Positions 1-64,000 are shown, numbered from the stretch's first letter. The stretch is 64,000 nucleotides of DNA from a bacterium (GCA_030431455.1 JAUIJE010000007.1:310001-374000); one strand, 5' to 3'. Notes: generated from the sequence alone by a model not told the origin. Made by a program: numbers and translations.

Positions 1-2374
1 GCTCCCCTTTGTAGACATCGAAGACGTCGACATCCTCGAGCAGCGCCTTGACCTCTTTGGTCTCGGCCAGGCGCCGGCACAGCGTGCCCGCCAACACCGA
101 GTCGTCGACCACGAACGCCAGATCGCGCCGCACCGACGGAAACCGTGGCAAGGGGGCGGCCTCGGGCTTGTCCCGCACCGCTTGGGTCACACGCTGGACC
201 CGCAGCTCGAACCCGAACACGGGCCCCTTGATGTCGTAGGCCTCGAGCACGTCGGGGTGCAGCTCCCCGATGGTGCCCACCGGGCAGCGCGAACCGTCGC
301 AGGCCCGCATCGTGACCTCGGCCCGCGCCCGGGGATGCAAGTGTCCGGGGCCGTCCTCGAGGTGGGAAAAGCCGATGTCGTTGCCCACGTACCCGACCTC
401 GAGCCCAAACGCCTCGAGCAGGTCCTCGAGGGTGCCCTTGAGATCGTAGAAGTCTGCGTCCTTCTGGCGGTGGTCAAAGCCCACCCGCCCCACCGGGCCG
501 GTGAGCACCGCGGTGATGCGCTCCTCTTCGGTGACGAACGCATCGCCCCCGAGCGGGCCGTCGTCGTCGTCGAGACGCGGCGCGGCCCCGTTTGGGTTGT
601 GGGCCACGAACACCGAGCCGACCTCGAACAGGCGGACCTGCTCGGCCCCGCGGCGTTGGTTGAGGGCGACGTTCTTGAGCAACGCCGGATACAAGGACTG
701 GCGAAGCAGACTCATTTCTTCGCCCAGGGGGTTTTTGATCTCCACCGGGTCGGCCCCGGTGACGAACAGGGCCGCGTCCTTGGGGCCCATGAAGCTGAAG
801 TTGATCGCTTGCGAAAACCCCGCGGCCTTGAGCACGCGCGAACACACCCCCACCGTGCGTTTGGCCTTCACGTCGTACAGGCCCTGGGCTTCACCAGAGC
901 GCGCGGGCAGCGTCGGCGGCACCGCGTCGTACCCGATGAGGCGCAGCACCTCCTCGATGAGGTCCACCTCCCGGGTCAGGTCCGGCCGGTAGGTCGGCAC
1001 CCGGAACCGCAAGGCACGGCCTTCGCGCCCGGACACCTCCAGGCCGATGCCGAGCAGCAGCTTGCTGCAGCGGGCCTCGTCGACGTCGCGCAAGGGGAGC
1101 CCGGTGAGCTCGGCCACGCGCTCGGGGCGCAGGCTGACCTCGACGGGTTTCATTTTTTTCGGGTACACGTCGATGGTGCCGCGGGCCACGCGCCCGTTGC
1201 CCAGCTCGGCGATCAGCGACGCGGCCCGGTCGAGACATTGGCGAATCCCGTTGGGGTCCGCCCCCCGCTCGAACCGGTGCGAGGCCTCGGAATGCAACTG
1301 GTGCCGCTTTGCCGTGCGCCGCACCCGGCTGGGCGCAAAGTACGCACACTCGAGGAGGATGCGCGTGGTCTTGTCCGACACTTCGGTGCGCGCGCCCCCC
1401 ATGACCCCGGCGAGGGCGATGGGGCCCACGGGGTCGGCGATGACGAGGTCATCGCCGGAGAGGGTGCGCTCCTTGTCGTCGAGGGTGGTCAACGTCTCGC
1501 CCTCTTCCGCGGTGCGCACGATGACCTCGGCGCGCTCGCGGTCCTTGCCGATGGTGTCGAGGTCGAAGGCGTGCAGCGGGATGCCGCGCTCCATCATCAC
1601 CAGGTTGGTGATGTCGACAATGTTGCTCACCGAGCGCACACCACACGACGCGAGCCGCGACACCAACCAGGCCGGGCTCGGCCCCACCTGCACGTCCTCG
1701 AGCACGCGGCAGCCGTAGCGGGGACAGCCGTCTGGGTCCTGGATCGTGACGTGGGCCATGCTGTCGATGGGCGCGCCGCGCTCGGCGCAGGTCGGGGCGG
1801 AGACTTTGCGGCGGGCCTCGAGGGCCACGCTCACCTCGCGCGCCACCCCAATGTGACTGAGCGCGTCCGGCCGGTTGGGGGTCACGCCGATCTCGAGCAC
1901 GACGTCGTCGCGGCCGAGCAGCTCGGCGAGGACGAGGCCGGGCTTGGCCCCCTCGGTGCCGGTGAGGTTCATGATCCCGGCGTGCTCGGTCGAGAGGCCG
2001 AGCTCTTTTTCCGAACAGATCATGCCGAACGATTCTTGTCCGCGAATCTTGGCCTTCTTGATCTTGAGCCCGCCGGGCAGGACCGTGCCCACCGGCGCGA
2101 ACGCGACGAGGTCGCCCTGCTCGAAGTTGGTCGCGCCGCACACCACCTGCACGGTCTCGGTGCCGGTCTCGACCTGGCAGAGATTGAGCCGGTCCGCGTC
2201 GGGGTGCGGCTCTTTTTTCGCCACCTGGGCCACGATGACGCCGTGGATGTCCGCGGCCATGTCGATCATGCCCTCGACCTCGAGCCCGGACAGGGTGAGC
2301 CGGTCGGCGATGGTTTGGTTGTCGATGTCGTCGAGCGCGACCATTTCGCGCAGCCATTTTGTAGAAATCAACAT
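1..2374 (-). CDS. pheT: phenylalanyl-tRNA synthetase beta subunit (partial, C-terminus off window)
   Basis: Beta subunit of the cytosolic (alpha-beta)2 enzyme that charges tRNA-Phe. The frame opens with ATG at 2374 and begins MLISTKWLREMVALDD, the usual PheT start. It then shows the OB-fold tRNA-binding domain (about residues 40-150), the B3/B4 editing region, the B5 region and the start of the C-terminal ferredoxin-fold anticodon-binding domain (PLPRFPSVRRDLAFVVDD). About 791 codons are visible and I estimate some 50 residues are cut off by the window edge. It follows pheS after 231 bp, longer than is common for this pair; I found no convincing gene or terminator in that gap. It is the last visible gene of the infC-rpmI-rplT-pheS-pheT block. 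Confidence 0.96.
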   Translation of the reverse strand, partial: MLISTKWLREMVALDDIDNQTIADRLTLSGLEVEGMIDMAADIHGVIVAQVAKKEPHPDADRLNLCQVETGTETVQVVCGATNFEQGDLVAFAPVGTVLPGGLKIKKAKIRGQESFGMICSEKELGLSTEHAGIMNLTGTEGAKPGLVLAELLGRDDVVLEIGVTPNRPDALSHIGVAREVSVALEARRKVSAPTCAERGAPIDSMAHVTIQDPDGCPRYGCRVLEDVQVGPSPAWLVSRLASCGVRSVSNIVDITNLVMMERGIPLHAFDLDTIGKDRERAEVIVRTAEEGETLTTLDDKERTLSGDDLVIADPVGPIALAGVMGGARTEVSDKTTRILLECAYFAPSRVRRTAKRHQLHSEASHRFERGADPNGIRQCLDRAASLIAELGNGRVARGTIDVYPKKMKPVEVSLRPERVAELTGLPLRDVDEARCSKLLLGIGLEVSGREGRALRFRVPTYRPDLTREVDLIEEVLRLIGYDAVPPTLPARSGEAQGLYDVKAKRTVGVCSRVLKAAGFSQAINFSFMGPKDAALFVTGADPVEIKNPLGEEMSLLRQSLYPALLKNVALNQRRGAEQVRLFEVGSVFVAHNPNGAAPRLDDDDGPLGGDAFVTEEERITAVLTGPVGRVGFDHRQKDADFYDLKGTLEDLLEAFGLEVGYVGNDIGFSHLEDGPGHLHPRARAEVTMRACDGSRCPVGTIGELHPDVLEAYDIKGPVFGFELRVQRVTQAVRDKPEAAPLPRFPSVRRDLAFVVDDSVLAGTLCRRLAETKEVKALLEDVDVFDVYKGE

Positions 2375-2605
2375 GAGCTTTGCCTCGTCAACGTCCTCGC
2401 CCAGAAGGCGGGCGTGCACAACTTCGAAAGTTCTTCAGCGCGTTCTGCCACAAGCTCGCGAACCGTATCCTCGACTGGTTGCCAGCAGACGCTGGCGACC
2501 CGGGGCGAACGCGCCGTACGGCGCCTGGAGCCCCGACATCGGGGGAGCGCGGCGACTCGATGAGCTTGCGAATCGTGAGCCGCGCGGGGGGATGGGACAT
2601 CCCCC

Positions 2606-3661
2606 CTAAAAGAATTGATGCAAGAAACGCTGGTCATTTTCGAAGAACAACCGAATGTCACTGATCCCATAGCGCAGCATCGCGACCCGCTCGACCCCGA
2701 TGCCGAACGCGAAGCCCGACACCTCGTCGGGGTCGAAGCCGGAGTGTTTGAACACTTCGGGGTCGACCATGCCCGCGCCCATGATTTCGATCCAGCCCGT
2801 GCCTTTGCAGATGCGGCAGGTGTCGCCGGTCTTGAGCGTGCCCTCGCCCGCGCACATGAAGCACGTGATGTCGACTTCCGCCGACGGCTCGGTGAACGGG
2901 AAAAAACTCGGCCGCAGCCGCACCTTGGTGCCGGGGCGGAAGATGCGCTCGGCGAACACCTGCAGGGTGCCCTTGAGGTCACCAAACGTGACCTGCTTGT
3001 CGACGTAGAGGCCTTCGATCTGGTGGAACATCGGCGAGTGGGTCACGTCGTGGTCGTTGCGGTACACGCGCCCGAAGCACGCCACGCGCACGGGGGCTTT
3101 TTTGAGCGACAGCATGGCCCGGATTTGCACCGGCGAGGTGTGGGTCCGGAGCACCACGTCGTCGTTGATGTAGAACGTGTCCTGCATGTCCCGCGCGGGG
3201 TGGTCGGCGGGCATGTTCAACGCTTCGAAGTTGTAGAAATCGTGCTCGATCTCGGGCCCCTCGGCGAGGGTGAAGCCGAGGCTCGACAGCACCGAGAGGA
3301 TGTCGTCGGCGGTGCGGGTCAGCGGGTGGGTCCGGCCGTAGCCCCGGCGCCGACCGGGCAAGGTCACGTCAATGCGGTCTTCGAACTCCGCCGCGCGCTC
3401 TTTTTCTTTGATGCGCAACAGGTTGGATTTGACCAGCTCCTCGAGGAGGTCGCGCACCTCGTTGGCCTTGGAGCCGACCTTGGGCCGGTCCTCTTTGCTG
3501 AGCTTGCCCATGCCGCGCAGCACCGACGTCAGCTTGCCCTTCTTGCCGAGAAAGCCCACGCGCAGCTTCTCGACGTCGTCCTTTGTCGCCGCATCCTGGA
3601 AGCTCTGTTCGGCCTCGGTTTTGAGGGTGTTCAGTTCACCCACCATCGCTTGCACGTCCAC
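2606..3661 (-). CDS. pheS: phenylalanyl-tRNA synthetase alpha subunit
   Basis: Catalytic alpha subunit of PheRS, 351 residues. An N-terminal coiled coil (about 1-90) is followed by the class II catalytic domain: GRTHPLTRTADDIL, motif 2 around FGRVYRNDHDVTHSPMFHQ, and motif 3 GIGVERVAMLRYGISDIR near the C-terminus. Residues 267-285 carry two CxxC pairs (C267/C270, C282/C285) inside the catalytic domain, a probable zinc knuckle absent from E. coli PheS; I recall similar insertions in deltaproteobacterial enzymes. It lies between rplT and pheT in the usual order, 131 bp after rplT. Confidence 0.97.
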   Translation of the reverse strand: MDVQAMVGELNTLKTEAEQSFQDAATKDDVEKLRVGFLGKKGKLTSVLRGMGKLSKEDRPKVGSKANEVRDLLEELVKSNLLRIKEKERAAEFEDRIDVTLPGRRRGYGRTHPLTRTADDILSVLSSLGFTLAEGPEIEHDFYNFEALNMPADHPARDMQDTFYINDDVVLRTHTSPVQIRAMLSLKKAPVRVACFGRVYRNDHDVTHSPMFHQIEGLYVDKQVTFGDLKGTLQVFAERIFRPGTKVRLRPSFFPFTEPSAEVDITCFMCAGEGTLKTGDTCRICKGTGWIEIMGAGMVDPEVFKHSGFDPDEVSGFAFGIGVERVAMLRYGISDIRLFFENDQRFLHQFF

Positions 3662-3729
3662 GGGTCAGGCCCCTTTCTTCGTCGCGCACGACCACGCTGG
3701 GCACGCTCTTGCGTACTCGGTCGCCGGAT

Positions 3730-3766
3730 ACAACAAGGCCCGGGCAACATGAAGGTCACCCGAGCC
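3730..3766 (-). terminator. weak hairpin between rplT and pheS (possible attenuator)
   Basis: On the minus strand, after rplT, GGCTCGGG pairs with CCCGGGCC across a 14-nt loop (8 bp with one G-T pair) and is followed by TTGTTGT. The U-tract is poor, so this could be a leaky terminator or an attenuator ahead of pheST; no Phe-rich leader peptide was recognised. Confidence 0.3.
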
Positions 3767-3792
3767 AAATGTCACTGATTGTGTATGTTGTC

Positions 3793-4137
3793 TTACTTCG
3801 CCTGCTGCACCACAGCGGCAAAACCATCGGGGTCGTTGACGGCCAAATCGGCCAACGCCCGACGATCGAGACCGATGTTGGCCTTCTTGAGGCCGCCCAT
3901 CAGCGCGCTGTAGGACATGTCGTTCAGCCGGGCCGCGGCGTTGATGCGCGCGATCCAGAGCTTGCGGAACATGCGCTTGCGCACCTTGCGGTCGCGGTAA
4001 GCGTACTGCAGGGCCTTGTCCACCGACTCGGTGGCCGAGCGGAACAGACGACTGCGGGTGCCGTAGTAACCAGACGCCAGCTTGAGGCGGCGCTTGCGAC
4101 GACGACGAGTTTTGAATCCACCTTTGACGCGTGCCAT
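3793..4137 (-). CDS. rplT: 50S ribosomal protein L20
   Basis: Large-subunit protein L20 (114 residues), which binds 23S rRNA and is needed early in 50S assembly. It begins [20 protein letters not shown], with the basic N-terminal helix and the [20 protein letters not shown] and [13 protein letters not shown] blocks typical of the family. It lies 15 bp behind rpmI. In many bacteria L20 represses its own infC-rpmI-rplT transcript; whether it does so here is not shown by the sequence. Confidence 0.98.
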
Positions 4138-4152
4138 GTGAAAACCTCCGTC

Positions 4153-4386
4153 CTACTTCATCATGTAGGGGATTTGACGGGCCACCAGGCCGGCGTCGCC
4201 CTTGCGCATGTAGTTGGCCAAACGTTGCTGGCGCTTCTTCTTCCGCGACTTGTTGGACAGGCAGTGCCGATGTCCCTTCGACGCGAACTTCACAAGGCCG
4301 GTGCCCGTGACGGTGAATCGCTTCGCCGCCGCCCGGTTGGTTTTCATTTTTGGCTTATTGCCGCGTGACTTCTTACAACCCGCCAT
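4153..4386 (-). CDS. rpmI: 50S ribosomal protein L35 with short N-terminal extension
   Basis: Small basic protein of the 50S subunit (77 residues), with PKMKTNRAAAKRFTVTGTG and the lysine/arginine-rich GHRHCLSNKSRKKKRQQR block diagnostic of L35. The family normally starts at or one or two residues before PKMKTNR. Here an extra MAGCKKSRGNK precedes it, and the start at 4386 is supported by GAGGAG six bases upstream, so the extension appears genuine. It stands between infC and rplT in the conserved order. Confidence 0.96.
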   Translation of the reverse strand: MAGCKKSRGNKPKMKTNRAAAKRFTVTGTGLVKFASKGHRHCLSNKSRKKKRQQRLANYMRKGDAGLVARQIPYMMK

Positions 4387-4562
4387 GGCGAGCTCCTCGG
4401 GTGTGCGCTCCTCGACGAGGACCGCAGTGGTTTGTCCGGTGGCGTCCGCTCGCCGAGGCGAGAAGCGCTTTTAGCCACAAGACGGGCCCAACGTCCCGGC
4501 CCACCCGGAACGTCGCGCGAACGGTATTCGTAGCCCATCGACCGGCGAAGTAAAGGCCCGCG

Positions 4563-5240
4563 TCAGGACGCGGGCGACTTTTTCACCACCTGGGCGGGGG
4601 CCCGGGTGATCTCCGGCCCGCTCGGGGCTTTTTCGACCTCGGGGGCACGCTGGGGCGCGGCGGCGGCGGCGGGACGAGACCCGCCCCCTTTCACCGGCGC
4701 GACAATCATGAACATTTGCCGGCCTTCCATGCGCGGGGCCATTTCCACCTGCGCCATGTCCGCCACGTCCTCGGCCACCCGCTGCAAGATGTCGCGGCCG
4801 ATTTCGGGGTGCACGATCTCGCGGCCCCGGAACATGATGGTCACCTTGCACTTGTTGCCCTTGCCGATGAATTTCTTCACCCGGTTGAGCTTCACGTCGA
4901 AGTCATGCTTGTCCGTCTTGGGGCGGAACTTGACCTCTTTGACCTCGATTTGGTGCTGCTTCTTCTTGGCCTCGTTGGCCTTGCGCTTCTGCTCGTACTT
5001 GTAGCGCCCGTAGTCCATGATCTTGCACACCGGGGGCCGGGCCGTGGGGGACACCTCGACCAGGTCGAGGCCCTGCTCCTCGGCACGGCGAAGCGCTTCG
5101 TCGGTGGGCAAGATGCCGAGCTGGGTGCCATCGTCGGCGATGACACGCACTTCGCGGACGCGGATGCGTCGGTTGACACGCGGCTCTCGGCTGCGGCTCT
5201 GTTGATCACGCCCCCCGCGGGGGCCTCCTCGGTAAGCGAT
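4563..5240 (-). CDS. infC: translation initiation factor IF-3, non-AUG (ATC) start
   Basis: IF-3 binds the 30S subunit and proofreads start-codon and initiator-tRNA selection. The conserved N-terminal domain motif VNRRIRVREVRVIADDGTQL is only complete if translation begins upstream of the first conventional start (GTG at 5150, inside that motif). The frame is open back to a TGA ending at 5241 and contains no ATG, GTG or TTG there. AAGGAG followed by TGACTC sits directly before ATC at 5240-5238, giving a 225-residue protein. E. coli infC uses AUU for autoregulation, so a rare start fits the family. Both IF-3 domains are present, plus an Ala/Pro-rich C-terminal tail of about 45 residues. Confidence 0.93.
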   Translation of the reverse strand: MAYRGGPRGGRDQQSRSREPRVNRRIRVREVRVIADDGTQLGILPTDEALRRAEEQGLDLVEVSPTARPPVCKIMDYGRYKYEQKRKANEAKKKQHQIEVKEVKFRPKTDKHDFDVKLNRVKKFIGKGNKCKVTIMFRGREIVHPEIGRDILQRVAEDVADMAQVEMAPRMEGRQMFMIVAPVKGGGSRPAAAAAPQRAPEVEKAPSGPEITRAPAQVVKKSPAS

Positions 5241-5280
5241 GAGTCACTCCTTGTGGTCGCCACAGTGGCAACGTGGGGCA

Positions 5281-5310
5281 ATCTATACGCCTCGAATGCC
5301 CCGAAGGAAA
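5281..5310 (-). promoter_or_regulatory. infC: possible promoter for infC
   Basis: TATAGAT (5287-5281) lies 40-47 bases upstream of the proposed ATC start, with TTTCCT 17 bases further upstream as a weak -35. It is the only sigma-70-like candidate I see between the tRNA-Val terminator and infC. Confidence 0.35.
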
Positions 5311-5344
5311 CCGGGCGGCAAGGGGTTTTCGCCTGCGGCATTCG
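5293..5344 (-). other. long inverted repeat upstream of infC
   Basis: CGAATGCC (5344-5337 on the minus strand) and GGCATTCG (5300-5293) form a perfect 8-bp outer stem. Inside it AAACC and GGTTT can form a second stem around CCTTGCCGCCC. Seven T residues follow it on the plus strand, so it could act as a terminator in that direction. It may otherwise be a structured leader or DNA site of the infC operon, comparable in position to r-protein leaders. No known family was recognised. Confidence 0.4.
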
Positions 5345-5375
5345 TTTTTTTGGTGCCGTCGACGACAACCGCGCC

Positions 5376-5401
5376 AAAAAAATCGGGCCCGTGAGGGCCC
5401 G
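5376..5401 (-). terminator. intrinsic terminator after tRNA-Val
   Basis: Three bases past the CCA end of the tRNA, CGGGCCC pairs with GGGCCCG across a TCAC loop and is followed by GATTTTTTT on the minus strand. This is a textbook Rho-independent terminator separating the tRNA transcript from infC. Confidence 0.85.
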
Positions 5402-5403
5402 GC

Positions 5404-5478
5404 TGGTTGGCACGACTGGGATTGAACCAGCGACCCCCACCGTGTCAAGGTGATGCTCTACCACTGAGCTACGTGCCA
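5404..5478 (-). tRNA. tRNA-Val (anticodon GAC)
   Basis: 75-nt tRNA with a 7-bp acceptor stem (TGGCACG/CGTGCCA), T8-A9, a D stem GCTC/GAGC, and an anticodon stem TCACC/GGTGG closing the loop TTGACAC. The anticodon is GAC, reading GUC and GUU. The T arm carries GGTTCAATCC. Discriminator A and the CCA end are encoded. It lies 44 bp behind the enoyl-CoA hydratase gene. Confidence 0.97.
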
Positions 5479-5522
5479 GTTGTGCATCGACGTAAACGCG
5501 ATGCGCGCCCCTGTCAACAACA

Positions 5523-6290
5523 TCATTGGCCCACAAAGACCGGGGCGCGTTTTTCCCGGGCCGCGGCCAGGCCCTCTTGCAGGTCGAGCGACGCCAACAC
5601 CCGCTGCCGACGCGCGCGCATGGCCTCTCGGTCGGTGTCGGTGACCGCGCCGCCCTGGGCAAACGCGTCGATGGCGCGCCTGGTGGCGTCGACCGCGAGG
5701 GGGCCGTTGTCGGCGATGGCCTGGGCGCAGGCTTGGCCGTCGTCGAGGACCTGCTCGCTGCGCCGGCCGAACACCCCGCACGCGACCGCCTCGTGCCCGG
5801 ACATCGTCGTGGCCGGCAACAACAAGCGGCGGGCCGCGGCCGGGCCGATGCGGCGCACCAAGCGCTCGATGCCTTCTTCGGGATAGACAAGCCCAAACCG
5901 GCACGCGGGGATGCCGACGGTGGTCGCCGGGTGCACGACGGTGAGCGCGCACGAGACCGCCAGCTCGACCGCGCCCCCCATACACACGCCTTCGATGGCG
6001 GCGACCACCGGGACCGCGCACGACTCGAGCGCGGCCGCGGCCGCGTCGATGGGGTTGATGCCCCGGGCGCGCTCTTCGTCGTCGAGCTGGTCGAGGAAAA
6101 AGCCCGACGAGAACACCCCGCCTTGGCCGGTGAGCACCACCGCGCGGATCGCAGCCGGGAGGTCGGCGACGCCCTCCTGCACGGCCGCGAGCATGCCGCG
6201 GGTCAGGGCGTTCTTCTTTTCGGGGTGGGACAACGTGATGGTGCGGACCGCGCCCGCGTCGGCGATGTCGACCCGCCCCACCGCGCGCAT
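5523..6290 (-). CDS. enoyl-CoA hydratase/isomerase family protein
   Basis: Crotonase-fold protein (255 residues) expected to act on acyl-CoA thioesters in the cytosol. The oxyanion-hole segment GGVFSSGFFLDQL and the second conserved block AIEGVCMGGAVELAVSCALT are visible, followed by FGLVYPEEG and the C-terminal helical part. The usual first catalytic glutamate region reads FGLVYPEEGI, so hydratase chemistry is possible but not certain. Its ATG overlaps the stop of the biotin carrier gene (TGATG), so the two are translationally coupled. The coupling suggests a role in breakdown or carboxylation of a branched or short acyl-CoA. Confidence 0.85.
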   Translation of the reverse strand: MRAVGRVDIADAGAVRTITLSHPEKKNALTRGMLAAVQEGVADLPAAIRAVVLTGQGGVFSSGFFLDQLDDEERARGINPIDAAAAALESCAVPVVAAIEGVCMGGAVELAVSCALTVVHPATTVGIPACRFGLVYPEEGIERLVRRIGPAAARRLLLPATTMSGHEAVACGVFGRRSEQVLDDGQACAQAIADNGPLAVDATRRAIDAFAQGGAVTDTDREAMRARRQRVLASLDLQEGLAAAREKRAPVFVGQ

Positions 6291-6511
6291 CAATCGTCCT
6301 CGACGATCATCAGCACGTCGCCTTCGTTGACCGCCTGGCCCTCTTCGGCTTTGACCTCGAGCACCTTGCCGTCGTCCTCGGCCTCGATGGGCATTTCCAT
6401 CTTCATCGACTCGATGATCACGAGGGTGTCTCCCTCTTCGACCTCGTCGCCGGCTTTGACGGGAATCTTCCAGATGGTGCCGGTGATGTGCGCTTTGATC
6501 TCGGTGGCCAT
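6290..6511 (-). CDS. biotin carboxyl carrier (biotinyl-domain) protein
   Basis: A stand-alone biotin/lipoyl attachment domain of 73 residues. The motif ESMKMEMP places the biotin-accepting lysine at residue 37. Flanking hairpin strands (VKAGDEVEEGDTLVIIE and VNEGDVLMIVEDD) are complete, so the protein is a minimal carrier with no extension. It would shuttle CO2 between a biotin carboxylase and a carboxyltransferase. A carboxyltransferase gene lies at 15614-17143 but no biotin carboxylase gene is in the window. It overlaps the downstream enoyl-CoA hydratase by one base. Confidence 0.92.
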   Translation of the reverse strand: MATEIKAHITGTIWKIPVKAGDEVEEGDTLVIIESMKMEMPIEAEDDGKVLEVKAEEGQAVNEGDVLMIVEDD

Positions 6512-6569
6512 GCTCTTCCTCCGCGGACGGCAATCTATCCAAAATGTGGGCGCGGCAAAGGCAAAACCG

Positions 6570-7073
6570 TCACCCGGGCAGGCCGAGCATCAGCCCGCAC
6601 TCGGGGCACTCCCCGTCGACGAGGGCGCCGCTGTGGCCACAGGCCGGACAGGTCACGACCTCGGCCTCGAGGTCCACCGCCTCGGTGTTGAACGTGCCCT
6701 GCCCCTCTTCGGCGATCATGCCCGCGAAGCGCTCTTTCAGGAACGTGCCCACCGCCTCGACGTCGTCGCGCGCCACACACACGCCGTATTTGATCGCGGC
6801 GGCCGAACCCAATGCCACGTCCATGTCCGCCTCTTCGGCGTGCACGTAACAAACAAACCCGCCCCCCAAGAGCGCGCTCTCCATCTCGCGGGCCGCGGCG
6901 AGGTTGCCCTGGGGCAAGATCACTTTGTCTTTGCCCTCCAACTGTTCGCGCGGGGCGCCGAACGCCGCCTGCTCCTCCTCGAGGCTCGCGGGATCGACGA
7001 GGGCCACATCGCAGGTCTTGCACCGGTCAAACCCGGCTCGGTATTCGCTTCGGCACGACGGGCACACCAACAT
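6570..7073 (-). CDS. protein with two zinc ribbons flanking a DUF2007-like domain
   Basis: 167 residues. The N-terminal ribbon has CPSC (C4/C7) and CKTC (C18/C21); the C-terminal ribbon has CPACG and CPECG near residues 141-160. Between them lies an alpha/beta segment (KVILPQGNLAAAREMESALL ... AIKYGVCVARDDVEAVGTFL) resembling small DUF2007 signal-transducing domains. Start ATG at 7073 follows GAGGAG. The gene is close behind the lipoprotein gene 7084-7479. Function unknown; metal binding by both ribbons is inferred from the cysteines. Confidence 0.75.
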   Translation of the reverse strand: MLVCPSCRSEYRAGFDRCKTCDVALVDPASLEEEQAAFGAPREQLEGKDKVILPQGNLAAAREMESALLGGGFVCYVHAEEADMDVALGSAAAIKYGVCVARDDVEAVGTFLKERFAGMIAEEGQGTFNTEAVDLEAEVVTCPACGHSGALVDGECPECGLMLGLPG

Positions 7074-7083
7074 CGACGTCTCC

Positions 7084-7479
7084 TCAGCGGGGGTCCAGCG
7101 ACACTTCGACCTCGCGCTCCCGCACGCACGAGCTGCAACAGCGGTTGCTGTTGTCCTCGAGACCGACCCGGGCCACCAGCTCGCGGTCGGCATAACCCGG
7201 GGCCCGCACCACGATGTGGTACAGGCCGGGCGCGTCCCCGAACGTGCAGGTGTTGGTCTCCTCCAAAAACTCGTCGCACACCGGCTCGCCCCGCGCCTCC
7301 CCGTTGAGCACGTATTCGAGCACGAAGTCCTCGACGGGCACGCCCGTCGACGAGTCAAACACCGCCACCGACATCGCGCGCTCGCACAAAAAACAATCGC
7401 AGGCGCTTGGGCTGTCTCCACAGGCCGCGGCCCAGAGCATGGAGGCGAGCCCCACCAGGAAGAAACTGAAGCGGTTCAT
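7084..7479 (-). CDS. small cysteine-rich lipoprotein
   Basis: 131-residue predicted lipoprotein. A short hydrophobic signal (MNRFSFFLVGLASMLWAAAC) ends in a lipobox with the acylated cysteine at residue 20. The mature part has several cysteines (CDCFLC near the start, CCSSC near the end). Its middle, around VAVFDSSTGVPVEDFVLEYV and PGLYHIVVRAPGYADRELV, looks like a carboxypeptidase-regulatory/PEGA-type beta-sandwich. Function unknown. It is directly followed by the zinc-ribbon gene. Confidence 0.75.
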   Translation of the reverse strand: MNRFSFFLVGLASMLWAAACGDSPSACDCFLCERAMSVAVFDSSTGVPVEDFVLEYVLNGEARGEPVCDEFLEETNTCTFGDAPGLYHIVVRAPGYADRELVARVGLEDNSNRCCSSCVREREVEVSLDPR

Positions 7480-7530
7480 GGCCGAAGGCTGCCACAATCC
7501 GCCGCGGGGGGCCGCCCCCTTTTTTTGTGC

Positions 7531-8523
7531 TCAGTCGAGGCTGAGCGTGCCCGGGGTCGGCGCGGGGTTGACCACGTACGCGCCGGTGGCGAGGTCGATC
7601 TGCAGCGACTGGTCGGCGGGCGCGCCCCCGTCCACCGACCGCTCGCCCACCGAGGTGCCGTCGGGCATGGTCAGCCGGATCCAGTCTCCGTCGAGGTCGA
7701 ACGCGGGGAGGATGCCGTCGTTGTGATCGGGACCGGCGAACAACACCAGGGCCGCGCCTTGCGCGATGGTCCCGCCGGTGAACGTCCACTTCATCGGGTC
7801 GGCGGGGTCGTCGGACAGCCCCCAGCCGGTGAGGTCGATGTTGTCCCCGCCGACGTTGCTCAGCTCGAGCCACGGCGGGTACGCGCCGGTGCCGTCGTCG
7901 AGGGTGGACTCGTTGTCGGTCATCAGCTCGCTCACGAGGACGGGGACATACCCCGGACATGCGTGGCACAGCACCGGGCCCCCCGTGACGATGAGATTGT
8001 CGTAGGTGGCGGTGGGCGCCCCGTCGACCGGGCCGGTCTCGAGGGTGTACGACCACGTCGGCGGGAAGAACGTCATCGATAGGGAATAGCGGTCCCCGTC
8101 GGTGTCGCCGGTGGCGATGTCGTTCCAGTTGTGGTGGGTGTTTTCGTAGGTGATGTCGTCTTCGAACATCGCCGCGCAGGCGCCCCCGACGTCGACGCGC
8201 AGGGTGTCGCCGGTGTAGATCGCGCTCTCCCCCACCCCGATGGTGTCAAAGACCCGCCGCAGCGATGCCTTCACATCGCCGCCGGTGGACTCGAACCGCA
8301 GCACATGGGTGTCGAAGCCGCCCCCGCCGGCCGGCGCGTCGACGCAATCGCCGTCTCCATCGCCGTCTCCATCGCCGTCTCCATCGCCGTCGCCATCGCC
8401 GTCTCCATCGCCCCCGTCGCCATCACCGGGGCCACCATCGTTGCCGCCGGTGCCGCCATCACACGCCAATGCCCCCGCCAGAGCGAAAAACAGGCCCGCG
8501 ATCCAAAACCACCGTGTCTTCAT
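7531..8523 (-). CDS. lipoprotein with Gly-Asp repeat linker and lamin-tail-like domain
   Basis: 330 residues. A signal peptide ends at the lipobox ALAC (Cys 21); then comes a linker of alternating Gly and Asp encoded by a 12-bp tandem repeat. A middle domain of unknown type follows, and a C-terminal segment (VSELMTDNESTLDDGTGAYP, WLELSNVGGDNIDLTGWGLS) matches the lamin-tail domain pattern common in secreted and surface proteins. Start ATG at 8523 was chosen because it begins the signal peptide. Likely anchored in the outer membrane; role unknown. Confidence 0.8.
   Translation of the reverse strand: MKTRWFWIAGLFFALAGALACDGGTGGNDGGPGDGDGGDGDGDGDGDGDGDGDGDGDGDCVDAPAGGGGFDTHVLRFESTGGDVKASLRRVFDTIGVGESAIYTGDTLRVDVGGACAAMFEDDITYENTHHNWNDIATGDTDGDRYSLSMTFFPPTWSYTLETGPVDGAPTATYDNLIVTGGPVLCHACPGYVPVLVSELMTDNESTLDDGTGAYPPWLELSNVGGDNIDLTGWGLSDDPADPMKWTFTGGTIAQGAALVLFAGPDHNDGILPAFDLDGDWIRLTMPDGTSVGERSVDGGAPADQSLQIDLATGAYVVNPAPTPGTLSLD
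8347..8406. repeat. five 12-bp tandem units encoding the Gly-Asp linker
   Basis: Five copies of ATCGCCGTCTCC, one with a single change (GTCGCC), encode Gly-Asp-Gly-Asp on the minus strand. The unit length is a multiple of three, so copy-number change alters linker length without breaking the frame. Confidence 0.9.
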
Positions 8524-8572
8524 CGTGCACTCCCATTGGACAGCATCCACTCACTTGGGAGGTGTGCCATAC

Positions 8573-8603
8573 AAAAAAGCGCCCACCACCGTGGACGCTT
8601 TTT
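8573..8603 (-). terminator. intrinsic terminator after gene 8630-9094
   Basis: On the minus strand GCGTCCAC pairs with GTGGGCGC (one G-T pair) and is followed by TTTTTT. It ends the HMG-CoA reductase / mevalonate kinase / 8630-9094 transcription unit and separates it from the lipoprotein genes. Confidence 0.75.
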
Positions 8604-8629
8604 GGCTGACAAAATCTGAGCGGACCGGG

Positions 8630-9094
8630 TCAGGTGCGGGGAATGGCCCCGTGCACCGGGCTTTCGCCGGCGTCGACCTGTACGTCGTCGGGACGCACCT
8701 CGATCACCACCGCGTCCTCGGGCAAAAACGGTGTGCGCGCGCACAGGGCACGAACCGCGTCCACCAGATCCGGGCGGTCCTCGAGGTGGGGCTCACCGTC
8801 GTCGGACACGCGCCCCACCACCGCCACGTGGGCCAGGCCACACACCGTCGGGAGCTCCGCGTCCTTGTGGACCACAAAGCGTGGGCGCATCCCGATGCGC
8901 ACCCGGTCGCAGAAGATCGCTTTGTCGGGGAGCAGACCCACCCAAGCGCTGTCGCCGGCGGGCATCAAGCGCACGCACACGCAGGTGTCGCGGTCGCCCT
9001 CGTCGGGTTGGAACGTGAACATCGGCGTGGGGCCAAACAGCGCATGTGCCCGTTTGGCGAAGAGCGCGTGGGAGATCGAAACAACCTTGTCCAT
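8630..9094 (-). CDS. hypothetical protein behind mevalonate kinase
   Basis: 154 residues, start ATG at 9094 preceded by TGGAGTG. No signal peptide or membrane segment. I do not recognise the fold: it has an alternating hydrophobic pattern (VCVRLMPAGDSAWVGLLPDK, FVVHKDAELPTVCGLAHVAV) suggesting a beta-rich cytosolic domain. It lies 52 bp behind mevalonate kinase and before a terminator, so it is probably the third gene of that operon. A link to isoprenoid metabolism is only inferred from position. Confidence 0.7.
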   Translation of the reverse strand: MDKVVSISHALFAKRAHALFGPTPMFTFQPDEGDRDTCVCVRLMPAGDSAWVGLLPDKAIFCDRVRIGMRPRFVVHKDAELPTVCGLAHVAVVGRVSDDGEPHLEDRPDLVDAVRALCARTPFLPEDAVVIEVRPDDVQVDAGESPVHGAIPRT

Positions 9095-9146
9095 CGATGT
9101 CACTCCAGAAATTGCGTGGTCCGCGTAATCCAGCCTGCGTGTGGTT

Positions 9147-10156
9147 TCAACCCGCCGCGGAGCGAACGGTGACCGGATCGACATCGTCCACTTCGTGCGG
9201 GTCAGACCCGATTTCAGCGGCGAAGGCATGGGCCCCCGCCCGTTCAAACGCTTTGAGCACCGGGCGCGGGTCGTCGTCGCACAGGGCGATGACCGCGCCC
9301 CCGCCGCCGGCCCCGGTGAGCTTGGCCCCAAGCGCGCCCGCGTCCCGGGCGGCGTGGCAGAGCTTCTCGATGGTGGGCGTGCTGACCCCGAGGGCGTTGA
9401 GGTAGCCCTGGTTGAGGTCCATGAGTTCGCCCACTTTGGCCAAATGGCCCTCCTCGAGCGCGGCGCGCACTTCTTGCGCGAGGCCGCCGATGCCGTCGAA
9501 CAGATGTTGGTACGCCTTCGGATGCCGGCGCATGCGATCCCGTAACGCGCCCACGGCGTGCACGGTGCCGGCGTGTTTGCCCGACAGGCCCACGGCCATG
9601 CGGATGCGGCGCCCGGGTTGAATACGCTCGACGACGTTGTCGGGTTCGCCCTTTTTGAACCACACCAGGCCCCCGTGGGCGATCACGGAGTGATCGACCC
9701 CCGATGGGTTGCCGTGGAACACCCGCTCGAGGCGGTGGGAGTAGCCCATCACCTCCTCGTCGGTGACGGATTTGGACAAGAACCGGAACACCCCGCGCAC
9801 GAGGGCCACGGACAGAGCCGCGGACGAACCGAGACCACTGCCCGCGGGGATCGCGCCTTCGGCCACGAAGGCCAGGCCGCGCACCTCGTCGCCGAACATC
9901 GCGATCAGTTCGGCCAGGGCGTTGCGCAGCGCTTCGGGGCCTTCGCCGTCGGGGTCGGGACGCGCGCCGGTCTCGAGACCGAGGCCGGTGCCGCGGAAGG
10001 TGGGACCGGACAGGCCGTCGTCGGTGCGTTTGCTCACCGCCACCCGCACGCCCCGGTCGAGGGTGGCGGCGATGGCCGGCTGTCCGTAGACGACCGCGTG
10101 CTCGCCCATCAGGATGATTTTGCCGGGTGCATACCCGAACGCGGCGTCGAGACCGT

Positions 10157-10160
<4 letters not shown>
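9147..10160 (-). CDS. mvk: mevalonate kinase
   Basis: GHMP-family kinase of 337 residues that phosphorylates mevalonate in the cytosol. The N-terminal substrate motif PGKIILMGEHAVVYG (residues 12-26) is of the mevalonate-kinase type. The phosphate loop IPAGSGLGSSAALSVA and the C-terminal KLTGAGGGGAVIAL are intact, as is HGNPSGVDHSV, which carries the catalytic aspartate. Its ATG overlaps the HMG-CoA reductase stop by four bases, so the two consecutive pathway enzymes are coupled. Confidence 0.95.
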
Positions 10161-11491
<1,331 letters not shown>

Positions 11492-11509
11492 GGCGGGCCT
11501 CAGGGGTGT

Positions 11510-11545
11510 TTTCAGTGATTATAGCGTTTTTAATAAAGACTGAAA
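11510..11545 (-). promoter_or_regulatory. mvaA: mvaA promoter with inverted repeat (candidate operator)
   Basis: A perfect -10 TATAAT lies at 11523-11518 on the minus strand. It is enclosed by TTTCAGT (11545-11539, at the -35 position) and ACTGAAA (11516-11510, at the start site), 7-bp perfect arms with a 22-bp spacer. The same arms occur in the mvaD/regulator intergenic region, so this is a likely binding site of the GbsR-type regulator. Confidence 0.6.
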
Positions 11546-11733
11546 CCAGTTTATTTTCGTGCTTTTGTGCGCCGCGTCGCGTTGTGACCATGGGTCATTC
11601 AAGGTCCCGCCCAGACACGGTTTTTCGTTCGGAGGAGGAACGCAACCGGGGTCTGGTGTGGCCCCATGACACCGCCGCAAAGTGAGATGTCACCGGGCCG
11701 CGGGTGGTTGCAGAACCCGCCGGGACCGCCCGG

Positions 11734-12312
11734 TCAAGGGGCGGCGTTGTCGTCAAACTGGTCGAGCTCGCGGTTGACGTCGACCCGGCCCTCGCCCAGC
11801 AAGAGGTCGAGCAGCCGGTTGGACAGGCGCGCGGCCTGCTCGAGGTGGGCGATGCGGTCGGCGACGAAGCCCTCGTCCCCGGTCAGGGCCTTGCCCTTGG
11901 GGCGCGAACTCTTGACGATGTCCATCGCGTCGGTGAGGTTGCCCACCGCTTCTTTGAGCTCGCGCTGCTCGCGGCCGCCGAGGATGTTGCCGATCACCCG
12001 GCGCAGCTCGGGCTCGGCCACGTAGTTGAGCTTGCGGCTGCCCTTTTCGTAGGCCTTGTGCACCGCCCCCCACCGCAAGAGCCCCTTGAGGCTCATGGAC
12101 ACGTTGGCCGCGGAGATGCCCAACCGCTCGACCAGCTCGGCCTGGGTCATGGGCTTGGGGCTCAAAAAGAGCGCGCAGTACACGCGCCCCATCGTGCGGG
12201 TGAAGCCCCAAAACTCGGCCACCCGGCCCGCGACCTCGATGCAGATGTCCTGCGCCTGGACGAGGGCGTCGTCGTGGATTTCGTCATCGGTCGGGTGTCG
12301 GCGTTCGGTCAT
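11734..12312 (-). CDS. GbsR/MarR-family transcriptional regulator
   Basis: 192-residue DNA-binding protein. A winged helix-turn-helix is clear at MTQAELVERLGISAANVSMS with the wing LLRWGAVHKAYEKGSRKL, followed by a C-terminal helical region that should dimerise. The pattern is that of the GbsR branch of MarR-like regulators. It is transcribed divergently from mvaD with 57 bp between the starts, containing a perfect inverted repeat, and its other side faces the HMG-CoA reductase promoter. Control of the mevalonate genes and itself is inferred from this arrangement; the effector is unknown. Confidence 0.88.
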   Translation of the reverse strand: MTERRHPTDDEIHDDALVQAQDICIEVAGRVAEFWGFTRTMGRVYCALFLSPKPMTQAELVERLGISAANVSMSLKGLLRWGAVHKAYEKGSRKLNYVAEPELRRVIGNILGGREQRELKEAVGNLTDAMDIVKSSRPKGKALTGDEGFVADRIAHLEQAARLSNRLLDLLLGEGRVDVNRELDQFDDNAAP

Positions 12313-12326
12313 GGTCTGGGCCACCC

Positions 12327-12353
12327 TTTCAGTGTATTTCGAATTCACTGAAA
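12327..12353. promoter_or_regulatory. perfect inverted repeat in mvaD / regulator intergenic region
   Basis: TTTCAGTG (12327-12334), 11-bp spacer, CACTGAAA (12346-12353). It fills most of the 57-bp divergent intergenic region and shares its arms with the site at the mvaA promoter, with a spacer shorter by 9 bp (about one helical turn) when the 7-bp core arms are compared. Confidence 0.65.
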
Positions 12354-12369
12354 ACTGAAGGGAGACCTC

Positions 12370-13341
12370 GTGGCCCGCGCCATCGCGCACACCAACATCG
12401 CGCTCGTCAAATACTGGGGCAAGCGGGACGCGGCGCTCAACCTGCCCGCCACCGGCAGCCTCTCGCTCACCCTGGACGGGTTTTACACCGACACCACCGT
12501 GACCCTCGGGGGCGAGACCGACCGGCTGACACTTGATGGCACCGCCGCGTCCGACGCGGAGACCGCGCGGGTCTCGCGCTACCTCGACCTGGTGCGCGAC
12601 CTCGCGGGCCGCACCGAGCGCGCCCAGATCGAGAGCGAAAACCACGTGCCCACCGCCGCGGGCCTGGCCAGCTCCGCGTCGGGGTTTTGCGCCCTCGCCC
12701 TCGCGGCGTCGTCCGCCTATGGCCTCGACCTCGACCCGCGGGCCTTGTCCGTGCTCGCCCGCCGGGGGTCGGGATCGGCCGCGCGCAGCGTGTTCGGTGG
12801 CTTTGTGCGGATGGACAAGGGCGTGCGCGACGACGGCGAAGACTGCGCGGCGTCGCCGATCGCGACCCCGGCCGGGTTCGACCTGTGCCTGCTGGTCGTG
12901 CGCTGCGCCACGGGCCGGAAAAAGGTCGGCTCGACCGTGGGCATGAACAGCACCGAGCAGACCTCGCCCTACTTCCCGGCCTGGGTCGAGACCCACGACG
13001 CGGACATGCGCGCGGCCGAGGCGGCCATCGCCGCGCGGGACCTCGACGCGCTGGGCGCGACCATGGAGCACTCCACGCTCAAGATGCACGCCAGCGCGCT
13101 CGCGGCCCAGCCCGGCCTGTGGTACTTCCGCCCAGTGACATTGGCGGTGATGGACGCGGTCCGCGCGCTGCGCGAGGAGGGCGTGACCGCGTACTTCACC
13201 ATGGACGCGGGACCGCACGTGAAGGTGCTGTGCCGCGCGGAAGATGGCGAGGGCATCGCCGACCGCTTGTCACAGATCGAAGGCACCCGCGGGGTGAGCG
13301 TGTGCCGGCCCGGTCCCGCCGCCCGGCTGGTCGACGGGTGA
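12370..13341 (+). CDS. mvaD: diphosphomevalonate decarboxylase
   Basis: GHMP-family enzyme (323 residues) that converts mevalonate diphosphate to isopentenyl diphosphate using ATP. Diagnostic elements are HTNIALVKYWGKRD at the N-terminus, the phosphate loop PTAAGLASSASGFCALALA, MNSTEQTSPYFPAW, and the catalytic region YFTMDAGPHVKVL. The start is GTG at 12370, preceded by GGGAG; no better ATG is available. It is divergent from the GbsR-type regulator and upstream of phosphomevalonate kinase. Confidence 0.95.
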   Translation: MARAIAHTNIALVKYWGKRDAALNLPATGSLSLTLDGFYTDTTVTLGGETDRLTLDGTAASDAETARVSRYLDLVRDLAGRTERAQIESENHVPTAAGLASSASGFCALALAASSAYGLDLDPRALSVLARRGSGSAARSVFGGFVRMDKGVRDDGEDCAASPIATPAGFDLCLLVVRCATGRKKVGSTVGMNSTEQTSPYFPAWVETHDADMRAAEAAIAARDLDALGATMEHSTLKMHASALAAQPGLWYFRPVTLAVMDAVRALREEGVTAYFTMDAGPHVKVLCRAEDGEGIADRLSQIEGTRGVSVCRPGPAARLVDG

Positions 13342-13357
13342 AGATGAGATCACCGCA

Positions 13358-13385
13358 ACTGATCCAAAACGAAAACGGAATCAGT
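13358..13385. promoter_or_regulatory. weak inverted repeat between mvaD and phosphomevalonate kinase
   Basis: ACTGAT, 16-bp spacer, ATCAGT, related to the ACTGAAA/TTTCAGT arms seen upstream of mvaA and mvaD. It lies about 170 bp ahead of the phosphomevalonate kinase start. May be a third, weaker operator. Confidence 0.3.
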
Positions 13386-13555
13386 GTGAACGTTCCACTC
13401 TCCCCCCCGCGCACCGCGCGGGCCGACAGGGGTGCGCCAAGGGGCGCGCCCGGGGGGCGCCTGTGCGCCCACCCAATGAGGGCGGGGGTGGGGGCGGAAC
13501 TGTACAGCACTTACAATTTGCGACATCCACGCCAACACGCGCGAGGCATCGGCCC

Positions 13556-14533
13556 ATGATCGTGCGCGCCCCCGGCAAGCTCGTCCTGTGCGGCGAGTAC
13601 GCGGTGCTCGAAGGAACCGCGGCCTGCGTCACCGCGGTGGGCCGCGAAGCGGTGCTCGACCTGACGCCGGGGCCGCGCGAGGTCGTCGCCCTCGGGGCCG
13701 CCGTCGCGTACGACCTCGACGCCGGTGGCGTGCACTGGGCGGAGCGGCCCGCGACCCACGCGCTGGTGCGCGCGATGTTCGACACCGCCCGGGATCGCGG
13801 CATCGCCGTCCCCGGGGCGCGCTGGGCCATCGACTCGGATGCGCTCAACCTCGGGGTGGGCGGACAGCACAAGCTGGGCCTCGGCTCGAGCGCGGCGGTG
13901 GCCGCGGCGGTGGCGCGGGCCCTGCTCGGGGACGAGGTGCCTGCCGAGGACGTGTTCGACCTCGCGCTCGCCGGCCACCTTCGGTTCTCCGCCGGGCGCG
14001 GCTCGGGCATCGACGTGGCCGCGGCCAGCTTCGGCGGGACCCTGCGCTACCAAGACCGCGTCGCCCAGCCGATGCAGGCCCATTGGTACGGCTTGGATGT
14101 GGTCTGTGTCTACGTCGGGCACAGCCAGTCTACGCGGGCTTTTCTGGCCCAGACCGAACGGCTCAAGGCCGACGACCGGCCCGCGTACGACGACGCGATG
14201 GCCCGCATCGACGCGGCCACCGAGCGGTTCGCGGCCGGCCTCGAAGCGGGCGACGCCGCCGCGGTGATCGCCGCGGTCGATGCCGCTGGCCGCGGCATGG
14301 CCGGGCTCGGCGAGCGCGCGGGGGCGGACATCGTGAGCGCGCCCCACCGCGCGGTGCGGAGGATCGCGGCCTCGTGCGGGGGTGCGGCCAAGCCGAGCGG
14401 GGCCGGCGGCGGCGACATCGCGCTGGCGTTTGTCCCCGCGGGTCAGGCCGCGCGGGTCTCGTCGGCGCTGGCCGAGGCGGGCATGGTGGTGCTCGACCTG
14501 CCCCTCGCCGCCCCCGGCGCGCGCAGCGCCTGA
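13556..14533 (+). CDS. mvaK2: phosphomevalonate kinase
   Basis: GHMP kinase (325 residues) for the second phosphorylation of mevalonate. It opens MIVRAPGKLVLCGEYAVLEG, the phosphomevalonate-kinase variant of motif 1; GLGSSAAVAAAVARALL is the phosphate loop and KPSGAGGGDIALAF the C-terminal loop. ATG at 13556 follows GAGG; a longer reading upstream would cover the mvaD-mvaK2 spacer and lacks family residues. Its last 91 bases overlap tail-to-tail with the ferritin-like gene on the other strand. Confidence 0.93.
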   Translation: MIVRAPGKLVLCGEYAVLEGTAACVTAVGREAVLDLTPGPREVVALGAAVAYDLDAGGVHWAERPATHALVRAMFDTARDRGIAVPGARWAIDSDALNLGVGGQHKLGLGSSAAVAAAVARALLGDEVPAEDVFDLALAGHLRFSAGRGSGIDVAAASFGGTLRYQDRVAQPMQAHWYGLDVVCVYVGHSQSTRAFLAQTERLKADDRPAYDDAMARIDAATERFAAGLEAGDAAAVIAAVDAAGRGMAGLGERAGADIVSAPHRAVRRIAASCGGAAKPSGAGGGDIALAFVPAGQAARVSSALAEAGMVVLDLPLAAPGARSA

Positions 14534-15600
14534 CCGACTTGGCGCCGGGCCCGGCGCCGGGCGGGCCCGAGCAGGTCATGCGCGGGCCGGGGCACACCAT
14601 CTGTGGGCTGCGCCCCGTCCAGGGAGAACGCGCGCACCCGGCGCGGCAGGGTCCAGGTCGCGACCCGCGCCCCGAGGCGGGCGCGGCGCGAACGGGCGGC
14701 ACAGAAGCTGAGCACCGCCTGGGCCAAGGCGGCGTGGTCGCGCTCGTCGTCGGCGATGCGCTGCCACATCGTGCGCACCGCGGGGTTCGCAGATTCGGCC
14801 GCGGCCCGGGCGGCGATGTCCGCGGCCAGCCCCTCGCCGAACACCCCATCGCGCACCGCTTCGCGGGCGATGCGGAAAAGCCGCGCGTCGTCGTCCTCGT
14901 TGCGCACCGGCGCCGCCACCGGGCCGAGGTGCACCGCCCCGGCCCCGACCCCACGCGCGGCCTCGAGACAGAGCGCGGCGTGGCGGTCCTCGTCGTCCGC
15001 CGCGCGTCGGGCCCAGGCCACGAGGTCCGGCGGGGCGCCGAGCGCGGTGAGGTCGTCCGCGAGCTCGCGGAACACGGGCGCGGACGCGGCCTCTTTGCGC
15101 GCGGCCTCGACGAAGAACCGCGCGGTGGCAGGGTCGGGGCCGCTTGTCGCGGGCCGGTCCCCGCCGTGCACGTCGGGCAACACCGGGCGGCGGCGCACGC
15201 GGAGCGGACGGCCCATCGTCCAGTCGCCGAAAAAGATGATCCAGCCCAAGAACAGCGCGAAGGCGATCGCGGCCAGCACCGGGGACAAGAACAGGATCGC
15301 GCTCAACCACGCCCCGGCCTTGGCCGCGCGGCGACCGCGCAGCACACCCAGTGACATTTTGATGCGGTCCCGCGCGACCATGCTGATGGCGAAGCCGAGC
15401 AAGCCCCCGACCAGAGCCAAGCCCACCGCCTGCCCGGCGTCGAACCGCTCGGTGGCGTAGGTCACCAAGGCGGCCCCGACCACGCCGGCGGGCACCGCCA
15501 AGCCCGCCAACGCGAGTTTGGACAGGCGCGGCACCGCCATCGCGTCGGGATCCGGATGGGGCACTTGGGCGCTCGTGCCCTCGCGCGCGGGCTCGGTCAT
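14443..15600 (-). CDS. membrane protein with ferritin-like domain
   Basis: 385 residues. Three hydrophobic segments fill the N-terminal third (about 31-51, 58-76 and 95-125). A helical domain follows with carboxylate/histidine motifs: FFVEAARKEAAS, ADDEDRHAALC and ADDERDHAALAQ. The ExxH-type spacing suggests a ferritin-like four-helix bundle that could bind a di-metal site. The last 50-60 residues are low-complexity Arg/Ala/Gly-rich. The 3' end overlaps phosphomevalonate kinase by 91 bp, so the reading frame may have been extended after loss of an earlier stop. Function unknown. Confidence 0.7.
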   Translation of the reverse strand: MTEPAREGTSAQVPHPDPDAMAVPRLSKLALAGLAVPAGVVGAALVTYATERFDAGQAVGLALVGGLLGFAISMVARDRIKMSLGVLRGRRAAKAGAWLSAILFLSPVLAAIAFALFLGWIIFFGDWTMGRPLRVRRRPVLPDVHGGDRPATSGPDPATARFFVEAARKEAASAPVFRELADDLTALGAPPDLVAWARRAADDEDRHAALCLEAARGVGAGAVHLGPVAAPVRNEDDDARLFRIAREAVRDGVFGEGLAADIAARAAAESANPAVRTMWQRIADDERDHAALAQAVLSFCAARSRRARLGARVATWTLPRRVRAFSLDGAQPTDGVPRPAHDLLGPARRRARRQVGQALRAPGAARGRSSTTMPASASADETRAA

Positions 15601-15613
15601 GCTCGCTCCTGGC

Positions 15614-17143
15614 TCAGACCGGGTACACGCAGTGTTTTTTCGGGTACCGGGTGTCCTGTTTGTCCGTCATGTAAGCGAGCCGGCGGGCGAGTTCATTCCG
15701 GAGCCCATCCCCGGGCACGATGCCGTCGATGGACAGGTCGGCGGCGAGCTTGTGGATGTCGATGTCCTCTCGGTATTCCGCGCGCAGCTTCTCGACGTAG
15801 GCGGGGCGCTCGGCCTCGGGCACGGCCGCGATCTTGTTGGCGAACACGGCGTTGACCGCGGCCTCGGCCCCCATCACCGCGATCGAGGCCTGCGGCAATG
15901 CCAATGTACAGTCGGGCATGAACCCCGGGCCGCTCATGGCATAGAGGCCGGCCCCGTACGCCTTGCGCACGACGACACAAATGCGCGGCACGGTGGCTTC
16001 GCTCATGGCCGCGATCATCTTCGCCCCGTGGCGGATGATGCCCTCTCGCTCGACCTTGCTCCCGATCATGAAGCCGGGCACGTCGGCGAGGAACAGGAGC
16101 GGAATCTCAAACGCGTCGCACAACCACATGAACCGCGCGGCCTTGTCCGCGCTGTCCACGAACAGCACCCCGCCTTTGTGTTTGGGGTTGTTGGCCACGA
16201 TGCCCACCGAGCGGCCGTCGATGCGCGCGAGCCCGACCACGATCTCCTTGGCGAAGCGCTTTTTGATTTCGAAGAAGCTCCCCTCGTCGACCAACCGGTC
16301 GATGAGGTCGTGCATCGCGAACAGCTTGTTCTCTTCTTTGGGCACGATCTCGTCGATGGACGGGCCCGCGGCGGGCGCTTTCGCCTCGGTGCGCGCGGGC
16401 TGCTCGCCGGTGCGCTGGGGGAAGTACGAGATGTACTGCTTGCACATCTCGATCGCCTCGCGCTCGTCCTTGCACAAAAAGTCCGCGCACCCGGACTCGG
16501 AGGTGTGCATCTTGGCCCCGCCCATCTCCTCGAGGGTGACCTTCTCGCCGATGACCATCTCGGCCATGCGCGGGCTGCCCAGGTACATGGACGCGTTCTT
16601 TTTGATCATGAACACCACGTCACAGAACGCCGGAATGTACGCGCCCCCCGCCGCCGACGGGCCGAACAGCAGACACACCTGGGGCACAAACCCCGAGAGG
16701 TTCACCTCGTTGTAGAAGATGCGCCCCGCGTGGCGCCGACCGGGGAACATCTCGAGCTGATCGGTGATGCGCGCCCCCGCCGAGTCGACGAGGTAGAGCA
16801 TGGGGATGCGGTACCGCCCCGCCATCTCTTGGATGCGCACGATTTTCTCGACGGTGCGCGCCCCCCACGACCCGGCCTTCACCGTGGAGTCGTTGGCCAT
16901 GATCGCGACCTCACGCCCCGCGATGCGGCCGATGCCGGTGACCACCCCGTCGGCGGGCAGACCGCTGGCCAGCGAGTTGGCGAACAGGCCGTCCTCGACA
17001 AAGCTGTCCTCGTCGACGAGCAGCGCGATGCGCTCCCGCGCGAACATCTTGCCCTGGGCGGTGTTCTTCTCGTGGTACTTGTCCGCGCCCCCCTTTTGGA
17101 TGGCGTCGGCTTCGTGGCGAATGGTGTCCGAGGGGGTGGTCAT
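15614..17143 (-). CDS. acyl-CoA carboxylase, carboxyltransferase subunit
   Basis: 509-residue beta-type carboxyltransferase of the propionyl-/methylcrotonyl-/geranyl-CoA carboxylase superfamily, which moves CO2 from carboxybiotin to an acyl-CoA. The two crotonase-like halves are visible: N-terminal GSWGARTVEKIVRIQ with LVDSAGARITDQLE and FGPSAAGGAYIPAFCDV, and C-terminal LADVPGFMIGSKVEREGI with VVVRKAYGAGLYAMSGPGF. The substrate cannot be told from sequence alone. It is divergent from a TetR regulator gene 175 bp away. The matching biotin carrier may be the one at 6290-6511. Confidence 0.92.
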   Translation of the reverse strand: MTTPSDTIRHEADAIQKGGADKYHEKNTAQGKMFARERIALLVDEDSFVEDGLFANSLASGLPADGVVTGIGRIAGREVAIMANDSTVKAGSWGARTVEKIVRIQEMAGRYRIPMLYLVDSAGARITDQLEMFPGRRHAGRIFYNEVNLSGFVPQVCLLFGPSAAGGAYIPAFCDVVFMIKKNASMYLGSPRMAEMVIGEKVTLEEMGGAKMHTSESGCADFLCKDEREAIEMCKQYISYFPQRTGEQPARTEAKAPAAGPSIDEIVPKEENKLFAMHDLIDRLVDEGSFFEIKKRFAKEIVVGLARIDGRSVGIVANNPKHKGGVLFVDSADKAARFMWLCDAFEIPLLFLADVPGFMIGSKVEREGIIRHGAKMIAAMSEATVPRICVVVRKAYGAGLYAMSGPGFMPDCTLALPQASIAVMGAEAAVNAVFANKIAAVPEAERPAYVEKLRAEYREDIDIHKLAADLSIDGIVPGDGLRNELARRLAYMTDKQDTRYPKKHCVYPV

Positions 17144-17283
17144 GTCCTGTCCTTTCGCGGCGGACTCGACCAGCCGTGGCTGATGTGGTCAAGGTGGGTA
17201 CACCGCGAAAAGCGGCCTTGAGGTCGCGTTATCTTGCCGAAATTGCGACGAAATCGGGACAGAGCGAGCTTTGGACACCCGTC

Positions 17284-17299
17284 TTGGACGTGCGTCCAA
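17284..17299. promoter_or_regulatory. perfect palindrome upstream of TetR gene (candidate operator)
   Basis: TTGGAC-GTGC-GTCCAA, 6-bp perfect arms, 20 bp before the GTG start of the TetR gene and within the divergent region shared with the carboxyltransferase gene. A further TTTGGAC at 17270-17276 repeats the left arm. Length and position fit a TetR-dimer operator. Confidence 0.6.
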
Positions 17300-17318
17300 A
17301 ATCCGCTAGGGATGGGGG

Positions 17319-17945
17319 GTGCAGAAGATCGCGAAAAAGACCCAGCGGCGCGAACAGATCCTGGACGGGATGTTCGCGGCGATGTCCAAAGCCGGCAGCC
17401 TGCACGCCTCCGTGACCGAGATCGCGCAGTCCGCGGGCATCGCCCGGGGTGCTTTGCACTATTACTTCGACAGCAAGGACGACATCCGCGTCGCGCTGAT
17501 GGAGCGGCTCGGGTCCAACTACACCGGGCACCTCGCGGCCGCGCTGCACAAGCGCACCACCGCGGAGGAGAAGCTCGACGTGCTTTTGCAGTTTCATTTT
17601 GGGGGCGACCCGTCTCGTACCCACGAGCTGATGGCGGTGTGGATCGACTTTTGGGGCCAAGCCCAGTCAAGCCCCGAGGTCCAACAAGCGGTGTTCGAGG
17701 TGCAAGCCCGGGCCCGCGACCTCTGCGCCGACGTGATCGAGGCCTTCACCGGCCCCCTGCCCGCCCCCCGGCGCGACACCGTGGCCGCCACCGTGCTCAG
17801 CCTGATCGAGGGCGGCCTTTTGCAGTGGCGCATCGCGCAGAGCAGCCACGCCCCCCTCGCCGCCGCGCCGCTGATGGACCTGGCCCGCACCGCCATCATC
17901 GCCCTGGCCCGACAACTCTCCCCCGACGAGGACATGACGCCATGA
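17319..17945 (+). CDS. TetR-family transcriptional regulator
   Basis: 208 residues. The N-terminal helix-turn-helix is typical: REQILDGMFAAMSKAGSLH then VTEIAQSAGIARGALHYYFD with SKDDIRVALMERL. The C-terminal ligand-binding half is helical and includes VWIDFWGQAQSSPEVQQAVF, a pattern seen in acyl-CoA-responsive members. Start GTG at 17319 follows a GGGGG stretch. It overlaps the diiron-protein gene by ATGA and is divergent from the carboxyltransferase gene; it probably controls one or both through the palindrome 20 bp upstream. Confidence 0.9.
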   Translation: MQKIAKKTQRREQILDGMFAAMSKAGSLHASVTEIAQSAGIARGALHYYFDSKDDIRVALMERLGSNYTGHLAAALHKRTTAEEKLDVLLQFHFGGDPSRTHELMAVWIDFWGQAQSSPEVQQAVFEVQARARDLCADVIEAFTGPLPAPRRDTVAATVLSLIEGGLLQWRIAQSSHAPLAAAPLMDLARTAIIALARQLSPDEDMTP

Positions 17946-18880
17946 GCTTGACCGACCACGCCGCCCCCGATCCCGTGTTCGACGACATCGTCCACGGCGA
18001 AGAGCCCCTCGTCGATGCCTTGCGCGATCACACCGAGTCCGCCGACCCCCACGAGCTCGACGACAGCCTCGACGACCACGTGCGCTACGCCAAGCTCTAC
18101 GACATCCAACACTGGCGCAACTCCACCGGCCGCTACCTCGACGACACCACCTACGGCTACGACCCCGAGACCCCGCCGCTGACCCAGGAAGAGTTCCGCG
18201 CCCTGCCCTCCGCCGCCTACCACGGGGTGGTCGCGGCCATGGCCGGCGGGCTCGCGGGCGAGCGCATCGCGTTCGAGTGTTCGGCCGCGCTTTGCAGCTA
18301 CGCCCCCGACGACAACTCCCGCATGTTCCTCGCCACCCAGGTCATCGACGAGGCCCGGCACGTCGAGGTCTTCACCCAACGCCTCAAGCGCTTGGGCTGC
18401 CACGACGTCGACGCCACCCTGCACAAATACGTCAACCCCGGGATGTTCGCTTTCCACGATAAGATGCGCGCCCGCGTGGTCGACTCGCGTGATTTCGCCG
18501 GCGGCATCATCGGCCAGAACCTCGCCCTCGAGGGGCTCGCCCTGGGCTTTTTTGAGTTCAACGCCGCGCTGGTGAAGCCGGTCGACCCCGGCACCTCCCG
18601 GGTGCTCGAGACCGTCCTCCTCGACGAGCGCCGTCACGTGGGCTTCGGGTTGGTCAAGCTGCGCGAGCTGGTCGACGAGTCGCCAGACAAACGCGCCTAC
18701 GTCGAAGACACCGTCTGCGAGCTGTCCGAGAACATGATGGAGATCTTCGAGGAGAACGCGGACAACATGGCCCGTCTCGGCATCGATCCCACCGAGGCCA
18801 TGGACCGGGTCAACCGCTACCACGCCATGCACCTCCGCCGCCTCGGGTTGAGCGACGCGGGCGTGGCCCAGAGCGCCTGA
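17942..18880 (+). CDS. ferritin-like diiron protein
   Basis: 312 residues, cytosolic. Two matching halves carry carboxylate-bridged diiron ligands: Glu107 with DEARH (136-140), and Glu197 with DERRH (228-232). This E-x(28-32)-DE-x-RH pattern places it among ribonucleotide-reductase-R2/oxygenase-like ferritin-superfamily enzymes rather than storage ferritins. The likely role is O2-dependent oxidation or desaturation of an unknown, possibly acyl, substrate; this is inference. Its ATG overlaps the TetR stop, so the two are translated together. Confidence 0.8.
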   Translation: MSLTDHAAPDPVFDDIVHGEEPLVDALRDHTESADPHELDDSLDDHVRYAKLYDIQHWRNSTGRYLDDTTYGYDPETPPLTQEEFRALPSAAYHGVVAAMAGGLAGERIAFECSAALCSYAPDDNSRMFLATQVIDEARHVEVFTQRLKRLGCHDVDATLHKYVNPGMFAFHDKMRARVVDSRDFAGGIIGQNLALEGLALGFFEFNAALVKPVDPGTSRVLETVLLDERRHVGFGLVKLRELVDESPDKRAYVEDTVCELSENMMEIFEENADNMARLGIDPTEAMDRVNRYHAMHLRRLGLSDAGVAQSA

Positions 18881-18921
18881 CGCGCGTCGGTGGCCGGCCA
18901 CAGAGAGCACCAATCGGCGGC

Positions 18922-18934
18922 CAACCACCTGATT
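18922..18934 (-). promoter_or_regulatory. IHF-consensus site
   Basis: AATCAGGTGGTTG on the minus strand fits WATCARNNNNTTR in every defined position. It lies in the 120-bp gap ahead of the 19001 gene. A 17-bp string containing it, AACCAYYTGATTTTRCA, recurs at 36734 and 56690. Confidence 0.45.
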
Positions 18935-19000
18935 TTACACGCTGCGCACATGTAGGACGATCACGCACAACCCGGTCCGGGATCGGCCGATACCCCCTGC

Positions 19001-19639
19001 ATGACCACACTCACCGGCACGACCCCGTCCCCTTCCCAGTTTGCCCAAGCGGTTCGTGACCGGTTCGGCGATGTCATCCGCCAGGCCGCGGGGGCCGATG
19101 GCCGCCTGACCCGCAACGAAGCCGAAAAGATCGCCCAGCGCGACGACGCGGGCTGGATCGTGAGCGACAACGCGGTCAACTTCCTCAAGTTCACCGGGCA
19201 AAAGACGGTCAGCGCGGAGAAACTCGTCGACAAGGTCACCGAGTACGCGGAAGACCGCGCCGCCCAGGTGGCGGGCCCCAACCAAAGGCTCTCCCTCGTC
19301 GAGGCCCGCGCGCTCCCCGCCGACCTGCAGGCGGAGTTTTTCTATCTCCGGGGCAAGGGTCTGCCCGACCGGGTCGAGCCCGCCGACCTCGCCGCGGCGG
19401 TGCACAACCTCGTCCTCGATGCCCTCGACAATGAATCTGCAACCCGGCTGTCCAGCCCGCCGTGGCAGGTGATGGGCGAAGACCCCATCATCGAGAGCCT
19501 CCCGCATCCCGCCAGCCACACCCGGGCCATCGTGTACGTGGCCGACAATGAGATTTACTTCTCCCGGGCGGCCCCCGCGGGGCCGGGCGCCAGCCTCGTG
19601 GGCTGGTATCATGTCGGCGCGGTGCCCGACCTCGGCTGA
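19001..19639 (+). CDS. hypothetical protein with EF-hand-like repeats
   Basis: 212 residues, no signal peptide or membrane segment. Two related stretches, GADGRLTRNEAEKIAQR (about 31-47) and GPNQRLSLVEARALPADL (about 89-106), resemble the loop and exit helix of degenerate EF-hands. The C-terminal third (TRAIVYVADNEIYFSRAAP) looks beta-rich. I do not recognise a family. It is followed after 18 bp by the membrane protein at 19658, and an IHF-like site precedes it. Confidence 0.65.
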   Translation: MTTLTGTTPSPSQFAQAVRDRFGDVIRQAAGADGRLTRNEAEKIAQRDDAGWIVSDNAVNFLKFTGQKTVSAEKLVDKVTEYAEDRAAQVAGPNQRLSLVEARALPADLQAEFFYLRGKGLPDRVEPADLAAAVHNLVLDALDNESATRLSSPPWQVMGEDPIIESLPHPASHTRAIVYVADNEIYFSRAAPAGPGASLVGWYHVGAVPDLG

Positions 19640-19657
19640 CCCGGGCCTTCAGGGGGA

Positions 19658-20680
19658 ATGTCTATGCAGCGATATCGTCCGTCGGGCGCCTTCACCAGCG
19701 AAGGCGTCGCCTATGCCGTGGCCGCGTCGGTGGGGGTGGGCTTAATTGCGGGGGCGCTCATCGGCGCGGTGGGCCAGTGGTTCCGCCTGTTGTTGGTGTT
19801 CGAGATCTTGATGGGGCTCGCGGCGGGGGCGGCCGCGTCCCTGATGATCAAGCGGTATGCGATCCGCGCCCCCTGGGTCGCGGTGGTCGTCGGCGTCGTC
19901 GGCGGCGCCGGGGCCATCGTGGGCGATGAGGCGGTGGGCTACCAGTTCGCCCGGCAAGGGGTGCGGGAGTCGCTCTCCACATTTGCCGCCCAGTACAACC
20001 TGCCCGTCGACGACGACGGCATGGCCACGGCGGTGGACGCGATCTTTGCGTACGCCCCCGAGGAGACCACCGACGCCCAGATCGCGGCCACCATCCAGGG
20101 CGCCCCCCTCACCCTCGAGGACGGGACCGCGGTCGACCCCCTGGCCGCCCCCTCGCTTGACGCGCTCGTCGAGGGCTGGCTGAAAAGCCAGGTCGACGCG
20201 GGCATGACCATCGGCCGGGTGGGCCAAAAAGGCGATCAAGTCGGCTCCACCGGGACCCTGGTGTGGATGGTCTTGGGCTTTTTGTGCGTGCTGGGCATGG
20301 CCGGGTTCCTCGCCCACAGCCAGGCCCGCGCGCCCTACGACGAGGAGGCCAAGGCCTGGTTCCCCGACGGGGGGCAGCGGGTGTTCTTGGGTTTGGCGGC
20401 GGGGAAAAAGCCGTTTGTGGCCGCGCTCGAGGCGGGGGACATCCGCGGGGCGGTGGCCGCGCTGGTCACCGAGGGCAAGGCCAAAAAAGGCCTGCTGTTC
20501 GCGGATTTGTCGTCGGTGACCGGGCACGGCGCGTGGCTGGTCCACGTCGGGCTCGTGGTCAGCGACAAGCAACAGCGACACCTGGCCGCGTTCGTGGCGC
20601 GCAAGGCCGAGGTCGATCAGCTGCTGGGCGAAGTCGACAAACGATTTGGCCCCCCCGCCGACGAGGCCCCCGCGGCCTGA
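19658..20680 (+). CDS. hypothetical membrane protein
   Basis: 340 residues. Three hydrophobic segments near the N-terminus (about 17-38, 42-62, 70-88) and another around residues 200-222 (TLVWMVLGFLCVLGMAGFLA) bracket an acidic extramembrane domain (about 90-195). A soluble C-terminal domain follows (AALEAGDIRGAVAALVTEGK ... WLVHVGLVVSD). No catalytic motif recognised. ATG at 19658 follows AGGGGGA. Likely co-transcribed with the 19001 gene. Confidence 0.7.
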   Translation: MSMQRYRPSGAFTSEGVAYAVAASVGVGLIAGALIGAVGQWFRLLLVFEILMGLAAGAAASLMIKRYAIRAPWVAVVVGVVGGAGAIVGDEAVGYQFARQGVRESLSTFAAQYNLPVDDDGMATAVDAIFAYAPEETTDAQIAATIQGAPLTLEDGTAVDPLAAPSLDALVEGWLKSQVDAGMTIGRVGQKGDQVGSTGTLVWMVLGFLCVLGMAGFLAHSQARAPYDEEAKAWFPDGGQRVFLGLAAGKKPFVAALEAGDIRGAVAALVTEGKAKKGLLFADLSSVTGHGAWLVHVGLVVSDKQQRHLAAFVARKAEVDQLLGEVDKRFGPPADEAPAA

Positions 20681-20694
20681 GCGGGGTTGGGGGC

Positions 20695-21489
20695 TCAGGC
20701 CTTGGCCGCGCTCAGCAAAAGGCGCGGCGACTTTTCGTACAGGGGGCTGAAGTCGACGTCGCCGAACACCATGTCGATGGAAAACCCCGCCCGGTGCAGC
20801 AGGTGCACGACCTCTTGGTAGGTCCACATGTATTGGGTGATGCCGAGGGTGACCCCCCGGTCGGCCCCGTCCTCGAGGAACCGAAAATCCGTGTGCATCA
20901 GCCGCGTGTACTCGTCGTAGCGGCACCGGTCGCAGGTGTGGATGCGCTGGCCCGACCCCGGGTGCACCCGCTCGTCCAGCCGGCCCCAGGCCCGCCCTCC
21001 CGCGGCCATTTCTTCCCAGGCGGGCGAGGTCATGTCCAGCCCGAACCGGCCCTGGTCGTCGAGCTTGTCCCGCACCCGCGCGAACACCTCGAGCAGCGCG
21101 GCGTGCCCGTGTACGTGCAGCAACCCGTTAAACGGGAACGTGATCACTTGGGCGGGCACATCGTCGGGCCCTTCAAATGTGGCTGCACCCCGCTGCTCCC
21201 CGGTGACAAGCCCCTCGGGGAGTCCGCCCGCCTCGGCGTGCTCGTACAAGCGGAACAGCATGGGACCCGCCGGCTCCACCGCGTGGCAGCGCGTGCCGGC
21301 TTTGGCGTAGGCGAGCAACAAGCGGCCGGTGCCCGCGCCGAGCTCGACGTAGGCCCCGCCCTTGTCGACGTGCTGGGTCACGAGGAGCCGGTAGAAGGCC
21401 TCCTCGGCCTTGTACCCCTGGTAATCGAGGTCGTACCAAAAGGGCGCGTCGTAGAGCGACAGCTCCTCGAACGACGCGGCCCCGAACAC
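20695..21489 (-). CDS. class I SAM-dependent methyltransferase
   Basis: 264 residues. Motif I YVELGAGTGRLLLAYAKAG, the acidic loop VEPAGPMLFRLYEHAE, and the later FGLDMTSPAWEEM form the Rossmann-type SAM-binding domain. The substrate is unknown. The C-terminal part (TYQEVVHLLHRAGFSIDMVF) is typical of small-molecule methyltransferases. It lies just behind argG; the frame stays open a short way upstream of the GTG at 21489, so the true start could lie at or inside the argG end. Confidence 0.82.
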   Translation of the reverse strand: MFGAASFEELSLYDAPFWYDLDYQGYKAEEAFYRLLVTQHVDKGGAYVELGAGTGRLLLAYAKAGTRCHAVEPAGPMLFRLYEHAEAGGLPEGLVTGEQRGAATFEGPDDVPAQVITFPFNGLLHVHGHAALLEVFARVRDKLDDQGRFGLDMTSPAWEEMAAGGRAWGRLDERVHPGSGQRIHTCDRCRYDEYTRLMHTDFRFLEDGADRGVTLGITQYMWTYQEVVHLLHRAGFSIDMVFGDVDFSPLYEKSPRLLLSAAKA

Positions 21490-21506
21490 TTCCTCGACGA
21501 GGTCGC

Positions 21507-22760
21507 TCAGAGCCCGCCCCCGTGGCCCTTGTCCCGCCGGGCCCGGGTGCGCAGGCGCAAGCTGCGCAACCGGATGAAGCCTTCGGCGTCGGCGTGGCGG
21601 AACTCTGGGGTCTCGCTCGGGCCCGCCGCGGCCGGCGTCGGGTGCTCAAAGCTCGCGAGGTCCTCGTCGTAGAGCGACCGTTGGGCCTTGCGCCCCACGA
21701 CGTTGGCGGAGCCTTTGTAGAGCTTGAGCCGCGCGGTGCCGGTGGTCTCTTCCTGGATGTGGTCGACCATCTTGCTCAGGGCTTCGCGCTCGGGCGCGAA
21801 CCACAGGCCGTCATACACCAGGCGCGCAAACCGCGGCCCGAGGTCCTCGAGCAGCTCGCGTTGGTACCGGTCGAGGGCCACGCTTTCCACCGCGTGCATC
21901 GCGAGGTGCAGCAGGGTGCCGCCCGGGGTCTCGTACACGCCCCGCGACTTGAGCCCGATGAGGCGGTCCTCGACGATGTCGACCCGGCCCACGCCGTGGG
22001 CCCCGGCGAGCTTGTTCAGCTTTTGCAGCATCTCGACCGGCTCGAGGGCTTCGCCGTTGACGGTCACGGGGACGCCGCGCTCGATGCCGATCTCGACGTA
22101 CTCGGGGGTGTCCGGCGCGTCTTCGGGATTGGTCGTCATCACGAACATCTTGGGGTCGAACTCGTTCCACGGGTCTTCGAGGATGCCGCCCTCGTACGAG
22201 ACGTGGAGGATGTTCGCGTCCATCGAGTACGGCTTCACTTTGATTTCACCGACGTCGATGCCGTGGCTTTCCGCGTACGCCACGAGGTCCGCACGGCCTT
22301 TGAAGTCCCACTCGCGCCAGGGCGACACGATTTCGATGTCGGGCTCCATCGCGAACGCGGTCTGCTCGAAGCGGACCTGGTCGTTGCCCTTGCCGGTGGC
22401 CCCGTGACAGATCGCGGTGGCGCCCACGCGCCGCGCGCAGTCGACCAAGGCCTTGCCGATCACCGGGCGCGCGATGGCGGTGCCGAGCAGGTACTGGTCC
22501 TGGTACACGCCGTGGGCGCGCACGGTGGGGAACACATAATCCTGCACGAACGGCAGGCGCAGGTCCTCGACCATGGCCTCGGTGGCACCGGTGCGCAGCG
22601 CTTTGTCCCGGACCGCGAGCAGGTCTTCGCCCTGGCCCACGTCCGCGGTGAAGGCGATGACTTCATCGGCACGGTTCTCGAGAACCCATTTGACAATGAC
22701 ACTGGTATCGAGCCCGCCGCTGTAGGCCACGACGACCCGTTTGTGATGTTTGCGCTGCAT
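21507..22760 (-). CDS. argG: argininosuccinate synthase
   Basis: Condenses citrulline and aspartate with ATP in arginine synthesis. 417 residues with the PP-loop AYSGGLDTSVIVKWV at the N-terminus, FTADVGQGED, ATGKGNDQVRFEQ and KPYSMDANILHVSYEGGILE, all typical. The C-terminal 20-30 residues are basic and Gly-rich and may be dispensable. It lies 81 bp behind the Pro-rich TPR gene and directly ahead of the methyltransferase. No other arginine gene is present in the window. Confidence 0.97.
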   Translation of the reverse strand: MQRKHHKRVVVAYSGGLDTSVIVKWVLENRADEVIAFTADVGQGEDLLAVRDKALRTGATEAMVEDLRLPFVQDYVFPTVRAHGVYQDQYLLGTAIARPVIGKALVDCARRVGATAICHGATGKGNDQVRFEQTAFAMEPDIEIVSPWREWDFKGRADLVAYAESHGIDVGEIKVKPYSMDANILHVSYEGGILEDPWNEFDPKMFVMTTNPEDAPDTPEYVEIGIERGVPVTVNGEALEPVEMLQKLNKLAGAHGVGRVDIVEDRLIGLKSRGVYETPGGTLLHLAMHAVESVALDRYQRELLEDLGPRFARLVYDGLWFAPEREALSKMVDHIQEETTGTARLKLYKGSANVVGRKAQRSLYDEDLASFEHPTPAAAGPSETPEFRHADAEGFIRLRSLRLRTRARRDKGHGGGL

Positions 22761-22841
22761 GGTGCACCTCCGCGGACAAGCCCGTACCGGTTCGGAACGG
22801 GAAAAAAAAGCACGAACGTCTGGGGACCGGCGGGCGGCGGC

Positions 22842-24752
22842 TCAGGTGGCGATCACGCCGTTTTGCACGAGGTCGGCGAGGATGCGGAACGTCTCCAGCC
22901 GGCTCATGCCCGAGACCGCCGCGAGGTCCTCGTACGAGAGCACCCCGTCGACCTGGGAGAGCAAAAACCCCGCGCGGTGGTGGAGGTTCATCCACACGAC
23001 CTCGTCCGGCTGGGTCATCAGCCGCGGGGCCCCGTCGAGGTCACCGAGCTTGCTCTCGTACATCTTGAGCAGGGTCTCTTCGTTTTTCGACAGGTAGGCG
23101 CGGGCCGCGGCGTTGTTCTCGTCGAGCTTGAGCACCTTCTCGACCAGCTCGAGCGAGCCCGAAAAGTCACCGAGCGCGAACAGCTCGCGCGCGCCGTCCA
23201 TCAACGATTCGCACTCGTCCGAGGTGCTGCGGGGCGCGTCCGCGGCGTCGGCCGCTTCTTTGCGGTTGCGGCCCTCGGTCAGGCCCGACGTGGGCACGTT
23301 CTCGCCGAACTCCTCGCCCTCGTCGGACTGGGGCACGGCCTCGACCACCCCCCCGCCCTCTTGGGACGGCGAGTTGCCGAGCAGTTCGTCGAAAATGCTG
23401 GGCCCCACCGGGGTCTCGTCGAGGTCCACCGCGCCCTCGTCGCCGGTCTCCCACATCTCAAAGACATTGGCCGGCGCGGGCTCGTCGGACGACACCGCCG
23501 CGGCCGGCTCCTCCGCCCGCGGGGGCACCGGCAACGGCATCACGTTGGACGGGGGTTCATCGTCGTCCGCCTCCGCCTCGGACTGTGCCGGCGGCGGCGC
23601 GGGCACCGGCTCCTCGACCTCGGGCGCGGCCTCGGCCGCCGGCTCCTCGGCCGCCGGCTCCTCGGCCGGCGACGCCGCGGCCCCGGCCGACTCCTCGTCG
23701 TACTGGTCGAAGCGCAGGCTCTTCACCGTCTTTTCCACGAGCTTGGCCGGCGCGGGCTTGGGCTCGGGCGCCTCGTCCTCGTACGTCTGGTAGCGGATGA
23801 CCGCGGGCCGCTCGGCCACTTTGACCGGACCGCTCGACGAGGTTTCGGGCACCTCAACCGGCGTGATCACGGGCTCGGTCGGGGCGACCATGACCGGCGC
23901 GGGAGCGGGCTCGGGGGCCGGCGCGGGCGCAGGCTCGGCGGGCACCACCTCGGCCACATCTGGCGCGGTCTCCGGCGGCGGGTCCCCGTCGGCCGCTGCC
24001 GGCGCTTCTGGCGCGGCGGGGGGTGGGGCCTGCTCCTCCGGGGCCGGGGCCTGAAAAGACGCGGGCTGGCCCAACGCCGCGCCCACCAAGGCGCCCCAGC
24101 TCGACGCGTGCGCCGCGGCCGGAGGGCCGGCGGGCACGGGGGCCGGGGCAGCAGCCGGCGCGGGGGGCGCATCGTCCGGCGCAGGCTCCGCGTCCTCCGC
24201 GTCCTCGGGGTCCTCCGCGTCCTCGGCGTCGACCATCGGCAGGTCTTCGTCGTCGTCGGCCGCCCCCTCGACGGGGGGCGCGACATCGACGGGGGGCGCG
24301 ACATCGACGGGGGGCGCGACCCCGGCGGGGGGCGCGAGCACGGGCTCGGGCATCGCCTCTTCGGGGAGCGGGCGCGGCCGCGGCGATGCAGCATCATGGG
24401 GTTCGGCCGGTGGGTCGTCGGCGGCGGGGGCCGGCGGTTCGGCCTCGGCCGGGACCGGGACGGGGCCAGCGACCTCATCGGCGGCCTCGGCCTGGGCGTC
24501 GCCCGCGGCCTGGGCGTCGCCCGCGGCCTGGGCGTCGCCCGCGGCCTCGATGGGCTCGAGCGCGGGGTGTTTGACCTCGACGCGGAAGTTCTTGCGCACG
24601 TAATCGATGTATTCGAGGGCCCGGCTGTTCTTGGGCTCGACGTCGAGCACGCGGTACCACGCCTCGAGCGCCCGGGACGGGTCGCTCATCGCGTAATGGC
24701 GAAGACCCTCCTGGAGCCATTCCTCGATGTCGGCGTGACTTGCGCTCACCAC
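22842..24752 (-). CDS. Pro/Ala-rich TPR protein with C-terminal winged-helix-like domain
   Basis: 636 residues. The N-terminus holds a TPR-like pair (WLQEGLRHYAMSDPSRALEA ... VLDVEPKNSRALEYI). Residues about 70-430 are a low-complexity Pro/Ala/Glu linker with exact DNA repeats. A second TPR-like unit (ARELFALGDFSGSLELVEKV) precedes the C-terminal domain HRAGFLLSQVDGVLSYEDLA ... FRILADLVQNGVI, which is related to the N-terminus of the J-domain protein two genes upstream. Starts GTG at 24752, 25 bp after the DnaK homologue. An adaptor for that chaperone pair is a reasonable inference. Confidence 0.75.
   Translation of the reverse strand: MVSASHADIEEWLQEGLRHYAMSDPSRALEAWYRVLDVEPKNSRALEYIDYVRKNFRVEVKHPALEPIEAAGDAQAAGDAQAAGDAQAEAADEVAGPVPVPAEAEPPAPAADDPPAEPHDAASPRPRPLPEEAMPEPVLAPPAGVAPPVDVAPPVDVAPPVEGAADDDEDLPMVDAEDAEDPEDAEDAEPAPDDAPPAPAAAPAPVPAGPPAAAHASSWGALVGAALGQPASFQAPAPEEQAPPPAAPEAPAAADGDPPPETAPDVAEVVPAEPAPAPAPEPAPAPVMVAPTEPVITPVEVPETSSSGPVKVAERPAVIRYQTYEDEAPEPKPAPAKLVEKTVKSLRFDQYDEESAGAAASPAEEPAAEEPAAEAAPEVEEPVPAPPPAQSEAEADDDEPPSNVMPLPVPPRAEEPAAAVSSDEPAPANVFEMWETGDEGAVDLDETPVGPSIFDELLGNSPSQEGGGVVEAVPQSDEGEEFGENVPTSGLTEGRNRKEAADAADAPRSTSDECESLMDGARELFALGDFSGSLELVEKVLKLDENNAAARAYLSKNEETLLKMYESKLGDLDGAPRLMTQPDEVVWMNLHHRAGFLLSQVDGVLSYEDLAAVSGMSRLETFRILADLVQNGVIAT
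24268..24321. repeat. three 18-bp tandem units in the Pro-rich linker
   Basis: TCGACGGGGGGCGCGACA occurs three times in a row (last copy with one final-base change), encoding Pro-Pro-Val-Asp-Val-Ala units on the minus strand. In-frame, so copy-number change would only lengthen the linker. Confidence 0.9.
24491..24544. repeat. three identical 18-bp tandem units in the linker
   Basis: CCTGGGCGTCGCCCGCGG three times without a mismatch, encoding Ala-Gly-Asp-Ala-Gln-Ala units on the minus strand at the start of the low-complexity linker. Confidence 0.9.
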
Positions 24753-24777
24753 TCGCCCCAGTCTTGCGCAGATGGCC

Positions 24778-26613
24778 TCAGCGATTCAACTTCGCTGCGA
24801 CCCCCTTGAACATCTGCGCGGTGCGCTCAAGCTGCTCCCGCACCTCATCCAGCGCGGCCGCGTCTTGCATCTTGATCGCGGTCTTGGCCCGGTCGATCAG
24901 GCGGTCGGCCTTGGTGAGCGCGTCGCCCCCAAAATCGCTTGTGCGCATGAGTTCTTCGACGGCGGGCCGCAGCTTGTCGATCTCCCGCAAGTACCGCTCG
25001 ACCTCGGTGCGCCGCCGCCCGAAGGCCTCCATGCCCGCCTCGGTGACCGCGTATTCCTCGTTTTCCCGGATGATGCGCTCGAGTTCGTCGTCCGACAGGC
25101 GGTTGGTGGCGGTGACCTGAATCGACTGCTCTTTGCCGGTGTCCATGTCCTTGGCCGACACCGACACAATGCCGTCGGGCGAGATGTCGAAGGTGACCTC
25201 GATCTCGACCTCGCCCCGGGGCGCCTTGCGCAACCCGGTGAGGATGAACTCGCCGAGCAGCTCGTTGTCCGCGGCCACCCCGCTCTCCCCTTGCAGCACC
25301 ACGATCTTCACCGCGGTCTGCTCGTCGCGCACGGTGGTGAACATGTGGTTGGCGCTGGTCGGCACCGTGCTGTTGGCGGGAATCAGGGTCTGGAAATAGC
25401 CGCCCGCGATCATGATGCCGAGGTTGTGCGGCGTGACGTCGAGCAGGAGCAGGTCCGGCTCGCCGTCGCCTTGGGTGACCAGGGCGTGGGCCTGCACCGC
25501 CGCACCGAGGGCCACGACCTCGTCGGGGTGGACATTCTTGCTCGGTTCGATCCCGAAGAACTCTTTGACCGCCGCTTGCACCCGCGGCATCCGCGTCTGG
25601 CCCCCGACGAGAATCACGTCCTCGAGCTCATCGCTTTCGATCTTGGCCGCCTTGAGGGTGCGGTTGCACATCTCCAGCGTCCGCTCGACGAGGTCGGAGG
25701 TGAGTTCTTCGAGCTTTTCCCGGGTCAAGGTCCGCTGCAGGTGGAGCGAGTCGTTCTTGCCCGTCGAGATGATGAACGGGAGGTTGATTTCCGTGGTCTG
25801 CGTCATCGAGAGCTCGATCTTGGCCTTCTCGGCCGCGTCGCGCAGGCGCTGCAGACTCATTGGGTCGTTGCGCAGGTCGATGTTGTGCTCTTTGGCAAAG
25901 CCAAACACCAGCCACTCGACGATGCGGCGGTCGAAGTCCTCGCCCCCCAGGAAGGTGTCGCCGCCGGTGGCGAGCACCTCGAACACGCCCTCGCCGATGT
26001 CGAGAATGGAAATGTCGAAGGTGCCGCCGCCGAGGTCGTAAATCGCGACCTTTTTTTGGATGTCCTTGCGGTACCCGTAGGCCAGCGCGGCCGCGGTGGG
26101 CTCGTTGATGATGCGAATGACGTCGAGGCCCGCCACACGCCCCGCGTCTTTGGTGGCTTGGCGCTGGCCGTCGTTGAAGTACGCGGGAATCGTGATCACC
26201 GCGCGCTCGATTTTTTCACCGAAGTGGTCCTCGGCGACCTTTTTCATCTCGGTGAGCACCATCGCGGAGATTTCGGGCACGGTGTACACGCGGTCGCGCA
26301 GCTGCACCCGGATGTCGCCGATGTCCCCTTGGATGATGGTGTACGGCAGGTCGGCGCGGGCCGCTTCGGTGCGCGGGTCGCTCCACTTGCGCCCGATCAA
26401 GCGCTTGGCCGCGTACACGGTGTTCTCGGCGTTGGTGATGGCCTGGCGCTTCGCGATGTGGCCGATGAGGCGCCGGCCGCTCTCCGCGATCGCCACCATC
26501 GAAGGCGTGGTCTTGTACCCGCCGCGGTTGGCGATGACGGTCGGGATCCCGCCCACCACAGCCGCCACACAGCTGTTGGTGGTTCCCAAATCGATGCCGA
26601 TTACCCGTTCCAT
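24778..26613 (-). CDS. DnaK (Hsp70) family chaperone
   Basis: 611 residues, start ATG at 26613 giving [20 protein letters not shown]. The nucleotide-binding domain has all Hsp70 signatures: [42 protein letters not shown] and [14 protein letters not shown]. The substrate-binding domain follows, but the helical lid is short and the EEVD-like tail is missing. Placed between a J-domain protein and a TPR protein, without grpE, it looks like a specialised paralogue rather than the housekeeping DnaK. In Myxococcus a DnaK paralogue (SglK) serves social motility; that role is not shown here. Confidence 0.9.
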
Positions 26614-26699
26614 CGCGTCTCCTGCACTGACGGCGCAGTTTGCCCGTGGGGTCTCCCCAAGGGAACCCCAAAAACGCGCATTCGACCGCTCGGGGCGGC

Positions 26700-27941
26700 T
26701 CAGAGGTTGCGCTTGGCCTCTTTGACCATGTTCTTGAACTCCCCGCTTTTGGGGTCTTTGTCGCGCAGCCACTCAGCCGCTTTGAGCGCGGTGTGCCAAC
26801 TGCCGACGCCGGCCGCGAGCAGGTACACCATCTCCCGGGCCTTTTGCGACGCCTGGTCGAGGCTGGCGGCGGTGGTCGCCAACTTGAGGGCCCGCTGCGG
26901 GTTCTTGGCGCTGTTGGCCATCTTGGCGGCCTTGAGCAGGACCGCGGGATCGCGGGGCGCGAGCTGCTCCATCTCGTCGACAAACTCCAAAATGCGGTCG
27001 TTTTCGTAGGTCGCGATGATCGCCTCGGCCCGACCGGCCAGCGCGCGCGCGCGTTCGAGATTGGCTTGGGCGATCACGACGTCGGCGCGGGCTTTGATGC
27101 CCCCGTCCTGGGGCGCGTAGTCCTTCGCCAACCGGGCCAGCCGCGCCGCTTGGGCGGCCTGTTTTTGGCCGCGCAGGGCCGTTTCTGCCTGGGTGATGAA
27201 CGCGCGCGCCTTGTGAATGCGGTCGAACATCGGGTTGCGCTTGAGGCGGCGGTCTTTCAAACGGGCTTGCAGCCGCTCGTCCTTTTGGGCCTGTTCCTTT
27301 TTCTCTTCGGCCTTCTGCGCGAGTTCTCGCAGCTCGCGTTCTTCGGCCGGGGTGAGCCCGACCTCGACGGTGTCGTCGTATTCCTGGCGGCGTTTCTCGT
27401 CGTTGAGCACATCGTACGCGGCCTTCATGGCCCGAAAGATGCGGTCCACCCGGGCTTTGTAGGGACCGAGCTCTTTGCGAAAAAACGCGTCGGGGTGAAA
27501 CTCTTTGGACGCGCGGAAATAGCCTTTCTTGATTTCGCGGGCGTCCGCGGTGCGCTTCAAGCCGAGCAGCCCGTAGTGGTTCCACCGGCTGAGGTTGGCC
27601 TCGACGTACAGAATCCGTTTCTTCTGTTCGATGGTGAGGTCGGCCGGGGCCCCGAGGTCGGCGGGGGAAAACACCATCCCGTCGAACTCATCGTCCTCGG
27701 CGATGGGCCCGCCCCCTGGGGCTTTGACCGTGACCACCCCCCGCAGCGCGAGCCGGGCCAAGATCGTGCGGGCGTCATCGGCGAGCATGCCCGCGACCTT
27801 GAGGAGATCACCCACGGTTTGTTTGCGACCGACGACGCGCGACAACAAGAAGCCTTCGCGCTGGCTCAACTCCAACCCGGTCAAGTCGGTGCCCGGGGCG
27901 AGCTCGACGGTGGCGTCGTCCCGGATGGGCTTCGTCGGCAT
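26700..27941 (-). CDS. J-domain (DnaJ-like) protein with N-terminal winged-helix-like domain
   Basis: 413 residues. Residues about 20-75 (LSQREGFLLSRVVGRKQTVG ... LARLALRGVVTV) resemble the C-terminal domain of the protein at 22842. The J domain spans about 120-185 with the catalytic HPD at 149-151. A charged coiled coil follows (about 195-245), then TPR-like helices to the end. No zinc-finger or C-terminal DnaJ domain, so it is a type III J protein. Its partner is presumably the DnaK homologue 86 bp downstream. Confidence 0.85.
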   Translation of the reverse strand: MPTKPIRDDATVELAPGTDLTGLELSQREGFLLSRVVGRKQTVGDLLKVAGMLADDARTILARLALRGVVTVKAPGGGPIAEDDEFDGMVFSPADLGAPADLTIEQKKRILYVEANLSRWNHYGLLGLKRTADAREIKKGYFRASKEFHPDAFFRKELGPYKARVDRIFRAMKAAYDVLNDEKRRQEYDDTVEVGLTPAEERELRELAQKAEEKKEQAQKDERLQARLKDRRLKRNPMFDRIHKARAFITQAETALRGQKQAAQAARLARLAKDYAPQDGGIKARADVVIAQANLERARALAGRAEAIIATYENDRILEFVDEMEQLAPRDPAVLLKAAKMANSAKNPQRALKLATTAASLDQASQKAREMVYLLAAGVGSWHTALKAAEWLRDKDPKSGEFKNMVKEAKRNL

Positions 27942-27999
27942 GGGGTGAGCATGTTACCAACCGCGCGGACGCACAAGTTCCTAACGCACGGAGGTACAC

Positions 28000-28818
28000 A
28001 TGCACGCGGACGAACAAGCGATGGGGCACGCCTTTGCCCGGCTCTGCACGATCATGGCCCGCCTGCGCGCCCCCGAAGGCTGTGCGTGGGACCGAGAGCA
28101 AGACCTGCACTCGTTGCGCCCCTACCTGCTCGAGGAGACCCACGAGGTTCTCGACGTGCTCGATCGCCTGACCCCCGACGGCGACGGGCCGACCGACGAA
28201 CACCGGGACGAACTCGGGGACCTGATGCTCCAGGTTGTGTTCCAGGCCCAGATTCAGCGCGAACACCAGCGCTTCGACGCCGGGGACGTGGCCACCGCGA
28301 TTCACGACAAGCTCGTGCGCCGGCACCCGCACATTTTTGACCCCGCGTACGACGGCCCCGAGCGCCCCGACTGGGAAGCGCTCAAGCAGAAGGAGCGCAA
28401 AAAGCGGGGCGAGAAGTCGAGCTCCCTCGCCGGCGTGCCCAAGGTCCTGCCCGCCCTCCTCCGGGCCTACCGGGTCGGGGAGAAGGCGCACCGGGTGGGG
28501 TTTGACTGGCCCGATACGCGGGGGGTGTGGGCCAAGATCGAAGAGGAGCTGGCCGAGGTCAAAGAGACCCTCGAGCCCACCCCCGACCGTGGCCGGTTCG
28601 AGGAGGAGATCGGCGATCTGTTGTACGCCTTGGTCAACCTGTGCCGCCACTTGAACACCGATCCCGAGGCCGCGCTCCGGCGCACCATCGCCCGGTTCGA
28701 GCAGCGCTTCGCCCGGGTCGAAGAACTGCTCGAGCAGAGCGGGGCCGACGCCCAGACCGCGTCCCTGGACGTGCTGGAACAGCATTGGGAGCAGGCCAAA
28801 CGCGAGCTCCGCGGTTGA
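28000..28818 (+). CDS. mazG: nucleoside triphosphate pyrophosphohydrolase MazG
   Basis: Hydrolyses non-canonical or excess NTPs to NMP and PPi. 272 residues with two MazG domains: the first with CAWDREQDLHSLRPYLLEET and EELGDL-type metal ligands (HRDELGDLMLQVVFQAQI), the second with WAKIEEELAEVKET and FEEEIGDLLYALVNL. ATG at 28000 follows GGAGG. It is convergent with murJ (stops 4 bp apart) and divergent from the J-domain gene. Confidence 0.95.
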   Translation: MHADEQAMGHAFARLCTIMARLRAPEGCAWDREQDLHSLRPYLLEETHEVLDVLDRLTPDGDGPTDEHRDELGDLMLQVVFQAQIQREHQRFDAGDVATAIHDKLVRRHPHIFDPAYDGPERPDWEALKQKERKKRGEKSSSLAGVPKVLPALLRAYRVGEKAHRVGFDWPDTRGVWAKIEEELAEVKETLEPTPDRGRFEEEIGDLLYALVNLCRHLNTDPEAALRRTIARFEQRFARVEELLEQSGADAQTASLDVLEQHWEQAKRELRG

Positions 28819-28821
28819 CGC

Positions 28822-30456
28822 TCAGCGTCGACGCAGGCGCCGCCGAATCTTGCCCACCACCTCGTCGACCTCGGGCATCTTGAACAGCACCGCACCGGTC
28901 CCGTAGATCGCGATGGCCACGCCAATGGCCGCGCCCAACCAAGCTACATTGGCGAGGGTGAGCCCGTCGCGCCAATGCCCTTGCAGGGTCAAATAGTAGG
29001 CCGGCGCCACCGCGGCCAGGGCCAATGTGACTTGGCCGAGGGTGGCTTTGGTCAGCTCGAGCAACCCCACCCGGACATGGCGCGGGATGCGCCCGGTGAG
29101 CTTGGCCGACAACAGGAACAGCCCGAGGGCCACCAACTGGAGCCAGGCCGACACCGACAGCGCAATGGACAGGCCGAGGATCTCCAGGTCGAACAACAAC
29201 AGGCCGAACGCGACCACCGAGCCGAGGCTTACCACCGAGGCCAGCACCGGGGTCTTCATGTCCTCCATGGCGAAGAAGACCTGCGCGGTGGCCCGCACCG
29301 CCCCCTGGGCGACGAGGGCGGGGGCAAACGCCAATGTGCATGCAGCGGTCGAGGCCACGTCATCCCAGCCGAACCGCCCGTGAAAATAGAACGTCGCGGT
29401 GACCGGCAAGGCCACCGCCATCAAACCGAGCGCGGCGGGCACGGTGACGAAGTTGGTCAACCTCGTCGCGTAGCGCCAGGTATCGAACAGCTCTTGCTGT
29501 TTGCCTTGCGCCTCCTGCTCGCTCATCTGGGGGAGCGCGGCCTGGGAGATCGCCACCGCGAACACCCCGTAAGCAAACTGCATCAGCCGATCCGCATTGT
29601 AGTAATGGGTGAGCTGGCCCTCGGGCAGGTAGCTTGCGATCTGTCGCAATACAATCACATTGAGTTGGTACACCGCGAGCCCGAACAACTGGGGCGCCCA
29701 GTTGACCAAGAACCGTTTGATCGCGGGCGACAACCGAAGCCGCGGCATCACCAGCAACCCGGCCTTGGCCAACGCCGGGCCCTGCAACAGCAACTGGGCC
29801 ACGCCCCCGACGAGCACGCCCGCGGCCAGCGCGTACACCGGCGGGTCGAGCACATCGGTGAGCAGGACCGCACACCCGATGAACGCGATGTTCAGCAGGA
29901 CCGGCGCCGCCGCCGGCGCGGCAAATCGGTCGTGGGCGTTGAGCACGCCCATGGCCAGCGCCACCAGCGAAATGAACAGCACATAGGGGAACATCCACCG
30001 GGTCAGGCCCACCCCGAGCGCAAACGACGCAGGGTCGGCCTTGAGCCCGGACGCGAACATCGTGACCAGCCACGGCGCGATCACGACCCCGACGACGACC
30101 AGCGCGCTGACCGCGACCAGCACGAGCCCGAGCATGTCCCGCAAAAAAGCCCGCGCCTGGTCGGGCGACTCCTCTTGCACGTGTTTGTAGACGCTGACAA
30201 AGGTGACGGTCAGCGCCCCCTCCGCCACCAACCGGCGCATCACGTTGGGGATCGTGAAGGCAATCCAAAACACGTCGGTGACCCGCGTGGCGCCGAACAC
30301 GTGCACGATGACCTGGTCGCGGGCAAAGCCAAAGATGCGCGAAAGCAGCGTAAACGCAGCGATAATCCCCGCGCCCCGGGCCACCCGGCGCCGCGCGGCG
30401 GCCCCTCGTTCCTCCACTTGCTCGCCGGCCTCAGGCACTGTAGGAAAACCTCTCAC
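28822..30456 (-). CDS. murJ: lipid II flippase MurJ
   Basis: Inner-membrane MOP-family transporter (544 residues) that flips the peptidoglycan precursor lipid II to the periplasmic face. The N-terminal signature GIIAAFTLLSRIFGFARDQV is followed by about 14 transmembrane segments; FVSVYKHVQEE and the later conserved arginines match the family. The first 35 residues are a charged extension ahead of the first membrane helix. Divergent from rpsT. Confidence 0.94.
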   Translation of the reverse strand: MRGFPTVPEAGEQVEERGAAARRRVARGAGIIAAFTLLSRIFGFARDQVIVHVFGATRVTDVFWIAFTIPNVMRRLVAEGALTVTFVSVYKHVQEESPDQARAFLRDMLGLVLVAVSALVVVGVVIAPWLVTMFASGLKADPASFALGVGLTRWMFPYVLFISLVALAMGVLNAHDRFAAPAAAPVLLNIAFIGCAVLLTDVLDPPVYALAAGVLVGGVAQLLLQGPALAKAGLLVMPRLRLSPAIKRFLVNWAPQLFGLAVYQLNVIVLRQIASYLPEGQLTHYYNADRLMQFAYGVFAVAISQAALPQMSEQEAQGKQQELFDTWRYATRLTNFVTVPAALGLMAVALPVTATFYFHGRFGWDDVASTAACTLAFAPALVAQGAVRATAQVFFAMEDMKTPVLASVVSLGSVVAFGLLLFDLEILGLSIALSVSAWLQLVALGLFLLSAKLTGRIPRHVRVGLLELTKATLGQVTLALAAVAPAYYLTLQGHWRDGLTLANVAWLGAAIGVAIAIYGTGAVLFKMPEVDEVVGKIRRRLRRR

Positions 30457-30462
30457 CGGGCT

Positions 30463-30491
30463 TTGACAGGCCCGTCACCGCCTGCTCTATA
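30463..30491 (+). promoter_or_regulatory. rpsT: promoter of rpsT
   Basis: A consensus -35 TTGACA (30463-30468), 17-bp spacer, and TCTATA (30486-30491; TATACA if read two bases later) lie about 60 bp ahead of the rpsT start in the divergent murJ-rpsT region. Confidence 0.6.
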
Positions 30492-30551
30492 CACCGGGTT
30501 CCGGCAGCTATTGCCACCAAGTGTTTGGTTTCAGTTCGAGGTTCAATTCAA

Positions 30552-30815
30552 ATGGCCCATCACAAGTCCGCCTGGAAGCGCCACCTTCAATCCCGCAAGC
30601 GCCGTGCAAAGAACCGCCAAATGAAGGCGGCCATGCGCACCCAGGTGAAAAAAGCCCGCGCCACCATCGACGAAGGCGAAGCCGCGCCCAACGCCGGCGA
30701 CGTGCAAGCCGCGGTGAAGGCGCTCGCGTCGCTCGGCCGCAAGCGCGTGCTGCACCCCCGTGCGGCCGCCCGGCGCATCTCCCGCTTGATGAAGCAAGCG
30801 GCCAAAAAAGCCTGA
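30552..30815 (+). CDS. rpsT: 30S ribosomal protein S20
   Basis: 87-residue small-subunit protein that binds 16S rRNA. It begins MAHHKSAWKRHLQSRKRRAK and has the basic three-helix composition and the KRVLHPRAAARRISRLMKQA end typical of S20. The ATG at 30552 is chosen because the family start MA.HKSA begins there. Monocistronic, as is usual. Confidence 0.96.
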   Translation: MAHHKSAWKRHLQSRKRRAKNRQMKAAMRTQVKKARATIDEGEAAPNAGDVQAAVKALASLGRKRVLHPRAAARRISRLMKQAAKKA

Positions 30816-30835
30816 TCGACCACCGCCGCCGACGG

Positions 30836-32503
30836 TCATGACCGATCGGCGTACCGTGTGATCGCCATCGTGAGGGTCGTGGTCCCGTGCGTCTGGGCCA
30901 GGCCCTTTGCTGCTTCCACCCCGGAGCCGCGGGCCAAGGTCGGCCCCAGTTCGGGGTCGAGGGCAACCGCCGCCACCAAGAGCGCCTTGCCCACCGGCGA
31001 GGCGTGGCGCATCAACACCTGAAGGGGCGTGCGCCACTGCTGCAGCAGCGTGGCCGCGCCCTTTTTGATCGGTGGCTTGAGCCGCTTGGCGCGGCGGCCG
31101 AGCTCGGCGTGGTCCGTGGCCAGGTCGAGCAGCTCGTCCAACACCGAAAGCGCCACGTCGACGTGAAAGGTCGCGTCCCGTTTTTGGAGGGCGCTTTTCT
31201 CGAACCGTCCGCGTCGGCGCTGTTTTTTTTGCGCCTCCGACCCCGCCTGCTCCGGCTGGGGACGGTAGAGCGCGAACAACGCCACCACGCTGGGCGCGAG
31301 CCGGTCTGGGATGCCGCCGTGGTCGTCGGCGACCTTGGCCACCCGCGCGGCCTGGTGCACCAGGTCGGCGGCGGTGAGCCGCGGGGCGTCGCTGACCCGC
31401 GGTCCCGCGTTCTTGTTCGCGAAGAACGCGGCCAGGCCACGGTCGACGACCCCCGCGTGGGCCTGGGCCAGGTCGTCGCCGATCAACCGGAGAATCCGGT
31501 CCAACACCGGCCAGGGTTTGGGCGTGGCCCCGCCCTCCCCGACCACCACCGCACCGAGAATGTCGCCGGGGGTGTCGTCGAGGTTGTCCAACAGCGCGCG
31601 ACAGGTCTTTTCCAGCATGCCCATGTGCCGGTCGAACGCCGCCCGGGCCCCGCGCCCCCCCAATGCATCTGTACGCTCGTCGCTGAGCGGGTCGATGCCA
31701 TCGACGATGGCATCGACGAGCGCCGCCCGCGCGGGCTCGTCGAACCCCGCCGCCTTCTGCCGGTGGGCGCGCACGCTGTCGTCATACTCGGCCAAGGTCG
31801 TCGCGGTGGCCACCATGTCACTGACCTGGTGCGCGGCCTGGAGCCAGGCCTGCTGGACGGGGGCGGGCAACAACAGCCCGTTGAGGATGCGGACCATCTC
31901 CTCGGGCTGGGCGGCCGCCGCTTGCCACGATCGCAACCGGCCGGCGGGTGCCTGGGCACTGGTCAGAATGCTGACCAGCGCTTTGATGCGCGGACGCAGC
32001 CACATCCGGTGCTTGAGCGCGATGGCGTGCCGGGCCACCGCCTCGGGCACGCGGCGTTCGGCCAGGGCCGCCTCCAATGCTTCTGTATCGCACAGGGCCA
32101 CGATGCGCTTGGCTGCTTGGTCGGCGGGTATGCCCTGGCCCACGAACAGCTCCGCGAGCTGAACCGGATCGTTGTTCGCGCCGTGGCCAGCCGGCGCGGA
32201 GGCGGCGTTCACTTTGTTCCAGCGGCGCTTGGCGGTGGTCGCGCCCCCTTTGGCCGGGTCGTACCCGAGGGTGAAGCCCATGCGCGCCGCGAACTGTTGC
32301 GCTTGCTGCTTGGACGGCACTTTGACGACCGTGCCGGCGGGGAGCTTGCCGTGCCCGACCTCCGGGTTGAGATCGCCGAGCAGTGGCGCGAGCCGACGGT
32401 CTTTGAAGAGTTTGTGCGCGACGTCGGACAGGGACTCCTCGTTTTGGAGCCGGATTTTGGCCACCTGCGCGGCCGAACCGGAGGACGTCTTGCGCACCGC
32501 CAT
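30836..32503 (-). CDS. LysM-like domain protein, large helical body
   Basis: 555 residues, no signal peptide. Residues about 22-64 (SLSDVAHKLFKDRRLAPLLG, then LPAGTVVKVPS) resemble a LysM module of the kind found in cell-wall-associated and contractile-injection structural proteins. The rest is Ala-rich and helical with no motif I know; a basic KKQRRRGRF patch lies near residue 430. It is 50 bp behind the 32554-33255 gene and probably the second gene of that sigma-54 transcription unit. Function unknown; a structural or wall-binding role is inference. Confidence 0.65.
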   Translation of the reverse strand: MAVRKTSSGSAAQVAKIRLQNEESLSDVAHKLFKDRRLAPLLGDLNPEVGHGKLPAGTVVKVPSKQQAQQFAARMGFTLGYDPAKGGATTAKRRWNKVNAASAPAGHGANNDPVQLAELFVGQGIPADQAAKRIVALCDTEALEAALAERRVPEAVARHAIALKHRMWLRPRIKALVSILTSAQAPAGRLRSWQAAAAQPEEMVRILNGLLLPAPVQQAWLQAAHQVSDMVATATTLAEYDDSVRAHRQKAAGFDEPARAALVDAIVDGIDPLSDERTDALGGRGARAAFDRHMGMLEKTCRALLDNLDDTPGDILGAVVVGEGGATPKPWPVLDRILRLIGDDLAQAHAGVVDRGLAAFFANKNAGPRVSDAPRLTAADLVHQAARVAKVADDHGGIPDRLAPSVVALFALYRPQPEQAGSEAQKKQRRRGRFEKSALQKRDATFHVDVALSVLDELLDLATDHAELGRRAKRLKPPIKKGAATLLQQWRTPLQVLMRHASPVGKALLVAAVALDPELGPTLARGSGVEAAKGLAQTHGTTTLTMAITRYADRS

Positions 32504-32553
32504 GATCGGGTTGTGAGACTACGCCCCACCACGGCGGGAAGGCGAGCCCGCGC

Positions 32554-33255
32554 TCACCGGAATAGGCGGTGCGCGGTGAGGACATGGGCCTCGTCTCGGC
32601 GAATGCGCTCGACCGCTTGGTTCATCCGGTCGACGCCATCGAGCAGTCCCGACAGCCGCTCCGCGACTTCCATTGCAGAGCACGCGCGGGTCTGCGCTGC
32701 GCGGTTCGGTCGATGGGCGTCGCGGAACGCCCGCCGGACCACGCTTGCCCCATGGGTGTACTCGCCGGTGGGCCGCGCACGAACCTGTCCGGGCACCGAC
32801 GACAGCGATCGAACGCGGACCGCCGGCCTGTGCTTTTTGCGCGCGACCAAGGACTCGAGGAGCGGCCTCGCTGCGGCGGGGACTTCATCACGCCGTGGCG
32901 CGTCGGGGGGCGAAGGCTCCGCGAGGCGCGCGATCAGCGCGGCGGGGCGCCCGACGGGTTGTTTGCCATCGGCGAAACCGGCCGGCGCGCGCGCGGGGTG
33001 CGACACCAGCTGGCTGAGCCGGTCGCGCGGACGCGGGGGCTTTGCGCGGTCCGCGACACGCGCGTCCAAGACCGCGTCGCGGTCGGTGGTGTCGAGCAGG
33101 ACAAGCCCGCCGTCGACACACACAAAGTGCTCGGCCCCGCGCAGGTAGGCCGCGATCGCCTCATCACGAACCTGTTGCTGGTCGTCGAGGAACTTCGTGA
33201 GCTTGTCGGCAAACCCGGTGGACGGGCGCGCGCGAACGGTCGGGATCGAGAGCAT
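32554..33255 (-). CDS. hypothetical protein, first gene of sigma-54 unit
   Basis: 233 residues starting with ATG at 33255, behind a perfect AGGAGG. Arg/Ala-rich, with an N-terminal segment (TKFLDDQQQVRDEAIAAYLR) that looks helical and a short hydrophobic strand pair (HFVCVDGGLVLLDTTDRDAV). The C-terminus (VAERLSGLLDGVDRMNQAVE) is helical. I do not recognise a family. A sigma-54 promoter ends 22 bp before the start, giving a predicted leader of only about 11 nt that still holds the ribosome site. Confidence 0.6.
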   Translation of the reverse strand: MLSIPTVRARPSTGFADKLTKFLDDQQQVRDEAIAAYLRGAEHFVCVDGGLVLLDTTDRDAVLDARVADRAKPPRPRDRLSQLVSHPARAPAGFADGKQPVGRPAALIARLAEPSPPDAPRRDEVPAAARPLLESLVARKKHRPAVRVRSLSSVPGQVRARPTGEYTHGASVVRRAFRDAHRPNRAAQTRACSAMEVAERLSGLLDGVDRMNQAVERIRRDEAHVLTAHRLFR

Positions 33256-33276
33256 GGGACCTCCTATGCCGTGGGT

Positions 33277-33292
33277 TGCGAGGGCCGTGCCA
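33277..33292 (-). promoter_or_regulatory. sigma-54 promoter of the 33255-30836 unit
   Basis: TGGCACG-GCCC-TCGCA on the minus strand: the -24 GG and -12 GC are ten bases apart as RpoN requires, and 15 of the 16 positions (N4 included) are compatible with TGGCACGNNNNTTGCW. Predicted start near 33266, 11 bp before the ATG. Confidence 0.75.
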
Positions 33293-33377
33293 CCTCGGCC
33301 CGGTCTTGGGCGCGGTGGCTTGCGGCGTTGGCGACACTTCTGCGGGGACCGCGTTGCAGGCGTGAAACGATGCCTGG

Positions 33378-33416
33378 CAAAACAAAACGGACGGCCGCCG
33401 GGGGGCGACCGTCCGT
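33378..33416 (-). terminator. intrinsic terminator after first paralogue
   Basis: On the minus strand ACGGACGG pairs with CCGTCCGT (8 bp, 14-nt GC-rich loop) and is followed by TTTTGTTTTG. It lies 18 bp behind the stop of the 33434-34897 gene. Confidence 0.8.
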
Positions 33417-33433
33417 CGTGGGGCGACAGCTCA

Positions 33434-34897
33434 CTACTTGATGTTGCGAATCGCGTTCATGGCGGAGTTGTGCATGTTGTTGAGCACGTTGCTGAGCGCG
33501 TTCTGCATCTTTTGAAGGTCTTGCGTCATCTTCTTCAACTTCTCCATTTCCATCGCTTCGGAGTACTCGGGGTCTTTGTCCGACTTCTCCCCTTCCTTCG
33601 TCTTTCCGCTGGGCGGGACGCAGCCGCTCGCCTGGAGCGACTGCCGAACCACGGTGGCCCCTTCGCCGGCTTTTCGCTGCGAACCCTGCTGCTTGCCCAT
33701 CTGCTCGGCCATCCCACCCACCGCGTCCAACGCCATGGGCGCCAGGGTATCCATCAGCGGCGCGAGCATCGGGCCCACCTTCGGGATGGCCCCCACCGCC
33801 GCTTTCAGCGCAGGCATGGCCATCGGGAGAACGCTCTTGGCCAAGCCTGCGAGCGCCCCGAGGTTCTCACCCGACATCAGCGCGTTTTGTCCGCCTTGGA
33901 AGGCCGCGCTAAAGGTGTTCATCACCGGGGGGGCACCGGCACCGCCACCGCCACCTGTCTTGTTGGACTTGTCGGTGCCTTTCGACGCCTCGGTGCTGTT
34001 GCTCTTGTTCGCCTCCATGTACGCCATTTGCTGTTTGATTTGCTCCTCTTGGTCCTGGATGAACTTGCACATGAACAGGAACAGCCGGTCCTCGAAGCTC
34101 AAGTTCGGGTTGCGCAGGATGTCTTGCGCCGAGGGCGTCCCACGCTCCGGTTTGCTGGGGGTGAGCACCGGCGGCTTGATCGGCCGGGGCCGATTCGGGC
34201 GGATGGGCCGCAGCGGGCGGCCCGGACGGTGCGGCCGGCCGGGGTGCGGGCACCAGACCCAGTGCCCCTTGGGCTGACCCTTGATCGCCTTGAGGATCAT
34301 GTCCTCGATGCGCGTCTGCAGGGCGCGCCACGGCCCCAGGACCAGCGCCGAACCGGGGAACAGGGTGTAACAGAGGGGATCAAGCGCGCCGCGAACGGCC
34401 CGGTTGAGGTGGATGTCGGCGGAAATCGCGAACCCGACGGGGCCGGGAATGCGGCCACATTGGATTTGGTGGTAGTGGGCGCGTGGCGGGGCCGGAAAGT
34501 GCGGCAAAGCGCAGTGCGCGAGGCCGGTTGAGCCGCCAGCACGGCGGGTCTGGATGCCGGACTTGGAAAAGGCGTCCGCCAGGTCCTTGAGGCCGGCGAG
34601 CGGGGCCGTCGGAATCGGCGTGGCGAAGTTGACGACCGCGCTCACCAGCTCTTTGCCGGGGCCGTTTTCGGGGACGAGACCGATGGCCGACAGCGCGTTC
34701 GACACCGCGGTCCCGGTCGAGGTGGCGTCGAGCAGCTCGGTCGCGCCTTCGACGAGGGTCCCCGTGTTGAAGGCGTCTTCGGCTTCTTTGAGCTCTTTGG
34801 TGACGCCGTCGAGGGCCTTGTCGGCCGCTTTGGCGGCGGCGTTGCTGGCGGCTTTGGCGGTGTTGGCGACTTGGTTGGCGAAGTTGATGAAGGACAT
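33434..34897 (-). CDS. paralogue 1: helical protein with constant ends and variable middle
   Basis: 487 residues. The N-terminal 110 residues are about 80% identical to paralogue 2. Then comes a divergent Pro/His/Arg-rich stretch (PGRPHRPGRPLRPIRPNR), a shared amphipathic block SFEDRLFLFMCKFIQDQEEQ (about 265-290) and a hydrophobic Ala/Gly/Met-rich region (about 330-392). The last 46 residues are identical in both proteins (from DPEYSEAMEMEKLKKM to NSAMNAIRNIK). No signal peptide. The hydrophobic hairpin plus terminal coiled coil recalls type III secretion translocators or rod/needle proteins, but I cannot assign a family. Own sigma-54 promoter and terminator. Confidence 0.7.
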   Translation of the reverse strand: MSFINFANQVANTAKAASNAAAKAADKALDGVTKELKEAEDAFNTGTLVEGATELLDATSTGTAVSNALSAIGLVPENGPGKELVSAVVNFATPIPTAPLAGLKDLADAFSKSGIQTRRAGGSTGLAHCALPHFPAPPRAHYHQIQCGRIPGPVGFAISADIHLNRAVRGALDPLCYTLFPGSALVLGPWRALQTRIEDMILKAIKGQPKGHWVWCPHPGRPHRPGRPLRPIRPNRPRPIKPPVLTPSKPERGTPSAQDILRNPNLSFEDRLFLFMCKFIQDQEEQIKQQMAYMEANKSNSTEASKGTDKSNKTGGGGGAGAPPVMNTFSAAFQGGQNALMSGENLGALAGLAKSVLPMAMPALKAAVGAIPKVGPMLAPLMDTLAPMALDAVGGMAEQMGKQQGSQRKAGEGATVVRQSLQASGCVPPSGKTKEGEKSDKDPEYSEAMEMEKLKKMTQDLQKMQNALSNVLNNMHNSAMNAIRNIK

Positions 34898-34901
34898 GGT
34901 T

Positions 34902-34935
34902 GGACTCCTGTGTGGTGCGGTTCATTCCGCGTTCG
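34902..34935 (-). other. conserved 34-nt leader of paralogue 1
   Basis: Identical base for base to 36656-36689 in front of paralogue 2. It starts one base after the predicted sigma-54 start (34936), contains a small hairpin GCGG-AATGAA-CCGC and ends with the ribosome site AGGAG, so it is effectively the whole 5' leader. Confidence 0.65.
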
Positions 34936-34946
34936 TGCATAGGGAT

Positions 34947-34962
34947 TGCGAGGCCCGTGCCA
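34947..34962 (-). promoter_or_regulatory. sigma-54 promoter of paralogue 1
   Basis: TGGCACG-GGCC-TCGCA on the minus strand, with GG and GC at the required ten-base spacing. Predicted start at 34936, where the conserved leader begins. A TGATTTTGC box lies 25 bp upstream and the 30-bp inverted repeat a further 30 bp away. Confidence 0.8.
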
Positions 34963-35024
34963 AGCGCAGGAGTGTGCCCATGTGGCTGATTTTGCTGCTC
35001 TTTCTAGGGTCCAGGGGGCGGTCA

Positions 35025-35054
35025 GGAGATTTCCGTGCCGCGGATGAAATCTCC
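35025..35054. promoter_or_regulatory. candidate enhancer (UAS) of paralogue 1
   Basis: GGAGATTTC, 12-bp spacer, GAAATCTCC: 9-bp perfect arms. Same arm core, spacer length and distance from the -24 element as the repeat upstream of paralogue 2. It sits about 90 bp before the predicted start, the usual place for a sigma-54 activator site. No T-run follows, so it is not a terminator. Confidence 0.7.
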
Positions 35055-35077
35055 GGTTCCATCCGCGGCACCCGCAC

Positions 35078-35110
35078 AAAAAAGACCCGGCCGCAGGGAG
35101 CGGCCGGGTC
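35078..35110 (-). terminator. intrinsic terminator after second paralogue
   Basis: On the minus strand GACCCGGCCGC pairs with GCGGCCGGGTC (11 bp, 5-nt loop) and is followed by TTTTTT, 22 bp behind the stop of the 35132-36652 gene. Confidence 0.9.
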
Positions 35111-35131
35111 CACGTTCACAGGAGCTCGGTC

Positions 35132-36652
35132 TTATTTGATGTTGCGAATCGCGTTCATGGCGGAGTTGTGCATGTTGTTGAGCACGTTGCTGAGCGCGTT
35201 CTGCATTTTTTGCAGATCTTGGGTCATTTTCTTCAGCTTCTCCATCTCCATCGCCTCGGAGTATTCGGGATCTTTGGCAGATTTCGCCCCGACGGTCTCG
35301 TTTCGCTTCGCCGGACCGGTCCGGCGTGCGGTTTCGTCGAAGTCCCCGCTGCCACCCGCGTAGAAGCGCCGCTCCCGGGGCGAGCTTTTGTCGTCGGCGG
35401 GTTTCATCATTTGCGCCAGCGCGTTGTTCACCAAGGGGTCGGCGCCTTGAAGTGCGCCACCCACGAGGTTCATGGCCACGGGAAGGAGCACGGGCATCGC
35501 GGCGGCGAGGAACGGACCCACGTACGGGATGCCGGCACACGCGGAGCTGAGCATCGGAGCGATGACCGGCGCGAGCACCGAAGCCCCCTGGATGAGCCCC
35601 CCGATTTCCTTCAGCGGAAGCTTGAAGCTGCCTGCGCCTTTGCCGCCATTCAGGCACCCCATCACACCGCCCAGACCCTTGTCTTTGATGGCACCGAACA
35701 ACGCATCCAAGCCTGACACCGCCTGGGGATTGTTCGAGGCGCCGCCAGCGTTGTCGCTGGGCTGCTTCGAACCGTCCGGGCTCGAGGCGTTTTGGCTCTG
35801 CTTCTTTTGCGTGTCCATGTACGCCATCTGCTTTTTGATTTCCTCCTCTTGGTCTTGGATGAACTTGCACATGAAGAGGAACAGCTTGTCTTCAAAGGTG
35901 AGCTTCGGGTCGTTCAAGATGTCTTGGTAGCTCGCGTCGTTCGGGTCCTTCAGGTCCTCGATGGGCTTGGGGTTGGGGTTGGGCTTTTCCACGCCGGGGT
36001 GAGGGTGCGGCAGGGGCTTGAGGTTGACATCGGGCAGCGGGCGCAGCCCCTTCAGCAGAGCTTTGATGAGCCGCTCCATCGCGTCCATGATCATGCGGCC
36101 GGGCGACATCATGATCGGGCAGCCAGGGCCGAACTTGAGGTAGATGTTCATGCCACAGCCGGGGCGCAGGCCGTGGTTGTGCCCAAAGCCGAAGCCGCCG
36201 CCCACGTGAATCCAGCCGTGGGGCCGGTGCACGCGACCGCAGTGAATCTCATTGTATTGCTGTTTCGGGGCGGGGGGTGTGTGGGCCGGGGCCGGGGCGA
36301 GACGACCGCTGGGCATGCCGGCCAGAGCGTCGGCCAGGTCCTTCATGCCCGCGAGTGGCGCGGTCGGAACCGGGGTCGCGAAGTTGACCAAAGCGCTGAC
36401 GATTTCTTTGCCCGGCCCGTTCTCCGGCACGAGGCCAATCGCGGACAGCGCGCTGGTCACGGCGGTCCCGGTCGACGTGGCGTCGAGCAGTTCGGTCGCG
36501 CCCTCGACGAGGGTCCCCTTGTTGAAAGCGTCTTCGGCTTCCTTGAGCTCCTTGGTGACGCCGTCGAAGGCCTTGTCAACAGCCTTGCCGAGGCCGTTGC
36601 CGATGGATTTGCCGGTGTTGACGAGTTGGTTGGTGAAGTTGCCGATGGACAT
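35132..36652 (-). CDS. paralogue 2: helical protein with constant ends and variable middle
   Basis: 506 residues, ATG at 36652 behind AGGAGT. It begins MSIGNFTNQLVNTGKSIGNG and then matches paralogue 1 closely to about residue 110 (DGVTKELKEAEDAFN, GTLVEGATELLDATSTGTAV, GLVPENGPGKE). The middle differs: a Gly/His/Cys-rich segment (HCGRVHRPHGWIHVGGGFG) and a Pro/Asn-rich hinge (KPLPHPHPGVEKPNPNPKP). The shared FEDKLFLFMCKFIQDQEEEI block, a hydrophobic region (about 337-410) and the identical 46-residue tail follow. No signal peptide. Own sigma-54 promoter, IHF site, enhancer-like repeat and terminator. Function unknown. Confidence 0.7.
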   Translation of the reverse strand: MSIGNFTNQLVNTGKSIGNGLGKAVDKAFDGVTKELKEAEDAFNKGTLVEGATELLDATSTGTAVTSALSAIGLVPENGPGKEIVSALVNFATPVPTAPLAGMKDLADALAGMPSGRLAPAPAHTPPAPKQQYNEIHCGRVHRPHGWIHVGGGFGFGHNHGLRPGCGMNIYLKFGPGCPIMMSPGRMIMDAMERLIKALLKGLRPLPDVNLKPLPHPHPGVEKPNPNPKPIEDLKDPNDASYQDILNDPKLTFEDKLFLFMCKFIQDQEEEIKKQMAYMDTQKKQSQNASSPDGSKQPSDNAGGASNNPQAVSGLDALFGAIKDKGLGGVMGCLNGGKGAGSFKLPLKEIGGLIQGASVLAPVIAPMLSSACAGIPYVGPFLAAAMPVLLPVAMNLVGGALQGADPLVNNALAQMMKPADDKSSPRERRFYAGGSGDFDETARRTGPAKRNETVGAKSAKDPEYSEAMEMEKLKKMTQDLQKMQNALSNVLNNMHNSAMNAIRNIK

Positions 36653-36655
36653 GTG

Positions 36656-36689
36656 GGACTCCTGTGTGGTGCGGTTCATTCCGCGTTCG
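36656..36689 (-). other. conserved 34-nt leader of paralogue 2
   Basis: Same 34 bases as 34902-34935. It begins one base after the predicted sigma-54 start at 36690 and ends three bases before the ATG. Confidence 0.65.
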
Positions 36690-36700
36690 CACACAAGGTT

Positions 36701-36716
36701 TGCGAGGCTCGTGCCA
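36701..36716 (-). promoter_or_regulatory. sigma-54 promoter of paralogue 2
   Basis: TGGCACG-AGCC-TCGCA on the minus strand; predicted start 36690. Together with the IHF site at 36733-36745 and the inverted repeat at 36779-36808 it has the complete layout of an enhancer-dependent promoter. Confidence 0.82.
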
Positions 36717-36732
36717 GCTTCGCCCCGTCCTC

Positions 36733-36745
36733 TAACCATCTGATT
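36733..36745 (-). promoter_or_regulatory. IHF-consensus site between enhancer and sigma-54 promoter
   Basis: AATCAGATGGTTA on the minus strand matches WATCARNNNNTTR fully. The corresponding place in paralogue 1 (around 34983-34995) keeps TGATTTTGC but lacks the TTR half. Confidence 0.6.
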
Positions 36746-36778
36746 TTGCACGAAAATGCGCCCCCGAGCGACCGGCCA

Positions 36779-36808
36779 AGAGATTTCCGTCCCGGGCTTG
36801 AAATCTCT
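36779..36808. promoter_or_regulatory. candidate enhancer (UAS) of paralogue 2
   Basis: AGAGATTTC, 12-bp spacer CGTCCCGGGCTT, GAAATCTCT: 9-bp perfect arms with the same core and geometry as 35025-35054. It starts four bases behind the stop of the aminotransferase gene but has no U-tract, so regulatory use is preferred over termination. Confidence 0.7.
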
Positions 36809-36812
36809 CGTC

Positions 36813-37559
36813 TCAGCTTTGGAACGCAGTTTCGCGGAGCCGATCGTTCAGCATCAAGGCCGTGTCCTCCGCCCCCGCCGCGTCCAGGCTGCGCCCGCCG
36901 AGACGCGCGATCGGCACAGCGCCGCGCAGGCTGGACAAGGCAAGACCCGCCGTGACCTCGCGCCAACGCGCGGTTCGGGTCGCCACCGGCACCAGGTCAC
37001 AAAACAGCGCGGTCGTGGCCCCTTCGCGTGCCTCCGGCGCCAAGAACCAGCCCTGCCCATCCCGCAACAAGACGTGGAACGTCGTGCCGTCCACAATCTC
37101 CCCGCGCGCGGTCAGGGCCGCCCCGTCGAGGCCCGCGTCGATGGCGGAGTCGTGCATGGCATCGAGCACTTGGCGGCCGATGCTCTTGTAACGCGCCAGG
37201 TCTGCGGGAGCCGGCAGCAGCGCCAGGGCGAGCGGCGGGCCAGAGGCCCACAGCGCGCGGCGGAGGGGCTCGACGGCGACAAGCACGCCCTCGGGACCGA
37301 GCGCGAGCCGCGCGGTGGCATCGGCGGAGGGGAGCTGCGCGAGAAAGGCCGAAAAAGCCCCCCCGGCGTCCGCGCGCAGACCTGCCAAGGCGGCGTCCCG
37401 GACCAGCCGCGCGCGCTGGTGGGCCGCGTTCAGGACGCCTTGGGGCGTGACCCGGACGGTGATGAACGTCCCACGCGACAGCAGCCCGGCGCACAGCGGG
37501 CCGATGCGCGCGCCGGGATCGCCGGGCACACGCTTGCCGCAAAACCATTTGCCAAACAA
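36813..37559 (-). CDS. class IV aminotransferase (PabC/BCAT-like)
   Basis: 248-residue PLP enzyme of the branched-chain aminotransferase / aminodeoxychorismate lyase fold. The PLP-binding lysine is in ARYKSIGRQVLDAM; the following ALTARGEIVDGTTFHVLLRD matches the family block, except that the usual glutamate (E-x-T) is aspartate here. The phosphate-binding end reads REGATTALFCDLV, also off-consensus. Start TTG at 37559, four bases behind pgi. Whether it makes p-aminobenzoate, branched amino acids or D-amino acids cannot be decided; the altered residues suggest a divergent substrate. Confidence 0.75.
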   Translation of the reverse strand: MFGKWFCGKRVPGDPGARIGPLCAGLLSRGTFITVRVTPQGVLNAAHQRARLVRDAALAGLRADAGGAFSAFLAQLPSADATARLALGPEGVLVAVEPLRRALWASGPPLALALLPAPADLARYKSIGRQVLDAMHDSAIDAGLDGAALTARGEIVDGTTFHVLLRDGQGWFLAPEAREGATTALFCDLVPVATRTARWREVTAGLALSSLRGAVPIARLGGRSLDAAGAEDTALMLNDRLRETAFQS

Positions 37560-37563
37560 GGCC

Positions 37564-38922
37564 TTATTCGTCCCAGTTCACGCTGAACGCGAGCGGCTGG
37601 GCCTCCGCTGCGCTCGGCGGCTGGACGTCATGCTCGGCGTAGCCTTCGCGGCCCAACTTCGCGAACGCGATGCGCTTTCCGGCCTCGACCCCCGGCTGGT
37701 CAAACGCGTCGATGTCGTACAGCTCGCCGGCGATGGCGGTCGCGGCCTCGAACAAGAACAGCAGCGCCCCCATGCTCTCAGCGGTCAGGGCGCCGACGCC
37801 GAGGCGCAGGCTGGGGCGGCCCGCGCGCGCGAGCGCGTAAGAGGTGCCCTCTCGCTCCGCGGCGAGCAGCTTGCCCAAGCTGTGGCCCCGCAGGTATTGG
37901 TAGGCCGCGGGCACATCGTCCGGGAAGCGCACGCTGTCGTCCTCGGACGCTTCGACATTCATGAACATCATGAACTTGTCCTGGGGGCCCTCCATGAACA
38001 GCTGAACCTGGCTGTGCTGGTCGGTCGCGCCCAGCGCCCCGTGCGGCAAGGGCCCGCAGTGCACGCCGGGGGCGTGGCGGCCGTCGGCTTTGCCCAGACT
38101 CTCGGCCCAGAGCTGCACGAACCACTCCGTGAACGACTTCAGGCCGTCTGCGTAGGGCATGAGCACGTGCGTGTGCCGGCCCGCCTGGTCGGCTTCGAAA
38201 AGAACCGCGGCCAGGGCGGCGGCGATGTTGGACGGGTCAGCCCCGCCGCAGCTTTTGCGCATCGCGCGCGCGCCCCGCAGCAGGGCGCCGTCGTCGATGC
38301 CCAAAAAGGCCGCGGGGAAAAGCCCCACCGGGGTCAGGACCGAAAAGCGGCCGCCCACCGAGTCGGGGATCGTGAGCGCGTCGAGCCCTTCGTCGTGGGC
38401 CAGCGCCCGGAGCACACCCTTTTTGGGATCGGTGGTGACCACCACGCGCTCGCGATAGCCCGCGTCCCCGAGACGACGGCGCAGTTCGTCGCGGACGATG
38501 CAGAACTGGGCCGCGGTCTCGACGGTGCCGCCGCTTTTGCTGATCACATTGAAGCAGGTCCGCGAAAAATCGATCGAGGCGAGCTTGCGGGAGAAGCTGA
38601 CCGGGTCCACGTTCTCCCAGAACTCGACCGGCCCCCCGGGGGCGAGCGCGTCCCGCAGGGCGCGACCGCCGAGGCTGGACCCCCCGATGCCGAGCACCAC
38701 GAGCCGGTCGAACTTCGCGCGGTATTCAGCCGCCATGCCCGCGGCGGCGGCCCCGGTGTTGTCTGGCAGGGTCCAAAACCCGAGTTCGCCCTTTTTGGCG
38801 CGGGCTTTGATTGTCTCGGCCGCGCGTTGGGCCCGCGCGAACGTCTGATCAAACCGGGCCCGGTCCACGCCACCCTCGACGAAGGGGGCAAATGCCAAAG
38901 TAAAATCCGCGGTGAAGCTCAT
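37564..38922 (-). CDS. pgi: glucose-6-phosphate isomerase
   Basis: Interconverts glucose 6-phosphate and fructose 6-phosphate in the cytosol. 452 residues, a short bacterial form. Visible: LGIGGSSLGGRALRDAL, the phosphate-binding SKSGGTVET, GVHCGPLPHGALGATDQHSQ with the catalytic histidine region, and DAFDQPGVEAGKR with the catalytic lysine. Start ATG at 38922 (MSFTADFTL) follows GGGAG; an upstream in-frame start would run through the terminator hairpin. Confidence 0.95.
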   Translation of the reverse strand: MSFTADFTLAFAPFVEGGVDRARFDQTFARAQRAAETIKARAKKGELGFWTLPDNTGAAAAGMAAEYRAKFDRLVVLGIGGSSLGGRALRDALAPGGPVEFWENVDPVSFSRKLASIDFSRTCFNVISKSGGTVETAAQFCIVRDELRRRLGDAGYRERVVVTTDPKKGVLRALAHDEGLDALTIPDSVGGRFSVLTPVGLFPAAFLGIDDGALLRGARAMRKSCGGADPSNIAAALAAVLFEADQAGRHTHVLMPYADGLKSFTEWFVQLWAESLGKADGRHAPGVHCGPLPHGALGATDQHSQVQLFMEGPQDKFMMFMNVEASEDDSVRFPDDVPAAYQYLRGHSLGKLLAAEREGTSYALARAGRPSLRLGVGALTAESMGALLFLFEAATAIAGELYDIDAFDQPGVEAGKRIAFAKLGREGYAEHDVQPPSAAEAQPLAFSVNWDE

Positions 38923-38940
38923 GAGGCTGCTCCCAAGAAG

Positions 38941-38967
38941 AAAGCCCCGCCTATGCGGCGGGGCTTT
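38941..38967. terminator. intrinsic terminator between the 38991 gene and pgi
   Basis: AAAGCCCCGC pairs with GCGGGGCTTT across a 7-nt loop. T-runs can be read on both strands; on the minus strand it follows the lipoprotein gene stop by 24 bp. Confidence 0.8.
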
Positions 38968-38990
38968 TCGACACAATCGACGTCGGTCGA

Positions 38991-41333
38991 CTATTCGGTG
39001 CGCACGCAGTTGGGCGTGAAGTCGTCCAACGGGTCGGCGTCCTCTTCACACTCCAGGCTGGCCCAGCCACCCATGTAGAGCACGAAGTTGTCGTCGATGT
39101 TGGTGCCGTTGAAGGACACCAAGTCGTCGAAGCTCGGGGTGTTGGCCACGCCACCGTTGCCGAGCACGAAGCCGCCGATGTCGAGGTTGTACACCCGGTC
39201 TTCGGTGATCGCGGCCGGCTTCAGGTCGTCGAGGTCGATTTCCGCGCCGGGATCGGCGGCGGTGTACACGTTCCAGTCGCTCAGCCCGTTCGAGAAGTTG
39301 AAGCGGTAGAAGTCCGCGTTCCCGTTGGGGGTGAGGGTGAAGGTGTTCTCGGTGCGGTTGAACGCGCCGCCTTGCAGCTCCACGAACGAGTTCGGGAAGT
39401 TGTTGGTGGCGTCGAGCGAATCGCTCACGTGCACAATGGTGGACTGCGACGCCACCGTCTCTTGGTCGTCCCCGCCGCCGGCGAAGCTGTTGATGTCGAG
39501 ACCGATGGCGATGGTGATGAACTTGTTGCCCTCGAGGCCGTCGTGCGGCGGCGCGTAGTACACCTGCGCTTGGCCATCGTCGGGGGCGATCTCGTCGTCG
39601 GGGAGGTAGTTCAGCACGCCGTCCACCTGGTCGATGTTGTCGCCGTCATCGGGGTCGTCGAGGCCCGCGGTCAAGCCGAGGGGCACGATGCCTTGGCCGG
39701 GCACGATCACACCGGTGAGCAGGATGGCGCCGGTGGCGTACACGTCGTTCTCGCAGGAGCCGTTGCCCCGGTACGCGCCGACGCCGCAGGGCAGCGAGGG
39801 CATGTTGTACTTCACCTGTTGCGACAGCAGGGTGTTCGGCCGGAAGGCGTTGTCACCCTCGTAGGTGTCGAAGTCCCAGGCGCTGTAGGGGATGGGCATG
39901 TCGCCGTTCTGCGTGGGCTTCGGCTTCTCGACGAGGTCGAGGCCGGTGACCACGCCGTGGTCGAACTGCGCGAACAGCGGGAGGATCGCGGTCAGGATTT
40001 GACCGATGTTGACGTCCTCGGACGCGGTGATGCCTTGCACGAGGTCGCCGACTTTGGAGAGCGCGACCCGGCCACCGAGCGCCCACAGGCTGCGCTTGCC
40101 TTCGGCCCCGAGGGCCACGACGTCTTGCTTGATGTCGAGGTCGGAGATCTTGATCGACACACCGGTCGGCAGCGGAACGTTCTGTTCGGTGTTGGTGAAG
40201 CCTTCGATCGGCGGGATGGTGTAGTCGGCGAGCTCACCGATGAGCAGGGTGAAGTCGGTGTCGACGAGCGACGACTCGATGGAGAGACCGGCGAGGCCGA
40301 GCTCGATGTCGCCCTGGGTGGTCACGTCGTCGAAGGTGAAGCGGCCTTTGACGCCCGCGGCGGTGGTCCGCTCGCAGCTGCCACCCTCACAGGTGTGCTC
40401 GGGCACGGGGGCCACGAAGAACGCGAGGTCGATGCCCGCGGGCTCGAGCACGGTCTGCCACACATGATTGTCGGGAAACGCGGACGCGGCCTCGACGGTG
40501 CCGGTGATCTGCGCCGCGGTGAACACCGCGTCGCCGTTGGTGCCGGTGGTGGCGGTGACCACGGCGGCTTCGCCGGTGATCTTCAGGCCGACGGTCGCGC
40601 CCGCGATGGGGGCGCCGGTGCCTTGCTCGAACACCACGACGCGGAAGCCATCTTGGATGGTCGGGTACACGGTGACGTCGGCGGTGCAGGTCGCGGTGCC
40701 GCTCGTCGCGGTGATTTGACCCGTGCAGACCTCGGGGCCGGCGCAATCGGCGGCCAGAGCGCCGCTGGCGCCGTCGATGGTGCCGATGGCCGCGTCCGCG
40801 GTCCAGGCGAACTGCGCGTTGGGCACGAGCGCGCCGCTGGTCAAGCTGCCGGTCGCGGACGCCACCGTCGTGCTGCCGGCGCGGGCCACGATGTTGCCGG
40901 GCGCCACGTCACATTGGTCGGGCTGGGGGAGCTGGTCGGCGCCGACGCAGCCGGGCACACCCTCGGTGTACACGCAGAACTCACCCGGCTCGCACACCTC
41001 GGCGGGGTTGCCGGGGTCGCACAAGGAATCGGGCACGCACAAGCCACGAATCACGTCACAAATCTCGTTCTCGCCGCAGTCGTCGTCGCCGAGGCAGAAC
41101 ACGGGAATGCACTCGCCGAAGTCGCTGGGACCGGCGCCGGGCGCTTTTTGGCAGATTTCGCCACGGTCGCAGTCGACCGCGCGTTGGCATTGGTCGTCGC
41201 CATCGCCGTCGCCATCGCCATCGCCGTCGCCATCGCCATCGCCGGTCTCACCGGGGCAAGCGACGAGCATCAGCGCGGAGGGCGTGACCGTCAGCAAGAA
41301 GAGGAAGGACAATACAGATCGGATTCTCATCAT
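38991..41333 (-). CDS. large lipoprotein with Gly-Asp repeat linker and Cys-rich region
   Basis: 780 residues. The signal (MMRIRSVLSFLFLLTVTPSA) ends in the lipobox LVAC; a Gly-Asp repeat linker follows. Residues about 45-140 form a cysteine-rich segment (CQRAVDCDRGEICQK, CLGDDDCGENEICDV) of the type found in many myxobacterial surface proteins. Ig-like beta-sandwich material follows (VVVFEQGTGAPIAGATVGL), then a long acidic beta-rich region without a known family. Two adjacent ATGs (41333, 41330) are possible starts. Probably an outer-membrane surface protein. Confidence 0.8.
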   Translation of the reverse strand: MMRIRSVLSFLFLLTVTPSALMLVACPGETGDGDGDGDGDGDGDGDDQCQRAVDCDRGEICQKAPGAGPSDFGECIPVFCLGDDDCGENEICDVIRGLCVPDSLCDPGNPAEVCEPGEFCVYTEGVPGCVGADQLPQPDQCDVAPGNIVARAGSTTVASATGSLTSGALVPNAQFAWTADAAIGTIDGASGALAADCAGPEVCTGQITATSGTATCTADVTVYPTIQDGFRVVVFEQGTGAPIAGATVGLKITGEAAVVTATTGTNGDAVFTAAQITGTVEAASAFPDNHVWQTVLEPAGIDLAFFVAPVPEHTCEGGSCERTTAAGVKGRFTFDDVTTQGDIELGLAGLSIESSLVDTDFTLLIGELADYTIPPIEGFTNTEQNVPLPTGVSIKISDLDIKQDVVALGAEGKRSLWALGGRVALSKVGDLVQGITASEDVNIGQILTAILPLFAQFDHGVVTGLDLVEKPKPTQNGDMPIPYSAWDFDTYEGDNAFRPNTLLSQQVKYNMPSLPCGVGAYRGNGSCENDVYATGAILLTGVIVPGQGIVPLGLTAGLDDPDDGDNIDQVDGVLNYLPDDEIAPDDGQAQVYYAPPHDGLEGNKFITIAIGLDINSFAGGGDDQETVASQSTIVHVSDSLDATNNFPNSFVELQGGAFNRTENTFTLTPNGNADFYRFNFSNGLSDWNVYTAADPGAEIDLDDLKPAAITEDRVYNLDIGGFVLGNGGVANTPSFDDLVSFNGTNIDDNFVLYMGGWASLECEEDADPLDDFTPNCVRTE
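41197..41243. repeat. 6-bp based tandem repeat encoding a Gly-Asp linker
   Basis: Alternating GTCGCC and ATCGCC units encode Gly-Asp repeats on the minus strand right behind the lipobox cysteine, as in the lipoprotein at 7531-8523. Confidence 0.85.
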
Positions 41334-41590
41334 GGGCCTCGTGATGTGGATGTGCATCCCAAACACGGCGCTTCTATCCACACTTCTGCTGGGCTGCAAC
41401 AGAGACGGATAACGCGCCGCGCCAACGTCAGCTTGCCATCCCCCCGAGGGGGCCGCTCGGATCCTCGCGGGCCGCCCTGCCCGCGCCGCAGGGATGCCGG
41501 GGCCGCGTTCGCACGAGCAGGCCGCTGGCGGCGCTTGTCACGGCGTCGTCGACGGGTGTGACGGTCTTGTGACCTGTTGTCGGTGGAGGA

Positions 41591-41935
41591 TCAGAGGGGT
41601 TCGCCGCGCGCGATCAGGTCGCGGAGCACGCCCTTGGTGTCGTCGTCGACGTCGAGAAACATGACGCCAATGCCGCTTGGCAGCTTTTTGGTGGCCTCGT
41701 GCACGCGCACCTCGTGCACGATGATGCCGCGCACGCGCGCGACCAGCGCGCCCTCGGTCAGCACCAACGTCAGCTCCAACCCGGTGCCGATGGGGCGCGT
41801 CTCTTCGGTGAGAATGAACACCCCGGTCTCCGACAGGTCGCGAATGCGGCTCTTGAAACCGTCGTCCGTCGTCGACAACTTGACCCGGACCTCGGCGTCG
41901 AGCGCCACACGGGGAAATCGACGGCGTTCTCTCAC
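41591..41935 (-). CDS. PilZ-domain protein
   Basis: 114 residues with a complete PilZ fold: RRRFPR (the RxxxR c-di-GMP motif), DLSETGVFILTEE (the D/NxSxxG motif), and GIGVMFLDVDDDTKGVLRDL. Predicted c-di-GMP receptor or adaptor. GTG at 41935, preceded by GAGG, begins just before the domain; an in-frame start at 42037 would add 34 residues of no recognisable type. Stands alone between the large lipoprotein and the 42124 gene. Confidence 0.82.
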   Translation of the reverse strand: MRERRRFPRVALDAEVRVKLSTTDDGFKSRIRDLSETGVFILTEETRPIGTGLELTLVLTEGALVARVRGIIVHEVRVHEATKKLPSGIGVMFLDVDDDTKGVLRDLIARGEPL

Positions 41936-42123
41936 TGGGGCCTCGCGGGGATCATGGCTCCAGTCTTTCGCCGTTTGGTCGCGGGGGCCAATTTCTGCCC
42001 CGCTGGGCCGTTCTGAGGCGGCGGGCCTCGACCGCACACCGTGCCGGGGACAGCCACTTGGCAGAAGGCGCCAACCCCCGTAGAGGTGGGACCTTGCCGC
42101 ACACGCGGCCCCCAGGAGGAGAC

Positions 42124-43149
42124 ATGCAGTTTGTGTATCGTTTGAGCGTTGTCGTCGTTGGTCTGTGGATGACCGCCTGCACCGGCGGCAGCACCGGAAC
42201 GGGGGAGCCCGAACCCACCGCCGAGCCCGAGCCCGCGGCCGATGTCTGCACCCTCAGCGGCGTCGACGTGAATGTCCCCACCGCGACCGCCCAAGTGCAA
42301 GGCGGGGGCGCGCCGGACGCGAGCTGCATCGGCAACCCCCGCATGGTCACCGGCTCCCAAAACGTGACCCTCGAGGGCTGCGTCGACATCTTCGGCCTCG
42401 GTGAAGAGGCCAAAGTGGGCCTGCGCGCGGCCTTCTACGGGGTGGACCAGGACCCCAACGCGGACACGCCCCGGTACGGCGAAGTCGACATCGCCACCGA
42501 GACCCAACCCGGCGAACTGCAAGCCCTCGCCCAGGCTTGTTCGTCGAAGGGCTATTTCCGCATCGCCGACATCCCCACCCACACCCCGCTCATCGTCAAG
42601 GTCTACGACACCGACGAGGGCGTGCTGCAGGTCGCGATCGACACCTATACCTATGACATTGTCTTCTTCGACGAGGACATCGACAACGGCACCATCGAGT
42701 ATGAGGTCAACCTCATCTACCGCTCGACCTACGACAGCGTGCCCACCCTCGGGGGCAAGCTGATCGACGGCCAGGACGACATCTCCGACGGGGTCGGCCG
42801 CGCCATCATCGCCGGCGAAATCCATGACTGCCAAGACCGCCTGGTGATGAACGCCGTGGTCGGGACCGACCGCAACGACGCCCAGACCGAGCTGGTCTAC
42901 TTCGACGGCAACGAAGACCCCAAGCCCGACCTCACCCGCAACCTCACCAACGACGACGCCTTGTACGGCTTGCTCAATGTCAACACCGACCCCGGGTCCA
43001 ACCAGCACACCGTGTTCGCGGGGTTTGCGGATCCGGACTGCAACGGTGAAGACTGCGAGTGCATCTCGCTGGGGAGCTCCACCGTGTACGTCTTCCCCGA
43101 CTCGGTGACCATCCTGACCCTCCGCGGCGATCTGCCTGTTCAACAATGA
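42124..43149 (+). CDS. hypothetical lipoprotein
   Basis: 341 residues. MQFVYRLSVVVVGLWMTAC gives a signal peptide with the lipobox cysteine at 19; a Pro/Glu spacer (GEPEPTAEPEPAAD) follows. The mature domain is acidic and probably beta-rich (VGLRAAFYGVDQDPNADTP, LIVKVYDTDEGVLQVAIDTY), ending in a Cys pair (CNGEDCEC). ATG at 42124 follows AGGAGGAGAC. It overlaps the ceramidase-like gene by ATGA, so the two are translated together and may form one surface complex. Family not recognised. Confidence 0.75.
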   Translation: MQFVYRLSVVVVGLWMTACTGGSTGTGEPEPTAEPEPAADVCTLSGVDVNVPTATAQVQGGGAPDASCIGNPRMVTGSQNVTLEGCVDIFGLGEEAKVGLRAAFYGVDQDPNADTPRYGEVDIATETQPGELQALAQACSSKGYFRIADIPTHTPLIVKVYDTDEGVLQVAIDTYTYDIVFFDEDIDNGTIEYEVNLIYRSTYDSVPTLGGKLIDGQDDISDGVGRAIIAGEIHDCQDRLVMNAVVGTDRNDAQTELVYFDGNEDPKPDLTRNLTNDDALYGLLNVNTDPGSNQHTVFAGFADPDCNGEDCECISLGSSTVYVFPDSVTILTLRGDLPVQQ

Positions 43150-45044
43150 ATAGGCACAACCTGTGGCTCGTGCCCGCGGCTTTTTTGGCCGCGGGTCTTC
43201 TCGGCTGTCCCGACGACACCGGCCCGGACCCGGAGCCTGATGCTCCCATCGACCCGGCCTTCTTCTGTCCGGGCAGCGACGGGTGCGCCGGGGGCAGCGG
43301 GGCCCTGCAGGCGGGGGCCGCGGCGGTGGCGTTCACCCCGGTGGGCTTTGAGGTCGCCAACCCCTTGTACCTGAAACACGACCGGCCGGATTCGTGCGAG
43401 CCCGGGCTGCCCTCGCCCGACTTCACCACCTGCGGCGAGCTCAAGCTCGACATCATTCTCGACGACTGCGGCAAGGACGCATCCTGCCTGTTCCACGACG
43501 ACTACGTGGGCCCTGACGCGGACGGCAGCGAGAACGACGGGGACCGGACCGATTACTTCCTGGATTGCGGCCGCGATCGGCTGTGCCCCGGCGACGACGG
43601 GTACACCGCCCCCGACGCGGATGGGTCCGAAGGGGACGGCGTGTTTCAGGCCCTGTGGATCGCGGGGTACGGCAACAACCGGCCGGCGATGGGGGTCAAG
43701 GACGACCTCTGGGCCCGGGCGGTGGTGTTCCGGGTCGGCGACGTGACCGTGGCCCAGGTGACCATCGACGCGGTGGGCCACTTTTACGACGAGACCTTGC
43801 GGGTCCGCGACCGGGTCGAGCAGGCGCGGCCGGGCGAGGTCGATTACCTGATGATGCAGTCGACGCACACCCACGAGGCCCCAGACACATTGGGCCAGTG
43901 GGGACTCGAAAACCCCTTCTCGGGTCTGCAGATCGGGCATGGCCGCGACGACGACCACATGGAGCGCTTGCGGCAAGCGGCGACCGATGCCGTGGTGCAG
44001 GCCCTCGATGGGCTCACCCCCGCCACCGTGCGCGCCGGCACCATCAACACCCGGGTCGATGGCTTTTTGCACGACGGGCGCGACCCGATGATCTTCAACG
44101 ACCTGCTCACCGCGGTCCACGTCCAGGACGAGGGCGGCGGCACCATCGCCACCCTGGTCAACTGGGGCAATCACCCCGAGATCCTCGACAGCCGAAACAA
44201 TTACATTTCGTCGGACTTTCCCCACATGCTGCGCGTGGCCCTCGAGGAGGGCTTGCCCGCCACCGACACCCACCCCGCGCGCCCCGGGCTCGGGGGCGTG
44301 GCCATCTACCAACAGGGCACGGTGGGGGGGCTGATGGGGCCCAACGGCTTTCCGTTCACCGGGCGGGACGGCACGATGTACGAAAACCGCTACAAGACCT
44401 GGGCGCGGTGTGACGCCTACGGGGCGCTGCTCGCCGACCAAGCGTTCGCTGCGCTCGACGACGCGGTCGACGTCGACGTGTCTTCCCTCTCGGTGAGCGC
44501 GCAACCCTACGAGGCGCCGGTGCGCAATGTCATTTTCCAAGTCGGGTTCAACAATGGCTGGTTCGATCGCGAACTGCTTCGTTTCGATCCCACGCTGGCG
44601 ATCAACGAGGACAACCTGCCCTTCCTGCGCACCGAAGTGTCCCTGACCCGGCTCGGCCCGATCTCGTGGCTGAGCGCGCCGGGTGAGATGTTTCCCGAGA
44701 GCTTCGTGGGCTTCTCCGCCGACTGGATGAACGGCGACCCCATCGATCCCGACAACGAAAATCCCCCGGACCTCGACGCCGCGCCCGACGCGCCCCCCCT
44801 GATGGATCGCCTGCTCGAAGCCGAGGCCCAGTACCCCATCCTCCTCGGGCTCGGCAACGACGAGACCGGGTACTTGGTCCTGCCCTACGACTTCAAGCTC
44901 AACGAGGACAGCGCCTACCTGGAGGAGGCCCCCGGCGATCACTACGAGGAGACCAACTCCATCGGACCCGACGCCGTGCCCATGTACCTGCAAAACGCCG
45001 AACTGCTCTTGGAGCACGACGCCCGGAGCCGGGCGGCCCCATAA
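43146..45044 (+). CDS. neutral/alkaline ceramidase-like lipoprotein
   Basis: 632 residues with a signal and lipobox (LLGC, Cys 21). After an acidic linker comes a neutral-ceramidase-type N-terminal domain: AGYGNNRPAMGVKDDLWARA, VVFRVGDVTVAQVTIDAVGH, and the zinc-ligand-like QSTHTHEAPDTLGQ and NWGNHPEILD. An insertion near residues 117-160 has two copies of PDADGSE-x-DGD, likely Ca2+-binding loops. Expected to hydrolyse a lipid amide or a related substrate at the cell surface; the substrate is inferred only from family. Overlaps the preceding lipoprotein gene by four bases. Confidence 0.75.
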   Translation: MNRHNLWLVPAAFLAAGLLGCPDDTGPDPEPDAPIDPAFFCPGSDGCAGGSGALQAGAAAVAFTPVGFEVANPLYLKHDRPDSCEPGLPSPDFTTCGELKLDIILDDCGKDASCLFHDDYVGPDADGSENDGDRTDYFLDCGRDRLCPGDDGYTAPDADGSEGDGVFQALWIAGYGNNRPAMGVKDDLWARAVVFRVGDVTVAQVTIDAVGHFYDETLRVRDRVEQARPGEVDYLMMQSTHTHEAPDTLGQWGLENPFSGLQIGHGRDDDHMERLRQAATDAVVQALDGLTPATVRAGTINTRVDGFLHDGRDPMIFNDLLTAVHVQDEGGGTIATLVNWGNHPEILDSRNNYISSDFPHMLRVALEEGLPATDTHPARPGLGGVAIYQQGTVGGLMGPNGFPFTGRDGTMYENRYKTWARCDAYGALLADQAFAALDDAVDVDVSSLSVSAQPYEAPVRNVIFQVGFNNGWFDRELLRFDPTLAINEDNLPFLRTEVSLTRLGPISWLSAPGEMFPESFVGFSADWMNGDPIDPDNENPPDLDAAPDAPPLMDRLLEAEAQYPILLGLGNDETGYLVLPYDFKLNEDSAYLEEAPGDHYEETNSIGPDAVPMYLQNAELLLEHDARSRAAP

Positions 45045-45059
45045 CCGGGCGGCAGGCCC

Positions 45060-45458
45060 TCACGCCGCGGGACGCCAGCTCATCAACACCGCGTCTTCCC
45101 GTCCCCCCGCGGCGGTCGGGTAGTACCGGGGCCGGCGCCCGTCGATGACGAACCCGAGCTGGCCATAGAGCGCGCGGGCGGCCACGTTGCTGTCCCGCAC
45201 CTCGAGCCAGACCGGGGGGCCGCCGAGGATGACCTCGAGCAGCGCGCGCCCCACCCCGCCGCGGCGCGCGTGCGGCGCGACCTCGATGTGCAACACCTCT
45301 CGCGCATCCGGGCCGTCGCGCACCACCAACCAGCCCACCACCGCGCCGGCCGCGCGCGCGCGCCACACGCGGTCGAGGGCGGTGGGCGCCGGCCCGGTCC
45401 AAAACGCGGGCGGGACGTCGGGTGCGGCGACCTCTTCGACCCGCACCGGGGAGGTCAC
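45060..45458 (-). CDS. rimI: GNAT acetyltransferase, RimI-like
   Basis: 132 residues with the acetyl-CoA-binding motif HIEVAPHARRGGVGRALLEV followed by LEVRDSNVAARALYGQLGF, the RimI signature for N-terminal acetylation of ribosomal protein S18 or other proteins. The GTG start overlaps the stop of the SurA-like gene by four bases (GTGA). Related GNATs cannot be excluded. Confidence 0.82.
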   Translation of the reverse strand: MTSPVRVEEVAAPDVPPAFWTGPAPTALDRVWRARAAGAVVGWLVVRDGPDAREVLHIEVAPHARRGGVGRALLEVILGGPPVWLEVRDSNVAARALYGQLGFVIDGRRPRYYPTAAGGREDAVLMSWRPAA

Positions 45459-46066
45459 GGCGCCTCGTCGAGCAACACCCGGACGGTGACCTTGCTGCGC
45501 TGCTCGTCGGCGAGCTGCTGAATGCGCCGGCTTCGCTTGGCCTCGAGCAGGTCCGCGGCCGCGGCCGCGCCCCCGGGGCCGCGCTCTTGTTGCTCGGCCT
45601 CGGTCACCCGGACCGGCCGCACGGAAAACTCGTCCTGGAGCAGCGCGTCCACCCGCAGGCTGCGGCGCAGGATCGCGCGGATCTCCTCTTCGCTGACCCG
45701 CCGCTCGACGAGAAACGCGCGGTAGCGGTCCATGCCGGAAAAGCGCAGGGCGAAACGGGCCATGGCCTTGGCCACGTCGGCCTCGGGGGCGATCATGCCC
45801 CGGCGCCGGGCCGCGATGTCGAGCAGCTCCTGCACGATCATGGTGTCGAGCACGCGCCGAAAGAACTGGCCGTCGATGCGCGCGGCGAGGCCGGCCTCCC
45901 CGGCCTGTTGCACGAGCAGGACCGCGGCCTCGAGCTCGACCTCGGTCTTGGTGATCACCCGGCGCCCCACGTGCGCGACCACGCTGTCCACCAATTCATC
46001 ACCGGGGGCCGCGGGGGGCGCAGCCGCGGCCAAGGACAGCACCGCCAGCAGCACCGGAGCGCTCAC
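45455..46066 (-). CDS. SurA N-terminal-domain periplasmic protein
   Basis: 203 residues. A hydrophobic N-terminus (SAPVLLAVLSLAAAAPPAA) is a probable signal peptide. The body resembles the SurA chaperone domain: VDSVVAHVGRRVITKTEVEL, then QELLDIAARRRGM and YRAFLVERRVSEEEIRAILR. There is no parvulin PPIase domain, so the protein is chaperone-only or truncated. The GTG at 46066 overlaps the engB stop, and its own stop overlaps rimI, giving a tightly coupled run. Confidence 0.78.
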   Translation of the reverse strand: MSAPVLLAVLSLAAAAPPAAPGDELVDSVVAHVGRRVITKTEVELEAAVLLVQQAGEAGLAARIDGQFFRRVLDTMIVQELLDIAARRRGMIAPEADVAKAMARFALRFSGMDRYRAFLVERRVSEEEIRAILRRSLRVDALLQDEFSVRPVRVTEAEQQERGPGGAAAAADLLEAKRSRRIQQLADEQRSKVTVRVLLDEAP

Positions 46067-46698
46067 AAAAGGGTGCCCCAGATGTGGCCCCACAGGGCGC
46101 CGCGCCCGATGTGGCCCGGCGCGGAGAACAACGTCACCGCCTGCTCGGGCCGCGCGATGGCCGCGGCGAGCTTTTTGCGGGCGGGCTTGCGTTTGGCCGC
46201 GGCGAGCTTGTCCGCCTTTGTCGCCACCGGGAGGTAGGCGCACGCGCACGTGCCGATGGCGTCGATCATGTCCTGGTCTTCTTTGGTCGGCTTGTGGCGC
46301 AGGTCGAGCAGATGGCAGACCGCGACCAACGGCTCCCGCGTGGACAGGTACCCGCTGATCAGCGCGGACAGGTGCATGCGCTCTTTGATCGAGATCTGGG
46401 CAAAGCCGTAGCCGGGCAAGTCGACGATGCGAAACCGCCGCGTCTCGTTCTCGGGCCCCCGCAGCTCGATGTCGAAAAAGTTGAGCGCGCGGGTGTGGCC
46501 GGGGCGCTTGCTGGTCTTGACCAGCTTCTTGCGCCCCACCAGCTCGCCGATGAGCGAGGACTTGCCCACGTTGGACCGGCCCACAAACGCGACCTCGGGC
46601 AGGTCGGTGGGGCCGTCCGCGCACGCCGCGAGGGTCGGCGCGGAGCGGGCGAACGCCGCCTCCAGCACCACGTAAGGGTCGGCGCCGGGCCCGGTCAT
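46063..46698 (-). CDS. engB: ribosome biogenesis GTP-binding protein EngB/YsxC
   Basis: 211-residue GTPase involved in 50S assembly. G1 is VAFVGRSNVGKSSLIGELVG, G2 is in KRPGHTRALNFFDIE, G3 is VDLPGYGFA, and G4 is ATKADKL, all in the TrmE-Era-EngA-YihA order. It lies 24 bp behind the CcsA-like gene. Confidence 0.95.
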   Translation of the reverse strand: MTGPGADPYVVLEAAFARSAPTLAACADGPTDLPEVAFVGRSNVGKSSLIGELVGRKKLVKTSKRPGHTRALNFFDIELRGPENETRRFRIVDLPGYGFAQISIKERMHLSALISGYLSTREPLVAVCHLLDLRHKPTKEDQDMIDAIGTCACAYLPVATKADKLAAAKRKPARKKLAAAIARPEQAVTLFSAPGHIGRGALWGHIWGTLL

Positions 46699-46722
46699 GT
46701 CACGTGCACGACGGCGGTTCGG

Positions 46723-48306
46723 TCATGAACTGCCGTACGAGTGCAGCCCGTCGGCGAACCAGCCGAGGTTGACCCCGAGGAAGCCCGCGATGATCACGAA
46801 GAATCCGAGGATGCCGATCACCGCCGAGGGCACGCCCACCCAACCGTAGGTCACGCGGGTGTGCAGATAGATCGCGTAGGTGAGCCAGATGACGAGCGCG
46901 CCGGTCTCTTTGGGGTCCCAGCCCCAGTAGCGGCCCCAGGCGTAGTGGGCCCAGAGCGCGCCGGTGACGAGCACCACCGCCACCAGGGCGAAGGCGATGA
47001 GGATGGTGTAGTACGCGCCGCGATCGAGGCGTTCGGCCGAGGGCAGCATCGTGCGCAATGTATCTGCTTTCAAGATCGCGATGGTCACGAAGAGCTGGCC
47101 GCCCCAGATGATGAAGAACAGCGCCAAGTCCCATTGGTTGGACAGGACGTGCAAGCGCCAGGGCGCGGGGGCCCCGTGGGCCAGACGTTGGGCCGTCTCC
47201 GCCGACAGCTGGAAGTCGGTCTGGGTCATGGCGTTGAACAGCACCAGGGCCAGGGTCGCGGTCGACACCGCAAACGCTGCGAAGAACAGGATGCGGTCCA
47301 GGCCCTCGGGGCGGTCGGACACGCTCGTCTGCTCGGCGCCGCCGCGGGTGGCGACGAAAATCATGCCAAGCAGCGGCAAGAACCCGAGCAAGCCATTGAT
47401 CACCACCGCCACGACCACCGCGCTGATCATGCCCGGGGGGCCGCTGCGCCAAAGTTGCTGCAGCTTCCCGAGCAGCTTGGCCCACGCCCCGCGCATGAGG
47501 ACGACCGCGGCCACGTAACAGATCACGATCGCGACGATGAGCAGAATGCCCACCCCGGGGCTCGGCACGTAGAACGGCTTGAACGACCCGTCGATGACCG
47601 CGCCCGCGGGCTCGAGTTTGCCCTCGACGTAGCCGAGCAGCTTGACCCGGTATTGCCCGGAGGTGAACAGCTCGGTGCCGCGGCCGAGGATGGGGAACAA
47701 AAACGCGGACAGCGCCATCACGCCGCCGCCCAGGGCGGTGAGCGACAGCTTGTCTTTGGCTTTGATGAGGTAGAGCAACGAGAGGATCGCGCCCATGGTG
47801 CCGGCCGAGTAGCCCACCGCCGAGCTGATCACGTGAATCATGATCCACCAGGACTGGAGCGCGGGGACGAGCGGCTTGATCGTGCCGTCGAGACCGCCGA
47901 GGGACACGAGGCCGAAGGGGATGAGGGCGATGATCAGGGCGAAGATGCCGGCGAACCGGATGCGCCATTTCACCTCGGAGACGAGGAACACCAAGATGAT
48001 GCCCCAGGCCATGAACACCATGATCTCGTAGAGGTTGGACCAGGGCGGGTGCTGCGAATACACGACCCAGCGGGCCATGCCCTCGAGCTGGACGTCGGCC
48101 GCGCGCTCGACCGCGGCGAGCTCGATGAGACCCGCCTCGTGCCAACGAAAGGCCATGCCGGTGGTCTGTCCGAGGAAGGCGAGCGACGTGACCACGGTGC
48201 CGAGACGACGAATGCTCGCCTTCTTCTGCACGAGGTTAAAAATGAAAATAAACAGCGCGAGGGCGTATCCCGCTGCGCACACAGTAAACCAGTCGGTGCT
48301 CACCAT
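46723..48306 (-). CDS. ccsA: cytochrome c biogenesis protein CcsA/ResC-like
   Basis: 527-residue integral membrane protein of System II cytochrome c maturation, which brings heme to the periplasmic side for ligation to CxxCH. About twelve hydrophobic segments; the heme-handling WWD motif is present (WGRYWGWDPKETGALVIWLT) and conserved histidines flank it (LIHVISSAVGYSAGT). An additional hydrophilic loop in the middle (about 215-330) makes it longer than minimal CcsA. It follows the ResB-like gene, its usual partner, with which it forms the heme lyase. Confidence 0.9.
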   Translation of the reverse strand: MVSTDWFTVCAAGYALALFIFIFNLVQKKASIRRLGTVVTSLAFLGQTTGMAFRWHEAGLIELAAVERAADVQLEGMARWVVYSQHPPWSNLYEIMVFMAWGIILVFLVSEVKWRIRFAGIFALIIALIPFGLVSLGGLDGTIKPLVPALQSWWIMIHVISSAVGYSAGTMGAILSLLYLIKAKDKLSLTALGGGVMALSAFLFPILGRGTELFTSGQYRVKLLGYVEGKLEPAGAVIDGSFKPFYVPSPGVGILLIVAIVICYVAAVVLMRGAWAKLLGKLQQLWRSGPPGMISAVVVAVVINGLLGFLPLLGMIFVATRGGAEQTSVSDRPEGLDRILFFAAFAVSTATLALVLFNAMTQTDFQLSAETAQRLAHGAPAPWRLHVLSNQWDLALFFIIWGGQLFVTIAILKADTLRTMLPSAERLDRGAYYTILIAFALVAVVLVTGALWAHYAWGRYWGWDPKETGALVIWLTYAIYLHTRVTYGWVGVPSAVIGILGFFVIIAGFLGVNLGWFADGLHSYGSS

Positions 48307-48379
48307 CGTCTTGTTCCCTCCCCAAAGTCCCTTGTGCAGCAGGATAACAACCCGACGGCCGGGTCCGCATCCTGGCCCG

Positions 48380-49984
48380 TCAATCGTCGACGGGGCCTGA
48401 TTTGTCTTGGTCTTTTGCGGCCTTGGCGCGGGCCGCCTGCTCTTTTTGGCGTTGTTCGCGCAGGGCCTTGGCCCGCTCCTTCACGCTGGGCTCGGCCCCG
48501 AAGACCTCGCTCAGGGTCTCTTTGACCTTCGAAAACTCTTCCTCGAACGCGTACTGGTGGCGGCGCGCCGCCCCCGCGAACACAAAGTCGAAACTGCCGT
48601 CGTCACGCTCGACGAGCCGGGCCCAATACCGCCGCTGGCTCATGAAGAACGCCATGTACATGCCGAGGAACATCAAGATGAAGCCCGCGAACACCACGTT
48701 GATCCAGGGGACACGGCCCACCTGCACCCCCGTGGCGTACTGCTGATCAAATCCGCGGAAGCCGACGATGTAACGGCCGCGGCGGACCTTCTCGTCGAAC
48801 TTGGGGTAGTTCCGGAAGACGACGAAGCTGGTGATGGTGCCGTCGGCGCTGATGCGCTGCACGCGCACCGCGCCGCCCAGGCCGCCGTACTGGCGGATGA
48901 TCTCGACGGGCACGAACGCGGTGCCGTCGGGCATCTGCACGCGGTCGCCGATGGCCACGGTGTGGATGTTGCGGGCGTCGGCTTTGCACTGTTCGAGCTC
49001 GACGAGCTCGGCCTCGTTGGTGGCGCGCTTGCAGATGTCGAGCTGCACCAGCTGGTCGCCAGGGATGGGGTTGTAGGACGCCTGGTAGAACGTGTAGCCC
49101 TTGTACTCGAGGGGGTGGTTGACCTGGATGGTCTTCTTCATCACCGGGTTGACCAGGGCGGCGGGGTCGTAGACCTCGAGGTCGGACTCGAACTCCATCG
49201 GCGAGCCGTCGACGAAGGTCTTGAGCCGGAAGTCGGTGCAGCGGATCTTGAAGTCGAGGTTGTGGTGGTAGGTGAAGCCGCCCGGCCCCTTGACCCGCAC
49301 CGAGTCGCTGGCCCCCGAGCCCTCGACGATCATCATCATGCCGTCGACGCCGGTGTAGGTGGTGGCCATGGAGCCGAACATGATCATCAGCAACGCGATG
49401 TGCACCAGGTACACGCCGGTCCGCGCGTACCGATGACGCTCATTGAACGCAAAGAAACTGGACCCTTCGGTGTGCTCGCTGCGGTGGCGGCCTTTGGCCT
49501 TGAGGATCGCGCGGACGACGTCGATGACCGTGTCCCGCTCCGCGGCGGACACCGTCTTGCGGTACATGTACCGGATGCCGAGCAGCTGCTGATCGGTGAG
49601 GGTGCGGATGGGGTTTTGGATGTCGATCCAAATCTTGGGCAGGCGCTCGATGCTGCACGCGGTGAGGTTGAGCGCGAGCAGCAGGACAACAAAACCGAAC
49701 CACCAAGAGTGGAACACGTCGTGGAACTCGAGGAACTCATACAGCCGCAGCTTCCACAACGCGGACGACCACTCGGCGCGGTGCTCCTCGAGGGTGAGCG
49801 TCTGGTCGAAGAACATCCCCACCACACAGCCCGCGGCGAGGAGGAAGATGACGACGACGGTCAGCTTGAGCGAGCAGAAGAAGTGCCACGACTCCCGGTG
49901 CAGCGCGTGGAAAAAGCCCGACCCCCCGCTGTCGGTGATCGCGCCTTCCGGATCGAGCTCAACTTGCGATTTGGGTGCGGCCAA
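48380..49984 (-). CDS. resB: cytochrome c biogenesis protein ResB/Ccs1-like
   Basis: 534 residues. ResB-type membrane protein: two close N-terminal hydrophobic segments (VVVIFLLAAGCVVGMFFDQT; WWFGFVVLLLALNLTACSIE), a third near 190, a large periplasmic domain with MEFESDLEVYDP and EYKGYTFYQASYNP, and a last membrane span near 420 before a charged cytoplasmic tail. TTG start at 49984 is supported by GGAGGG five bases upstream. Forms the System II heme lyase with the adjacent CcsA-like protein; the tetraheme cytochrome upstream is a likely client. Confidence 0.9.
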   Translation of the reverse strand: MAAPKSQVELDPEGAITDSGGSGFFHALHRESWHFFCSLKLTVVVIFLLAAGCVVGMFFDQTLTLEEHRAEWSSALWKLRLYEFLEFHDVFHSWWFGFVVLLLALNLTACSIERLPKIWIDIQNPIRTLTDQQLLGIRYMYRKTVSAAERDTVIDVVRAILKAKGRHRSEHTEGSSFFAFNERHRYARTGVYLVHIALLMIMFGSMATTYTGVDGMMMIVEGSGASDSVRVKGPGGFTYHHNLDFKIRCTDFRLKTFVDGSPMEFESDLEVYDPAALVNPVMKKTIQVNHPLEYKGYTFYQASYNPIPGDQLVQLDICKRATNEAELVELEQCKADARNIHTVAIGDRVQMPDGTAFVPVEIIRQYGGLGGAVRVQRISADGTITSFVVFRNYPKFDEKVRRGRYIVGFRGFDQQYATGVQVGRVPWINVVFAGFILMFLGMYMAFFMSQRRYWARLVERDDGSFDFVFAGAARRHQYAFEEEFSKVKETLSEVFGAEPSVKERAKALREQRQKEQAARAKAAKDQDKSGPVDD

Positions 49985-50094
49985 GGAACCCTCCGTGATG
50001 GCTGTGGATACCGTCTCTCGGGTGTCGAGCGCAAACCGACACGGGCATTCCGGGGAACCAACCGCTCACTGGGGGGCGGCATTCACCGGGTCGG

Positions 50095-50592
50095 TCATTT
50101 GCCCGATGGGGCGGGCGCCGGCTCGTCGGGCCAGTGGCGAATCCTGGACAGCGCGGCCTCGTACAAAAACGGGGTCAGCGCGGGGGAATTGTCGGTGTGG
50201 CAGCGGGCGCACGTCGACGCGTCGATGGCCTCGAACATGAGCTGCTGGCGCAACACCTCGTCGCGCATGATGTGCTCTTTGGCGTAGTAGCGGCCGGGCC
50301 CGTGGCAGGTCTCGCACTGCACCCCGGCGAGGTCGGGGTCTTTGTCCGACACCGTCATGGTGTGGCAGGACAGGCACCGCGGGTCCCGGCGCTCTTTGTC
50401 GGACAGGCCCTCCAGGGACCGCGCGTGTGGGCCCTTGGCCCAGATGTCGTACTCGGCCTGGTGGCAGGTGCGACACTGGCCGGCGCCGATGAAGTCGTGG
50501 GCTTCGACCTTTTGGGCGTGCGGGCCGGGCCCGGTGGCCAAAAAGACGACACCGAGAACGCCCAGGGCGACGACGACCATCGAAATGCGCAT
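50095..50592 (-). CDS. tetraheme cytochrome c
   Basis: 165 residues with an N-terminal signal/anchor and four heme-binding CxxCH motifs (CRTCH, CLSCH, CETCH, CARCH), giving a periplasmic tetraheme protein of the cytochrome c554/NapC-related type. Several other histidines (HARSLEG, HGPGRYYAKEH) could be distal ligands. It is the first gene of the run with resB and ccsA, 110 bp ahead of the former. The redox partner is not evident. Confidence 0.85.
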   Translation of the reverse strand: MRISMVVVALGVLGVVFLATGPGPHAQKVEAHDFIGAGQCRTCHQAEYDIWAKGPHARSLEGLSDKERRDPRCLSCHTMTVSDKDPDLAGVQCETCHGPGRYYAKEHIMRDEVLRQQLMFEAIDASTCARCHTDNSPALTPFLYEAALSRIRHWPDEPAPAPSGK

Positions 50593-50640
50593 GGGCTGGC
50601 GTTAGCATCGCGGGGCCCGGGCACAAAGGGGTTGTTGGCC

Positions 50641-51240
50641 ATGGACATCATCGGACTCACCGGCGGGATCGCGTGCGGCAAGAGCACGGTCGCCCACCTG
50701 TTGCGCGAACGCGGGGTGGTCGTCGTCGACGCCGACGAGGTCGCCCGCGAGGTGGTCGAGCCTGGCTCCCCGGGCCTGGCCGCGGTGGTCGAGGCCTTCG
50801 GCCCCGGGGTGCTCGACGAGGCGGGGGGACTGGACCGCAAAAAACTCGGGGCGCTTGTGTTCGCGGACGACGACGCCCGGGGCCGGCTGAACCGCATCTT
50901 GCACCCGCGCATCGCCGCCCGCGCCCAAGAACGCTTCGCCGAGGCCGTGGCCGGCGGGGCGGAGCGGGTGGTGTACGAGGTGCCCTTGCTGTTTGAGAAC
51001 GGTCTGGACCAGATCATGACCACCACCATCGTGGTCAGCGTCGACGAAGCCACCCAACTGGCGCGCCTGATGGCCCGGGACGGGTCCACCGCGGCCGAGG
51101 CCCAGGCCCGGATCAACAGCCAAATGCCATTGGATGAAAAGCGGGCCCGGGCCGACCACGTCATCGACAACGGCGGCAGCCGAGCGCAAACCGCGGCCGA
51201 GCTCGACGAGATCTGGGCTGCGATCACCGCCCCGGGCTGA
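50641..51240 (+). CDS. coaE: dephospho-CoA kinase
   Basis: Last step of coenzyme A synthesis. 199 residues with Walker A GLTGGIACGKSTVAHLLRE, the CoA-domain segment VVVDADEVAREVVEPGSPGL, and VYEVPLLFENGLD. ATG at 50641. Monocistronic, divergent from the tetraheme cytochrome gene and followed by a bidirectional terminator. Confidence 0.95.
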   Translation: MDIIGLTGGIACGKSTVAHLLRERGVVVVDADEVAREVVEPGSPGLAAVVEAFGPGVLDEAGGLDRKKLGALVFADDDARGRLNRILHPRIAARAQERFAEAVAGGAERVVYEVPLLFENGLDQIMTTTIVVSVDEATQLARLMARDGSTAAEAQARINSQMPLDEKRARADHVIDNGGSRAQTAAELDEIWAAITAPG

Positions 51241-51282
51241 GCTCTCCCCCATTTCGCGGGCCGGCGGTGGCCCTCTCAAGCA

Positions 51283-51315
51283 CAAAAAAACGACGGCTCT
51301 CGCCGTCGCTTTTTT
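51283..51315. terminator. bidirectional intrinsic terminator between coaE and the PEGA gene
   Basis: CGACGGC pairs with GCCGTCG across a TCTC loop; A7-8 precede and T6 follows, so it works on both strands between two convergent genes. Confidence 0.92.
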
Positions 51316-51332
51316 GTGGGCGCAGGGCGCGT

Positions 51333-52184
51333 TCACTCCGCGTAGGCGAAGCCGAGCCGGGCGGCCGCGGGGGCGGTCTCGCCCTCCTTGGGCGCGTCGG
51401 CCGCGTCGTCACCGCCGAACCAATCGCCCAGCTCGCTGTCGAGGTAGAGCAACACGCCGCCGAGCAGCGCCAGGCCCGCGCCGGTGCCGAACAGGCCGAA
51501 GCCGAGGGGGCCCTGGTCGGGGTCGGTGGGGGTGGTGAGGATGACCGCGCCGGCGATGATCGCCATCGCGCCGACGCCGAGGGTGGCCCAGCCACCGACG
51601 GTGAGCCAGGTCCAGTCGTCTTCTTCGGCTTGGGCCGCGGCCACCGCCGCGGGGTCGGCCGGCTTGTCGCCCTCGGCGGGCTTGGCCGCGTCGGCAGGTG
51701 TGGTGGCCTGGGCCTCGTCGGGGGCGGTGTCGGCCGGGTTGGCCGCGATGGGCTCCGCGTCGGGGTCGACGGTGTCGGCGAGGTTGAGGTTGAGGTTGAG
51801 GACCGCGCCGGCCTCGAGGTGGAAGGTCACTTCTTTGCTTTTGCCCGAGGCCTCGTCGAGGACCTTCACGGTGTGGGTGCCAGGGGGCACGGCGAAGTCG
51901 ACCACCGGGGTGTTCTGCCCGAGGTCTTTGCCGTCGAGAAACACCTTGCCCGCGGGCGAGGAGCTGACGCTGAGCGAGCCGGTCGCCGGGGCTTGCTCGG
52001 CGGGGGCCGGGGTCGCCTCCGCGGCCGGCTGCGCGGCGGCGGGGGTCTCGGCGGGGGTGTTGGCGGCGGGCTTGTCGGCTTCGGGCGCGGGCGCGGGCGC
52101 GGGCGTCGGCGCGGGGGCGGTCTGGGCGAACGCAGGGGCCGCAGCCAGGAGCGAGACAAGGGCGATGGCGGGGCGAATCTTCAT
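51333..52184 (-). CDS. PEGA-domain protein with Pro/Ala linker and C-terminal membrane segments
   Basis: 283 residues. A Sec signal (MKIRPAIALVSLLAAAPAFA) with a normal AxA site is followed by a Pro/Ala-rich linker and a PEGA domain (SSPAGKVFLDGKDLGQNTPV, PPGTHTVKVLD). After an acidic Ala-rich stretch come two hydrophobic segments (about 205-245) and a short tail. PEGA modules usually serve at the cell surface; the combination with a C-terminal hairpin suggests an inner-membrane or periplasmic stress/adaptor role, which is inference. Confidence 0.78.
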   Translation of the reverse strand: MKIRPAIALVSLLAAAPAFAQTAPAPTPAPAPAPEADKPAANTPAETPAAAQPAAEATPAPAEQAPATGSLSVSSSPAGKVFLDGKDLGQNTPVVDFAVPPGTHTVKVLDEASGKSKEVTFHLEAGAVLNLNLNLADTVDPDAEPIAANPADTAPDEAQATTPADAAKPAEGDKPADPAAVAAAQAEEDDWTWLTVGGWATLGVGAMAIIAGAVILTTPTDPDQGPLGFGLFGTGAGLALLGGVLLYLDSELGDWFGGDDAADAPKEGETAPAAARLGFAYAE

Positions 52185-52364
52185 GTCAAACCTCTCGGCC
52201 AACTCGGCCGCGGCGGACCCTAAACAGAGAATCAAATCGGAAACAACCGCCCATCTGCCGGCCGGCTCCGCTTTTCCCGCGGGCGATGCGGGACGCTGGC
52301 CCCCGGCGCGGCGCCGCCACAGGTTTGTCGTCCACGGCCCGCCCAGGTCGCGTATAACGCGGCT

Positions 52365-53498
52365 GTGGGGACCAAAAGCAAAGCCGAACCGATGAAGAAT
52401 GTGTTTGTCACCGGCTTCCCGGGGTTCATCGGGAAGCGCCTGGCCGCGCGCCTGTTGACGGAAAAGCCGCGGACGACGCTGACGCTGCTGGTGCAGGAGA
52501 AGTTCCTGTCGGACGCGCGCCAGTACGTGAAGACGCTGGGGGACAAGGCCGAGCGGGTCAAGGTCGTGGCCGGCGACGTGGCCAAGATGGACCTCGGTCT
52601 GTCCGGGCCCGAGATCGAGGCCCTGTGCGAACACACCACGCACGTCTTCCACCTCGCCGCGATCCAGTACCTGGGCGGGCCCGGCGGCGACTACGAACGG
52701 GTGAACGTGGGGGGCACGCGCAACATGCTCATGCTCGCCCAGGAGATGAAAAAGCTCACCCGGTTCGTGCACTTCTCGACGTGCTACGTCTCGGGCGACC
52801 GCATCGGGGTCATCACCGAGGACGAGCTCGATTGTGGCCAGACGTTCCGCAATCCCTACGAAGAGACCAAGTACCGGGCGGAAAAAATCGTGCGCGCGGC
52901 CATGGAGCGTTTGCCCATCACCGTGCTGCGGCCGTCCATCGTCGTCGGGGACAGCGCCACCGGGGAGATCGATCGGTTCGACGGCGTGTACGGGATGGGC
53001 ATCCTGATCGTGACCAGTCCCATTGGGGTGCCCCTGCCCCTGCCCGGCGCGGGCATCGCCCCGCTCAACGTCGTGCCGGTGGACTTTGTGACCCGCGCGG
53101 CCATCGCGCTGTCGGTGCGCAAAGAGGCGGCGGGCAAGACGTTCCACCTCGTCGACCCCAATCCGCTGTCGACCCGGCATGTGTACGAGCTGATCGCCAA
53201 ACGCGCCGGCAAGAAGCTCCCCCGGGTGCGCCTGTCCTATGGCATTGCCAAACGCCTGCTGCGCATGCCGGTGATCGAACGGTTTTCCCGACGACAGGCC
53301 CAGGCCCTCGACTATCTCAACCACCTCGCCATCTACAACTGCGCCAACACCCTCGAGCACCTCGACGGGAGCGGCGTGCTGTGCCCGCGCATCGACACCT
53401 ACGTCGACAAACTCATGAACTACGCGAGCAAGGCCCTGCGCCAACGCCAGACCGGGCGCCGCACCCTCCCCGCCCGCGCGGATCCTTACGACCGATGA
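52365..53498 (+). CDS. NAD-dependent epimerase / fatty acyl reductase-like SDR protein
   Basis: 377 residues. The Rossmann glycine motif VFVTGFPGFIGKRLAARLL, the VFHLAAIQYLGG segment, the catalytic YEETKYRAEKIV (YxxxK) and LRPSIVVGDSATGE place it in the extended short-chain dehydrogenases, close to thioester reductase / male-sterility NAD-binding proteins. GTG at 52365 and ATG at 52392 (MKNVFVTG) are both possible starts. Its stop overlaps the next gene by ATGA. Confidence 0.82.
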   Translation: MGTKSKAEPMKNVFVTGFPGFIGKRLAARLLTEKPRTTLTLLVQEKFLSDARQYVKTLGDKAERVKVVAGDVAKMDLGLSGPEIEALCEHTTHVFHLAAIQYLGGPGGDYERVNVGGTRNMLMLAQEMKKLTRFVHFSTCYVSGDRIGVITEDELDCGQTFRNPYEETKYRAEKIVRAAMERLPITVLRPSIVVGDSATGEIDRFDGVYGMGILIVTSPIGVPLPLPGAGIAPLNVVPVDFVTRAAIALSVRKEAAGKTFHLVDPNPLSTRHVYELIAKRAGKKLPRVRLSYGIAKRLLRMPVIERFSRRQAQALDYLNHLAIYNCANTLEHLDGSGVLCPRIDTYVDKLMNYASKALRQRQTGRRTLPARADPYDR

Positions 53499-53944
53499 GC
53501 ACGTTCATCGTCTGCCGGCGTGAAACCCTCCGGGTTCGCCCCGCAGACGTGGCCCAGTGCCGCCGGGCCCTGGCCACCGACCCCGCCATCGCGGCCCCGG
53601 GCCCCGACGACGACGAGATTTGCCAGGCCCTCTACTTCGCCCGCGCCCTGCCTGCGGTGCTCGATGTGATGGCCGACCCCCGGGCCCACGCCGGCGGGCG
53701 CGCGGTCCGGCCCACCGCCTGCCAGCCGCCCCCGCCCGGCCCCGCCCCCCTGCTCGCGGTGGCGATTCACGAGGTGGGCACAGAGCTCATTTTGGTCCGC
53801 TTCGCCCCGCGCGACGACGACGCGCCGGTCACCGCCGCCATCGCCCCGGCCGCGGGCGCGATGTGCCGCTTCGTGCTCCAAGCCCGCCCAGAAGGAGACA
53901 CCACCGTCGTGCTCAAGCGCTTTTCCGTCGGCACCACACAATGA
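53495..53944 (+). CDS. hypothetical protein
   Basis: 149 residues, translationally coupled to the SDR gene by ATGA overlap. Pro- and Ala-rich, with no signal peptide; a beta-alpha pattern at the start (TFIVCRRETLRVRPADVAQC) and end (MCRFVLQARPEGDTTVVLKR). No family recognised. Confidence 0.6.
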   Translation: MSTFIVCRRETLRVRPADVAQCRRALATDPAIAAPGPDDDEICQALYFARALPAVLDVMADPRAHAGGRAVRPTACQPPPPGPAPLLAVAIHEVGTELILVRFAPRDDDAPVTAAIAPAAGAMCRFVLQARPEGDTTVVLKRFSVGTTQ

Positions 53945-53982
53945 CCGCAGCAGCCCACCCTGACTTGCGATAGGGTCGGACC

Positions 53983-56472
53983 ATGGTCAAAGCCCTCGCG
54001 CCGGGACAGCTTCGCTGGACGGTCAACGACGCCTCCCTCGACATCGCCGCCCTGGAAAAACACAAAGACGACCTCACCGGCAAGCCGGGGGCGCTGGGCC
54101 AAGAGCGCGCGCTGGCGGCGCTGGAGCTCGGTCTTGGCATCCGCCAGCGGGGTTACAACATCTTCGTGGTCGGGGCCTCGGGCACGGGGCGCACGTCGAC
54201 GTTGCGCACCGTGCTCGACGAGCAAGCCCGCACCGACCCCGTCCCCGACGACGTGATCTTGGTGTACAACTTCGAGGACCGCGACCGTCCACATACATTG
54301 TGTGTGCCCCCGGGCGAAGGGCCGGGCATCCGCCGCCGGTACGAGACCCTCGTGGAGAAGATGATCGCGGAGCTGGAAAAGGCGTTCGAGAGCGAGACCT
54401 TCCTCTCCCAGCGGCAAGACCTGGAGCGCGCCCACGACGAGCGCGCCGACGAGAACCTCCAAGACATCGAGGCCGAAGCCAAGGCCGCGGGGTTTCTGCT
54501 CACCCGGGCCCAAGGCAGCCTCTCCCTCGGGGTGGCCGACGCCGCGGGCAACCCCATGGGCGAAGAAGAGTACGAACAGCTCACCGCCGAGCAAAAACAA
54601 GCGTACGAGGAGGCCGCCGAGGGCCTGCAAGGGGGGCTCGAGGACGCCCTGCGCAAGATCCGCGTGGTCGAACGCGAGACCGACGAGGAGCTCGAAGCCC
54701 TGAGCCGCGCGACCGCGGCCGAAGCCATCGACCCCCTGTTCGCCGAAGCCGAGAGCGACCTCTCGGCCCACCCTGCCCTCGTCGACCACCTCGCGCGGGC
54801 CAAAGCCGATGTGCTCGACCGGCTGCGCCGTCTCGTGCCCAGCGACGTGCCCGAGCAAGAACAGGACGGTCCCGAGCGCGCGACCACCCACCAACGGCGC
54901 CTGATCGAAGAAGAACTCGACCTCGGGCACGACGAGCCCGCCCTGCTCCGCTACCGGGTGAACGTGCTCGTGACCCGGGACAAAGACGGGGGCGCCCCCG
55001 TGGTCGTCGAGACCCACCCCACCGCGAGCAAACTCATCGGGCGCATCGTGCACAAGACCCGCGGGGGGGAAGCCACCACCGATCACACCCGCATCAAGGC
55101 CGGGGCGCTCTTTTTCGCCAATGGTGGATACCTGATTCTGCAAGCCCAAGACCTGTTTCGCGAGCCCACCGCGTGGGAAGGACTCAAGCGGGCCCTGAAG
55201 AACCACTCCCTCGAGCTCGACGACCCGGGCGAACCCGGGCGCATGCTCACCATGGAGAACCTCCGCCCCGAGCCGCTCCCCCTCGCGGTCAAGGTCTGCC
55301 TCATCGGCACCCCCGATTTGTATTACGCGCTCGCGCGCACCGATCCGGACTTCAACAAGCTGTTCAAGGTGAAGGTCGACTTCGACCTCGAGATGGACCG
55401 GTCCCCCGAGCGGGTGGGCAACTACCTCCGCTTCCTCGTCGGACTGGCCCACGAAGAGGGGCTGTTGCCCCTCGACACCTCCGGCGCCGGGCGCCTGATC
55501 GAACACGCCGCCCGGGTCTCGCAGAACCGCGGCCGGCTGACCACGCGGTTCGGTTGGATCGCGGACCTGGTGCGGGAGGCGAGCTTCTTCGCCAAGAAGG
55601 CCGGGGCCGAGCGCATCACCCGGGCGCACGTGAAGACCGCGCTCGATGCCCGGGCCGAGCGCGAGGGGTTCCTCGAGCTGCGCATGCACGAGGACATCGC
55701 CGACAACCGGGTCCGCATCGACACCGCGGGAGAGGTCGTGGGCCAAGCCAACGGCCTCACCGTGATCGACCTCGGCAGCTACCAGTTCGGGACGCCGGCG
55801 CGCATCACCTGCCGGGTGGGCGCGGGCAAAGGCGAGCTCGTCGACATCGAACGCGAGACCGAGCTGGGCGGGCCCATCCACACCAAGGGCACAATGATAT
55901 TGCGCGGCATCCTGCTCGACCGGTTTGGGCAAGAGGGCCCGCTCAAGCTCTCCGCCTCGGTCTGCATCGAGCAGTCCTACTCCGACATCGACGGCGACAG
56001 CGCGTCGTTGGCCGAGTGCTGTGCCCTGTTCTCAGCCCTCGCCGACGTGCCCCTGGCCCAGAAGTACGCGATGACCGGGTCCATCGACCAGCGCGGGCAG
56101 GTCCAGGCGGTGGGCGGGGTGAACGAGAAGATCGAGGGGTTCTTCCGGGCCACCAGCCAACGCGACGAGAAGGGGCCCTACGGGGTCCTGATCCCGGTGT
56201 CCAACCTGCAGGACCTGATGCTCGACGAGGAGGTCGTCGCGGCCGCCGACGACGGCCGGTTCTCGGTGCACGCGGTGGCCACCCTCGAAGAGGCCCTCGA
56301 GCACCTCACCGGCATGCCCTGGGAGACCCTCCGCGAACGCGCGGCCCACACCCTCGAGCGCTTCGCCGACATCACCCGCGAGCGGGGCGACGGCGATCGG
56401 CGCGCGCCGAGGTCCGGTGGCCGGCCCCAGGTCGCGGCCAAGAGCGACCAAGAGCCGCGGTCCCAAAGCTGA
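53983..56472 (+). CDS. Lon-type ATP-dependent protease (AAA_32/LonH-like)
   Basis: 829 residues. The N-terminal AAA-like domain has a Walker A variant with arginine in place of lysine (GASGTGRTS, about residue 66); a long helical insertion follows (about 120-300). The C-terminal S16 protease domain has the Ser-Lys dyad Ser673 (DGDSASLAECCA) and Lys716 (GVNEKIEGFFRA), 43 residues apart as in E. coli Lon. This layout matches the YcbZ/LonH branch rather than canonical Lon. Its substrate is unknown. A Lys-to-Arg Walker A is frequent in this branch, as far as I recall. Confidence 0.88.
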   Translation: MVKALAPGQLRWTVNDASLDIAALEKHKDDLTGKPGALGQERALAALELGLGIRQRGYNIFVVGASGTGRTSTLRTVLDEQARTDPVPDDVILVYNFEDRDRPHTLCVPPGEGPGIRRRYETLVEKMIAELEKAFESETFLSQRQDLERAHDERADENLQDIEAEAKAAGFLLTRAQGSLSLGVADAAGNPMGEEEYEQLTAEQKQAYEEAAEGLQGGLEDALRKIRVVERETDEELEALSRATAAEAIDPLFAEAESDLSAHPALVDHLARAKADVLDRLRRLVPSDVPEQEQDGPERATTHQRRLIEEELDLGHDEPALLRYRVNVLVTRDKDGGAPVVVETHPTASKLIGRIVHKTRGGEATTDHTRIKAGALFFANGGYLILQAQDLFREPTAWEGLKRALKNHSLELDDPGEPGRMLTMENLRPEPLPLAVKVCLIGTPDLYYALARTDPDFNKLFKVKVDFDLEMDRSPERVGNYLRFLVGLAHEEGLLPLDTSGAGRLIEHAARVSQNRGRLTTRFGWIADLVREASFFAKKAGAERITRAHVKTALDARAEREGFLELRMHEDIADNRVRIDTAGEVVGQANGLTVIDLGSYQFGTPARITCRVGAGKGELVDIERETELGGPIHTKGTMILRGILLDRFGQEGPLKLSASVCIEQSYSDIDGDSASLAECCALFSALADVPLAQKYAMTGSIDQRGQVQAVGGVNEKIEGFFRATSQRDEKGPYGVLIPVSNLQDLMLDEEVVAAADDGRFSVHAVATLEEALEHLTGMPWETLRERAAHTLERFADITRERGDGDRRAPRSGGRPQVAAKSDQEPRSQS

Positions 56473-56688
56473 GATCCGCTTTTTCTTCTGGGGACTTGCG
56501 GTGCCCAGCCGCAACTGCGTCCGCGGGCCCCCGGACACCATCAAGAGGGTCGACCCCGCGTGCGTCCGGAGACGCCGGGTCGGTGCCCCACAAAGCGATC
56601 GCGACCTCGCAGAGACGAGGGGGCGGACCGGTGTGTTCGCCCGCGGGGCTTTGGCGGTGGTGGGGGTGGGCCCTCGGGGAAGGCCTCG

Positions 56689-56701
56689 CAACCATTTGAT
56701 T
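56689..56701 (-). promoter_or_regulatory. IHF-consensus site in a convergent intergenic region
   Basis: AATCAAATGGTTG on the minus strand fits WATCARNNNNTTR completely. It lies in the 275-bp gap between the Lon-type protease and the enoyl-CoA hydratase, both ending there; I see no promoter or other gene in this gap. Confidence 0.4.
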
Positions 56702-56747
56702 TTACATCATTTTTCACGCCGCCATCGGCGGCGGCAGCGCCGGCCCG

Positions 56748-57530
56748 TTACTTCCCCTGGAACACCGCGGGCCGTTTTTCCCGAAACGCGGCCAAGGCTT
56801 CGACCCGGTCCGTCGTGAACAATGTCACTTCATAGGCGCGGCGCTCCAGCACCAACCCCTCCTGGATGCCGATGCCGTACCCGCCGACGATGGCGGACTT
56901 GGCCGCTTCAACCGCCAGGGGCGCGCACTTTTTGATCTCGTCGGCGATGGCCCGGCACTTGGCCACCGCTTCGCCCGCGGGGGTCACGTACTCGCAGAGC
57001 CCGACCGCGAGCGCGTCGGGTCCAGACAGGCGCCGGGCGGTGAAGATCAACTCCTTGGCCCGGGCCAATCCCACCAACCGGGGCAAACGCTGGGTGCCGC
57101 CCGCCCCGGGAATGATCCCGAGGGCGCACTCGGTGAGCCCCACGGTGGCGCGCTCGGTGAGCACGCGGAAATCGCACGCGAGCATCAGCTCGCACCCGCC
57201 CCCGAAGGCGAACCCGTCCACCGCGGCAAACGTCGGCATCGGCAGCCCCTCGACGAGGTCCATGGTCCCGCGGATGAGCCGCAAGAACGATCGGGTCTGT
57301 TCCTCACTCATCCCCGCGCGCTCTTTGAGGTCGGCGCCCGCGCAGAACGACTTGTCCCCCGCCCCGGTGAACACCACCGCCCGCACGTCCCGCCGGGGCG
57401 CGAGCTGTTCGATGCGCGCACACAGCGCTTCGAGGAGCGGCCGGTTGAGGGCGTTGCGCTGCGCGGGGCGGTTCAAGGTCACCACCGCCACCTGTTCGGT
57501 CACGTCCAACAACACCAACTCTTCGCTCAT
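56748..57530 (-). CDS. enoyl-CoA hydratase
   Basis: 260-residue crotonase-fold enzyme of fatty-acid beta-oxidation. Canonical residues are present: the oxyanion-hole AGADLKERAG and AAVDGFAFGGGCELMLACDF, and LGIIPGAGGTQRLPRLVG with the second catalytic glutamate region (TECALGIIPGAGG). ATG at 57530 is preceded by GAGGAGG. It is preceded on the minus strand by the large TPR gene, 36 bp away. Confidence 0.92.
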   Translation of the reverse strand: MSEELVLLDVTEQVAVVTLNRPAQRNALNRPLLEALCARIEQLAPRRDVRAVVFTGAGDKSFCAGADLKERAGMSEEQTRSFLRLIRGTMDLVEGLPMPTFAAVDGFAFGGGCELMLACDFRVLTERATVGLTECALGIIPGAGGTQRLPRLVGLARAKELIFTARRLSGPDALAVGLCEYVTPAGEAVAKCRAIADEIKKCAPLAVEAAKSAIVGGYGIGIQEGLVLERRAYEVTLFTTDRVEALAAFREKRPAVFQGK

Positions 57531-57566
57531 GGCGACCTCCTCACAATGTCTTTGCAGCCTTCGCGG

Positions 57567-60500
57567 TCACGCGTCGATGGCGAAACACAACCGCTGCCGG
57601 GCGGTGAAATGTTCGTCGCTCACCGCGTAGCCCGCGAGGTCGCGCAACACCGGGGACTGCTCCACCGAGCCGCGGATTTCTTCGGGGCTGGCCCCGAGGC
57701 GGGTGCCCTCGTCGCGGGCCGCGAGCTGCAGGGCGGCGGTGAGGTCCGCGGACAACAGCAGCCCGGCCCGGGCCTCGGTCAGCGGCAAGGCGGACAAGAA
57801 CGCGTCGAAGTCAATGCGATTGGATTCGGACGCGAGCTGGGCCACGGGCTCGGCCAGGGCTTTGCGCACCCCGCGGGGAAGCGCGGAGGCCACCCGCTTG
57901 GCCAGCACGTCGAGGTCGGGGCGGTCGGCGAGGGGCACGAAGTTTTTGTCCACCGCGCGGCCCACCGCGGACAAGAACGCGCGGAGCTGGGCCGTGTCCA
58001 TGCCCGCGATGAGGTGGTGGCCGCACCGCAACGCGCAGAGCTTGCGACCGAGCAAGAACCGCTGGGCCCGGGTGGGGTGCGTGGTGGTGACGGTGGCCCC
58101 GACGACGAGCGCGGGGGGGGATTGGTTGTGGGCCGCCACCACCTGGGCTTTGCGCTGGGTGCGGTACACGTCGTAGCTGAGCCCCCCGAGGGCGTGGGCC
58201 AGGCGATCGGACAGCCGGCGCAGGCTGTCGTCAGAGCGTTTGCCGAGGATGTTGCGCTTGTCGACCTCGTAGACCGCGAGGTCGTCGGGGTTGACCTTGC
58301 CGAGCTCGGCCGCGATCAAGAACAGAATGTCGTGAACGACATTGCGCTCGTCGGGGTGCAGCACCTGAGAGGTGAGTTCGCCCGGGGACAAAGACTCGCC
58401 CGCGTCGCTGAGCACCCGGGCTTGGTTTTCGTGGAAGAACAGGTCCTCGTCCTCGTTGGCCAGCCGCATCACGCTCAGCAGCTCGGCCGCGACGTAGGCC
58501 CGGTCGAACTCGCGCTTTTGGCTCCAGGCATCGAACAGCGCGTGCAGGCTCTCGGGCCGGAGCACCCCGTCGCGCACGATGCGGCGGTGCTCTTCGATCG
58601 CCCGGCGCACCTGGGTGGGCGACTGGCTGTAGAGGTCGGCGAGGTAGGCGCGCAGCTCGGCGTAGCTGGGGTCGAGTTCGAGCCCCCGACGGGCGATGTG
58701 AATGGCCCGGTCGGTGTCCTTTTGGCGGTCGGCGACGAGTTGGGCGGCGCGGTGCAGCAGCTCCGCGGCGGCGTGGGGCTCGGCCTCGGCGGCCAGGTCT
58801 TCGGCCCGTCTCGCGGTGGCGTTGAGGTAGCCCTCGAGGTCACCGGTCTTTTCGTACATCTCGGCGATGGTCGAGGTGATCTCACGGGCTTGATCCGGCG
58901 AGCACAAGGGCAGCGCGGCTTCGTATTCGGCCACCGCCTTTTTCGCGTCGTTGAGTTCGCCTGCGTAGAGCGCGGCCAGGGCCAAGTGCTCCTCGCGCTT
59001 TTCGTCGGGGGTCTGGGCCGCGTTGAGCAGTTGCTGGTGGGTGGCGAGGGCCTGGGCCGGCGACCCGCTCTGGGCGTAGGCCTTGGCGAGCAGGCGCCGG
59101 GCCTCTTTGTCGTCGGGATTGACCGCGAGCGCGGCGGTGAGGCTGCGCACCGCGTGGGTGACATCGGGCTGGTGCCGCACATAAATCACGCCCAGCCGTT
59201 TGTGGAGCTGACCCAATGCTTTGGGATCGCCGGGCAACTCGATGCGCCGGACCATGGCGTCCACCGCGCCCTCCCATTGCTCAAGGTCGAACCGGATCTC
59301 GCCCAGGTGCTCGAGGGCCACGACGTTGTTGGCGTCGATTTGCAGGACGTTTTCGTAGACCGCGCAAGCGTCTTCACGCTGTTGGAGCCGCTCGTCGAGG
59401 ACCAGGGCGGCCTTGAGGTACAAGTCGACCTGACGCGAACCCGAACTCGCGTCCGCCGCGCCCTTGTACAGCCGGACCAGCTGCGGCCACCGGGAGTGGG
59501 CGACCAACAGCGCTTCGAGGTCGGCGAAGGCCTGGCGGTGGTCGGGATCGCGGTCGAGCACCTGGAAGTAACTCTCCGCCGCGGCGTCGATGTTGCCGAA
59601 GCGGTCGCGCTGCAGCGCCCCCACCCGCAGGAAGATGTCGATGGCCCGCTTGGGGTCTTTGGAGGCCTGGGCCTCGAACGCGAGCATGCGCAGCTCGTCC
59701 TGCGGCTTGTCCGACGCGCCGTAGATCGCCTTGAGCCGGACGATGGCGGGGAGGTGGTTCTGGTCGACGGACAGCGCCATCTCGAACTGCTCGGCCGCGA
59801 CATCCGGCTGCTTGAGCTTGCGCTCGGCGATGTTGCCCATCTTCATCGACAAGTCGATGATCCGGGCCGGGTCGCTCTCCGCCGACCGCTCGCGCTCGTA
59901 CAATTGGTAGAGGCCATCCCAGCCGCCACGCTCCCGGTAGGCCTGTTCGGCCGCCCGCAATGCAATGGGATTGAGCGGGTCAAACTCCAGCACCTTGAGG
60001 TAGGACGGCAGCGCGTCCTCGGGCGGGTCGAGCTTGTCCTCTTTGTAGCCCGCGACCTCGAGGTAGAGGGCGGCCACGTCCTGGTGGCGGGGCTCGAGCT
60101 GGGCCAACCGCTCGGCGTAGTGGATGGCTTTTTGGTAGTCGTGCACCTGCAACGACGTGCCCACCAGCGCGCGCAGGGCGTTCTTGTCGGTGTCGTCGAG
60201 CTTGAGCAGCTCCACGTAGCTCTCGGTGGCCTTCTCGGGATCGTCGAGGGCGTAGAGGTGGAGCTCGGCCAGCTGCCGGAGGTTGGCGATCTGCGAGCCC
60301 CGCTCGGGCAGCACCTTGTGCATGCGTTGTCGCGCGTCGACCTCGAGGCGGCCGTCCCCGCGGCGGGCGCACAGCCCCACCAAATGTTGATGGGCCACGA
60401 GCAAATGGGGGGCGTCGGCGATGGCGGCTTCGTACGCTTCCATCGCCTCGGTGGGCCGCGACAACCGGCGGTCGAGAATCTCTGCGGTGCGGCACCGCAT

Positions 60501-62837
60501 CAACGCGCGCCCCACCCCGTCTTTGATGACCTCGATTTCTTTGCGGTAGACCTCGACCAACGCCTCCCATTCCCCGGTGCGCTCGGCGAGGCGGGCGAGC
60601 TCGCGCAAGGCCGGATGGTACCCGGGACGTTGGGCCAGGATCTCGCGATAGGTCTCCGCCGCGCGCTTTTCGTCGTCGAGGCTTTCCGCGTACAGGCGGG
60701 CCACGGTGAACAGCAGGTGGGCGCGCTGTTCGGGGACGCGGGACACCTCCGCCTCCTGGCGGTGCATGGCGACGAGGTCCTGAAAGCGCCCCGCCTTGCC
60801 ATAGATGCGCCCCAGCGCCTTGAGCGCGGGCAGGTAGTTGGGCATCAGCACCAGCGCCTGCTTGAACGCCTGGATCGCCTCCTCGGTGCGGCCGAGCTTG
60901 TCCGCGAGCAGCTCTCCGTTGCGGTAGAGCAACGACACCACGTGTTTTTGGTCGGACACGATCTGCGACTCGTCGGTGTTGATCGCGATCAGGTCTTCCC
61001 ATTTCCCCGACCGGGCGTAGATGCGTCCCAGGGCCCGAAGCGCGGGGAGGTAGTCGGGGATGCGGTCCCGCATGCGGCGGTAGGCGTCGGCCGCGTTCTC
61101 CAGGTCGTCGAGATTGCTTTCGTAGATTTGGCCGATCTTCTCGAGGAGGAACACGGCCTGGTGGTCGTCGCGTTGGTTCTTGAGTTCCTCTTCGTACATG
61201 CGCACGAGGTCGGGCCACCGTTGTTGCCGGTGGTACAGCACGCTGAGGAGCTTCGCCGCGGGGAGGTAGTCGGGGTTGATGTGAAGCAGGTCCTCGAGCC
61301 GGCCGATGGCCCGGTTGGGATCCCCGTGCTCGGCCTCCGCCGCGAGCAGCTCGGCTTGGTTGAACAACAGGGGAATGCGCAGGTCGTCGTCGAGGGTGGC
61401 CGCGATTTGGTCGTCGTACACGCGGATGAGTTCGTCGTGCTGGCCGGTCTTGGCGAACAGTCGCCCGAGCGCCTGGTGGGCGGGATGGTAGCTCGGGTCG
61501 ACGAGAATGCAGGCGCGGTAGTTGGCCACCGCGCGGTCGACGTCGCCGAGCTTCTCTTCACAGATGCGCCCACACTCCGCGTGCAGGGCCACGATCTCGA
61601 GGGGGTCGCGGGTGTTTTCGATCAGCGACTGCAACACCTGGGCGTAGGACTCCCAGTCCCCGGTGCGTTCGTACATCCGGGCCAGCTCGCCGAGCACCAA
61701 GGTGTCCTTGGGGTCTTCTTGCTGGGCCTCCTCGAGGGCGGCCAACGCCTCGGCGCCGCTGTCGCCGTGGTCGAGCAGACGCGCCCGCTCCAACAAAAAC
61801 GGCACCCCATCCGACGGGATGCGGCTCTGCCGCGCGCACATCAACAAGGTGCCCGCGAGCTTTTCCTGCTCGCCCAGGCGCGCGTAGAGGCGCCGCAAGG
61901 CGGTGAGCACGTCGCGCCGGTCGCGCTTGAGCGCCCGGGCCAGCTCGTAGGCGCGCACCGCCTCGTCGTCGCGGCCCAGCCGGGCCTCGAAATGGCGCGC
62001 GAGCTCGACGTACAGCTCGGTCTTGAGCTCCTCGTCGGTGGTGCGGGCGGCGACGTCCTCGAGCACCTCGGCCAGGGCTTCGTGGTCCTGGTGTTTGAGC
62101 AGGTAGCGCCGGAGCGCGTCCAGCGCGGCCTGGTCCGACGGGTCCTCGACCAGCGCCTCACGGTACAGGCCGGCGGCGTCATCGGGCTTGCCCAGGCGGT
62201 CGGCGAGGATGCGGCCTTTTTCGACCAGGAGCACGGCTTTGTTCTCGGCCCCGAGCTTGAGCTCTTCGTCGATGAGCAACACCACCAGCTGCCAGTTGGC
62301 GAGCTCGGCGAACAAGCGCCGCGCCGCGTGCATGACCGGGCGGAACGACGGGTCCGCTTGTGACGCGGCCTGGTAGTGGTGCGCGGCCTGCGGCAGGTCG
62401 CGCAGCTCGTCCTCGTAGATGCGGCCCGCTTCGAACCACAACGCGGCCGCCGCGGGCTGTCCCGCGCGGGCCTGGGCTTCGCCCACCAGGCTGTCGATTT
62501 CGGTTCGCCAATGCTGGACCTCGTCGCCGCTCGGGCCGTCGGGCCGGGCCCCTTCGCTGGCGGGGGCGAAGGGCAACGGGGGCGCGACCGGCTCGGCGGG
62601 GCGCGTCTTGGGCGGGTCCGCCCAGTTCTTGGCCGGGGGCGGTGCAGCGACATTGTCGAGGCGGTAGGGCACGGTGGCCTCCACCTCCTCCTCGCGCTGG
62701 AACATGCCGCTCACGTCGATGGTCGCGGGGATGCGTTCGTCGTCGGCGCGGGTGACTTGAGCGGGACCGTCTTCATCGGCGGCGCCACCGAAAAAGGCGC
62801 GCTCGGCGTCGTCGGTGTTGTTCTCGCGGTCGGACAA
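57567..62837 (-). CDS. giant tetratricopeptide-repeat protein
   Basis: 1756 residues, no signal peptide. After an acidic N-terminal 100 residues with a MFQREEEVEATVPYRLDN segment, residues about 110-1400 are continuous helical TPR-like units (for example AHHYQAASQADPSFRPVMHA, FKQALVLMPNYLPALKALG, AVRSLTAALAVNPDDKEARR). The last 350 residues (LFLIAAELGKVNPDDLAVYE ... FLLGRKLCALRCGHHLIAGM) form a different domain I cannot name. Start TTG at 62837 is supported by GGAGGG. Probably a large cytoplasmic scaffold; function unknown. Confidence 0.85.
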   Translation of the reverse strand: MSDRENNTDDAERAFFGGAADEDGPAQVTRADDERIPATIDVSGMFQREEEVEATVPYRLDNVAAPPPAKNWADPPKTRPAEPVAPPLPFAPASEGARPDGPSGDEVQHWRTEIDSLVGEAQARAGQPAAAALWFEAGRIYEDELRDLPQAAHHYQAASQADPSFRPVMHAARRLFAELANWQLVVLLIDEELKLGAENKAVLLVEKGRILADRLGKPDDAAGLYREALVEDPSDQAALDALRRYLLKHQDHEALAEVLEDVAARTTDEELKTELYVELARHFEARLGRDDEAVRAYELARALKRDRRDVLTALRRLYARLGEQEKLAGTLLMCARQSRIPSDGVPFLLERARLLDHGDSGAEALAALEEAQQEDPKDTLVLGELARMYERTGDWESYAQVLQSLIENTRDPLEIVALHAECGRICEEKLGDVDRAVANYRACILVDPSYHPAHQALGRLFAKTGQHDELIRVYDDQIAATLDDDLRIPLLFNQAELLAAEAEHGDPNRAIGRLEDLLHINPDYLPAAKLLSVLYHRQQRWPDLVRMYEEELKNQRDDHQAVFLLEKIGQIYESNLDDLENAADAYRRMRDRIPDYLPALRALGRIYARSGKWEDLIAINTDESQIVSDQKHVVSLLYRNGELLADKLGRTEEAIQAFKQALVLMPNYLPALKALGRIYGKAGRFQDLVAMHRQEAEVSRVPEQRAHLLFTVARLYAESLDDEKRAAETYREILAQRPGYHPALRELARLAERTGEWEALVEVYRKEIEVIKDGVGRALMRCRTAEILDRRLSRPTEAMEAYEAAIADAPHLLVAHQHLVGLCARRGDGRLEVDARQRMHKVLPERGSQIANLRQLAELHLYALDDPEKATESYVELLKLDDTDKNALRALVGTSLQVHDYQKAIHYAERLAQLEPRHQDVAALYLEVAGYKEDKLDPPEDALPSYLKVLEFDPLNPIALRAAEQAYRERGGWDGLYQLYERERSAESDPARIIDLSMKMGNIAERKLKQPDVAAEQFEMALSVDQNHLPAIVRLKAIYGASDKPQDELRMLAFEAQASKDPKRAIDIFLRVGALQRDRFGNIDAAAESYFQVLDRDPDHRQAFADLEALLVAHSRWPQLVRLYKGAADASSGSRQVDLYLKAALVLDERLQQREDACAVYENVLQIDANNVVALEHLGEIRFDLEQWEGAVDAMVRRIELPGDPKALGQLHKRLGVIYVRHQPDVTHAVRSLTAALAVNPDDKEARRLLAKAYAQSGSPAQALATHQQLLNAAQTPDEKREEHLALAALYAGELNDAKKAVAEYEAALPLCSPDQAREITSTIAEMYEKTGDLEGYLNATARRAEDLAAEAEPHAAAELLHRAAQLVADRQKDTDRAIHIARRGLELDPSYAELRAYLADLYSQSPTQVRRAIEEHRRIVRDGVLRPESLHALFDAWSQKREFDRAYVAAELLSVMRLANEDEDLFFHENQARVLSDAGESLSPGELTSQVLHPDERNVVHDILFLIAAELGKVNPDDLAVYEVDKRNILGKRSDDSLRRLSDRLAHALGGLSYDVYRTQRKAQVVAAHNQSPPALVVGATVTTTHPTRAQRFLLGRKLCALRCGHHLIAGMDTAQLRAFLSAVGRAVDKNFVPLADRPDLDVLAKRVASALPRGVRKALAEPVAQLASESNRIDFDAFLSALPLTEARAGLLLSADLTAALQLAARDEGTRLGASPEEIRGSVEQSPVLRDLAGYAVSDEHFTARQRLCFAIDA

Positions 62838-62931
62838 GGACCCTCCCCCGCGCCGGGGCGCATTCCAGAGACTCCGTCTAACACTCCTCGGGGGGCCAAA
62901 GAAAGCGTCCCCCGGCCGAGGCAGGGCCCGC

Positions 62932-63642
62932 TCAGGCGCACAAGCGCGCGAGGGCGACCGAGGCCTTCTCGCGAATGCGGTGGGGGTACAGCTCGCTCAT
63001 CGGGGTCGGCTCGGGATTGACCTCGATGAGCGTGGCCCCGCTTTGGGCGGCCAACGCCGGGAGCTGGGCCGCGGGGTAGACCACCGCCGAGGTCCCGATC
63101 GACACCAGCAGGTCGCACCGCGCGATCGCGTCGGCGGCCGCCTGCACCGCGTCCATGCGCAACATGTCTCCAAACCACACGATGTCCGGTCGCCAGTGGG
63201 CGCCGCAGCGGTGGGTGCGCGGGACCAGCGGGTGCGCGACGTTGTGCTCGATGACGCCGCAAGCATCACACCGGAGCCGAAACATCGAGCCGTGCAGCTC
63301 GATGACGCGGTCGTCGGGAGCGCCCGCCCGTTGGTGCATGCCGTCGATGTTCTGGGTGACCACCAGCGCGTCCGGCAGGTCGCGCAACACGTCGCCGATG
63401 TGCCGGTGCCCGTCGTGGGGGACGCACGACAGCGCCATCGCCCGGCGCTTGTCGTGAAAATCCCAGACCTTCTCGGGGTCGCGGTCGAACGCTTCCTGAC
63501 ACGCGTAGTCTTCGAAGTTGTACTCGTTCCAGATGCCACCCGCGCCACGGTATGTCGGCACCCCGCTCTCGGCGCTCATGCCCGCCCCGGTGAAGAACAC
63601 CACCGACGAGAAGTCGCGCACCCGAAGGTCGTCGTTGCTCAT
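62932..63642 (-). CDS. cobB: Sir2-family NAD-dependent protein deacylase
   Basis: 236 residues. The NAD-binding FFTGAGMSAESGVPTYRGAG, VVTQNIDGMHQRAG, the catalytic histidine in VIELHGSMFRLRCDACG, and VSIGTSAVVYPAAQLP are all present. The zinc site has CDAC and a single later Cys (HRCGAHWRPD), so one ligand may be missing. The position of the YxxR motif that makes class III sirtuins desuccinylases reads HDKR, so acyl specificity may differ. ATG at 63642. Confidence 0.92.
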   Translation of the reverse strand: MSNDDLRVRDFSSVVFFTGAGMSAESGVPTYRGAGGIWNEYNFEDYACQEAFDRDPEKVWDFHDKRRAMALSCVPHDGHRHIGDVLRDLPDALVVTQNIDGMHQRAGAPDDRVIELHGSMFRLRCDACGVIEHNVAHPLVPRTHRCGAHWRPDIVWFGDMLRMDAVQAAADAIARCDLLVSIGTSAVVYPAAQLPALAAQSGATLIEVNPEPTPMSELYPHRIREKASVALARLCA

Positions 63643-63663
63643 GCCCGAGCCTACCGCGGCGGC

Positions 63664-64000
63664 TCAGCCGCGGGACAGCCCCACCGACGGCAGGCGCACG
63701 ATGCGCACGTCAAAGGCCGGGCGCGGGGCCACATCGTCGGGCATGTCCGACAGCTCACGCCGCCGACGACGAAACACGAGCACCGCCGCGATCGCCGAGA
63801 GCACCCCCGCGAGCAGCATGCCCAAGTCGGCCTGGGCGAAAACCGTCATCCAGGCCGCGGCCGTGCCCACCGAGCGCTTGACCTGGGCGTCGAGCTGAAA
63901 GGTGCGCCACGACGTGGCCGCGTGCAGGGCCTGGTCGAACGGCACGCCGTCCCGCACCCCGGCGAGCACGTCCGCGATCGCGCCGCGCCCATGTTCCTGC
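63664..64000 (-). CDS. C-terminal part of a membrane protein (partial at right edge)
   Basis: About 112 codons are visible and the frame stays open to the window end. A helical stretch (RGAIADVLAGVRDGVPFDQA ... SWRTFQLDAQVKRSVG) is followed by one hydrophobic segment (LGMLLAGVLSAIAAVLVFRR) and a basic cytoplasmic tail. The layout resembles the C-terminus of membrane-anchored peptidase-MA-like proteins, but no catalytic motif is in view, so the identity is open. Confidence 0.6.
   Translation of the reverse strand, partial: QEHGRGAIADVLAGVRDGVPFDQALHAATSWRTFQLDAQVKRSVGTAAAWMTVFAQADLGMLLAGVLSAIAAVLVFRRRRRELSDMPDDVAPRPAFDVRIVRLPSVGLSRG

What the first reader, a model, noticed from the sequence alone, without database searches (positions are those of the whole stretch)
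33434..36652. Undescribed paralogous protein pair with constant ends and variable middles
The N-terminal 110 residues, the FEDRLFLFMCKFIQDQEE block and the last 46 residues are nearly or fully identical between the two proteins, while the Pro/His/Cys-rich middle and the hydrophobic segment differ. This is a modular layout typical of exported or self-assembling proteins whose ends are recognised by one machine. The hydrophobic hairpin followed by a terminal coiled coil recalls secretion translocators or rod proteins, but no known family fits.
Basis: partly seen in the sequence, partly recalled or inferred. Interest (0 to 1): 0.8.

Follow-up and report, generated by a model that had tools for sequence, protein, structure and literature searches.

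The report
Needle-tailed type III secretion protein pair
Two neighbouring proteins in a Myxococcota genome end in a helix related to the needle subunit of type III secretion systems, in a group of predatory bacteria whose system was thought to have no needle, so they are likely missing outer parts of that machine.

Summary
The pair is real (P0002 36652-35132, P0001 34897-33434, minus strand), with constant ends and variable middles. It is not an orphan: homologues across Myxococcota share a 33-residue FED helix and a C-terminal ~44-residue helix. That helix is homologous to the C-terminal helix of the type III secretion (T3SS) needle SctF. Evidence: profile-profile match (score 67.7; reversed or shuffled controls at most 17), Pfam needle hits in Myxococcota that land on these tails, PDB needle hits, and position. 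The slot SctU / SycD-like chaperone / [tail protein] / TPR / SctV is filled by 71-residue needle-sized, 233-residue Pfam-passing or 451-residue FED-type proteins. The host genome has SctV, SctJ and a SctU-type gene and six tail proteins. Each gene of the pair has a sigma54-like promoter plus an inverted repeat found nowhere else in the genome. Best reading: T3SS-exported tip/translocator-like proteins that dock by a needle-type C-terminus and carry a hydrophobic hairpin between two helices. The literature calls Myxo T3SS needleless, without tip or translocon. Export and function are inferred, not shown. New variant of a known kind.

The parts
35132..36652 (-). P0002, 506 aa needle-tailed protein
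   Evidence: ATG with AGGAG upstream
33434..34897 (-). P0001, 487 aa paralogue of P0002
36323..36652 (-). P0002 N-terminal helical module, residues 1-110 (80% identical to P0001)
   Evidence: helices in model
34568..34897 (-). P0001 N-terminal module, residues 1-110
35783..35908 (-). P0002 FED helix, residues 249-290 (pLDDT about 90)
33983..34108 (-). P0001 FED helix, residues 264-305
35450..35590 (-). P0002 hydrophobic helical hairpin, residues 355-401
   Evidence: (pLDDT about 75), hydropathy 1.79
33713..33862 (-). P0001 hydrophobic segment, about residues 346-395
   Evidence: hydropathy 1.44
35135..35272 (-). P0002 tail helix, residues 461-506, homologous to the SctF C-terminal helix
33437..33574 (-). 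P0001 tail helix, residues 442-487, identical to that of P0002
36701..36716 (-). sigma54-like promoter TGGCACGAGCCTCGCA, 64 bp before the P0002 start
34947..34962 (-). sigma54-like promoter TGGCACGGGCCTCGCA before P0001
36780..36807 (.). inverted repeat GAGATTTC-N12-GAAATCTC, candidate activator site for P0002
   Evidence: only two copies in the genome
35026..35053 (.). inverted repeat GAGATTTC-N12-GAAATCTC, candidate activator site for P0001
33277..33292 (-). third sigma54-like promoter, before the 233-aa gene
32554..33255 (-). 233-aa ORF of unknown family, probably co-regulated; no tail and no homologue found
30836..32503 (-). 555-aa protein (LysM-like start by eye); homologues lie next to tail genes in L034 and L105

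Best explanation
P0001 and P0002 are duplicated, sigma54-controlled substrates of the non-flagellar T3SS of this myxobacterium, forming its distal end. Shown by sequence: their C-terminal ~44 residues are homologous to the C-terminal helix of the needle subunit SctF. Inferred: they have no Sec signal and leave through the T3SS. The FED helix and the tail helix form a needle-like two-helix core with a hydrophobic hairpin inserted between them, as in tip and translocator proteins. The extreme C-terminus docks on the needle or rod, and the variable Pro/His/Cys middle and hydrophobic segment face outward to touch or enter a target envelope. The two paralogues are interchangeable or mixed distal subunits.
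For: Tail profile against the needle set: prob 95.8, E 6.5e-9; larger tail set prob 98.4, score 67.7 versus 17.1 reversed and at most 15.9 in 50 column shuffles. All 30 loci returned for Pfam needle hits (PF09392) in Myxococcota carry this tail; one passes the Pfam cut-off as a whole protein. The needle-sized set hits EsaG-type, MxiH, PrgI and YscF chains in the PDB, best E 7e-8; the FED-family profile has a needle chain as best PDB hit, E 0.028. Same slot SctU - SycD-like TPR - tail protein - TPR - SctV holds 71-aa, 233-aa or 451-aa FED-type proteins; SycD above cut-off in L113 and L166. This genome: true SctV (829 bits), SctJ, SctU type, TPR-tail-TPR trio L111. Two confident helices with a hydrophobic hairpin between. 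Tip and translocator proteins bind the needle by the extreme C-terminus (PMC4539596). One FED-type relative matches translocators NolX/HrpF weakly.
Against: Neither window protein passes any family cut-off alone. The pair is not itself in a T3SS cluster and has no SycD-like gene next to it. The model is of low overall confidence (pLDDT 58) and fold searches found nothing. P0001's hydrophobic segment is weak (1.44). No export data exist.
Confidence: 0.62

Rival explanations
1. They are enlarged needle (filament) subunits: the FED and tail helices polymerise as SctF does and the long N-terminal part decorates the filament.
For: Tail is the fibre-core helix in needles (PMC6455054); 71-aa and 451-aa proteins occupy the same gene slot; L036 shows a minimal FED-linker-tail core of about 90 residues.
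Against: The hydrophobic or glycine-rich insert between the helices and the 110-aa N-terminal module would be hard to pack in a needle lattice; the FED helix itself shows no similarity to the needle N-terminal half (fed vs A4 prob 1.2).
Confidence: 0.18
2. They are cargo or effectors that use the needle-type tail as an export and docking tag.
For: The same tail caps calpain-type peptidase proteins and EF-hand-like proteins in other Myxococcota, and up to 26 diverse large proteins in one genome.
Against: P0001/P0002 show no enzymatic domain and resemble FED-type proteins found inside T3SS operons.
Confidence: 0.1
3. They are exported by or built into the flagellum of the same genome.
For: A flagellar cluster exists on C18; one family member has a weak flagellar rod match, E 0.07.
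Against: Tail genes with export-apparatus neighbours lie by SctV/SctU/SctI/SctJ-type genes; the best PDB hits of the needle-sized set are needle subunits and no flagellin appears.
Confidence: 0.04
4. The tail is a generic coiled coil that resembles needles by convergence; the pair is an unrelated envelope or cytoplasmic protein.
For: The tail is short and amphipathic; single-protein searches give only noise.
Against: Controls with reversed and shuffled needle profiles fall far below; independent needle models pick the same tails; conserved gene slot beside SctV.
Confidence: 0.06

Closest known systems
SctF, T3SS needle subunit (PF09392, TIGR02105; MxiH, PrgI, YscF, EsaG/SsaG)
   Same: C-terminal helix homologous and in register to the last residue; needle-sized relatives carry it in the same gene slot.
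   Different: About 490-506 aa instead of about 80; FED helix, hydrophobic insert and N-terminal module have no needle counterpart; below family cut-offs alone.
T3SS tip and translocator proteins (SctA/IpaD, SctE/IpaB, YopB/YopD; HrpF/NolX)
   Same: Helical core split by an insert, hydrophobic segment, needle-binding C-terminus, SycD/LcrH chaperones beside relatives.
   Different: No sequence match for the pair itself; no chaperone gene adjacent in this genome; a needle-type tail of this kind is not described for them in the papers read.
'Needleless' T3SS* of Myxococcus xanthus (MXAN_2434-2464)
   Same: Myxococcota non-flagellar T3SS with LcrH-type chaperones; similar loci in G042, G157 and G163 contain 71-73 aa SctF-like genes.
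   Different: Described as lacking needle, tip, translocon and secretin (PMC3459982, PMC10433427, PMC12075869); here candidate distal parts are seen and the genes are scattered. No G handle could be tied to M. xanthus itself.

Membership tests
SctF needle (PF09392 / TIGR02105) | C-terminal amphipathic helix homologous to SctF | tested here: met
   via intermediates
SctF needle (PF09392 / TIGR02105) | protein itself passes the curated model cut-off | tested here: not met
   no hit for P0001/P0002 in Pfam or NCBIfam
SctF needle (PF09392 / TIGR02105) | about 80-aa helix-turn-helix monomer | tested here: not met
   487 and 506 aa with inserts
SctF needle (PF09392 / TIGR02105) | polymerises into a needle | not testable with these tools
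   needs protein
T3SS tip/translocator | hydrophobic segment(s) between helices of a coiled-coil core | tested here: inconclusive
   hairpin predicted at pLDDT about 75, moderate hydropathy
T3SS tip/translocator | SycD/LcrH-type chaperone gene beside the gene | tested here: inconclusive
   present for FED-type relatives L055 and L111, absent beside the pair in the window
T3SS tip/translocator | match to a known translocator family | tested here: not met
   none for the pair; one relative (L195) matches NolX/HrpF below cut-off
Non-flagellar T3SS in this genome | SctV distinct from FlhA, plus SctJ and SctU-type genes | tested here: met
   SctV 829 bits over cut-off 692, FlhA model under its own cut-off; SctJ-like lipoprotein on C23; FlhB/SctU-family gene on C10 besides the flagellar one
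Non-flagellar T3SS in this genome | pair exported in an SctV-dependent way | not testable with these tools
   needs secretion assay

The most novel reading that the evidence does not exclude
Myxococcota T3SS are not needleless: they use a large family of needle-tailed proteins in which structural, membrane-active and enzymatic (for example calpain-type) bodies are each fused to an SctF-type docking helix, so that effectors ride on the outer end of the machine as subunits of it instead of only passing through a finished needle. P0001/P0002 are one such pair.
Probability: 0.3. Interest if true: 0.93.

Novelty: new variant of a known kind. Interest (0 to 1): 0.8.

Why it matters
The predation T3SS of myxobacteria is an open puzzle: a 2012 phylogeny and recent papers state that it has no needle, tip or translocon and that its effectors are unknown (PMC3459982, PMC10433427, PMC12075869). 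A needle-tail family gives concrete gene candidates for needle, tip/translocator and effector, including 71-73 aa SctF-like genes inside Myxococcaceae-type T3SS loci, and makes the question testable in a laboratory strain. It would also change the claim that the earliest-branching T3SS lost SctF.

Tried and rejected
Single-protein Pfam, NCBIfam and PDB searches gave nothing usable. Whole-family scans found no shared family apart from glycine-zipper-type PdsO matches in 5 of 28 members, read as composition. T7SS (WXG100) was considered because one member hits it at E 0.001; rejected as a single weak hit. Structure prediction of P0002 and of its C-terminal half gave low overall confidence, and fold searches returned no significant match. 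The 233-aa neighbour was tested for a tail: none. A genome-collection scan with the broad tail alignment failed for lack of conserved stretches; a closer alignment returned 13 loci, 12 from MAGs titled Myxococcales or Deltaproteobacteria and one short contig labelled Opitutaceae, possibly misbinned. Co-occurrence of tail and FlhA/SctV family (Fisher p 6e-4, counts) is only supporting, because the model also counts flagellar FlhA and the genomes are related. Pfam scans of 18 large tail proteins from G020/G026 found no significant domain.

Full report
Observation. The N-termini are 80% identical over 110 residues, the FED block 17/19, the last 46 residues identical, the rest about 30% with many gaps. 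Identical residues in the ends often use different codons, so protein sequence is being kept; only the last 23 codons are nearly identical in DNA. The genome (G000, 7.7 Mb) belongs to Myxococcota, judged by the named relatives.

The family. P0002 finds relatives in 14 of 58 genomes (its own included in the 58), mostly through its C-terminus and FED block. A 45-position profile of the tail finds 50 of 58 genomes, with 1 to 26 copies each and six in this genome. Three classes share the tail: (1) 71-78 aa proteins, in tandem beside SctV in L113, L116 and L120, single in L166 and L167; (2) 150-250 aa proteins, often directly before a TPR gene and near SctI and SctJ genes (L112, L114, L057; in this genome L110 with its TPR gene); (3) large proteins with a FED helix and a glycine-rich or hydrophobic stretch before the tail, like P0001/P0002.

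What the tail is. Searching the Pfam needle model PF09392 in 195 Myxococcota genomes gave hits whose 30 fetched loci all carry this tail. The G135 protein passes the curated cut-off as a whole protein. A class-2 protein (L112) has the needle as its only hit in both Pfam and NCBIfam (E 0.05 and 0.04). The needle-sized set hits EsaG-type, MxiH, PrgI and YscF chains in the PDB. The depositors' name for the top chain, 'needle protein co-chaperone', does not fit its sequence, which is PF09392 at 61.5 bits. FED-family tails align to the needle set in register to the last residue (prob 98.4, score 67.7; reversed 17.1; best of 50 shuffles 15.9). I judge homology of the tail to the SctF C-terminal helix about 93% secure.

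Position. In L055, L113, L163, L166 and L167 the order SctU, small gene(s), SycD-like TPR, (further gene), tail protein, (further gene), TPR, SctV is constant, while the tail protein varies from 71 to 451 aa. The SycD-like gene is above the curated LcrH/SycD cut-off in L113 and L166 and below it but best-matching in L055, L163 and L111. In this genome the same TPR-tail-TPR trio sits alone on C10 (L111); SctV (C25), SctJ with a neighbour like the gene that follows SctJ in relatives (C23), and a SctU-type gene (C10) are scattered.

The window locus. The pair, the 555-aa protein, rpsT and MurJ, with DnaK further on, are syntenic with the locus of tail protein L034 in a genome of another family; a MurJ gene is also near the tail gene of L041 in a third family (named by sequence likeness). 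Each gene of the pair has a sigma54-like box and, at the same 64-bp distance upstream, an inverted repeat GAGATTTC-N12-GAAATCTC that occurs nowhere else in the genome. The three strict sigma54-like boxes in the window stand before P0002, P0001 and the 233-aa gene; none of 100 shuffles had three. This suggests one dedicated activator for the pair; it is a prediction from sequence.

Architecture and mechanism. The model of P0002 gives two confident long helices, 253-290 (FED) and 463-504 (tail), with a less confident hydrophobic helical hairpin between them, an N-terminal helical module and a disordered Pro/His-rich middle; modelling the C-terminal half alone repeats the two long helices. Tip proteins have a two-helix core with an insert and bind the needle by the extreme C-terminus, and translocators are thought to do so too (PMC4539596). 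Needle C-terminal helices form the fibre core and are held by chaperones before export (PMC6455054). I therefore propose docking by the tail and membrane contact by the hairpin. Steps shown: homology of the tail, gene context in relatives, presence of T3SS genes. Steps inferred: export, docking, membrane action.

Wider view. In other Myxococcota the same tail caps calpain-type peptidase proteins (L179, L184, above the Pfam cut-off) and EF-hand-like proteins, and one FED-type protein (L195) weakly matches the translocator families NolX and HrpF. The tail may thus be a general docking or export module of Myxococcota T3SS. Published work says Myxo T3SS lack SctF, tip and translocon (PMC3459982, PMC10433427, PMC12075869). 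The papers found in the held library do not report such a family, but that library lacks most subscription journals.

Limits. The window proteins pass no family cut-off by themselves. Many relatives are draft MAGs. Function rests on inference.

Noticed in passing
L113:7594-9189, L166:8727-8942, L167:15862-16077, L116:3007-6050, L120:7181-7865: Needle-sized (71-78 aa) SctF-like genes, some in tandem, sit between SctU and SctV in Myxococcota T3SS loci that the literature would call needleless.
   Followed up: partly
L184:882-3050, L179:998-5212: Large proteins with a calpain-family peptidase domain (Pfam above cut-off) end in the same needle-type tail: candidate T3SS effectors.
   Followed up: partly
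L224-L241 (genome G020): One genome carries 26 tail-capped proteins, mostly 500-1400 aa, without Pfam domains in the 17 scanned.
   Followed up: partly
window 36780-36807 and 35026-35053: Inverted repeat GAGATTTC-N12-GAAATCTC, only two copies in the 7.7 Mb genome, each 64 bp upstream of a sigma54-like box.
   Followed up: yes
window 30836-32503: 555-aa protein without Pfam match whose homologues stand next to tail genes in two other genomes; possible partner of the pair.
   Followed up: partly
window 33437-33505 and 35135-35203: Last 23 codons of the two genes are 99% identical in DNA, while the 23 codons before hold 10 silent differences: possible gene conversion.
   Followed up: no
L034:6873-7901: 342-aa neighbour of a syntenic tail gene resembles the P0001 middle and hydrophobic part but lacks both the FED helix match and the tail.
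   Followed up: no
window 38991-41399 and 7531-8550: Lipoprotein-like ORFs with long GDGDGD repeats; similar ones lie elsewhere in the genome (L046, L176).
   Followed up: no
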